A stretch of 38,858 nt of DNA from Alphaproteobacteria bacterium (GTDB lineage Bacteria; Pseudomonadota; Alphaproteobacteria; Thalassobaculales; Thalassobaculaceae): NCBI GenBank assembly GCA_024742605.1, contig JANSYC010000035.1, positions 1 to 38,858 on the forward strand, written 5' to 3'. A program made the translations under genes and the position numbers. The notes under the pieces are model-generated. The model did not search any database. It was given only the letters and a program-made list of their open reading frames with translations, and was not told where the DNA came from. Position 1 is the first letter of the stretch. Every line of letters starts with the position of its first letter. This document shows, in pieces, positions 1 through 38,858 of the stretch.

Positions 1-969
1 CATGCCGAGCCCACAGTTGAAGGTCCGCAGCATTTCCGGTCCCGCCACGCCACCCGCATTCTTGAGCCATCCGAATACCGGGTTGGGGCGCCAGGCACGG
101 AGATCGATCCGCATGGCCAGATCGTCGCCGTAGATCCGCGGAGGATTTTCGATCAGACCGCCGCCGGTGACATGAACCAGACCGTGCACGCCGCCGGTCT
201 TCAGGGCGGCGAGGCAGGGTTTCACATAGATCCGGGTGGGCGCCAGCAGGGCCTCCGCCAGGGTCTGGCTCTCATCGAACGGTGCGGGCGCGTCCCATGC
301 GGCCCCGGCCCGCTCGACGATCCGGCGCACCAGCGAGAACCCGTTGGAATGCACGCCAGAGGAGGGCAGACCCAGGACGACGTCGCCCGCCGCCACCTGA
401 TCGCGGGTCAGGATGTTCGCGCGTTCGGCGGCTCCGACCGAAAATCCGGCGAGATCGTAGTCTCCGTCGCTGTACATGCCCGGCATTTCCGCGGTCTCGC
501 CACCGATCAGGGCGCAGCCGGCCTGCCGGCAGCCTTCGGCGATTCCGGCGACCACGTCCCGTGCCACCTGGATTTCCAGATGTCCGGTTGCGTAGTAGTC
601 GAGAAACATCAGTGGTTCGGCGCCCTGCACCACCAGATCGTTGACGCACATGGCCACCAGATCGACACCGACACCGTCATGGCGCTTGGCCTCGATCGCA
701 ATTCGCAGTTTGGTGCCGACGCCATCGGTCGCGGCAACCAGCACCGGATCTGTAAAACCCGCGGCTCTGAGATCGAACAATCCGCCAAATCCGCCAAGAT
801 CCGCATCGGCGCCTGGACGACGGGTCGAGGCAGCCAGCGGCTTGATTGCGTCCACCAATGCGTTGCCTGCCTCAATATCGACACCGGCATCGCGGTAAGT
901 TAGGGGCGCGTTCCCGGACGCGTTTCGGGGTGGTTGATTGGGGTCGGCTGGGTTTATGGTCGCCTCCAA
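1..969 (-). CDS. purM: Phosphoribosylformylglycinamidine cyclo-ligase (AIR synthetase), 3' end cut by window
   Basis: This enzyme closes the imidazole ring in purine synthesis, converting FGAM to AIR with ATP in the cytoplasm. The minus-strand reading shows the PurM N-terminal signature [20 protein letters not shown], then GGFGGLFDL, the ATDGVGTKL loop, [20 protein letters not shown] and [11 protein letters not shown]. The last visible residues ([12 protein letters not shown]) lie near the family C-terminus, so perhaps 45-50 residues are missing at the left edge. The start is uncertain: no ATG lies in frame upstream of the conserved start, only TTG at 969 and GTG at 987, and neither has a strong ribosome binding site. 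The gene diverges from the DUF2066 gene. Confidence 0.93.
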
Positions 970-1111
970 CAGATGCGGATCTGCCACAATCGGCTCACGA
1001 TCCGGGGGCGGTATAGCGCGAGCGGACGTGAAGGGCCATATCCTGATGGTATCGTATGGCGCACGGGAAGGATTGAATCGGATGCGGTCGGGAATTCCGG
1101 GAGGACGAACC

Positions 1112-2332
1112 ATGCTGGGACGGCTTGTTTTGATGGTCGTGCTGATGCTGTCGGCGACGCCGCTTTCGCAGCCGTTGGCCCAGGCTCCGGCTGCGGTGGA
1201 TCCCTATACGGTGCGCGACATTCGGGTCGATGCGACCGCGGATAATGCGGAGGCCGCGCGTGGCAATGCCGTCGCGCAGGGCCAGCGGCTCGCCTTCGAC
1301 CGGTTGATCGAGGCTCTGGTCCCGGCGGGGGAGCGCGGACAGGTGCCGGACGTGTCCGACCAGGAGCTGGCCCGTTTGATCCTGGGCTACGAAGTTCAGG
1401 AGGAGCGCACCTCCCCGACCCGTTATCTCGGCACTCTGAGCTTCGCGTTCTCGAAAACCCAGGTGACTGATCTGCTGCGCCAGTCCGGCGCGTCCTTCGC
1501 CGCCGGTACCCGGTCGGCGCTGCTGATCCTTCCGATCTTCGAGACCGGCGGCGGGCGGGTGCTTTGGGAGGAGCCAAATCCCTGGCGCGAGGCCTGGTAT
1601 CAGATCCCGGCGGGGGGGTCGGTGCCGACGGTGCTGCCGTTCGGAGATATTGCGGACATCAGGGACGTCTCGACCGGGCAGGCGCTGTCCGGCGATCGCG
1701 ATGCCCTGATGAAACTGGCGAAGCGCTATGACGCGGACGGAGCGGCCGTGGTTTCGCTCTCGCCGCGCGCCGGCGGGGAGGCCCAATTGACCGTGCGCCG
1801 GATCGGACCCGAGGGCCTTGGCGCAATGCTGGTCGAGACGGTTCAGTTGGGCGATTCTGCGACCGAGGCTGAGCGGCTGAAGCCGGCCGTCGAACGCACG
1901 ATCGCGCTTTTGGATGAGGAATGGCGACAAGACAATCTGGTGCAGCCGGGCGTTGAGACCAAGGTTCCGGTGGTCGTGCCGATCGATTCCATGGCGCGCT
2001 GGGTCGAGATTCGGCGCGCTCTGGACGGAGCCTCCATCGTGCCGCGCTACGAGGTCCTGCAACTGACTCGGTCGATGGCTGCGGTCGACCTGTTCGTGAA
2101 TGGGACTGTCGAGAGCGCCGAGGCAGCTCTGGCCCGCCGAAATCTGGAGTTTGTATCGACCTACCAAGGCCTCGTTCTTAAGCAGTTCGGGCAAATCATG
2201 CCGTTTGAGCGTACGCAACCGGGTGTATCACCGGCCCTGACGGCGCCATCGTGGCCGAGCGGTGACGCGCCGTCCGCTCCTGCTCCCGGAACACCGGCTC
2301 CGGCAACCGGCGGAGTCCGCTCTGGTGGGTGA
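1112..2332 (+). CDS. DUF2066 family secreted protein
   Basis: About 406 residues. The start at 1112 is chosen because a GGGAGGACG ribosome binding site lies just upstream and the product then begins directly with a signal peptide ([25 protein letters not shown]). An upstream in-frame ATG at 1082 would bury the signal peptide. The mature part begins [22 protein letters not shown] and continues with features typical of DUF2066, a family of unknown function common in proteobacteria. The C-terminus is a low-complexity Pro/Ala/Gly tail. It lies upstream of an AI-2E family transporter gene and HdaA, probably in one transcription unit. Function is unknown; a periplasmic location is inferred from the signal peptide. 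Confidence 0.85.
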
Positions 2333-2345
2333 GGGGTGGTCCGTC

Positions 2346-2393
2346 ATGCCTGAGTCTGAACGTCCCGAGCGAAACCACGGCGCCGGTCTATGA
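2346..2393 (+). CDS. Possible 15-residue leader ORF coupled to the downstream transporter
   Basis: A small ORF (MPESERPERNHGAGL) starts with ATG at 2346, about 9 bases after a GAGGGGTGG ribosome-binding-like stretch that itself begins at the DUF2066 stop codon. Its TGA overlaps the ATG of the transporter gene in the arrangement ATGA (2390-2393). The transporter start has no clear ribosome binding site of its own, so coupled re-initiation is plausible. The ORF is short and could be chance; the arrangement is the only support. Confidence 0.35.
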   Translation: MPESERPERNHGAGL

Positions 2394-3499
2394 CCAGTCG
2401 CGAGCGCACATGGTTCTGGATCGGCTTCCTGGTCCTGCTGACGGTCGGAGTCTACATCCTGCGCGACGTGCTTTTGCCGTTCGTGGCCGGCATGGCTGTG
2501 GCCTATTTCCTGGACCCCGTGGTCGACAGGCTGGAACGTCTGAAGGTGAGCCGAGGGCTCGGCACACTGATCGTCTTGACCGGGTTCTTCTTGGCCCTGC
2601 TCGGCGCGATCCTTTTGTTGATCCCATTGGTTCAGGCGCAGGTCGGACGGCTGTCCGAAGTTCTACCAGAGTATTCCCAGCGACTGCAGGTCGAGTTGGA
2701 ACCTCTCGTCACCTTCGTTCAGAAGATGATCGAGGACGGAGACGCACAGACAAAGATCCCGGATGTCGCCGGGACCGTGTTCAACTGGGTCGGGGGGCTG
2801 GCCGGTCGGGTGATCAGCGGCGGGTTGGCCGTCGCGAACCTGTTGTCGCTGCTGGTCATCACGCCGATCGTATCATTCTACCTCCTGCGCGACTGGGATC
2901 GGATCATCGAAACGATCGATGGCTGGCTGCCGCGCGCCCAGGCGGAGGAAATCCGGGAGCAGGCCGGATTGATCGACGAGACCCTCGCGGCCTTCGTGCG
3001 GGGACAGGGTACCGTGTGTATCGCCCTGGGATCGTTCTACGCGATCGGGCTGTCCCTGGCCGGGTTGGATTTCGGCCTAGTGATCGGACTGTTCGCGGGG
3101 TTGATCTCCTTTGTTCCCTTTGTGGGCACCATCGTCGGCGGCGTCCTGTCGGTCGGCTTGGCAGTGGCGCAGTTCTCTGGATGGGAAATGGTCGTGGTCG
3201 TGGCCGCGATTTTCGTCGCGGGACAAACCATCGAAGGCAATTTCCTGACCCCGAACCTGGTTGGAGACGCAGTCGGCCTGCATCCGGTTTGGGTCATATT
3301 CGCGCTTTTGGCGGGTGGGGCCCTGTTCGGGTTCGTCGGGGTGCTGCTGGCGGTCCCGGTGGCGGCTGTGATCGGTGTGCTGACCCGGTACGCATTGGGG
3401 CGATACCTGAACAGCGCCTTGCACACGCACGGAATTCCGCCGGCGGACGAACCCGATGCGCCAGAAGCTGAACGGTCTGTAGAGGACCGGAAGGCGTGA
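2390..3499 (+). CDS. AI-2E family (PerM/YhhT-type) membrane transporter
   Basis: 369 residues with several strongly hydrophobic segments. An N-terminal pair (FWIGFLVLLTVGVYIL and LLPFVAGMAVAYFLDPVVD) is typical of the AI-2E/PerM family. A soluble central part (about residues 75-160) follows, then FGLVIGLFAGLISFVPFVGTI and the EGNFLTPNLVGDAVGLHPVWVIFALLAGGALFGFVGVLLAVPVAA region, which is the most conserved part of the family. Members have been linked to autoinducer export or Na+/H+ antiport; the substrate here cannot be told from sequence. The stop codon overlaps the HdaA start (GTGA), so the two are translationally coupled. Confidence 0.9.
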   Translation: MTSRERTWFWIGFLVLLTVGVYILRDVLLPFVAGMAVAYFLDPVVDRLERLKVSRGLGTLIVLTGFFLALLGAILLLIPLVQAQVGRLSEVLPEYSQRLQVELEPLVTFVQKMIEDGDAQTKIPDVAGTVFNWVGGLAGRVISGGLAVANLLSLLVITPIVSFYLLRDWDRIIETIDGWLPRAQAEEIREQAGLIDETLAAFVRGQGTVCIALGSFYAIGLSLAGLDFGLVIGLFAGLISFVPFVGTIVGGVLSVGLAVAQFSGWEMVVVVAAIFVAGQTIEGNFLTPNLVGDAVGLHPVWVIFALLAGGALFGFVGVLLAVPVAAVIGVLTRYALGRYLNSALHTHGIPPADEPDAPEAERSVEDRKA

Positions 3500-4194
3500 A
3501 TTCCGAGACACAAATGACGTTCGGCTTCGGATTCCGTCCGGCGCTGGGGCGCGCGGACTTTCTGGTCTCTGAGTGCAATCGGGATGCGGCGCTCTGGATC
3601 GACCGCTGGCCCGACTGGCCGGCACCGGGACGGGGCTTGGTGATCGCGGGCCCTCCGGAAAGCGGCAAGAGTCATTTGGGAGCGGTCTGGCGGGCGCGGT
3701 CGGGGGCGGTGGATATCGCGGCGTCCAGCCTGTCGGTCTCGGCGGTCCCTGACGCCCTCGGGGTCGCATCCGATGCGCTGATCGACGGCCTTGATGTCCG
3801 AGCTTCGGACGAGGCACTGTTTCATCTCTACAACATGGTCGCGGAGCGGGGCGGCTCGATCCTGATCCTGACCCGAGTCCCGCCCGCCCGGCTGGAGATC
3901 GCCCTTCCCGATCTGGCGTCGCGCCTTGCAACCCTTCCCGTTGTGACGATCGGAGTGCCGGACGAGGCCTTGCTGGCCGGGGTGCTATCGAAACACTTCG
4001 CGGATCGGCAAGTCACCGTGCACGAAGATGTTCTGGCCTATCTGGTGCCGCGCATGGAACGGTCTTTCGAAGGTGCGAGACGGTTGGCCGTGCGGCTTGA
4101 CGCGCTCGCAATGGCGGAAGGCAAGCCGGTCACGAAACGTCTGGCCCGTCGCGCCCTGGACGAACAGGGGACGGACGGCGTATCCGAAGACTGA
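3496..4194 (+). CDS. hdaA: HdaA-like DnaA-family regulator of replication initiation
   Basis: 232 residues starting at GTG 3496, overlapping the upstream stop by 4 bases. The order of motifs is that of the DnaA AAA+ core without the DNA-binding domain: FRPALGRADFLVSECNRDA at the N-terminus, the P-loop GPPESGKSHL (about residues 53-62), a weakened Walker B (IDGLD), a box VII-like LASRL arginine, and the sensor 2 region RSFEGARRLAVRLDALA. Hda-type proteins act with the DNA polymerase clamp to stimulate ATP hydrolysis by DnaA and so prevent re-initiation. Loss of the second Walker B acid is also seen in other Hda proteins. Its place after a PerM-type gene and before ppk appears conserved in related bacteria (from memory, not checked). 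Confidence 0.85.
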   Translation: MNSETQMTFGFGFRPALGRADFLVSECNRDAALWIDRWPDWPAPGRGLVIAGPPESGKSHLGAVWRARSGAVDIAASSLSVSAVPDALGVASDALIDGLDVRASDEALFHLYNMVAERGGSILILTRVPPARLEIALPDLASRLATLPVVTIGVPDEALLAGVLSKHFADRQVTVHEDVLAYLVPRMERSFEGARRLAVRLDALAMAEGKPVTKRLARRALDEQGTDGVSED

Positions 4195-4231
4195 GAATCG
4201 ATAGAACTGAACCACAGAAAGGGAGAACCCC

Positions 4232-5011
4232 ATGGATTTGGGTATCAAAGGCAAGAAGGCGGTTGTCTGCGCCGCCAGCAAGGGGCTTGGCAAGGGATCT
4301 GCATTGGCGCTGGCGCGGGAGGGCGTGGATCTGGTGATCAATTCCCGGACCGAGGAAACGCTTGAGGCGACGGCGGACGAAATTCGGAAAGAGACCGGGG
4401 CAAATGTGGTCGCGGTGGCGTGCGACATCACGACACCCGAGGGCCGGGCCGCCGTTCTGGAGGCTGCTGGCGACGTCGATATTCTGGTGAACAATGCGGG
4501 CGGTCCGCCGCCGGGCAATTTTCGGGATTGGACGCCGGAGGACTGGCACAAGGCATTGAACGCCAACATGATCACCCCGATCGAGCTGATCAAGGCGACC
4601 GTGGACGGCATGATCGACCGGAAATTCGGACGGGTGGTGAACATCACCTCGGCGGCCGTGAAGTCGCCGATTCCGATCCTCGGTCTTTCGAACGGGGCCC
4701 GGACCGGTCTGACCGGTTTCATCGCCGGCCTAAGCCGTGAGACGGTCGCACACAACGTCACCATCAACGGCCTGCTGCCGGGTCCGTTCGATACCGATCG
4801 GCTGCGGGGCAATCTGAAGCTTCAGGCGGAAAAGGCCGGCAAGTCTTATGACGAGTTCGCAGCCTCTCAAGCGGCGGTGAATCCGGCGGGACGCTTCGGC
4901 AACGCCGACGAGTTCGGCGCTTTCTGCGCCTTCATGTGCAGTGCCCATGCGGGCTTCATGACCGGCCAGAACATCGTTCTGGACGGCGGTGCCTACCGCG
5001 GGACCCTTTAG
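4232..5011 (+). CDS. SDR-family oxidoreductase-like protein with altered active site
   Basis: 259 residues; the start follows AAGGGAGAACCCC, a good ribosome binding site. The Rossmann start is CAASKGLGKGSALALAREG, followed by NNAGGPPPG and VVNITSAAVK, so the fold is that of a short-chain dehydrogenase close to FabG-type 3-oxoacyl-ACP reductases. The catalytic pattern S-x12-Y-x3-K is not kept. Counting from the Ser in NITS, the Tyr position is Ser and the Lys position is Arg (in LGLSNGARTG). The first Gly of the NAD motif is also Ala. This matches a known BKR-like SDR subgroup with imperfect motifs. Substrate and activity are unknown. Confidence 0.85.
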   Translation: MDLGIKGKKAVVCAASKGLGKGSALALAREGVDLVINSRTEETLEATADEIRKETGANVVAVACDITTPEGRAAVLEAAGDVDILVNNAGGPPPGNFRDWTPEDWHKALNANMITPIELIKATVDGMIDRKFGRVVNITSAAVKSPIPILGLSNGARTGLTGFIAGLSRETVAHNVTINGLLPGPFDTDRLRGNLKLQAEKAGKSYDEFAASQAAVNPAGRFGNADEFGAFCAFMCSAHAGFMTGQNIVLDGGAYRGTL

Positions 5012-5043
5012 TCGGGGCCGGGCGGCGGATTTATAACGCCGCG

Positions 5044-5061
5044 ATGTCACGCCAGTGTCAC
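5044..5061 (+). promoter_or_regulatory. Pho-box-like direct repeat upstream of ppk
   Basis: ATGTCAC (5044-5050) and GTGTCAC (5055-5061) are separated by 4 bases, an 11-base period. This is the 7-4-7 arrangement of PhoB binding sites (CTGTCAT repeats). The first base of each repeat differs from the consensus and the spacer is GC-rich rather than AT-rich. The site lies 132 bases before the ppk start. Phosphate-starvation control of ppk is known in other bacteria, which gives the match some biological sense. Confidence 0.4.
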
Positions 5062-5090
5062 GCTCGAGGCGTAAACCTCGGGCGTGGCGC
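5055..5090 (+). promoter_or_regulatory. Long RNA hairpin in the ppk leader
   Basis: Bases 5055-5069 pair with 5076-5090 over 15 positions around the loop CGTAAA. Twelve are Watson-Crick pairs and three are G-U pairs (5056/5089, 5058/5087, 5064/5081). The G-U pairs form only in a plus-strand transcript, so the structure points to RNA read toward ppk or read out of the SDR gene. No T-tract follows, so it is not a standard intrinsic terminator. It overlaps the second half of the Pho-box-like repeat. Confidence 0.5.
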
Positions 5091-5192
5091 GGTGACACGC
5101 TCGGCGATATCTGGTATCGCCCGGGGACCGTCTGAGAAGAGGTGGAACCTCGCCACCGGGGCGAAAGCCGAAAGGGCGAGAGAGGACCTGTC

Positions 5193-7406
5193 ATGACCGA
5201 CCAGACCACACGCGCGAGATCTTCCAGGAAACGCAGCACCGACGCACCCGTGGAGGCGGCACCGGAGACGGCTGCTGCGCCCGAGTCCGAGTCATCGGCG
5301 ATTTCGATGCATGAGCCGAACCGGTTCATCAACCGCGAACTCTCGTGGCTGGCGTTCAACGGCCGGGTGCTGGAAGAAGCCTTGAACGAACTCAACCCGT
5401 TGCTGGAGCGGTTGCGGTTCATCGCGATCTCGGCTTCCAACCTGGACGAATTCTATATGGTTCGGGTGGCTGGTCTGAAAGGCATGGTGAAGGCGGGCGT
5501 GACGTCCCCCAGCGAGGACGGGCTGAGCCCGGCGCAGCAGCTGGCGGCGATCACCGCTGCCGTGTCGTCCCTGATGTCCGAGCAGCAGGTCTGTCTTCAC
5601 GCATTACGCAAGGAACTGAAGACGGCCGATTTTCATTTGGTGGAGACGGAGGAGACCGATCAGGCCGATCGGGACTATCTGGCAACGATCTTCAACGAGC
5701 ACATCTTCCCGATCCTGACGCCGCTTGCGATCGATCCCGCCCATCCCTTCCCGTTCATTCCTAACAAGGGAATGTGCCTGGCGATGAGCCTGCGCAGCCC
5801 GGATGCGGAGATGCAGGCATTGATCCAACTGCCGCATCAGATCGGCCGTTTCGTGCGTCTGCCGGGTGACACCATCCGCTTCATCGCGATGGAGCAGGTG
5901 ATCTTGATGTTCGTGGAACGCCTGTTCCCCCGGTTCAAAGTGATCGGGCAGGGGGTGTTCCGGGTGATCCGGGACAGCGAGATGGAAATCGACGAAGAAG
6001 CCGAGGATCTGGTGCTGTCGTTCGAGACCGCCCTGAAGGCGCGGCGGCGCGGCAACGTGATCCGGTTGGCGGTCGATCGCGCCATGCCGGAGCGGCTGAA
6101 GAAGCTTGTGATCAATGAGCTGAACGTGGCGGAGCAGGACGTGTTCGCTCTGGAAGAGATGGTCGGATTGGCCGATCTCAACCAGTTGATCGTGAACGAG
6201 CGGCCGGAGCTGCTATGGACGCCTTTCAACGCACGTTTTCCGGAACGGATCCGGGATTTCGGCGGCGATTGTTTCGCGGCTATCCGGTCCAAGGATATCG
6301 TGGTCCACCATCCCTACGAAAGTTTCGATGTGGTGGTTGATTTCGTCCGTCAGGCGGCGGCCGACCCGAACGTGGTCGCCATCAAGCAGACCGTTTACCG
6401 GACCAGTAAAGGCAGTCCGATCGTCAAGGCGTTGATTGAAGCAGCCGAAGCCGGAAAATCGGTCACGGCGATGGTCGAACTCAAGGCCCGGTTCGATGAA
6501 GAGGCAAATATCCGGCTGTCACGGGATCTTGAGCGGGCCGGGGTTCAGGTGGTCTACGGTTTCGTGAATCTGAAGACACACGCGAAGATCTCGATGGTGG
6601 TCCGTCGTGAGGGCTCCAATCTGCGGACTTATGTTCATTTCGGAACCGGCAACTACCACCCGATCACGGCCAAGATCTACACCGACCTGTCGTTCTTCAC
6701 CTGCGACCCTGCCTTGTGCCGGGATGCAAGCCGCATGTTCAACTACATGACCGGCTACGCGAAGCCGGAGCAGATGGACAAGCTGGCATTGTCGCCTCTG
6801 ACCTTGGGCAGCACGCTGCTGGACAATATTCAGGCGGAGATCGAGCACGCCAAGGCCGGCCGGCCGGCGGCGATTTGGGGAAAGATGAACTCGATCGTCG
6901 ATCCGGTCCTGATCGATGCACTTTACGCGGCAAGTCGGGAGGGGGTGCAGATCGATTTGATCGTGCGTGGCATCTGTTGCCTGCGTCCGGGCGTGCCTGG
7001 GCTCTCGGAGAACATTCGCGTGCGCTCCATTGTCGGACGTTTTCTGGAGCACAGCCGCATCGTGGCCTTCGGCGACGGGCACAAGCTGCCGTCCGACGAG
7101 GCGAAGGTCTACATCTCATCGGCGGATTGGATGCAACGGAATCTTTACCGGCGTGTGGAACACTTGGTCCCGATCGAGAATCCGACAGTTCATCGTCAAG
7201 TACTGGACCAGATCATGGTTGCGAACCTCAAGGACCAGACCAACAGTTGGATCCTCCAAGCCGACGGCAACTATCGCCGGGTTCCGTTTGGACCGGAGGA
7301 TTTCTCGGCCCATACCTATTTCATGACCAACCCGAGCCTGTCGGGACGGGGTAGCGCGCTCAAGGGCGATGTTCCACAGCCGATCGACGATATGGAGCGC
7401 GTGTGA
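5193..7406 (+). CDS. ppk: Polyphosphate kinase 1
   Basis: About 737 residues from ATG 5193, chosen because GAGAGAGGACC lies at the right distance; an in-frame ATG at 5142 would add 17 non-conserved residues. The enzyme reversibly moves the ATP gamma-phosphate to polyphosphate. Signatures include [20 protein letters not shown] and the [12 protein letters not shown] segment of the N domain, NPFIP-like [47 protein letters not shown], and the catalytic histidine in [13 protein letters not shown] followed by [11 protein letters not shown]. The first 45 residues are a charged, Ala-rich extension. The stop codon overlaps the ppx start, tying synthesis and breakdown of polyphosphate together. Confidence 0.97.
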
Positions 7407-9016
7407 CGTCTGACGCCACGATGAGTGCCGATCCCGAGGACCAAGTCGCTTCGGATCGGTCTCCCGCCAAGATACCGGGTCAAGACCCCCGGACTGTCGA
7501 AATGGGCCGCAACGACCGGGTTGGCGTCCTGGATATCGGCTCGAACTCCGTCCGCCTTGTCGTGTACGACAACGCTGGCAGATCCCCGATTCCGGTCTTC
7601 AACGAGAAGGCCTTGTGTGGCTTGGGGCGCGGGGTCAGCGACACCGGGCTCCTGCCGACCGACGGGATGGCCTCGGCGGTCATGAATATCGATCGGTTCT
7701 CGCAGATTTCCCGGGCCATGCGCGTTCGCCGTTTGGACGTGGTGGCCACATCGGCGGTACGCGATGCCGAAAATGGCCCAGGATTCGTGGGCCAGATCGA
7801 ACGTCAGCTTCAGCATCCGGTGCGGGTGATCGACGGTGCGGAAGAAGCACGCCTAGCTGCACTTGGCGTGCTGAGCGCCTTTCCGGATGCAGACGGCGTG
7901 GTCGGCGATCTGGGAGGCGGCAGCCTGGAACTGATCGATGTCGGCTCGAACGCCCTTGGCGCCAAGGGACTGGGCGCGCATGTCACCATGCCGGTCGGCC
8001 CTTTGCGCCTGGGGCTGGTCGAGAGCGGCCAACGCCGGAAGTTCACGCAAATCATCGACCGGCATTTGGATGCGGCGGCCTGGCTGAAGAGCTTGAACGG
8101 CCGCACCTTGTTTGCCGTCGGGGGGGCATGGCGGAGCATCGCGAAGGCGCATATGAGCATCGTGCAGCATCCGATCGAGGTGATTCACGGCTACACGGTC
8201 TCGCGCGAGATCTTTTCCGAATTCCTGACGGATCTCGGTCAGATGTCATCCAAGGCGATCCGGTCGATCGACGGAGTATCCCGCCGGCGGGCCGATACCC
8301 TGCCGACTGCGGCCCTGGTGCTTCAGCGGGTGCTGTTGCGGGGAAAACCCAAGGACGTGAAGTTCTCGGCCTTCGGGTTGCGGGAAGGGTGTCTCTACGA
8401 CCATCTGAACGCCGAGCAGCGTGCTCAGGACCCGTTGCTGCAGGCGGGGGCCGAGATTGCGCGGGAAACGAACCGGTTCTCGCCTCATCCGGAGACCATC
8501 TTCGGGTGGCTTGAACCGTTGTTCCCGAATATGGACAGGGCCGACGACCGCCTGATCCGTGCATTGTGCATGCTGAGCGATATCGGCTGGAGCGAACATC
8601 CCAGCTACCGCGGCGAGCACGCGTTCCTTCGGGTTCTGCGGATGCCGGTCGCGGGTCTGGATCATGCCGATCGGGTGTTCCTCGGCTTGGGAGTGCTGGC
8701 CCGCTATTCCGGCGGGGTGAACCTGCGAGAAGCCGAGAAGGTCATCGGCCTCCTTCTGGAGGGGCGGCGCGACCTGGCCATTCGGGTCGGCTTGGCGTTG
8801 CGCCTTTGCCTCACCTTGTCCGGCGGCGCCACGAACCTGCTGCGGCGGACCCGGATCAGACCCCATGCCGACGGGTTCGAGCTGTCCCTTACCGGTGATG
8901 CCATGATGCTGATGGGGGATGTGGTCGAGCGACGGGTTGCGTCCCTTTCACAGGCGCTCGGGCAGCCTATCCTGATCACCGAGCGCAAGGGCAAGACGCG
9001 AAAGGGTGCGTCCTGA
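7403..9016 (+). CDS. ppx: Exopolyphosphatase / GppA-type phosphatase
   Basis: 537 residues from GTG 7403, overlapping the ppk stop (GTGA); ATG 7421 is an alternative. The actin-like ASKHA nucleotide-binding fold is shown by [41 protein letters not shown] and [16 protein letters not shown]-terminal HD-like helical region ([16 protein letters not shown], then [13 protein letters not shown]) follows. The Ppx/GppA family removes terminal phosphate from polyphosphate or cleaves pppGpp, and sequence alone does not separate the two. The overlap with ppk favours polyphosphate as substrate. Confidence 0.93.
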
Positions 9017-9126
9017 ATTCAGATCGGACATCAGGTTCCAAAAGGTTCGGCGTTGCGAATCTGCGCGAACCATTTGGGGGCCGAAACTCAGGGTCGCTGG
9101 GCGATTTCTAAGGATCGGATTTCGTT

Positions 9127-10287
9127 CTAGTCGTCCAGTTCCACGAGCTCGATTTTCTCGGCCTTGGAATCGTATGCGAAGGCGATACGACCGGCCTTCA
9201 CCGCCAATGCGTCTTCGCCGAACACCTTCCGACGCCAGCCGCGCAAGGCCGGAACATCCGCATTGTCGTTTATCGCGATGGCTTCCAAGTCGTCGGCATT
9301 GGCGACCAGTTTCGGAGCCACGTCGTGGTCTTCACAGTTCAGGCGCAGCAGGACCTTCAGGAGGTCGATCATCGGCTGCTTGCCCGCCGGCATCTCCTGT
9401 TTTTCCTCGACCTTCGGCCAGGTCTCCTTCGGACTGTCGAGCGCCTGTTTGACCGCCGACAGAATGGCCGCGCCGGTCTTGCCGCCCGCGCTGTCGCTGT
9501 TGAAGGCTCTGGACCTTGCGAGATCGGCAGTTGTGGTCGGGCTTTGGGCCGCGATGTCGACCAAGGCGTCGTCCCGGATAACCCGGTTGCGGGGAACGTC
9601 GCGCTCTTGGGCCTCGCGCTCTCGCCATGCCGCGAGCGCCTGCAGGACCGCGAGGAATTTCGGCTTGGTGCTACGGACCTTCAGGCGTTTCCAGCTGTCT
9701 TCCGGGGCTGTCAGATAGGTCGAGGTCGCGGTCAGGGTCGCCATCTCCTCGTCCAGCCAGGACGACCGATCGGTCTTGGCCAGCCGATCCCGCAAGGCCT
9801 CGTAGCTGGGACGCAAATGGATCACGTCGGCCAGCGCATAGGTCAGTTGATGCTCCGACAGCGGCCGATGACTCCAGTCGGTAAATCGCGAGGTCTTGTC
9901 CAACTTGACCCCGGTCAGGGCCTTGACCATGCGGTCGTAGCTGATGGCATCGCCAAAACCGCAGACCATGCCGGCAATCTGGGTGTCGAAGATCGGACTC
10001 GGGACCGTCCCCATGCGATGGACGAAGATCTCGATGTCCTGGCGTGCGGCATGAAAAACCTTCAGCACGTCCGGATTTGCCAAGAGATCGTAGAGCGGCG
10101 TCAGGTCAATACCGTCCGCCAGCGGATCGACTGCCACCACATCGGCCTCACCGGCCAACTGTACGAGACAAAGCTTGGAGTAGTAGGTCTTGTCCCGCAT
10201 GAACTCCGTGTCGATGGCGACATAGGGTTCTTTTGCGAGCCGAGCGCACAGCTCCGCGAGTTCGGTCGAGTCTGAGACGAATGTCAT
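9127..10287 (-). CDS. rnd: Ribonuclease D
   Basis: About 386 residues from ATG 10287 (MTFVSDSTELAEL), the usual family start; the reading frame is open further upstream but that part is not conserved. RNase D trims the 3' ends of tRNA and other small RNAs. The DEDDy exonuclease motifs are all visible: AIDTEFMR (Asp, Glu), FHAARQDIEIF (Asp), and LTYALADVIHL (Tyr and Asp four apart). A C-terminal region beginning near AVLQALAAWREREAQ is the HRDC domain used for RNA binding. The gene converges on ppx and diverges from the SPOR lipoprotein gene across a 236-base region. Confidence 0.95.
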   Translation of the reverse strand: MTFVSDSTELAELCARLAKEPYVAIDTEFMRDKTYYSKLCLVQLAGEADVVAVDPLADGIDLTPLYDLLANPDVLKVFHAARQDIEIFVHRMGTVPSPIFDTQIAGMVCGFGDAISYDRMVKALTGVKLDKTSRFTDWSHRPLSEHQLTYALADVIHLRPSYEALRDRLAKTDRSSWLDEEMATLTATSTYLTAPEDSWKRLKVRSTKPKFLAVLQALAAWREREAQERDVPRNRVIRDDALVDIAAQSPTTTADLARSRAFNSDSAGGKTGAAILSAVKQALDSPKETWPKVEEKQEMPAGKQPMIDLLKVLLRLNCEDHDVAPKLVANADDLEAIAINDNADVPALRGWRRKVFGEDALAVKAGRIAFAYDSKAEKIELVELDD

Positions 10288-10417
10288 GTACTTGCTATAC
10301 ACCACACCCACGGGGACGCAACCACCCGCCTCGATTTGCTCCGAGATCTGTGGAGATTTGTCCGGCGATGCGCGCAGCGCTTCTGTCGGCCGGTCACTGA
10401 TCGGATGCAGCCAGACT

Positions 10418-10439
10418 CCCACGAACCACGACTCGTGGG
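10418..10439. repeat. Inverted repeat CCCACGA/TCGTGGG
   Basis: CCCACGA (10418-10424) and TCGTGGG (10433-10439) form a perfect 7-base inverted repeat with an 8-base spacer, overlapping two of the GANTC sites. It could be an operator or a hairpin; no T-tract follows on either strand. Confidence 0.45.
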
Positions 10440-10464
10440 GACTCGAGCCGAATCGGTTCTTGCC

Positions 10465-10478
10465 ATTTGTTCACAAAT
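10465..10478. promoter_or_regulatory. 14-base palindrome upstream of the SPOR gene
   Basis: ATTTGTTCACAAAT is ATTTGT and ACAAAT around two bases, 46 bases before the SPOR start codon. It is AT-rich in a GC-rich setting and could be a transcription factor site. It does not match the FixK/Fnr (TTGAT-N4-ATCAA) pattern; the binding protein is unknown. Confidence 0.35.
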
Positions 10479-10523
10479 CGCTCAAGATTCGTCCCATAAC
10501 AATCTGAATAACGGGGGGCATCC

Positions 10524-11540
10524 ATGGCCAAGCATCTCTTTTGGGTAGCCGGCCTGCCGCTGATTCTCGGAGGATGTCTACCGCTTCCGTTCACGATTGC
10601 GTCATCTGCGATAACCGGGATGAGCTACCTCACAACCGGCAAGTCTGGGACAGACCATGTGATCTCCGCCGCGCGGCAGGAGGATTGCTCGCTGACCAAT
10701 CCGCTCTTTGGAGAAAACGTCTGCGGGGAGATGCACCCAGATGATGACACTTATGTCGCCGTCCTGGCCTATCCCGGAGATCGAGACAATGTCGGGCGGA
10801 GCACTCGCGGAGGGGCCCTGACATCCCCGTCCTTTCCAGTCAACGCGGAAGGGCCCGCTGTACTGGCGCCCGCGCAAGTCGGGCATCAGGAGAGACTCGC
10901 CGCTCTGTCAAATCTGATGGCGCCGCCCCCTGAGATCACAATTGCAGGAATGTCTCTCGAGTCCAAACACGTCACGCAAAGGCCGCAGCGCCAGATCGTG
11001 GTCCAGACCGCCAACGCTGCGACATCGACCACTTGGGCTTCGACCGATACACGACCGAAAGTCCCGACGCGGGCCGTTGAGTTGGCGCCGTTGCCGACCC
11101 CTGGTGGGTTCGATGCACCTATCCCGTCCAAAGTCGATCGGGCGGTCGGAACGGATGTGACCGTTCCGCTCGCCAATGCCAGGCCCTCGGCTCAGCGCGC
11201 CTCGGAAAGGGCGCCCAAGATCATCGACACGCCTTCGGTCAGAGGCGATCAGCCGTCGCTTCCGCGGGTTGAGCACGGCAGCCTGGGGGCTTCCGGGCGC
11301 TACATCGTTGTCGGTTCGTTCAAAGAGCGGGACCGGGCGAATCGCCTGGCGGCGACCCTGGCGGATCATACGCCTAAAGTCCTCGCCGCGACGGTTAAGG
11401 GCGAGCGCTGGAACCGGGTCGCGGTCGGTCCGCTCAACGCGGTCGATGTCTCCGCAGCTAAGGCGTCTATTGGAACGGTTTCCGGCCGGCAGCCTTGGGT
11501 CGTGCGGCTGGAGAACCCGATTGTGCTGGCCGGCAACTGA
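10524..11540 (+). CDS. SPOR-domain lipoprotein
   Basis: 338 residues; the start follows GGGGGGCATCC. A lipoprotein signal ends in the lipobox LGGC (Cys about 18), so the protein is predicted to be anchored in the membrane facing the periplasm. A short hydrophobic part and a Cys-containing segment (QEDCSLTNPLFGENVCGEMHPDD) follow, then a long variable Pro/Ala/Thr-rich linker. The last 75 residues form a SPOR domain (GRYIVVGSFKERDRANRLAATL, then RWNRVAVGPLNAVD). SPOR domains bind peptidoglycan strands lacking stem peptides at division sites. A cell-wall or division role is inferred. Confidence 0.85.
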   Translation: MAKHLFWVAGLPLILGGCLPLPFTIASSAITGMSYLTTGKSGTDHVISAARQEDCSLTNPLFGENVCGEMHPDDDTYVAVLAYPGDRDNVGRSTRGGALTSPSFPVNAEGPAVLAPAQVGHQERLAALSNLMAPPPEITIAGMSLESKHVTQRPQRQIVVQTANAATSTTWASTDTRPKVPTRAVELAPLPTPGGFDAPIPSKVDRAVGTDVTVPLANARPSAQRASERAPKIIDTPSVRGDQPSLPRVEHGSLGASGRYIVVGSFKERDRANRLAATLADHTPKVLAATVKGERWNRVAVGPLNAVDVSAAKASIGTVSGRQPWVVRLENPIVLAGN

Positions 11541-11557
11541 TATCGGTTTCGCCTGCG

Positions 11558-12295
11558 TCAGGCGGCCCGATTGAGCCTGCGGGCAGATTTTTCCCGGTAC
11601 ATGTTGCGGTCGGCTTCGGCCAGGACGCGTGATGCGGGAGCGGTTCCGTCATAGGCGAACATGCCCACGCTCGCCTGGAGCTGGATGGCCGTGCCCAGGT
11701 AGTCGACCATGTGACGGTTCAGCCGGTCTGCCAGACGGTCGGCACGGACTTTCCCGTCCGTTGCGTCCAGATCCGGCATCACGACCGCGAATTCGTCTCC
11801 GCCAAGTCGGGCTACAGTATCGGTCTCTCTGACATCCGCTTTGAGGACCGCCGCGACCCCTTGCAGCAGGGCGTCACCGGCGGCGTGGCCGTAGGTGTCG
11901 TTGACGAGCTTGAACTGGTCGAGATCTATCATTAGCAGAATGCCGCCCTGCCGCGCGCGCTTGGCATGGGCGAGGCCTTTCCTGAGGTCCGCGTCGAAGC
12001 CGCGACGATTGGCGAGTCCGGTGAGCTCGTCGGTTTGGGACAGACTCTCCAGTTCGTTGATGCGATCTTCCTGTCGCTGAATGCGCTTCTGGGCTTCAGT
12101 CATTGCGATGAGAGCCAGCCTCAGCGCCTGTTCGGTCTCGGCACGGGTCGAGGGAAGTTCAATCTGCTCGAACTCGACCGCATTGGAAAAGCGCGCCAGC
12201 ATCCCGGTCACCTCCGCATAAAGCTTGGCACTGGGACCGTCGAGCAGTGCGGTGCTGTCCGGGGTCGCCCTGGGTGATGTGGTTGTGAGGCTCAT
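11558..12295 (-). CDS. Diguanylate cyclase (GGDEF)
   Basis: About 245 residues from ATG 12295, with GGAG about 7 bases before; an upstream in-frame start would add 18 residues. The N-terminal half has no recognised sensor but contains a predicted coiled coil (EAQKRIQRQEDRINELESL). The C-terminal GGDEF domain starts at DELTGLANRRGFD, carries the active motif RLGGDEFAVVMPD and an inhibitory I-site RETD five residues before it, so it should make cyclic di-GMP and be feedback-inhibited. There is no signal peptide or membrane segment. It converges closely with the SPOR gene and diverges from eipB. Confidence 0.92.
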   Translation of the reverse strand: MSLTTTSPRATPDSTALLDGPSAKLYAEVTGMLARFSNAVEFEQIELPSTRAETEQALRLALIAMTEAQKRIQRQEDRINELESLSQTDELTGLANRRGFDADLRKGLAHAKRARQGGILLMIDLDQFKLVNDTYGHAAGDALLQGVAAVLKADVRETDTVARLGGDEFAVVMPDLDATDGKVRADRLADRLNRHMVDYLGTAIQLQASVGMFAYDGTAPASRVLAEADRNMYREKSARRLNRAA

Positions 12296-12348
12296 CTCGC
12301 GTCTCCATTGCCTGGTCTTAGGAGAGGAGAAGCAAGCGCCGTGCCGCA

Positions 12349-12389
12349 AAACGCCGATTTCTGACCGTAACCGCAGGAAACGCCGATTT
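12349..12389. repeat. Pair of 12-base direct repeats between divergent genes
   Basis: AAACGCCGATTT occurs at 12349-12360 and again at 12378-12389, 29 bases apart, and both copies are preceded by CCGCA with a two-base offset. They lie between the divergent diguanylate cyclase and eipB genes. A regulator binding two sites is possible. Confidence 0.5.
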
Positions 12390-12544
12390 TACAACGGTTT
12401 CAGGATCGCTGAGCCTGGGTTAAGCTGGCCAAGTCGTGATGTCGGGATGTCGGTTAGGCAGAAATTGCCGACGGGTCTCACAAAACACGGCTTCGAGCGG
12501 ATTGCTGGACCTGAACCGGCCTAGTTTCTATTTGGAGACGAGGA

Positions 12545-13390
12545 ATGCGAAGAGAGACACCATCGGCAGACCGGACCAGGCCTCACACGGTGGGTTCGGT
12601 GTCCTGGGTGGCCCGTGTGTCAGTCGTCGCTGCGGGATTGGTCGCGTTTTTCATTCCGGACGCATCGGCGGCGGGCGGCGCCGCCGACCTCATTCAGCCG
12701 CATCGCGCAGTCTATGAGGCCAAATTGCTCCGAACCGCAGCAAATACTGAGGTGATCGGTGTCGAGGGACGCATGGCGTTCGAATGGAGGAACGATTGCG
12801 AGGGTTGGGGGGTGGATCAGATCTATCTCCTGAGCTTCTCCTATGCCTCCGGGGTGGGCGTCGACATTCGGTCTTCCTACAACACCTGGGAAGCCAAGGA
12901 CGGTTCGCGCTATACCGCCAAGGTGGATCGGGATCGGGCCGGTGAGAGGGAAGTCTTTTCCGTTGAGGCGGCGGACGGGGAAGCGCGATTTCGCGGCGAT
13001 CGAGAGGAGGTTTTTGAGCTTCCGGCCGGCACTATGTTTCCGACCGCCCACACTTTGGCACTCCTGGAGCGGGCGGAGTCCGGCCCCCGGTTCTTCAGCG
13101 TGAATGTTTTCGACGGCAGTGAGGTGGAGACCGCGAGCCTGATTTCGGCGGTGGTCGGCAAATCTCAGACCGGCCCGCCTCCGATCACACATGCGGCCAT
13201 GACACCGGCCTACTGGCCGATGCAGCTGGCTTTCTTCAAGGCGAACCAGACCGAATCCGTTCCTGATTTCGAGATGCGGATTGATTTGCAGCTGAACGGC
13301 GTGGCCCGTGAACTGGTGATCGACTACGGAGAGTTCACGGTCGCGATGAAGCTCAAGGAACTGGAACTGCTAGGAGGCGGTGGCTGCTGA
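12545..13390 (+). CDS. eipB: EipB family periplasmic cell-envelope protein (DUF1849)
   Basis: 281 residues with a long, charged N-terminus and a signal peptide ending DASA. The mature part has the EipB pattern: HRAVYEAKL, GVEGRMAFEWRNDCEGWGVDQ, STWEAKDG-like NTWEAKDGSRYTA, LPAGTMFPTAHTLALLERAE and VFDGSE. EipB of Brucella is a beta-spiral protein needed for envelope integrity and stabilised by a disulfide between an early Cys and one near the C-terminus. Here the only matching pair is the Cys in NDCEGW and the final residue of the protein. The role is taken from the family. Confidence 0.85.
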   Translation: MRRETPSADRTRPHTVGSVSWVARVSVVAAGLVAFFIPDASAAGGAADLIQPHRAVYEAKLLRTAANTEVIGVEGRMAFEWRNDCEGWGVDQIYLLSFSYASGVGVDIRSSYNTWEAKDGSRYTAKVDRDRAGEREVFSVEAADGEARFRGDREEVFELPAGTMFPTAHTLALLERAESGPRFFSVNVFDGSEVETASLISAVVGKSQTGPPPITHAAMTPAYWPMQLAFFKANQTESVPDFEMRIDLQLNGVARELVIDYGEFTVAMKLKELELLGGGGC

Positions 13391-13399
13391 AACGGTCGC

Positions 13400-14722
13400 T
13401 CAGTCTTCGTCCGGCGGTGGTTTGTCGGACGGACTTTGTTTCATGCGTCCGGCTCCGAGGCCGCGTCCTTTGAGGATGGCTCCGTCGCCGAGTTTGGCGC
13501 GCACGCTATCCATTGCTGTTTCGACCCTGCGGCGGCGGTCGAGATCTGGTTCCGCCAAGTCGGGAGGGTCGGCCAGGGCCTCCCCGCACAGATCGGAGAC
13601 GCCGACCCCGATCAGCCGAAACCGGCGGCCATCCGCCTCATGGGTCAGGATATCGTTCGCCACCCTGAAGATCCGATCCGCAAGCTGGGTCGGCGCCTGA
13701 AGTCCCCGCTGACGGGTGGAAAGCTTGAAATCCGCGGTTTTGAGTTTGAGGGTGACGGTGGAGCCGGCGATACCCTTTCGCTTGAGACGGCCCGAGACTT
13801 CCTCAGCAAGCTTCCAAAGATAGGGCCGGAGGGCCTCCGCGGTGGTGATGTCGCCATCGAAGGTGGTTTCGTTCGACACGCTCTTGACCGGAGATGACGC
13901 TTCGACACGTCGGTTGTCCTCGCCCCGTGCAAAGCGGTAAAGCCGCTGTCCCATTGCCCCATAGCGTCGCATCAGATCCCGTTCGGAATGCCCCTGCAGG
14001 TCCGCGACCCTGCGGATCCCGTCGGCCATGAGGGTCCGCTGCAAGGTCTTACCCACTCCCCAAATGATAGAGACCGGCTGCTCGGCCAGGAAAGCCGCCG
14101 CGTCAACCTTTCCGATCGCGTGAAAACCGCGCGGCTTATCCATATCGGAGGACACTTTAGCCAGGAACTTATTGTAGCTGAGGCCGATCGAAACGGTCAC
14201 CCGAATGCGGTCCTCAATCCGTTTGGCGAGCCGTGCGAGGGTTTCGGCCGGCGGGCCGCCGTGTAGGCGCGCGGTTCCGGACATGTCGAGGAAGGCTTCG
14301 TCGATGGAGAGCGGTTCCACAAGCGGCGTGACCTCACGCATCATCTCTCGAATCTCGGCCCCCACCGCAGCGTATTTCGCCATATTGGGCTTGATCACGA
14401 CCGCATGCGGGCAAGCGGCCAACGCCTTGAACATCGGCATGGCCGAGCGCACGCCGTGAATGCGCGCGACATAGCAGGCGGCTGACACCACGCCGCGCCG
14501 TCCGCCGCCGACGATCACCGGCTTGTCGAACAGGGACGGGTCGTCCCGTTTCTCCACACTGGCGTAGAACGCATCGCAATCGATATGACCGATCGAGAGC
14601 GTGCTCAATTCCGGGTGCCGGGCAAGACGTGGAGACCCACAGGAGGGGCAGCGGCCGATGGCTCCATGTGTCGCGGCCTTCTCCTCGTGCCAGCAGAAGC
14701 AGTCGCGGCACAAAACAGTCAC
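13400..14722 (-). CDS. dinB: DNA polymerase IV with N-terminal Cys-rich extension
   Basis: 440 residues. The Y-family core is clear: GHIDCDAFYASVE with the first catalytic Asp, SAACYVARIHGVRSAMPMFKA, SIDEAFLDMSG with the second acidic pair, and LSYNKFLAKVSSDMDKP, then a little-finger domain. The first 45 residues precede the usual start and contain CRDCFCWHE and CPSCGSPR, which look like a small zinc ribbon; such an extension occurs in other alphaproteobacterial DinB proteins. I see no clear QLxLF clamp-binding motif at the C-terminus. Translesion synthesis is inferred from the family. The start overlaps the ROK kinase stop by 4 bases (ATGA). Confidence 0.95.
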   Translation of the reverse strand: MTVLCRDCFCWHEEKAATHGAIGRCPSCGSPRLARHPELSTLSIGHIDCDAFYASVEKRDDPSLFDKPVIVGGGRRGVVSAACYVARIHGVRSAMPMFKALAACPHAVVIKPNMAKYAAVGAEIREMMREVTPLVEPLSIDEAFLDMSGTARLHGGPPAETLARLAKRIEDRIRVTVSIGLSYNKFLAKVSSDMDKPRGFHAIGKVDAAAFLAEQPVSIIWGVGKTLQRTLMADGIRRVADLQGHSERDLMRRYGAMGQRLYRFARGEDNRRVEASSPVKSVSNETTFDGDITTAEALRPYLWKLAEEVSGRLKRKGIAGSTVTLKLKTADFKLSTRQRGLQAPTQLADRIFRVANDILTHEADGRRFRLIGVGVSDLCGEALADPPDLAEPDLDRRRRVETAMDSVRAKLGDGAILKGRGLGAGRMKQSPSDKPPPDED

Positions 14723-15660
14723 GGTGAGGTATCCTGCTCATCCGGTGGCCAAAGCCAGGCGGCACCGCGGACGCCGGAACTGTCGCCATGCTTCGGTGGC
14801 CGCAGCTGGGTGCTGACTTGATCCGAGAACACGTAACGCTGCCAAACCTCGGGCAGCCGGTCGTACAGCACCCGGATGTTGGACAACCCGCCTCCGAGGA
14901 CGATGACATCTGGATCGAGAATGTTGATGACGGAGGCCAGACCGCGCGCCAGCCGGTCGATATAGGTCTCCACGAAGGCCGCGGCCGCCGGATCATCTTT
15001 GGCGGTCTCGACGATCTCCGACGGGCCTGCGTGGAGCCCCGTGATCTCATGATACCAGTAGGACATGGCCGGCCCGGACAACCATGTCTCCAGGCACCCC
15101 GCCCGGCCGCAGTAGCAGAGGCGGCCGGGATTCTCGGATCTGTCGGGCATGGGCAAGGCATTGTGACCCCATTCCCCGGCAATTCCATTGGCACCGTCAA
15201 GTGCGACGCCGTTGACGGCGATTCCGGCCCCGACCCCTGTCCCCAGAATCACGCCGAAGACCACGTTGGCACCGGTCGCCGCGCCGTCACGTGCCTCGGA
15301 TACGGCGAAGCAGTTGGCATCGTTCTGTATCCGAACCTGACGGCCCAGTGCGTCGGCCAAATCCCTGTCCAACGGGTGGCCGATCAACCAGGTTGAATTG
15401 GCATTCTTCACCAGGCCGGAGACCCGGGACATGGCCCCCGGAATCCCCACGCCCACTCGTGCGGCGCCAAGTCCGATCTGGCGTTCCAAACCCAAGACGA
15501 GGTCCCGGACCGCGGCGACCGTGGCATGGTAGTCATTGCGGGGCGCAGAAATACGGCGGCGCACCAACTCAAGCCCCTGAGAATCCAAGACGATTGCTTC
15601 GATTTTGGTGCCGCCCAGATCGACACCGATGCGCGGGCCGGCGGTTTCTGAAATCGACAT
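14719..15660 (-). CDS. ROK family sugar kinase (fructokinase-like)
   Basis: 313 residues. IGVDLGGTKIEAIVLD is the ATP-binding ROK start. VGVGIPGAM, NDANCFAVSEA with the catalytic Asp, and GVILGTGVGAG follow. The ROK zinc site is shown by GEWGHNALP and CYCGRAGCLETWLSGPA. Composition resembles the Mak fructokinase / N-acetylglucosamine kinase branch, but substrate cannot be fixed. It overlaps dinB by ATGA, so the sugar kinase and polymerase share a transcript, and it diverges from divK. Confidence 0.9.
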   Translation of the reverse strand: MSISETAGPRIGVDLGGTKIEAIVLDSQGLELVRRRISAPRNDYHATVAAVRDLVLGLERQIGLGAARVGVGIPGAMSRVSGLVKNANSTWLIGHPLDRDLADALGRQVRIQNDANCFAVSEARDGAATGANVVFGVILGTGVGAGIAVNGVALDGANGIAGEWGHNALPMPDRSENPGRLCYCGRAGCLETWLSGPAMSYWYHEITGLHAGPSEIVETAKDDPAAAAFVETYIDRLARGLASVINILDPDVIVLGGGLSNIRVLYDRLPEVWQRYVFSDQVSTQLRPPKHGDSSGVRGAAWLWPPDEQDTSP

Positions 15661-15789
15661 CTTACGGCATCCGTCGATGGTGGTATGAGGGACTGAAACT
15701 GTTTATAGTCCAATATACGGTGACCCGCTCGCGCGAAGGTTAAATCCGCGTCGAGGTAAACTTGAACCAGAAGGTCGAGTGGCAACGGA

Positions 15790-16200
15790 ATGAATTCAGC
15801 AGAGACCAATTCGGCATCACCTGGTGGCGATGAGAAACCGAAGACTGTTCTGATCGTCGAGGATAACGAGCTGAATATGAAGCTCTTCCACGATCTTCTG
15901 GAAGCGCACGGTTATGATATCATCGGAACGCAGGACGGAATGGAAGCACTTCGGATCGCTCGGGACCGGCGTCCGGACCTGATCCTGATGGATATTCAGC
16001 TTCCGGAGGTCTCCGGTCTCGAAGTAACCAAGTGGATCAAGGAAGACGACCGCTTGAAGTCCATTCCCGTGATTGCCGTAACGGCTTTTGCGATGAAGGG
16101 CGATGAGGAAAAAATTCGCGAAGGTGGATGCGAAGCGTATATCGCGAAACCGATTTCCGTTAGCCATTTTCTTGAAACCGTGAAGAAGTTTTTGAGTTGA
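15790..16200 (+). CDS. divK: Single-domain response regulator DivK
   Basis: 136 residues forming one receiver domain after an 18-residue flexible start. The acidic pocket (IVEDNELN), phosphoacceptor Asp68 in [16 protein letters not shown], the Thr in VTAFAMKG and the Lys in IAKPIS are all present. [10 protein letters not shown] is typical of DivK. DivK signals cell-cycle state to the DivJ/PleC/DivL kinases in alphaproteobacteria. The position immediately before pleD, 49 bases apart, matches the Caulobacter divK-pleD operon. Confidence 0.93.
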
Positions 16201-16249
16201 AACTGTTAACTTGGTCGGCCTTGGAAACAAGCCGGCTTGAGGAAATCTA

Positions 16250-17617
<1,368 letters not shown>

Positions 17618-17668
17618 CGCCCGATCGGTCGACACAAGCCCTGTTCCAGAACCAAGCTGACCAATGCC

Positions 17669-17692
17669 AAAAGGCCGCGCACGGGCGGCCTT
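17669..17692 (-). terminator. Intrinsic terminator of rpmG
   Basis: An 8-base stem AAGGCCGC (17671-17678) / GCGGCCTT (17685-17692) with a 6-base loop. Read on the minus strand, the stem is followed by a TTTT run, 74 bases after the rpmG stop. Convergent pleD may also end here. Confidence 0.7.
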
Positions 17693-17765
17693 CCAGTCAG
17701 AAGCTCGGTGCATGCCTCAATCTAGATCTCAGAAGATCGGCCGACGAAGCATGCGCGAAACGCGC

Positions 17766-17933
17766 TTACTTGATCTTGGATTCCTTGAACAGCACATGCT
17801 TGCGCGCCACCGGGTCGTACTTACGAAGCTCAAGCTTCTCGGTCTTGGTCCGCGGGTTCTTCTTGGTCACGTAAAAATAGCCGGTCTCGGCGGTGCTGAT
17901 CATCTTGATCAGAACGGTCGCTGGCTTGGCCAT
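17766..17933 (-). CDS. rpmG: 50S ribosomal protein L33
   Basis: 55 residues ([20 protein letters not shown] ... [10 protein letters not shown]), the usual length. [22 protein letters not shown] is the L33 core. It is the Cys-free form that does not bind zinc. It is transcribed alone after the S41 protease gene from a good promoter, and ends at a clear terminator. Confidence 0.97.
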
Positions 17934-17980
17934 GCTCTTCTCCTAGTCGGCGCGAACGAGGTCGCGAAATCGGAGGGCGC

Positions 17981-18008
17981 AAAATAGCGACTGCCCCCCT
18001 GAAGTCAA
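17981..18008 (-). promoter_or_regulatory. Sigma-70-type promoter of rpmG
   Basis: On the minus strand TTGACT (18003-18008) and TATTTT (17981-17986) are separated by 16 bases, 48 bases before the rpmG start. The -35 matches 5 of 6 consensus bases and the -10 matches 4 of 6. Confidence 0.5.
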
Positions 18009-18036
18009 GCGCCGATCTTGCGCCTTATATCTTTGG

Positions 18037-19686
18037 TCAGAGCGCGTTTGCCGGTTCCGCACGAAAGGCGATCTGCGAAGCGGCGGCGGCCTGCCGATAA
18101 AGCTCCGCGCTATGCAGCAATCGGGACGCGATGCGAACGTCGCTGTCGTCGCTGGAGGGCGGGTGGTCGCCGGTGCAATAGGTCTCCAGTTTCGATTTAT
18201 CGAATTTGCTGAGTTGGTCGGCACGTCGGCGCAGCCCAAGCGCCTCGTTGGACGCGATCTGATCCAGGTGCAGGTCGGTCGTGGTGCCGTCATCCGTTCC
18301 GTAGCTGTCCTGGGTGCAGATTGAGGGAAAAACGCCGAAATGCGAGAGTGTGTAGCCGGAGGGCGCGTGCATCCTGGCGGAGGTAAAGATCAGGAAGCTC
18401 TGGTTGGGCAACTCAACGATGTTCTGGATCGTCCCCTTTCCGAACGAGCGGGTGCCGACCACCAGGGCGCGATTGGAGTCCTGAAGCGCCGACGCCACGA
18501 TCTCCGACGCGGAAGCGGACCCTCCGTCGATTAGGACGACCATCGGCACCTCGCTGACGTCGTTGTTCGCGCTGGCGATATAGGATCGGCGTGATCCAAG
18601 GGTGCGGCCATTGGTCAAAAGCAGTTGGTGGCCATCCTCGATAAACAGATCGGCCACCTCGAGGGATTGAGACAGGTTCCCCCCACGGTTCTGGCGAAGG
18701 TCCAGGATAAGCCCCTTCATACCGCCCGGTATTTCGGTTTTGGCCTGGGCGATCTTCTCCCGCAGTCCGTCAGTTGTACCAATATTGAAATAGCTGATGC
18801 GGAGATAGGCGACATCCCCGACCGGTTGATAGAACACGGTCGGTTCGATCACCTGGGCACGCCGAATCTCGAGATCGAATCTCAAGGTCTCTCGGTACAG
18901 ACCGACACGAACCAGCGTTCCGACCGGCCCCCGCATCAGATTCGCCACATCTTCCACGTTCAGGTTGTCAGTGGAGGTGCCGTCGACTGAACCAATAATA
19001 TCGCCTTCACGCACCCCGGCTTCCTCGGCGGGAGAGCCTTCGAAGACTTTCGAGATTGCGACCGAGTCCGGGTTCGTGTTCTGGACAAGACCGGCGCCAA
19101 TGCCGGAATAGCCCTGACGGGAGGCCTTGTTGACGCGGCCCTCCAGTTCATTCTCGTAGCGAGAATACCGGTCCAGGCTTTCCGTCATGCTGTCGAACGT
19201 GGCCTCGAACAGCATGCTCTCGCTGGCCTCCGCTAGTTTCGACGAGCTTCTGCGTGCGGTTTCCACGGCAAGTGCGGTTGTCTGGGCCCAGCCGGAGACA
19301 TCGTCGCGTTCAGGAGCGACGAGTTCGGCGATGGATCGGTCGTCGTAGTGGATGGCGATCCGGTTTGCCCGCAGGACCATCCTGACCTTGTCGTCCAGTC
19401 GTCCGACACCGTTGAGGGAGGCGAGTGCCAGCGTGGAGGGTTCGATGGCATCGACATAGCCGTCGGCGACCGCTCCGAAGCCCGCGTAGTAGATGTCAGC
19501 TGCTTTTCCGATAAAGCCGCGGTCCACGGAATGCGGGACGCCCGGCTGGTCGATCACATCGGAAAGCCGCGGCGTGCAGGAGCCGACGGTGAGCGCCAGG
19601 GCTATGCCGATGGAAAGGCGCGAGAGCGCGAACCGGGAGCGAGGCCCGCGCCGATCTCGTCCCTCAATGCTCTTCATGCGAGTCAT
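18037..19686 (-). CDS. S41 family C-terminal processing protease, lipoprotein
   Basis: 549 residues from ATG 19686, preceded by GAAGGAAAA. A signal peptide ends in a possible lipobox VGSC (Cys near 37). A PDZ domain lies around GYSGIGAGLVQN ... KVFEGSPAEEAGVREGDIIGSVDG. The peptidase core has LILDLRQNRGGNLSQSLEVADLF, the catalytic Ser in IDGGSASASEI and the Lys in GTRSFGKGTIQ. CtpA-type enzymes trim or degrade periplasmic proteins, including cell-wall hydrolases. About 115 residues of unrecognised sequence follow the catalytic core. The substrate is unknown. Confidence 0.92.
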   Translation of the reverse strand: MTRMKSIEGRDRRGPRSRFALSRLSIGIALALTVGSCTPRLSDVIDQPGVPHSVDRGFIGKAADIYYAGFGAVADGYVDAIEPSTLALASLNGVGRLDDKVRMVLRANRIAIHYDDRSIAELVAPERDDVSGWAQTTALAVETARRSSSKLAEASESMLFEATFDSMTESLDRYSRYENELEGRVNKASRQGYSGIGAGLVQNTNPDSVAISKVFEGSPAEEAGVREGDIIGSVDGTSTDNLNVEDVANLMRGPVGTLVRVGLYRETLRFDLEIRRAQVIEPTVFYQPVGDVAYLRISYFNIGTTDGLREKIAQAKTEIPGGMKGLILDLRQNRGGNLSQSLEVADLFIEDGHQLLLTNGRTLGSRRSYIASANNDVSEVPMVVLIDGGSASASEIVASALQDSNRALVVGTRSFGKGTIQNIVELPNQSFLIFTSARMHAPSGYTLSHFGVFPSICTQDSYGTDDGTTTDLHLDQIASNEALGLRRRADQLSKFDKSKLETYCTGDHPPSSDDSDVRIASRLLHSAELYRQAAAASQIAFRAEPANAL

Positions 19687-19821
19687 GCGGTCGCTTTTCC
19701 TTCGCCAGGAACGAGCCCCACGTCCGTCCTAAATCTCAGAGTGCAACAACCCCGATAGGGGATCAATATCCGGGATGCCGCAGGTGCACAATGAATGGCC
19801 AAGCAGGGACCGTGCCAACGC

Positions 19822-22119
19822 TCAGCGGTTCTTGCCCTTTTTCCGGGGCTTGGCGGTGCCGGGTTTCTTCCTGCGGCTGGGTTTGAACTTGCCGGCCCCT
19901 CCTTTACCCGGTCCGCCGCTCCGTCCGCGCCTTTCGATGGGCCCATGTCGAGCACCGGAGGGGGCCTTGCCTTCCTCCCCGCCGGAGACGAGTTCCAGCG
20001 CGATGGCGCCTGACGCGACCTCAACCTCGCGGACCCGCACTTCAACCCGGTCGCCCAGGCGAAACACCCAGCCGAGAGACCGGCCGGTCAACATGTGATG
20101 GATTTCGTCGTGGTCGTAGTAATCCTGCGGCAGGGTCCGGATCGGTATCAAGCCGTCGGCCCCGGTTTCGTCCAGGGTGATGAACAAGCCGAATCTGGTG
20201 ACCCCGTTGATACGACCGGGGAGAACCGTGCCGATCCGGTCGGACAGATGCCGAGCCAGATAGCGGTCGAGTGTCTGGCGCTCGGCGGCAGAGGCTCGCC
20301 GTTCGGTGACGGAGATATGCTCGCCCCATTCCGGGAACTGGTTGTCGTCTTCCGCCAGCAGGCCACCCGCTCCGAAGCTCAGGCCCCGGATCAGGGCCCT
20401 GTGCACCAGCAGATCCGAATAGCGCCGGATCGGGGAGGTGAAATGCGCGTATCGCTGCAGGGCGAGCCCGAAATGCCCGAGATTGTCCGGGGAATAGATC
20501 GCCTGTGCCTGAGAGCGCAGGACCAGTTCGTTCACCATCCGCTCGAACGGCTTGCCCTTGGCCTTGGCAAGCACCGAATTGAACTGTTTTGCTCGCGCAA
20601 CCTGTCCCTTCGCAAAGGGAATCTCCATGCCTTCCAGAACTTCGGATAGGGCTGAGATTTTCTCGGGCGCGGGCGTGTCATGCACCCGGTACATGCAGGG
20701 TTGATGGCGCTTCTCAAGCGTTTCTGCGGCGCAGACATTTGCCAGGACCATAAACTCTTCGATGAGCATGTGCGCATCCAGGCGATCCCGTACGCCGATT
20801 TCGACCACATCTCCGGCTTCGTTCAGGATCACCCGTTTTTCCGGCAGATCGATCTCGAGCGCGCCCCGTTTGATGCGGGCTTTACGCAGCGCATTGAACG
20901 CCCCGTAGAGCGGCTCCATTACGCCTTCGGGGATACCCTCGCGCGACCCGCCGTCAATGGCCTCCTGGACCTGTCTGTAGGTGAGACGCGCGTGGGAACG
21001 CATCAGACCCCTTGTGAACCGGTGCCGGCGCTTTTCCCCGTCCTTGTCGATCACCATCTCGACTGCCAGACAGGCCCGGTCCTCTTTCGGCCGGAGCGAG
21101 CAGAGTCCGTTCGACAACGCCTCCGGCAGCATCGGCACCACCCGGTCCGGGAAATAGACCGAATTGCCCCGTTTGAACGCTTCGCGATCCAGTGGGTCGC
21201 CGGGCTGCACATAGTGGGCGACGTCGGCGATCGCCACCAGGATCTTCCAGCCGTCCGGATTGGCCGCATCCTCGTCCGGCACCGCGTGAACCGCGTCGTC
21301 GAAATCCCGCGCATCAATGCCGTCGATGGTCACCAGCGGGATCGGCCGGAGATCTTCCCGCTTGCCCAAGGTGACGGGTTTCGCCTTCTCGGCACGGTCG
21401 ACCACTGCGTCCGGGAAGAGGTCCGGGATGTCGTGCTCGTGAATCGCGATGCGGGAGAACGCACGCGGGTCGGCGGCACCGGCGAACACCTGCACGATTT
21501 TTCCATGGGGTCGCCCCATCCGGGCTCGCGGGAGGAGTTCGACTTCCACCAGATCACCAGACGCAGCACCGCCGGTATCAGCGGTCCGGATGGCGACGTC
21601 GGATTTCGCTTTCTTGTTGGTCGGGTCGACGATGCCGCCTTCCGGAGTGGCCCGGAAGATGCCGAGCATTTTGGGCTCCGCCTTGCCGATCCGCCTGATC
21701 ACCCGGCCGCGATAGCTAGCATCACCCGACCGCTCCAGCCGTGCCAGCGCGCGGTCTCCCACGGCCATCGGCCCCGAGCGTCGGTCGGTAAGAACGGTGA
21801 TCTTCGGAAGATTCGCCTCGTCGATCTCCTTCAGACCCGAGACCGGCCGCGCCTGCAGTTCCCCATCCCTGTCGATCCTGGTGATCTCGACCACCGCGAC
21901 GTCCGGAAGCGTGCCGGGAGCGGCGGCCTTTCGTTTGCGGCCCAACTCGACCTCGCCGTCTTCGGCAAGTTCTGAAATCATCGCGCGGAGAGCCGTCCGG
22001 TCGTCACCCTTCACATTGAAAGCCCGCGCGATCTCCCGTCGTCCGACAGGGGTCGCACTCTCTCGGATAAAAGCCGCGACCTGCTCCTTGGTCGGGAAAT
22101 GAGTGGGAGATTTCGCCAA
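19822..22119 (-). CDS. rnr: Ribonuclease R
   Basis: 765 residues from a TTG codon at 22119, two bases after the topA stop, so translation is coupled; the N-terminus FPTKEQVAAFIRESATPVGRREIARAF is conserved and supports that start. A winged-helix start, cold-shock domains, the RNB catalytic domain (IDGIDARDFDDAVHAVPDE with the metal-binding Asp cluster, FTSPIRRYSDLLVHRALI) and a C-terminal S1 domain (LPGRINGVTRFGLFITLDE) are present. The last 40 residues are a basic Lys/Arg/Gly tail. RNase R degrades structured RNA 3' to 5'. Confidence 0.97.
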   Translation of the reverse strand: MAKSPTHFPTKEQVAAFIRESATPVGRREIARAFNVKGDDRTALRAMISELAEDGEVELGRKRKAAAPGTLPDVAVVEITRIDRDGELQARPVSGLKEIDEANLPKITVLTDRRSGPMAVGDRALARLERSGDASYRGRVIRRIGKAEPKMLGIFRATPEGGIVDPTNKKAKSDVAIRTADTGGAASGDLVEVELLPRARMGRPHGKIVQVFAGAADPRAFSRIAIHEHDIPDLFPDAVVDRAEKAKPVTLGKREDLRPIPLVTIDGIDARDFDDAVHAVPDEDAANPDGWKILVAIADVAHYVQPGDPLDREAFKRGNSVYFPDRVVPMLPEALSNGLCSLRPKEDRACLAVEMVIDKDGEKRRHRFTRGLMRSHARLTYRQVQEAIDGGSREGIPEGVMEPLYGAFNALRKARIKRGALEIDLPEKRVILNEAGDVVEIGVRDRLDAHMLIEEFMVLANVCAAETLEKRHQPCMYRVHDTPAPEKISALSEVLEGMEIPFAKGQVARAKQFNSVLAKAKGKPFERMVNELVLRSQAQAIYSPDNLGHFGLALQRYAHFTSPIRRYSDLLVHRALIRGLSFGAGGLLAEDDNQFPEWGEHISVTERRASAAERQTLDRYLARHLSDRIGTVLPGRINGVTRFGLFITLDETGADGLIPIRTLPQDYYDHDEIHHMLTGRSLGWVFRLGDRVEVRVREVEVASGAIALELVSGGEEGKAPSGARHGPIERRGRSGGPGKGGAGKFKPSRRKKPGTAKPRKKGKNR

Positions 22120-22121
22120 GG

Positions 22122-24806
22122 TCAGTCGGCCGCGTCCGACGTGTTCGCGGAGGCCTTCTTGGTGGCAGGCGTCTTGGCCGATTTCTTTGCGGGGGCTTTC
22201 TTGGCCGGAGCTTTCTTGGCGGTTGCCGCCTTGGCCGTCTTCTTCGCGGCAGGCTTGGCAGCTGCCTTCCTCGCACCCTTGACCGGCTTGCCGCCACCCT
22301 TTGCCGCTTTCGCCGCAAGAATTTCGATGGCCCGCTCCAGCGTCAGGTCGTCCATCTCCTCGCCCTTGGGCAGGGTCGCGCGGAGCCCGCCATGCTGCGC
22401 ATAGGGGCCGAAGCGGCCCGCCTGCACCGTGACCGGCTTGCCGTCCTCCGGATGCATGCCGAGCTCCTTGCCGGCCTTCTTCTTTGCGCCCTTCTCAGCG
22501 AGGATCTGGACCGCGTGATTGAGACCGATCGTCAGAACGGTGTCATCCGGCGGCAGGCTCACATATGTGGGGCCCAACTTGAGGTACGGCCCATAGCGTC
22601 CGATCCCGGCTTCGATCTTCGCGCCGGTCTCCGGGTGATCGCCAATCGGGCGCGGCAACGACAGAAGTTTCAGCGCCAGCTCCAGGTCGACATCGGCCGG
22701 GCTCATCTGTTTCGTCAGCGAGGCACGCTTCGGCTTGGTCTTCTCGACCGGCTCGCCCAATTGCACGTAGATCCCGTAGGGACCCTTGCGGAGGCTCACA
22801 TCCTCGCCGGTTTCCGGATCCTTGCCGAGGGTCTTGGGGAGGGCGAGACCGCCTTCCTCCTCGCCGGAGGTCTTGCCGCCGGCGGCTTCCTCGAGCTGAC
22901 GGGTGAACTTGCACTCAGGATAGTTGGAACAGCCGATGAAGGCACCGAACTTGCCGAGCCGCAGGGACAGCCGACCGTCGCCACAGCCGGGGCAGGTTCG
23001 GATCGGCTGGCCGTCCGGACCGGCCTTGAAGAAGTGAGACGCTAGCTCTTCATCCAGGGCGTCGATCACATTGGTGATCGACAGGTCCTTGGTGCCGTCG
23101 ATGGATTTCTTGAATTCGTCCCAGAAGTCCCGGAGCACCTGACGCCATTCGAGCTTGCCGTCCGAGATCTGGTCGAGGCGGCCTTCCAGATCGGCGGTGA
23201 AATTGTATTCGACATAACGATCGAAGAAGCTCGAGAGGAAGGTTGTCACCAGACGGCCCCGGTCCTCCGGCAGGAAACGCTTCTTGTCGATCCGGACGTA
23301 TTCCCGGTCCTGCAGGACCTGGAGGATGCTGGCATAGGTCGACGGGCGCCCGATGCCGAGCTCTTCCAGTTTCTTCACCAGGCTCGCCTCGGAATACCGG
23401 GGCGGAGGCTGGGTGAAGTGCTGTTCCGGGGTCACGTCCTGCCGGGCGGCGGCCTCGCCCTCGTTGACCGGCGGCAGGATCTTTTCGGATTCATCATCGC
23501 TTGCGGGCTCGTCACGGTCTTCCTGATACAGCTTCAGGAACCCATCGAACGCCACCACGGAGCCGGTTGCCCGCAGGACCGCGCGGCCCTTGCCGTCGAC
23601 CACATCGATCGCGGTCTGATCCAGCTCGGCGCTGGCCATCTGACTCGCCACCGTGCGCTTCCAGATCAGCGTGTACAGCTTCCACTGCTCCGGATCGATC
23701 CGGCCCTTGAGCTGATCCGGCGTGCGGGAAATATCGGTCGGGCGGATCGCCTCGTGGGCTTCCTGGGCATTTTTGGCCTTGGCCGTGTAGACGCGTGCGG
23801 TGTTCGGCAGATAGCGGTCTCCGAACTCACTTCCGATCCGCTTCCGGACAGCACCGATGGCCTCGCCGGACAGCTGTACACCGTCGGTCCGCATGTAGGT
23901 GATCAGGCCGACAGTCTCGCCACCGATCTCGGAACCTTCGTAAAGGCGCTGGGCGAGCTGCATGGTTCGCGATGCGCCGAAGCCGATCTTGCGCGAGGCC
24001 TCCTGCTGCAGGGTGGAGGTGGTGAAGGGGGGCTGCGGATTGCGCCGGACCCGTTTCTTCTCGACCGACCCGATGGTGAAGTCACCGGTCTCAATGGCGG
24101 CGACAGCGGCTTTCGCCTCGGCCTCGCTGCCTATATCCAGCCGGTCCAGCTTCTTGCCGTCCAGGTGGGTCAGCCGGGCGGTAAACGACTTCCGGTCTTC
24201 GGTACGGAAACTGGCCTCGACAGACCAATATTCCTGCGGATTGAACCGCTCGATTTCGGCTTCACGCTCGCAGATCAGACGCAGGGCGACCGATTGCACC
24301 CGACCGGCCGACCGGGCACCGGGCAGCTTTCGCCAGAGCACCGGAGACAGATTGAATCCCACCAGATAATCCAACGCACGCCGCGCCAGATAGGCGTCGA
24401 TCAGATCCTGATCCAGCTCCCGCGGCTTGGACATCGCATCCAGAATGGCCGATTTGGTGATCTCATTGAACGCCACGCGCTTGACGTCGATGCCCTTCAG
24501 GGCCTTGCGTTCCTCCAGCACGTTCCGGACATGCCAACTGATTGCTTCGCCTTCACGATCCGGGTCAGTCGCGAGGATCAGATGGTCCGCGCCCTTCATG
24601 GCATCGGAAATGGCTTTGATCTGCTTCTCGGAGCGTGGATCGCTCTGCCACAGCATGGCGAAATCGGCTTCAGGGTCGACCGATCCATCCTTTGGCGGCA
24701 GATCCCGGATATGGCCGTAGCTCGCCAGCACGTGATACTCGCTGCCGAGATATTTATTGATCGTTTTAGCCTTTGCCGGGGATTCAACGATGACGACTGT
24801 TGACAT
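22122..24806 (-). CDS. topA: DNA topoisomerase I
   Basis: 894 residues. The TOPRIM domain begins VVIVESPAKAKTINKYLGSEY and carries DPDREGEAISWH. The active-site Tyr is in GLITYMRTDGVQLS. One four-Cys zinc motif is visible (CPGCGDGRLSLRLGKFGAFIGCSNYPEC), followed by several topoisomerase C-terminal repeats of the form FGPY-AQHG / RYGPYLKLG. The last 45 residues are a Lys/Ala-rich tail (KKAPAKKAPAKKSAKT), which in other bacteria helps processive DNA binding. It relaxes negative supercoils. It lies 73 bases after dprA and directly before rnr. Confidence 0.98.
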   Translation of the reverse strand: MSTVVIVESPAKAKTINKYLGSEYHVLASYGHIRDLPPKDGSVDPEADFAMLWQSDPRSEKQIKAISDAMKGADHLILATDPDREGEAISWHVRNVLEERKALKGIDVKRVAFNEITKSAILDAMSKPRELDQDLIDAYLARRALDYLVGFNLSPVLWRKLPGARSAGRVQSVALRLICEREAEIERFNPQEYWSVEASFRTEDRKSFTARLTHLDGKKLDRLDIGSEAEAKAAVAAIETGDFTIGSVEKKRVRRNPQPPFTTSTLQQEASRKIGFGASRTMQLAQRLYEGSEIGGETVGLITYMRTDGVQLSGEAIGAVRKRIGSEFGDRYLPNTARVYTAKAKNAQEAHEAIRPTDISRTPDQLKGRIDPEQWKLYTLIWKRTVASQMASAELDQTAIDVVDGKGRAVLRATGSVVAFDGFLKLYQEDRDEPASDDESEKILPPVNEGEAAARQDVTPEQHFTQPPPRYSEASLVKKLEELGIGRPSTYASILQVLQDREYVRIDKKRFLPEDRGRLVTTFLSSFFDRYVEYNFTADLEGRLDQISDGKLEWRQVLRDFWDEFKKSIDGTKDLSITNVIDALDEELASHFFKAGPDGQPIRTCPGCGDGRLSLRLGKFGAFIGCSNYPECKFTRQLEEAAGGKTSGEEEGGLALPKTLGKDPETGEDVSLRKGPYGIYVQLGEPVEKTKPKRASLTKQMSPADVDLELALKLLSLPRPIGDHPETGAKIEAGIGRYGPYLKLGPTYVSLPPDDTVLTIGLNHAVQILAEKGAKKKAGKELGMHPEDGKPVTVQAGRFGPYAQHGGLRATLPKGEEMDDLTLERAIEILAAKAAKGGGKPVKGARKAAAKPAAKKTAKAATAKKAPAKKAPAKKSAKTPATKKASANTSDAAD

Positions 24807-24879
24807 AAAATCCGCCCACTGTGTGGCGCCGCTTGGGTCCTGGCTCGAAAAACGCGGCTGGACTGCAATCCAAACTGGA

Positions 24880-26040
24880 TCACTCCGATATCTCCAGCCG
24901 TCGTGACACGCGGTTGCCGGGGTGACGATCTATGACCCCGGCGAGCTCCGCCTCAAGCAGGACGGTCGCGACGATTGGAGAGGACAATTGGCACCCGCGG
25001 ATCAGTTCGTCAACCGCCACCGGGTCCGCTCCGATGGTCTCAAGCACAACTGTGTGCGCTTTTTCAGAGGTTTGGGGGTCCGCTTGAAGCGGTGGCGGGG
25101 GCTCGAATTCCATTGCGGACGTCTCCTCCAGGCAGAGTGCTGCGAGTCCGTTGAGGATTCGGATCACGTCGTCGGCCCCTTGGATCAGATGCGCGGCGCC
25201 TTTCTGAATCAGCCGGTTTGTGCCGTCCGATCGTTTGTCGAGCGGTGAGCCCGGAACCGCCAAGACTTCCCGTCCTTGGTCCAAGGCGCGGCGCGCGGTG
25301 ATCAGAGAGCCGGACCGTTTCGCAGCCTCGACCACCAGGACGCCGAGCGACAGACCGGAGATGATGCGGTTTCGAGACGGAAAATGCCGTGCCTGCGGGG
25401 TGGTGCCGATTGCTGGTTCGGCCACAACGGCCCCGTGCTCGGCGATTTCGCGGTAGAGCGTGTCGTGTTCGGGCGGATAGACCACGTCGACACCGCCGGC
25501 CAGCACCGCGACGGTTCCGGTTTCGAGCGATCCGGTATGGGCCGCCCCGTCGATACCCCGCGCCAGGCCTGAGACCACCGTGTAGCCGTAGGCCCCGATC
25601 TCCCGCGCCATCATTTCGGTGAATCCGCGCCCGTTCATGGACGCGTTGCGGGCCCCCACGACCGCAACATTCCGCGTGCTCAAAAGGCGCGGATCCCCCA
25701 GGACGGAAATCGCGGGGGGTGCATCCTCTATCGCCGCCAGTGACAGGGGATAGTCGGGCTCTCCGATCATCAGGATTTGCGCGCCGATGCGATGGTTCCA
25801 GGCGATCTCCCGTTCCGCCTCCGTGACGGACGGCACCTTGAGCGGTCTCCGCCGGCCGCCCCGGCGTGCCAGTTCGGGCAGGGCGTCAATCGCGGTCCGG
25901 GCGGTGCCGAATCTTTGCACCAGATTCCGGAACGTAACCGGGCCGATATTCTCTGTTCGGATCAGGCGCAGGCGGGCAATGCGCTCGGCTTCGGATATCT
26001 GCGACGGGTGGGAGGAAGTGTGGTCATAGGACGGGTGCAT
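24880..26040 (-). CDS. dprA: DNA processing protein A
   Basis: 386 residues; GGAG precedes the ATG at 26040. The Rossmann-like DprA domain is shown by VAVVGARNASMNGRGFTEMMARE, VVSGLARGIDGAAHTGSLE, AVLAGGVDVVYPPEH, FPSRNRIISGLS and VVEAAKRSGSLITARRALDQGREVLAVPGSP. N-terminal SAM-like and C-terminal winged-helix (DPVAVDELIRGCQLSSPIVATVLLEAEL) regions complete the usual architecture. DprA loads RecA on incoming single-stranded DNA during transformation; it is widespread also in bacteria not known to be naturally competent. Confidence 0.96.
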   Translation of the reverse strand: MHPSYDHTSSHPSQISEAERIARLRLIRTENIGPVTFRNLVQRFGTARTAIDALPELARRGGRRRPLKVPSVTEAEREIAWNHRIGAQILMIGEPDYPLSLAAIEDAPPAISVLGDPRLLSTRNVAVVGARNASMNGRGFTEMMAREIGAYGYTVVSGLARGIDGAAHTGSLETGTVAVLAGGVDVVYPPEHDTLYREIAEHGAVVAEPAIGTTPQARHFPSRNRIISGLSLGVLVVEAAKRSGSLITARRALDQGREVLAVPGSPLDKRSDGTNRLIQKGAAHLIQGADDVIRILNGLAALCLEETSAMEFEPPPPLQADPQTSEKAHTVVLETIGADPVAVDELIRGCQLSSPIVATVLLEAELAGVIDRHPGNRVSRRLEISE

Positions 26041-26114
26041 GATGCGCTCCGGAGGTCGATCTCCGGAGATAGGGAAGCCTGTGGACGAAAATCGGACCGA
26101 TGGCCGATCCGGCC

Positions 26115-26741
26115 TCAGGTGCTATTCTTGCCGCCGAACTTGATCCGGCTCTCCTCGCCCTTCAGCAGACGCCGGATGTTCTGATGATGGCGGATCCAAA
26201 CCAGGACCGCGATGGCAGCACCGACCTCGGCGAATTGCCGGCCCTCAAGATACCACGCCACCGCGGGCGCAGCGGCAAGTGTCAGCAGGGCGGCGAGGGA
26301 GGAGTACCGGGTCGGAATCGCGACCAGGAGCCAGCCCAAACAGGCGAACGCGCCAACCGCCGGTGCCAGCGCCAGCCAGACGCCCAGGGCTGTCGCCACC
26401 CCCTTTCCGCCCTTGAATCGCAGCCAAACCGGAAAGCAGTGCCCCAGTACGGCCCCCGCCGCCGCCAGGACCGCCATATCGGGTCCGAACCGCCAGGCGA
26501 TCGCGACCGCCAACGCGCCTTTCCCGCCATCGAGCAGGACGGTGGCGGCGGCCAGGCCCTTACGTCCGGTCCGCAACACATTGGTAGCCCCGATACTGCC
26601 GGAGCCGATCAGGCGGATGTCGCCTGTATGGGCGAGGCGGGTGAGAACAAGTCCGAACGGAATAGAGCCGATCAGATAGGCGAGCGCAAAGGCGGCGTAG
26701 AGCGGCCATGTATAGGCGAAGGTTCCCAACGGATCGGGCAT
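26115..26741 (-). CDS. plsY: Acyl-phosphate glycerol-3-phosphate acyltransferase
   Basis: 208 residues with about five membrane segments. The three PlsY motifs are visible: IGSIPFGLVLTRL with GSGSIGATNVLRTGRKG, then GHCFPVWLRFKGGKGVATALGV, and the later PTRYSSLAAL region. PlsY transfers acyl groups from acyl-phosphate to glycerol-3-phosphate in the inner membrane, the first step of phospholipid synthesis. It follows pyrC by 39 bases in the same direction. Confidence 0.96.
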   Translation of the reverse strand: MPDPLGTFAYTWPLYAAFALAYLIGSIPFGLVLTRLAHTGDIRLIGSGSIGATNVLRTGRKGLAAATVLLDGGKGALAVAIAWRFGPDMAVLAAAGAVLGHCFPVWLRFKGGKGVATALGVWLALAPAVGAFACLGWLLVAIPTRYSSLAALLTLAAAPAVAWYLEGRQFAEVGAAIAVLVWIRHHQNIRRLLKGEESRIKFGGKNST

Positions 26742-26780
26742 CTGCTCACATCCTGATCAAATCAACCCGCGTCATACCCT

Positions 26781-28145
26781 CTATAGCGCGTGGGCTTCAA
26801 GGCTTGCGGCCGTCGCGGCCGCGAAGCGGGCTCCGAACATGTCCTCGCGGGACTCTGCATCCGCATTGAAGACCATCTGGCCCTTATGGATGGTCCGCCA
26901 GACCCGCCCTTGCACCGGACGCCCGTCAAATGCGCTGTTCTTTGATTTCGTGTGCCATTTCGAGGCATCGATCCTGGTTCCGATGTCGAGATCGAAAATG
27001 ACCATATCGGCCCAGCTTCCCTTTGCGATCCGACCGTAGTCGAGCCCCAATATCTCCGCCGGACGGTGGGTCAATCTTGAGATTACGTCGAGAAACGGCA
27101 TCTCCTTCCGATGGGCCAGCTCCAGGCTGATCTGAAGCAGACTTTCCAGGCCGGTCACTCCGGGCATCGCCTGGGCGAACGGAACCCGTTTGCTGTCCTG
27201 ATCCTGCGGTGCGTGGTCCGAGGCGATCGCGTCGATTGTGCCGTCGGCCAATCCCTTGATAACGGCACGCCGATCCGCGTCGCTTCGCAGCGGAGGCGAA
27301 ACCCGCGCAAAGGTGCGGTAGTCGAGGATCGCCTGCTCATCGAGCGCAAAATAATGTGGTGCGGTGTCGCAGGTGACGTTCAGACCGTCCGATTTCGCCT
27401 TGGCGATCGCCTGGATCGCCTCGGCCGTCGAGACGTGCGCCGCGTGATAGCGCCCCCCGGTCAGCCGGACCAGCCGCAGATCCCGCTCTATCATCATGAC
27501 CTCGGCGCAGGAGGGGATGCCGGACAGGCCCAGTCGCGTGGCGATCTCGCCTTCATTGGCACAGCCCTCGCGGGCTAGGGCGGGGTCCTCGGGATGCTGG
27601 ATGATCGGTTTGCCGAGCCGTGAGGAATAGGACAGCGCCCGGCGCATCACCAGACTGTCGACGATCGCCTTCTCACCGTCGGTGAACCCGACGGCTCCCG
27701 ACTCCGCCAGCAACCCCATTTCCGTCATCTGTTCGCCGCGCAGGCCCTTGGTGGCGGCTGCGTAGGGATGCAGGTTGATCAGGCCGACCTCGATCGCCCG
27801 CCGTTCGACGAACTCGAGCAGGGAAGCGTCGTCGATGATCGGATTGGTGTTCGGCAGGGTGGCTATGGTCGTGACTCCGCCCGCGGCGGCGGCCTGCTGC
27901 ACCGAGGTCAGGGTCTCCATATGTTCTTCGCCGGGTTCGCGCACCTGAACGCGCATATCCACCAAGCCCGGGGCGAGGCATCGTCCGCCGCAATCCACCA
28001 CGTCCACATCTGCCGTGGTAGTGTCGATGAACAGCTTCGGGCCGGAATCCAGGATCCTTTGACCCTGGGTCAGGACCGCGCCCCGCTCGTCAAGCCCGGA
28101 GGTCGGGTCCAGCAGGCGGGCATTCTTGTAGAGGACGGGTCGCAT
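26781..28145 (-). CDS. pyrC: Dihydroorotase-like protein, probably non-catalytic PyrC' type
   Basis: About 454 residues from ATG 28145, which has AAGGA at good distance; a GTG at 28160 overlapping the pyrB stop is an alternative. The fold is an amidohydrolase barrel close to class I dihydroorotase. The normal metal motif D-x-H-x-H-x-R-E-P-G reads DMRVQVREPG here, so both metal-binding His residues are replaced by Arg and Gln. The other ligand positions look kept: FTDGE, IIQHPED, HAAHVS, and ASDHAP. Pseudomonas has such a PyrC', which is inactive but needed to assemble PyrB. The pyrB-pyrC adjacency fits this role; an active dihydroorotase should be encoded elsewhere. Confidence 0.88.
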   Translation of the reverse strand: MRPVLYKNARLLDPTSGLDERGAVLTQGQRILDSGPKLFIDTTTADVDVVDCGGRCLAPGLVDMRVQVREPGEEHMETLTSVQQAAAAGGVTTIATLPNTNPIIDDASLLEFVERRAIEVGLINLHPYAAATKGLRGEQMTEMGLLAESGAVGFTDGEKAIVDSLVMRRALSYSSRLGKPIIQHPEDPALAREGCANEGEIATRLGLSGIPSCAEVMMIERDLRLVRLTGGRYHAAHVSTAEAIQAIAKAKSDGLNVTCDTAPHYFALDEQAILDYRTFARVSPPLRSDADRRAVIKGLADGTIDAIASDHAPQDQDSKRVPFAQAMPGVTGLESLLQISLELAHRKEMPFLDVISRLTHRPAEILGLDYGRIAKGSWADMVIFDLDIGTRIDASKWHTKSKNSAFDGRPVQGRVWRTIHKGQMVFNADAESREDMFGARFAAATAASLEAHAL

Positions 28146-28156
28146 GCTGAGATCCT

Positions 28157-29173
28157 TCACGCCGCACCGGCGGCGTAGGGGTCGTTCTTGGCCCAGGGTT
28201 CGGTCTGATTCTCGACCAGAGCCTCAAGCACCGCCATCCGGACCGCCACGCCCATCTCCACCTGCTCGCGGATCAGAGACCGGTCGATGTCGTCGGCCAC
28301 CACGCTATCGATCTCCACGCCCCGGTTCATCGGCCCCGGATGCATGATCAGCGCATCGGGCTTGGCCAACCGAAGCTTGATTTCGTCCAGGCCGAAATAT
28401 CGAAAGTACTCACGGACCGACGGCACGAAACTCCCGCGCATCCGCTCGGTCTGCAGGCGCAGCATCATGACGATGTCGCAGCCTTTCAGGCCAGTGCGCA
28501 TGTCGTGGTGCACTTCGACCCCCATCCGCTCGATCCCCGAGGGCAACAAGGTCGGAGGTGCGACCACCCGGACGCGGGCGCCCATGATCGACAGAAGATG
28601 GATGTTTGATCGCGCGACGCGGCTGTGGGTGACGTCTCCGCAGATCGCGACCTCAAGCCCTTCCAGGCGTCCCAGCCGGCGACGTATGGTCAGCGCATCC
28701 AGCAGCGCCTGGGTGGGATGCTCGTGGCTGCCGTCACCGCCGTTGACCACCGCGCAATTGACCTTTTGCGCCAACAGTTGCACGGCCCCGCTTTCACCAT
28801 GCCGAACAACAAGCGCATCCGGATGCATGGCGTTCAGCGTCATGGCGGTATCGATCAGGGACTCGCCCTTTTTGATCGAGGAAGTGCCGACCGACATGTT
28901 GATCACGTCGCCGCCCAATCGCTTGCCGGCCAGCTCGAAGCTTGTGCGCGTGCGTGTGGAGTTCTCGAAGAACAGGTTGATCAGGGTGCGGCCCCGCAGG
29001 GAGGCGTTCTTCTTGTCGGCGCGCCGGTTCTGTTCGACATATCCGTCGGATCTGTCCAGTAGGTTGTCGATGTCGGAACGGGTGAGCCCTTCAATCCCCA
29101 GCAGATGGCGGTGGGGATATCGCGGGGGGGCCTCGGTACCCGAGGACCTGTCCTGTGGGTCAATCATTGTCAT
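28157..29173 (-). CDS. pyrB: Aspartate carbamoyltransferase catalytic chain
   Basis: About 338 residues from ATG 29173; the frame is open for 20 codons upstream to a TTG, but those residues are not conserved. PyrB joins carbamoyl phosphate and aspartate in pyrimidine synthesis. The carbamoyl phosphate loop [20 protein letters not shown], the HPTQ segment ([14 protein letters not shown]), and [10 protein letters not shown] are present. No pyrI regulatory gene is nearby. The next gene, a dihydroorotase-like pyrC, probably forms a complex with it. The promoter should lie in the 29174-29400 region. Confidence 0.97.
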
Positions 29174-29697
29174 TAAAGCGCCTTTATATGCGCGTGATCG
29201 GGCGGGGGCAAGCGACCGATTGGGACTCGGCAAAAGCCCTAGCTATGTGGTCCTCTGGACCTGGCTTCCCGGACCGTCGCCTCGAAAAGAATCGCTAGGC
29301 ACCGAAGCGGCAGCCCCAGCAAGTGTGGCGCCCTCATCGAGCCACGCGCGCACCCAATACCTTTCCTGGCTTAGCTTCGGATCTGAACACTCTGGATGCC
29401 GGAGCTTGCCGCCGATACTGCCGGCACCTTGGTCGCGCAGCCGCTCGGTTTTCAGAATCGCATTGTTGGTCGAATGAGTTATGGTTCAAGCGCTTCTGAT
29501 GTAAAGCCGTGGATTGTATTTCTCACATTCAGAAACAAGGCTGTTATTCATAACATATTGGATTGTATTAAAAATTAAGCTCTTCCTAATTGCTTCGCGC
29601 GTCGGCACGAGATGTGGATTCAGGAGCTGATCCGTGGTTATCTCGCACCCGTTATCGGTGTGACTTATGCTTCAGGCGCAAGAAGGGCAATTTGACC
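29174..29697. other. Intergenic region with AT-rich patch
   Basis: Over 500 bases without a convincing gene. A 60-codon ORF at 29396-29578 has no family signature and unlike codon use, so I do not call it. Bases 29490-29585 are markedly AT-rich for this genome and contain GGATTGTATT twice (29511-29520 and 29560-29569). The region should hold the pyrB promoter on the minus strand and that of the PAS gene on the plus strand, but I could not place either with confidence. Confidence 0.5.
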
Positions 29698-30228
29698 GTG
29701 GCGGATCGAGACTATGCGGTAGCGGCGATGACTCTTGATGCGTTGACCCATCCGGAGCATCGGGACATGTTGGCCTATTGGCAGGCTCGCAGGGGCGAGA
29801 GCGGCGTACCGCTGCGCAATCGGTTCGATCCCCTGGATTTTCCCGCCCTCTTGCCGCGCATAGCGGTGATCGAAGTGGTCGATGCTGACGGAAAAGTGCG
29901 GTTCCGGTATCGGCTCGCGGGAACCGAGATCGCGTCCCGCGCGGGTCGCGATCCGACTGGAAAATTCTTCGAGGACCTATACGAAGGCCCCTATCTGGAA
30001 AGCGCGACCTCGACATATGTTGAGTTGATGAAGTCGGGCGTGCCGCACTATTCCCAGCGGGTGTTTCCGATCGGTAACGGGGTCAGCGATCTGCGCTATG
30101 ATCGTCTGATCCTGCCGTTCAGCTCCGACGGAGTCCGGATTGACCAGTTCGTGCTGCTGATCGTGGTGATCGAGCAGACAGGCACGCCGACTCAGAAGGG
30201 CAGCTTCAGGGGATACGGCAACGCTTGA
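29698..30228 (+). CDS. PAS_5 domain protein
   Basis: About 176 residues if GTG 29698 is used; the frame is open back to 29590, but the extra residues (Cys/Arg-rich) look non-conserved, and ATG 29728 is another option. The body has the pattern of the alphaproteobacterial PAS_5 family: MLAYWQARRGESGVPLRNRFDPLDFPALLPRIAVIEV, FRYRLAGTEIASRAGRDPTGKFFEDLY and YDRLILPFSSDGVRIDQFVLLI. These are stand-alone PAS folds with unknown ligand, often present in many copies per genome. Nothing in the context gives a role; it converges on the enoyl-CoA hydratase gene 6 bases away. Confidence 0.75.
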   Translation: MADRDYAVAAMTLDALTHPEHRDMLAYWQARRGESGVPLRNRFDPLDFPALLPRIAVIEVVDADGKVRFRYRLAGTEIASRAGRDPTGKFFEDLYEGPYLESATSTYVELMKSGVPHYSQRVFPIGNGVSDLRYDRLILPFSSDGVRIDQFVLLIVVIEQTGTPTQKGSFRGYGNA

Positions 30229-30234
30229 CCTGCG

Positions 30235-31050
30235 TCAGGCCGGATACCAGCGCGGCGGCCGCTTCTCCAGAAAGCTTGCGAGTCCTTCGGTCGCCTCCTG
30301 GGTCTGGCGCTTGGCGGCATGCTCATGCACCAAAGCCTCGAAATGCACCTCATCGAGAATCAGGCCCGATTCCACCAGCGCGCGTCGCTTCGTCTGGGCA
30401 AGGGCTTCGGGGGCCGACATCAACAGTCCGTCGATGATCGGCGCGGCCGCATCGTCAAGCGCCCCCTCGTCGCAGACCTGATGGACCAAGCCGAGGGCGC
30501 GGGCCTGCTCGGCGCCGAATCGCTCACATGTCAGAGCCCAGCGCCGGACTTCCCGGACCCCGATCGCGGCATTGAGATGCGGCACGATGATGCCCGCCAT
30601 GACACCCCAACGCGCCTCGGTGATTGCGAACTGGGCATCTGTCGACGCGACCACGATATCGCAGGCGGCGGCCATCCCGGTTCCACCGCCAAAGCATCCG
30701 CCATGAATCAGGGCGAGGGTCGGCTTCGGAAACTCGGTCAATCCCCGAATGGCACTGGCGGTGCGCCGGGACACCACGACGTTCTCGTCGGGTGACAGGG
30801 TGCCGATCTCCTTCAGCCAGGACAGATCCGCCCCGGCCTGGAAGTGCCTGCCGTTGCCCCGCAGAACCACCAAACGCACCCGGTCGTCCGTTCCCAGGAC
30901 GGTAAAGGCATCGATCAGGCCCTGGACGACCTCTCCGTTGTACGCGTTGTTCCGGGCCGGGCGGTTCAGGGTCACGGTCCCGACGCCACGCGCATCTACC
31001 GATCTCAAGACCGTGCCGCCGCCGTGTTCAAACTGCTCGGGGGATGTCAT
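30235..31050 (-). CDS. Enoyl-CoA hydratase/isomerase family, methylglutaconyl-CoA hydratase-like
   Basis: 271 residues of the crotonase fold. GRHFQAGADLSWLK forms the first oxyanion-hole segment and HGGCFGGGTGMAAACDIVVA the second. The first catalytic Glu position of crotonase is Gly here, while the second Glu is kept in FAITEARWGVMAGIIVPHL. That pattern and AIGVREVRRWALTCERFGAEQARALGLVH resemble LiuC and AtuE hydratases of leucine and acyclic terpene breakdown. The substrate is an inference. The start overlaps the esterase stop (ATGA), so the two genes are coupled. Confidence 0.85.
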   Translation of the reverse strand: MTSPEQFEHGGGTVLRSVDARGVGTVTLNRPARNNAYNGEVVQGLIDAFTVLGTDDRVRLVVLRGNGRHFQAGADLSWLKEIGTLSPDENVVVSRRTASAIRGLTEFPKPTLALIHGGCFGGGTGMAAACDIVVASTDAQFAITEARWGVMAGIIVPHLNAAIGVREVRRWALTCERFGAEQARALGLVHQVCDEGALDDAAAPIIDGLLMSAPEALAQTKRRALVESGLILDEVHFEALVHEHAAKRQTQEATEGLASFLEKRPPRWYPA

Positions 31051-32021
31051 GGCATTACCTCGTCGAGTGATTTGGAGAGATCCCGCGCGCAGGCCCGGAT
31101 CAGTCTATGGGAAGCCGCGACCGTCCGAGTGAGCGACAGGAAGGCGTGCGGCACGCCGTCGAATATCTCGAGATGGCCCGGCACACCCGCCGTTCGCAAC
31201 CTGGCGTCGAGCCCGATCGAATCGTCCCGCAGCACGTCCAGACCGGCGGCGTAGACATAGGTCGTCGGCAGGTTCGCCAGGTCCGCCTTCATCGGCACCG
31301 CGAGCGGGTTGTCGTAATCCTCCGGACCTCTGAGGTAGAGATCGAAATACTGCAGCATCCCCTCGCGGGTCAGCCCGAACTGGCTCAGGGAGCGGTAGGA
31401 CTCGGTCTCGAAATCCGCCCCGGCGACCGGATAGATCAGCCCCAGCGCCGTCAGAAGCTCGGGGTCGGTCTCCCGCAATACGAGGGCGGTGGCGATGGCA
31501 AGATTTCCTCCGGCGGAATCTCCGGCGATGGCGATCCGGGCCGGGCAGAACCGGAACTCCGAGGCGCGATCCCGGCAGTGGCGGGTGACCGCGACGATCT
31601 CCTCGAGGGCGCCGGGAAACTTCACCTCGGGCGCCAGGGAATAGTCCACCGCGACCACGCAGGCGCCGGTCTGCAGCGCTAGGTAATGCATCGCCCTTCC
31701 ATGGGTCTCGAGGGAGCCGACCACCCAGCCGCCGCCGTGCAGATAGACCACCACCGGCACCGGATCGAGCGTGTTCGGATAGAGCAGGCGGACCGGAACC
31801 GGGCCGTTCGGACCGGGCATCTCCGTGTCTACGATTTTGGCCAGCTCCGGCCGGTCGGCGTTCCACCAGGCGCGCTCCGCCTCGACCCGGGCGCGCATTT
31901 CGGCGGGCGTAAGGTCGGTACGTCCGTCGTCATGGCCGAGCTCGGCGGTGATCCGGGCCATCCGACCCCAGGCGTCCGGCATGTCGGGGTCGATATAGGG
32001 GGCTGTCTCTGGGTCGGTCAT
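31047..32021 (-). CDS. Alpha/beta hydrolase, hormone-sensitive-lipase family esterase
   Basis: About 324 residues from ATG 32021; a GTG at 32030 is an alternative. The HSL-family oxyanion motif HGGGWVVGS, the nucleophile elbow GDSAGGNLAIA, an Asp in GLDVLRDDS and the His in GVPHAFLS give a complete catalytic triad. It lacks a signal peptide, so it is cytoplasmic. These enzymes hydrolyse short-chain carboxylic esters. It is the first gene of a two-gene unit with the enoyl-CoA hydratase, which suggests use of an ester- or acyl-containing compound. Confidence 0.9.
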   Translation of the reverse strand: MTDPETAPYIDPDMPDAWGRMARITAELGHDDGRTDLTPAEMRARVEAERAWWNADRPELAKIVDTEMPGPNGPVPVRLLYPNTLDPVPVVVYLHGGGWVVGSLETHGRAMHYLALQTGACVVAVDYSLAPEVKFPGALEEIVAVTRHCRDRASEFRFCPARIAIAGDSAGGNLAIATALVLRETDPELLTALGLIYPVAGADFETESYRSLSQFGLTREGMLQYFDLYLRGPEDYDNPLAVPMKADLANLPTTYVYAAGLDVLRDDSIGLDARLRTAGVPGHLEIFDGVPHAFLSLTRTVAASHRLIRACARDLSKSLDEVMP

Positions 32022-32188
32022 GTCCGCCACGGATCTGTTTGCTCAAGATATTCGCTCGGGGCCGCAAGCGTCGCTCCCGGTGCGGAAAATGACAAGGCGC
32101 CGCGCGGGAACGGACTCGTTCACCCTGGGCATTGGTTCCGACAGCGCCACATGCATATTGTGTCGAAACACTCATCGAAGGACCTCAG

Positions 32189-32578
32189 ATGCCAACCGAA
32201 GTGACCGTTCTGGCCTACGCGGGCGTGCTGCAGTTCGTCCAGTTCATCGTGATGGCGGTGCCCGCCAACCAGCAGCTCGGGACCGACTACACGGCCGGCG
32301 CCCGGGATGAGCCTCGGCAGTTGACCGGCCTTGCGGCGCGGCTGAACCGGGCCATGCAGAACCATTTCGAGGGGCTGATCCTGTTCACCCTCGCGGTCGT
32401 GGTCGTCACTCTGGGTGACCGGTCGAGCGGCCTCACCGAGGCCTGCGCCTGGACCTATCTGGGCGCCCGTATCCTGTATGTCCCGGCCTATGCGAGCGGG
32501 GTCAAATATGTCCGGTCTATCATATGGGCGGTGGGCTTTCTGGCGACGGCGGTGATGCTGATCGCAGCAATCCTCTGA
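32189..32578 (+). CDS. MAPEG family membrane protein
   Basis: 129 residues from ATG 32189, preceded by AAGGACC. Four hydrophobic segments and the motif RLNRAMQNHFEGLILFTLAVVVV followed by ARILYVPAYASGV are typical of the bacterial MAPEG group (related to membrane glutathione transferases). Function in bacteria is mostly untested. It is followed 13 bases later by a GNAT gene. Confidence 0.88.
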   Translation: MPTEVTVLAYAGVLQFVQFIVMAVPANQQLGTDYTAGARDEPRQLTGLAARLNRAMQNHFEGLILFTLAVVVVTLGDRSSGLTEACAWTYLGARILYVPAYASGVKYVRSIIWAVGFLATAVMLIAAIL

Positions 32579-32591
32579 CCGGAACGGCGGA

Positions 32592-33128
32592 GTGAGCAGC
32601 ATCGGCATGACCCGCAGCCGGAGTCCGAACCCAATCTCCATTCGGGTCCCTGCATCCGACGACCTGGACGCCATTTCGGCGCTCTACGCGGTCTCCTATG
32701 GTGGCTTGCTGGCGGACGACTACACCGCCGAGGAGCTTGCGGGGATCGTTCCGCTGGTCGCCACCGCCAAACCGGAGTTGGTCGGCTCCGGCCGGTTTTT
32801 CGTGGCCGAGGACGGTGCCGGTCTGCTCGGCGCCGGCGGCTGGAGCCATGAGCGGCCCGGCACCCAGACGGTCGAGCCCGGTGTCGGCCATGTCCGGCAT
32901 GTGGCGGTGCATCCGCGGGCGACCGGACGGGGCGTCGGCCGGGCGGTGCTGCGCGCCTGTCGCGATCAGGCGGAGGCCGAGGGCGTGGCGCATCTCGAAA
33001 GCTATGCGACCCTGAATGCCGAGCCGTTCTACCGGTCGCTCGGGTTTCGACCCCTGGCACCGATCGACGTTCCTCTGAGCGAGACCGTTGTCCTGCGTTC
33101 GATCCGTATGGTCCTCGACCTGACCTGA
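32592..33128 (+). CDS. GNAT family N-acetyltransferase
   Basis: 178 residues from GTG 32592 (ATG 32607 possible). IRVPASDDLDAISALYAVSYGGLLADDY starts the fold; the acetyl-CoA-binding motif is RHVAVHPRATGRGVGRAVLRAC, and ESYATLNAEPFYRSLGFRPL the C-terminal part. The substrate is not predictable. Likely cotranscribed with the MAPEG gene. Confidence 0.9.
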   Translation: MSSIGMTRSRSPNPISIRVPASDDLDAISALYAVSYGGLLADDYTAEELAGIVPLVATAKPELVGSGRFFVAEDGAGLLGAGGWSHERPGTQTVEPGVGHVRHVAVHPRATGRGVGRAVLRACRDQAEAEGVAHLESYATLNAEPFYRSLGFRPLAPIDVPLSETVVLRSIRMVLDLT

Positions 33129-33205
33129 CCTGACATGCAGGCTTTGCACAGCCGGGCACTTCCTGCTTGGATCGTGCTCGGGATCTGATCGGGAAAGGAT
33201 GCGCC

Positions 33206-34468
33206 ATGGCGGTCGAGCGGGTGGAAACGGTCGTGGTCGGCGGCGGGCAGGCGGGCCTCGCCATGAGCGAGCATCTGAGCGCGCGCGAAATTCCGCATCT
33301 GGTGCTGGAGCGCGGGCGCATCGCCGAGCGCTGGCGGTCCGAGCGCTGGGACTCCCTGGTCGCCAACGGCCCCGCCTGGCACGACCGGTTTCCCGGCCTC
33401 GGCTTCGACGATCTCGACCCGGACGCCTTCGCGCCGAAGGAGCGGGTGGCCGCCTATTTCGCCGAATACGCCGCCCAGATCAAAGCCCCGATCCGCTGCG
33501 GCGTCTCGGTCACCGAGGTGCGCCGGATCGAGGGCACGCCCGAGTTCCGCGTCGAGACCTCGGACGGCACCATCGACTGCCGCTATCTGGTGGCGGCGAC
33601 CGGCCCGTTCCAGCGCCCGATCATCCCGCCGCTGATCCCCGAGACACCCGGTCTGCTGCAGATGCATTCCAACAGCTACCGCAATCCGGACCAGCTTCCG
33701 GAGGGCGCGGTTCTGGTGGTCGGCGCGGGCGCGTCCGGCAGCCAGATCGCCGACGAGCTGCTGCGGGCGGGCCGCAAGGTCTACCTCTCGGTCGGCCCGC
33801 ACAGCCGCTATCCCCGCCGCTACCGGGAGCGGGACTACTGCTGGTGGCTGGGGGTGCTCGGCCGCTGGGACCACGACGCGCCGGAGCCGGGGCTGAAGCA
33901 CATCCCGATCGCGGTCAGCGGCGCCCATGGCGGGCGCACCGTCGATTTCCGCGAGCTGGCATCGCGCGGGATGATCCTGGTCGGCCGCACCGAGGCCTAT
34001 GAGGACGGCGCCCTGCACTTCGCGCCGGGTCTGTCTGAGGTGCTGGCGCGCGGCGATGCGGGCTATCTCTCGGAGCTGGATCAGGCCGACGCCTATGTCG
34101 AGCAAAACGGCCTGGACCTGCCCGAGGAACCCGAGGCCCGTGTCCTGCTGCCGGACCCGGACTGTGTGACCGACCCGATCCTGAAGCTCGATCCGGTGCG
34201 GGACGGGGTCGGCACAGTGCTCTGGGCGACCGGCTACGGCTACGATTTCAGCTGGCTCAAGCTCGACGCGTTCGACGAGGCGGGCAATCCCAAGCACCTG
34301 CGCGGCATCTCCACCGAGCCCGGCCTTTACTTCATCGGCCTGCCTTGGCTGTCCCGCCGCGGCTCGTCCTTCATCTACGGCGCCTGGCACGACGCCATGT
34401 ACCTGGCCGACCAGATCGCCACCCGGCGCGGGTATTTCGCGTACGACGCGCAGGTGCGGGGCCGGTGA
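33206..34468 (+). CDS. FAD/NAD(P)-dependent flavoprotein monooxygenase (CzcO-like)
   Basis: About 420 residues from ATG 33206, preceded by GGGAAAGGATG. The FAD Rossmann motif VVVGGGQAGLAMSEHL is at the N-terminus, the NADP motif VVGAGASGSQIADEL in the middle, and ATGPFQRP and ATGYGYDFSWLKL are the ATG linkers of flavin monooxygenases. HSNSYRNPDQLPEGA sits where the FMO/BVMO fingerprint usually lies. PWLSRRGSSFIYGAWHDAMYLAD closes the protein. Annotated relatives are described as oxidoreductases or monooxygenases with unknown substrates. The gene is richer in GC than the genes just downstream. Confidence 0.88.
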   Translation: MAVERVETVVVGGGQAGLAMSEHLSAREIPHLVLERGRIAERWRSERWDSLVANGPAWHDRFPGLGFDDLDPDAFAPKERVAAYFAEYAAQIKAPIRCGVSVTEVRRIEGTPEFRVETSDGTIDCRYLVAATGPFQRPIIPPLIPETPGLLQMHSNSYRNPDQLPEGAVLVVGAGASGSQIADELLRAGRKVYLSVGPHSRYPRRYRERDYCWWLGVLGRWDHDAPEPGLKHIPIAVSGAHGGRTVDFRELASRGMILVGRTEAYEDGALHFAPGLSEVLARGDAGYLSELDQADAYVEQNGLDLPEEPEARVLLPDPDCVTDPILKLDPVRDGVGTVLWATGYGYDFSWLKLDAFDEAGNPKHLRGISTEPGLYFIGLPWLSRRGSSFIYGAWHDAMYLADQIATRRGYFAYDAQVRGR

Positions 34469-34675
34469 GGGGGCGGCCCTGGGTGGGGCGTTCACGGGCG
34501 GGCTATGGTCGATTGATATGCGTAGCCGATCTTTTCAAGAACCGGTGCTCTGCACGCGACGCACGCCAGCCACGCGTTCAGGTCCAATCCAAACGACCTT
34601 CGGGCATGCCTACTTCACGGATGCCGACCTGTTTGGCTCGACGGTTCGGCATGCTCACAGAGTCCGAGGATCTTC

Positions 34676-35032
34676 ATGATGATTGGCGTCCCTGTGGTCA
34701 CCGATTTGATGATGGGGTTGGGATTGATGACGGTTGGGGCGCTTCTCATGCCACTGGCCGCCCGGTGGATGGAGCTCAGCTATCCGGATGACGAAGCTTA
34801 CTTCCTCACATCGATGGTTGGGGTTGCCCTCACCGCTGTCTTTTCCGGCGGCATCGCCGGTTTCGTCGCTGCGTCCTTTCTGGTCGAAGGGATATTGAGG
34901 GTCGCAGTCCTTGGAATCGGGGCTGTCCTAAGCATCGCGCTGATCGTTGTTTTCTGGCGGCTCCTGCGGAAGACCCCACTGAGATCCGAAGGCTCGGACA
35001 AAGCTCCAGACACTCTGTTGCATCGGGCATGA
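34676..35032 (+). CDS. Small three- to four-helix membrane protein, unknown
   Basis: 118 residues; GAGGATCTTC precedes the ATG. Hydrophobic segments cover about residues 8-30, 45-70 and 75-100, with a short charged C-terminus (RLLRKTPLRSEGSDKAPD). I recognise no family. The stop overlaps the next start (ATGA), so the two small membrane proteins are coupled and may work together. The 207 bases before it (34469-34675) hold no gene I can support. Confidence 0.6.
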   Translation: MMIGVPVVTDLMMGLGLMTVGALLMPLAARWMELSYPDDEAYFLTSMVGVALTAVFSGGIAGFVAASFLVEGILRVAVLGIGAVLSIALIVVFWRLLRKTPLRSEGSDKAPDTLLHRA

Positions 35033-35049
35033 GCATGAGCATGAGCATG
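35029..35049 (+). repeat. Hexanucleotide tandem repeat at a start codon
   Basis: ATGAGC is repeated three times and followed by a fourth ATG, giving in-frame start codons at 35029, 35035, 35041 and 35047. The first overlaps the upstream TGA. Slippage would change length by two codons without frameshift. Confidence 0.7.
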
Positions 35050-35361
35050 TCCGTAACGGTTCCGTCGCCACCTATGGCAGCCGCGTCGCCTCAATCTCAA
35101 CTGTCCGCGCTCTTGGGCGTGGTCACAGCCAGCTGTCTGATCGCGTTAACACTGGGCTCCGTACCGCCCCTGATTGCGTTTCTCTTGTGTAGGGTTCTCG
35201 AGGCGCCTTTTTGGATGACGATGGCAGTAGAGGGCCCTGCCGTTTTAATTTCGGTCTTCGGTGTGGCGTGGTTCAGCAGGCAGGCATGGGTGTACGAACG
35301 CGGCCATTCGTCTGCCTCCCGAGCGCCAGATCCCGGTCAGACGACCGCTATCGTATCCTGA
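35029..35361 (+). CDS. Small membrane protein, unknown, with repeated start
   Basis: 110 residues, or fewer if one of the later in-frame ATGs is used: the N-terminus MSMSMSMSV is encoded by ATGAGC repeats. Two to three hydrophobic segments are visible (LLGVVTASCLIALTLG, PPLIAFLLCRV, GPAVLISVFGVAWF). No family is recognised. Base composition is nearer 55% GC in a sampled 60-base stretch, lower than adjacent genes. Coupled to the gene before it. Confidence 0.55.
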   Translation: MSMSMSMSVTVPSPPMAAASPQSQLSALLGVVTASCLIALTLGSVPPLIAFLLCRVLEAPFWMTMAVEGPAVLISVFGVAWFSRQAWVYERGHSSASRAPDPGQTTAIVS

Positions 35362-35439
35362 TTGGGCCCGGCCGGGTTGAGCCTGAGCCTCATATCCGGT
35401 TTTCATTGACAACACTTCGGACGCGGATGGGACTCTGGC

Positions 35440-36423
35440 ATGATTGTCGCGGCATTGCTGATATCTGGTTTTGCTCTCCTCGTGGTCGGCGGTGAATTGC
35501 TGGTACGGGGTGCGGTTCAAGTGGCGTCACGGCTCGGCGTATCGCCCCTGATCATCGGCTTGACCCTGGTCGGGTTTGGCACCTCGACGCCGGAGCTTGT
35601 GACGTCTGTTCAAGCAGGCCTTAGCGGGTCTCCGGGGATTGCATACGGAAACGTCGTTGGCTCCAACATCGCCAACATTCTTCTGATACTGGGCTTAGCA
35701 GCAATCATCACGCCGATCCTCGTGAGCGCCAACGCGCTGAAACGCGACAGCACCGTCATGGTCGGTGCGGCGGTTCTGTTTACCTGTCTCGCTTGGTCCA
35801 TGCCGTTCGGCGTGATGGTTGGGGTGGTTTTCGTCGGCTTCCTGGCGACCTACATCCTTTTTGCCATTTGGCAGGAACGGCAGGTTGTTGGCTCGGATCA
35901 CGGCGCGGTGTTCGACAAGAGCGCGGCCGCACAGCTTGCAGATCCGGCTCTGCAGCCGGCTCAAACCAAACCAGGATCGCTGATCCTTTCGCTTGCTATC
36001 GCGATCGCCGGACTGGTCGCCGTGATCATCGGTGGCAAGTTTCTGGTGGATGGAGCCGTTCAACTCGCACGGAGCGTTGGCATATCTGAGACAGTTATCG
36101 GGCTTACGATCGTCGCGATCGGGACATCGCTTCCGGAGCTTGTGACATCTGTCATGGCCGCCCTTCGCAAGGAGACGGACATGGCCTTCGGAAACATTGT
36201 CGGATCGAACATCTACAACATTCTCGGGATCGGCGGCGTGACCGCACTGATGGCACCGAGCAGCATTCCACAACAGATCATCGAATTTGACAGTCTGGTT
36301 ATGGTCGGTGCTTCGGCCATCCTCCTGTTCATGGCGGCATCGCATCTTCAGATCAGACGGATGGAGGGCGCAGTTCTGCTTTCCGGCTATATCGGTTATG
36401 TCGCCTGGATCTGGCCGATCTGA
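35440..36423 (+). CDS. Sodium/calcium antiporter family protein (CaCA, YrbG-like)
   Basis: 327 residues with about ten membrane segments arranged as two homologous halves. Each half carries an alpha-repeat: GFGTSTPELVTSVQAGL with GNVVGSNIANILLILG, and AIGTSLPELVTSVMAAL with GNIVGSNIYNILGIGG. The conserved acidic residue of each PEL motif binds the cation. A short hydrophilic loop (about residues 145-180) separates the halves. Exchange of Ca2+ or K+ against Na+ or H+ is inferred from the family. Confidence 0.93.
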   Translation: MIVAALLISGFALLVVGGELLVRGAVQVASRLGVSPLIIGLTLVGFGTSTPELVTSVQAGLSGSPGIAYGNVVGSNIANILLILGLAAIITPILVSANALKRDSTVMVGAAVLFTCLAWSMPFGVMVGVVFVGFLATYILFAIWQERQVVGSDHGAVFDKSAAAQLADPALQPAQTKPGSLILSLAIAIAGLVAVIIGGKFLVDGAVQLARSVGISETVIGLTIVAIGTSLPELVTSVMAALRKETDMAFGNIVGSNIYNILGIGGVTALMAPSSIPQQIIEFDSLVMVGASAILLFMAASHLQIRRMEGAVLLSGYIGYVAWIWPI

Positions 36424-36445
36424 CGCTTCCGAACGCGAAGTCTGT

Positions 36446-36548
36446 TCCTATTCGACCATTTCCCCCACTTCCACTCCCCCCATCCGATCCCCTACCATTC
36501 CGCCAACACATTCACCTCCCGTCCCGTCACCATCCCGGACCCCGCCCC
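36446..36548 (+). promoter_or_regulatory. C-rich, G-poor leader, possible Rho utilisation site
   Basis: By count this 103-base stretch holds 57 C and only 8 G, and 36455-36485 has no G at all. It directly follows the antiporter gene and runs up to the amidase ATG, which has no visible ribosome binding site. C-over-G bubbles of this length in untranslated RNA are the mark of rut sites. It could end antiporter transcripts or control the amidase gene. Confidence 0.45.
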
Positions 36549-37784
36549 ATGCCAAAGATCAATTCCCAGCGGCTCATGGCCGACCTTCAGGAACTCCGCT
36601 CCATCGGCGCCGTCGAGACCGGTGTCGTGCGGCAGGCGTTGAGCGAGAAGGACATGGAGGCGCGGCGCTGGCTGAAGGCCAAGTTCGAGGAAATCGGGCT
36701 GGCCACCACGATCGACGGGGTCGGCAATGTGCTGGGCCGGTCGACCAAGAACGGTCCGGCGTTGCTGGTCGGCTCCCATTCCGACACCCAGCCGCGCGGC
36801 GGCTGGCTCGATGGCGCACTCGGGGTGATCTACGGGCTGGAGATCGCCCGCGCCCTGGCCGAGGACCCGGAGACCGCCGATCTGGCCGTCGACGTGGTGT
36901 CCTGGCAGGACGAGGAGGGCTCGTTCCTGTCCTGCCTGGGCAGCCGGTCCTGGTGCGGCACCCTCGACCCCGAGATGGAGAAGGCGGCGACCAACAAGGA
37001 GGGGGTCAAGCTGACAGACGCGATCGCGGCCGCCGGGCTGACCGATGTGCCCCGGCTGCGGATCGAGGACGGCCGCTATCGCGGCTATCTGGAGGCGCAT
37101 ATCGAGCAGGGCGCCAATCTGGAAGTGGCCGGCGAGCAGATCGGCGTGGTGACCGCCATTGTCGGCATCCGGGCCATGCGCTTCTGCTTCCACGGCGAGC
37201 AGAACCATGCCGGCACCACCACGATGGCCCGGCGCAAGGACGCCGCCACCGCCATGTACGAGCTGGCGCACCGGATCAACCAGGACTTCCCCAAGGTGGC
37301 CGACGAGGCGACGGTCTGGACCATGGGCCGGGTGGTGGTCGAGCCGGGCGCCCCCTCGATCGTGCCGGGCTATGCCGAGATCGGCCTGCAGTACCGGGAC
37401 CGGAACGAGGCGATCCTGGACAAGTTCGAGGAGATCGCCAGCGGCATTGCCGACGAGATCGCCGCCCGCGGCAAGATCAAGGTGGAGTACGAGCGCACCC
37501 GCGCGCCGATCCGCCCCTCCGAGATGGACGAGGGCTTCCAGGCCCATATCGCCAAGGCGGCGGCGGACCACGCGCCGGACAAGTGGCGGCATATGCCGAG
37601 TGCCGCAGGCCACGACCCGATGGTGATCTCCGACAAGCTGCCCTGTGCCATGCTGTTCATCCCCTCGATCGACGGGGTCAGCCATGATTTCGCCGAGAAC
37701 AGCCATGAGGAGGACATCATCCTCGGCTGTCAGGTGCTGGCCGACGCGACCGCCAGCATCCTCGCGGAGGGGCGTGGGTCGTGA
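36549..37784 (+). CDS. M20 family hydantoinase/carbamoylase-type amidase
   Basis: 411 residues. GSHSDTQPRGGWLDGALGVIYGLEIARAL holds the first metal His and bridging Asp, QDEEGSFLSCLGSRSW the Glu pair, EAHIEQGANLEVAGEQIGVVTAIVG the next His, and AAGHDPMVI with IPSIDGVSHDFAENSHEEDI the C-terminal binding residues. The family includes N-carbamoyl-L-amino acid hydrolase, allantoate amidohydrolase and ureidoglycolate amidohydrolase; sequence alone does not choose. The stop overlaps the hydratase start (GTGA). No usual ribosome binding site precedes the ATG, and ATG 36576 is an alternative. Confidence 0.9.
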   Translation: MPKINSQRLMADLQELRSIGAVETGVVRQALSEKDMEARRWLKAKFEEIGLATTIDGVGNVLGRSTKNGPALLVGSHSDTQPRGGWLDGALGVIYGLEIARALAEDPETADLAVDVVSWQDEEGSFLSCLGSRSWCGTLDPEMEKAATNKEGVKLTDAIAAAGLTDVPRLRIEDGRYRGYLEAHIEQGANLEVAGEQIGVVTAIVGIRAMRFCFHGEQNHAGTTTMARRKDAATAMYELAHRINQDFPKVADEATVWTMGRVVVEPGAPSIVPGYAEIGLQYRDRNEAILDKFEEIASGIADEIAARGKIKVEYERTRAPIRPSEMDEGFQAHIAKAAADHAPDKWRHMPSAAGHDPMVISDKLPCAMLFIPSIDGVSHDFAENSHEEDIILGCQVLADATASILAEGRGS

Positions 37785-38566
37785 CCGATATCGAGGCGGC
37801 GGCGGAGATTCTGGCCCGGGCGCGGCTGGACGGCCCGCCGACGCCTGTTCCAGCTAAAGGCTGGGGCCCGCAGAGCATCGCCGACGGCTACCGGGTGCAG
37901 GCGGCGGTCCATCGGGTGCTGGGGCCGCAGGGTTACGGCCGCATGGTCGGCCACAAGATCGGCTGCACCACCAAGGTCATGCAGGCCTATCTGAAGATCG
38001 ACCATCCCTGCGCCGGCGAGGTGTTCCAGAGCACCGTGTTCCGGGGCTCGGCCGAGCTGCCGCTGAAACGCTTTCATCGGATCGGCGTGGAATGCGAGAT
38101 CGCCGCCCGGCTGTCCGAAGACCTGGTGGACGGCCCGTTCACCCGGGACAGTGTGGCCGGCGCGGTTGGAGTCCTGATGGCGGGGATCGAGCTGGTCGAC
38201 GACCGCTACGAGAGCTTCCCGGATTTCACGGCCCCGGTGCTGATCGCCGATGATTTCTTCAACGCGGGCGTGGTTCTGGGGCCGGAGGTTGCCGACTGGC
38301 GCTCGCTGGACCTGGCGACCCTCGTCGGCGTGATGGAGATCGACGGGAAAGAGGTCGGCCGCGGCGTCGGGGCGGATATTCTGGGTCATCCGCTGAACGC
38401 GCTCGCCTGGCTCGCCGAGCATCGGGCCGATCTCGGCCTGCCGCTGCGCGCGGGGGAGTTCGTCATGCTGGGCAGCGTGGTGAAGACCGTGCATTTCGAA
38501 GCACCGGCAAGTGTTCGCATCTCCTTCGACGGACTGGGTGAAGCGTCGGTGCGGTTTACCGGCTGA
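37781..38566 (+). CDS. 2-keto-4-pentenoate hydratase / MhpD family
   Basis: 261 residues from GTG 37781, coupled to the amidase. The fumarylacetoacetase-like fold is suggested by GYRVQAAVHRVLG, GHKIGCTTKVMQAYLKIDHPCAGEV, RIGVECEIAARLSEDL with the metal-binding Glu pair, and AGIELVDDRYE. The C-terminus VMLGSVVKTVHFEAPASVRISFDGLGEASVRF is typical. MhpD members add water to 2-hydroxypentadienoate in aromatic breakdown, but many relatives act on other keto acids. Pairing with a carbamoylase-type amidase suggests a nitrogen-containing substrate; that is an inference. Confidence 0.88.
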   Translation: MTDIEAAAEILARARLDGPPTPVPAKGWGPQSIADGYRVQAAVHRVLGPQGYGRMVGHKIGCTTKVMQAYLKIDHPCAGEVFQSTVFRGSAELPLKRFHRIGVECEIAARLSEDLVDGPFTRDSVAGAVGVLMAGIELVDDRYESFPDFTAPVLIADDFFNAGVVLGPEVADWRSLDLATLVGVMEIDGKEVGRGVGADILGHPLNALAWLAEHRADLGLPLRAGEFVMLGSVVKTVHFEAPASVRISFDGLGEASVRFTG

Positions 38567-38713
38567 CCGGCGTTCTCTCTCCGTTGCGGTGAAACTTAAG
38601 CAATATTAGTTCATACCTAATTAAACTTTTTGCCTTAACCGTAATGTTTCCGGCTTGCCAAAGAGATGGCGCAACGGCGCCTTGCTTGGCCGGATCAAAC
38701 GGGAGAGCAAGAG

Positions 38714-38858
38714 ATGACCCTGATTTCGAACCTACGGATCGCGGGCCGACTTTATGGCGGTTTCGGTGTGGTCCTAGGGCTGCTGCTTGTGCTGTCGGCG
38801 GCGGTGATCTTCAACCTGTTCCAGACCACGAGCGATGTGGTCAGCTATCGCGGCCTGG
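38714..38858 (+). CDS. Methyl-accepting chemotaxis protein, N-terminus only
   Basis: The visible 48 residues start at ATG 38714 after GGGAGAGCAAGAG. MTLISNLRIAGRLYGGFGVV followed by a hydrophobic segment (LGLLLVLSAAVIFNLF) and QTTSDVVSYRG is the usual start of a four-helix-bundle receptor with one membrane helix before the sensor. The window ends before any HAMP or signalling domain, so identity rests on the N-terminal pattern. The 147 bases upstream are AT-rich in part (38590-38650) and probably hold the promoter. Confidence 0.65.
   Translation, partial: MTLISNLRIAGRLYGGFGVVLGLLLVLSAAVIFNLFQTTSDVVSYRGL

Follow-up and report, generated by a model that had tools for sequence, protein, structure and literature searches.

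Conserved GANTC sites upstream of a SPOR-domain lipoprotein gene point to a probable CcrM/GcrA-responsive promoter

The window analysed here, meaning the whole stretch of 38,858 nucleotides of alphaproteobacterial DNA, contains two divergent genes separated by a spacer of 236 bases. The minus-strand gene rnd (9127..10287) encodes ribonuclease D with DNA_pol_A_exo1 and HRDC domains, and its start is taken to be the ATG at 10287 in preference to a GTG at 10422. The plus-strand gene (10524..11540) encodes a protein of 338 amino acids, in which the SPOR-domain lipoprotein of the original prediction is readily recognised: residues 257–328 match the Pfam SPOR model with 33.9 bits against a cut-off of 21, and a lipobox (LGGC) precedes the rest of the chain, its Cys18 being invariant in 19 of 19 aligned orthologues. 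SPOR domains bind denuded septal glycan. FtsN was considered as an identity for the protein and was ruled out by this lipoprotein N terminus, since the N terminus of FtsN is membrane-spanning and non-lipoprotein.

The N-terminal segment of the lipoprotein (encoded at 10524–10811) and its relatives matched no Pfam or NCBIfam model. It is characterised by the lipobox Cys18, a GK..DH..S pattern, Cys55 and Cys67, the last two cysteines also being invariant in the 19 orthologues. A search of 385 genomes of the class recovered it in 95, including three of the window's own family-level group. It is apparently an undescribed conserved segment. The same genome encodes a second SPOR lipoprotein (L223, C131), with GANTC at −48 and −37 from the start of its gene. 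An RlpA-like SPOR lipoprotein (C48) is also present, with zero GANTC within 200 bases of the possible starts near its N terminus.

All five GANTC sites of the locus lie in the spacer between rnd and the SPOR gene. An exact base-level pattern scan of the window returned the same five coordinates as the original prediction, namely GACTC at 10414..10418, 10430..10434 and 10440..10444, GAATC at 10450..10454 and GATTC at 10486..10490 (all listed without strand), and the 10-base phasing attributed to three of them is true of 10430, 10440 and 10450. The site at 10430 forms the centre of a 13-bp palindrome, CCACGA-C-TCGTGG (10426–10438). A palindrome is centred on this site in the sister species too, but with another sequence, GTCGCGA-C-TCGCGAC (L049:3901–3915), two flanking pairs differing on both sides; these palindromes are a possible dimer site or hairpin.

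The original estimate of the background, one GANTC per 256 bases, is too high for this genome, which is poor in the motif: the whole window contains 105 GANTC, while 227.5 are expected from shuffles. This agrees with the published finding that Alphaproteobacteria, Rickettsiales excepted, are at least twofold depleted of GANTC (PMC3973325). A sample of 438,858 bases, comprising the window and twenty 20-kb stretches of the same genome, gave a GANTC density of 2.33 per kb in called coding DNA and 3.20 per kb between called genes, the gene calls being crude. Only two places in this sample hold at least five GANTC within 77 bases, the SPOR spacer and L128:1918–1986, and a single one of 5000 dinucleotide shuffles of the spacer yielded five in 77 bases. 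Genome-wide, 90 GANTC triplets with gaps of at most 30 bases were counted, versus 21 for the reversed pattern. The other dense place extends to six GANTC in about 110 bases (L128:1918–2028, C103), between an ORF resembling a methyltransferase and a hypothetical one near 2012–2522.

The closest comparison is provided by a sister species, an uncultured Rhodospirillaceae MAG (L049, with an identical stretch in G014), of which 8.9 kb were aligned at 84% identity. The sister keeps four of the five spacer sites, lacking that at 10414, versus five of 23 GANTC in the flanks, which are almost entirely coding. The two species agree at every one of the 16 fixed bases of these four sites but at 56 of the other 84 bases in 10400–10499, and the 10-base phasing of 10430, 10440 and 10450 is preserved despite differing bases in between. 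GANTC sites are selectively conserved in the orthologous promoters, and in the sister the surrounding DNA has diverged.

Of the 36 genomes of the family-level group, 19 have a match to the SPOR protein, and rnd lies divergently beside its gene in all 19; the 17 genomes with no match include many small or incomplete ones, and a search at the order level covered the same 36 genomes. The 19 spacers (8 genera, 3,710 bases) contain 52 GANTC, at least one in each, versus 15.5 ± 3.7 with a maximum of 29 in 1000 shuffles, though the genomes are related and tests assuming independence therefore overstate the significance. No other palindromic five-mer of the form XYNY'X' (16 in all) is as frequent in the spacers or as enriched over the flanks as GANTC, which stands at 14.0 per kb versus 2.0 per kb in the flanking genes (6.9-fold). 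Three spacers (g2, g9) taken each alone are no richer in GANTC than their own shuffles, and several others are marginal. The depth of conservation varies among the sites: 10486 is kept across genera, 10430, 10440 and 10450 within the genus, and 10414 is not conserved. The original prediction depended on the cluster persisting in orthologous promoters, and with four of five sites kept in the sister and GANTC in every one of the 19 spacers, it does persist. A feature sought in CcrM/GcrA promoters, GANTC that is conserved in orthologues and no more than 200 bases ahead of the start codon, is present at the SPOR gene.

Upstream regions of other genes in these genomes served as controls and are far poorer in GANTC. 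The 200 bases upstream of recA hold five GANTC in 3,200 bases (five of 16 genomes with any), those upstream of cpn10 hold 15 in 3,600 bases (nine of 18 genomes), and those upstream of mraZ hold four in 3,200 bases (four of 16 genomes). For recA (17 of 30 loci) and cpn10 (18 of 30 loci) a single locus was used in each genome, mostly in those of the 19; for mraZ (26 of 30 loci) those of the 19 alone were counted. Fisher tests of these genes against the 19 spacers ignore relatedness and are a rough guide. Four GANTC in 72 bases (L115:14431–14502, C62) occur in the window's genome far upstream of mraZ/rsmH, the start of a division and cell-wall gene cluster, at 338–405 bases from mraZ, and the corresponding stretch of the sister has three. 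Initially regarded as another conserved cluster, this one is not claimed beyond the genus because the 200 bases upstream of mraZ are GANTC-poor across the family.

Relatives of the SPOR lipoprotein were also located at 27 loci outside the group, and rnd adjoins them in five. After omission of L099 (no Cys found) and L095 (112 upstream bases only), 15 of 25 loci carry GANTC between −130 and −75 relative to the lipobox codon; of the 16 palindromes it is the densest there, with 13.8 per kb against 8.0 for the next, in a span picked after the family's positions were known.

A sigma-70-type promoter can be proposed for the SPOR gene. Its predicted −35, TTGCCA (10460..10465, plus strand), lies just downstream of the site at 10450, and the TTGC is invariant in 16 aligned orthologous promoters. 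An ad hoc scored scan across the orthologues placed a weak −10, CAAGAT (10483..10488, plus strand), 17 bases past the −35; a strict sigma-70 consensus scan returned zero promoters in the region. GANTC site 10486 overlaps this predicted −10. None of the five sites falls between the two predicted hexamers, the TSS as well as the −10 being placed by prediction. An alternative register, with the −10 at a conserved AA some bases further downstream, a CAGAAA-like −35 and GATTC in the spacer, was considered by eye on an alignment; the TTGC register is preferred for its invariant TTGC and its good fit to the g8 promoters. The motif TTG-N-ANGATTC occurs 37 times genome-wide versus four for its reversed form, a comparison that is uninformative, the reversed motif itself being rare. 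The extended motif YGAKTCK fits two of the five sites, 10430 and 10450 (minus strand), and not 10486; in B. subvibrioides no YGAKTCK preference was seen (PMC7987155).

The architecture of the −10 region varies within the family. Eleven of the 19 genomes have nAnGAT, or a sequence close to it, 17 bases past the −35 hexamer, its last bases starting or holding a GANTC located at −38 to −42 from the SPOR start codon. The five genomes of one genus, g8, have a spacing of 16 and a −10 of TACAAT or TAAAAT without the −10 GANTC, and their ribosome-binding site is flanked by GATTC and GAATC, at −21/−20 and −8/−7. The three g11 genomes combine the same flanking GATTC/GAATC with a retained −10 site. Such pairs around a G-run ribosome-binding site were seen in L021, L023, L025, L026 and L031–L034 and in none of the window's genus; they could pair into a small RNA hairpin. 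The combination of a weaker −10 with GANTC, as against a stronger −10 without it, can be read as an activator-dependent promoter and its activator-independent relative.

Both proteins needed for methylation-dependent control are encoded in the genome. The presence of ccrM, on which the original prediction hinged, is indicated by a nearly full-length match to the solved CcrMI, the best PDB match (E 5.9e-156), and by a RAMA domain; the NCBIfam CcrM model gave an E-value of 2.6e-186, yet under that model's cut-off. A gcrA gene is indicated by the Pfam GcrA model above its cut-off and by the solved GcrA as best match (E 3.3e-24), both the DNA-binding and the sigma-binding parts being matched; the NCBIfam GcrA model again fell under its cut-off, yet with an E-value of 3.6e-27. 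CcrM and GcrA are known here from their genes, and their activity is presumed. Four GANTC lie in about 158 bases upstream of ccrM itself (L018), and upstream of gcrA (L016) they occur at −232, −182, −161, −151 and −32, some within the preceding gene, which makes feedback possible.

Taken together, it is probable that 10414–10490 is the CcrM-methylated region of a GcrA-responsive sigma-70-type promoter for the SPOR lipoprotein gene. The control by CcrM and GcrA put forward originally gains support from ccrM, gcrA and the conserved sites, with methylation, binding, direction and timing predicted from the DNA. The promoter TTGCCA-17-CAAGAT would drive the lipoprotein gene, and CcrM, if active as its presence suggests, would methylate the GANTC adenines. 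GcrA would be drawn to the promoter and would help RNA polymerase to open an intrinsically weak −10. The phased upstream trio may add binding positions on one DNA face. Replication would leave the sites hemimethylated until CcrM restored them, so that transcription would track the cell cycle and the peptidoglycan-binding lipoprotein would be supplied around division.

The same sites might serve mainly the divergent rnd, or both genes, with the SPOR gene a bystander. Caulobacter rnd (CCNA_01776) is an essential gene reduced in the ccrM mutant (−0.68 by array, −0.92 by qRT-PCR) and is listed in the same table with a GANTC conservation of 5 (PMC3973325), and GANTC occurs 57–79 bases from the rnd start in nine of the 19 orthologous spacers; both genes may therefore be methylation-controlled. 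Against rnd as the main target, the most shared site keeps a fixed distance to the SPOR start (−38 to −42) and a variable one to rnd (148 to 198) and overlaps a −10 predicted on the plus strand. In the window all five sites are at least 127 bases from rnd and no rnd-proximal site remains, and outside the family many loci keep GANTC, yet rnd is the neighbour in only five of 27. An rnd-centred arrangement is improbable. Only marginally better odds are given to the idea that the bases are conserved because they form a core promoter or bind another regulator, GANTC being incidental. The overlap of the most conserved site with the predicted −10 and the palindromic form of the 10430 site in both species agree with it, and LexA boxes are an example of other sites that can give rise to conserved GANTC (PMC7987155). 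However, the TC past the −10 persists only where GANTC itself does, the sister also preserves upstream sites outside the core promoter, no LexA-like GTTC-N6-8-GTTC box was found in the region on a search of the window, and none of the other palindromic five-mers is as enriched as GANTC.

The sign of the control could also be reversed, methylation being repressive and the promoter firing when hemimethylated after passage of the fork or when a MucR-like protein blocks CcrM. In Caulobacter, TSSs with GANTC between −35 and −10 are activated at 40–60 min, whereas those with GANTC outside this interval, as in the promoter predicted here, are lowest then (PMC4287350), and MucR binds some permanently unmethylated sites (PMC7987155). 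On the other hand, highly conserved promoter GANTC is over-represented among the genes most reduced in the ccrM mutant (PMC3973325), and the weakness of the predicted −10 where the site is present suggests activation; repression by methylation therefore seems unlikely, to about the same degree as incidental conservation. Chance or the AT-richer composition of the spacer can be dismissed almost entirely: GANTC is in general somewhat commoner between genes, but the shuffles, the other five-mers, the upstream regions of other genes and the conservation in the sister all contradict this origin.

A GcrA-responsive promoter of the SPOR lipoprotein gene is thus the preferred reading. A more far-reaching interpretation, namely a class-wide and undescribed CcrM/GcrA output in which GANTC is built into a weak −10 and its m6A, read by GcrA, is the switch, is offered tentatively and is rather doubtful. 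If it held, the g8 promoters, with their stronger GANTC-free −10 and GANTC at the ribosome-binding site, would belong to a series tracing the rewiring of a methylation-dependent promoter. If the preferred reading is true, a cell-envelope lipoprotein would join the conserved GcrA/CcrM outputs in a lineage outside Caulobacterales, suggesting that different lineages time different SPOR proteins by one methylation clock. Since some orthologues have GANTC in the −10 and others a stronger −10 without it, the effect of GANTC position can be tested directly across the series. A partial literature search on GANTC, GcrA and CcrM together with SPOR lipoproteins found no description of this promoter.

The proposed mechanism is of a known kind in an unusual arrangement. 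Caulobacter GcrA binds sigma-70 polymerase, recognises promoter m6A and speeds open-complex formation (PMC7403470). The nearest parallel is ftsN of Caulobacter crescentus (CCNA_02086), termed a sporulation-domain protein (PMC3667746) and described as a direct GcrA target, the promoter of which retained 14% of wild-type activity when its GAnTC was mutated (PMC3885167). In both cases the genome has ccrM and gcrA, and the gene of a SPOR-domain protein has GANTC in its promoter. The present gene differs from ftsN in encoding a lipoprotein with a conserved N-terminal segment beside rnd, in its five sites and in the overlap of the main site with the predicted −10; the ftsN promoter rests on mutation data, while that of the SPOR lipoprotein is predicted from its sequence. 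The locus also resembles Caulobacter rnd, a ribonuclease D gene with a conserved upstream GANTC that is ccrM-dependent there. Cell-cycle promoters with GANTC read by GcrA include ctrA P1, mipZ and podJ, mipZ having two juxtaposed sites (PMC3667746), and of the 96 Caulobacter cell-cycle TSSs that have GANTC no more than 50 bases upstream, only 11 have more than one site (PMC4287350). The SPOR lipoprotein promoter shares promoter GANTC sites with ctrA P1, mipZ and podJ, and reading by GcrA is proposed for it; however, the ctrA P1 site lies at −28/−29 and that of podJ P2 at −24 (PMC4287350), whereas here one site overlaps the predicted −10 and the others are upstream of the −35.
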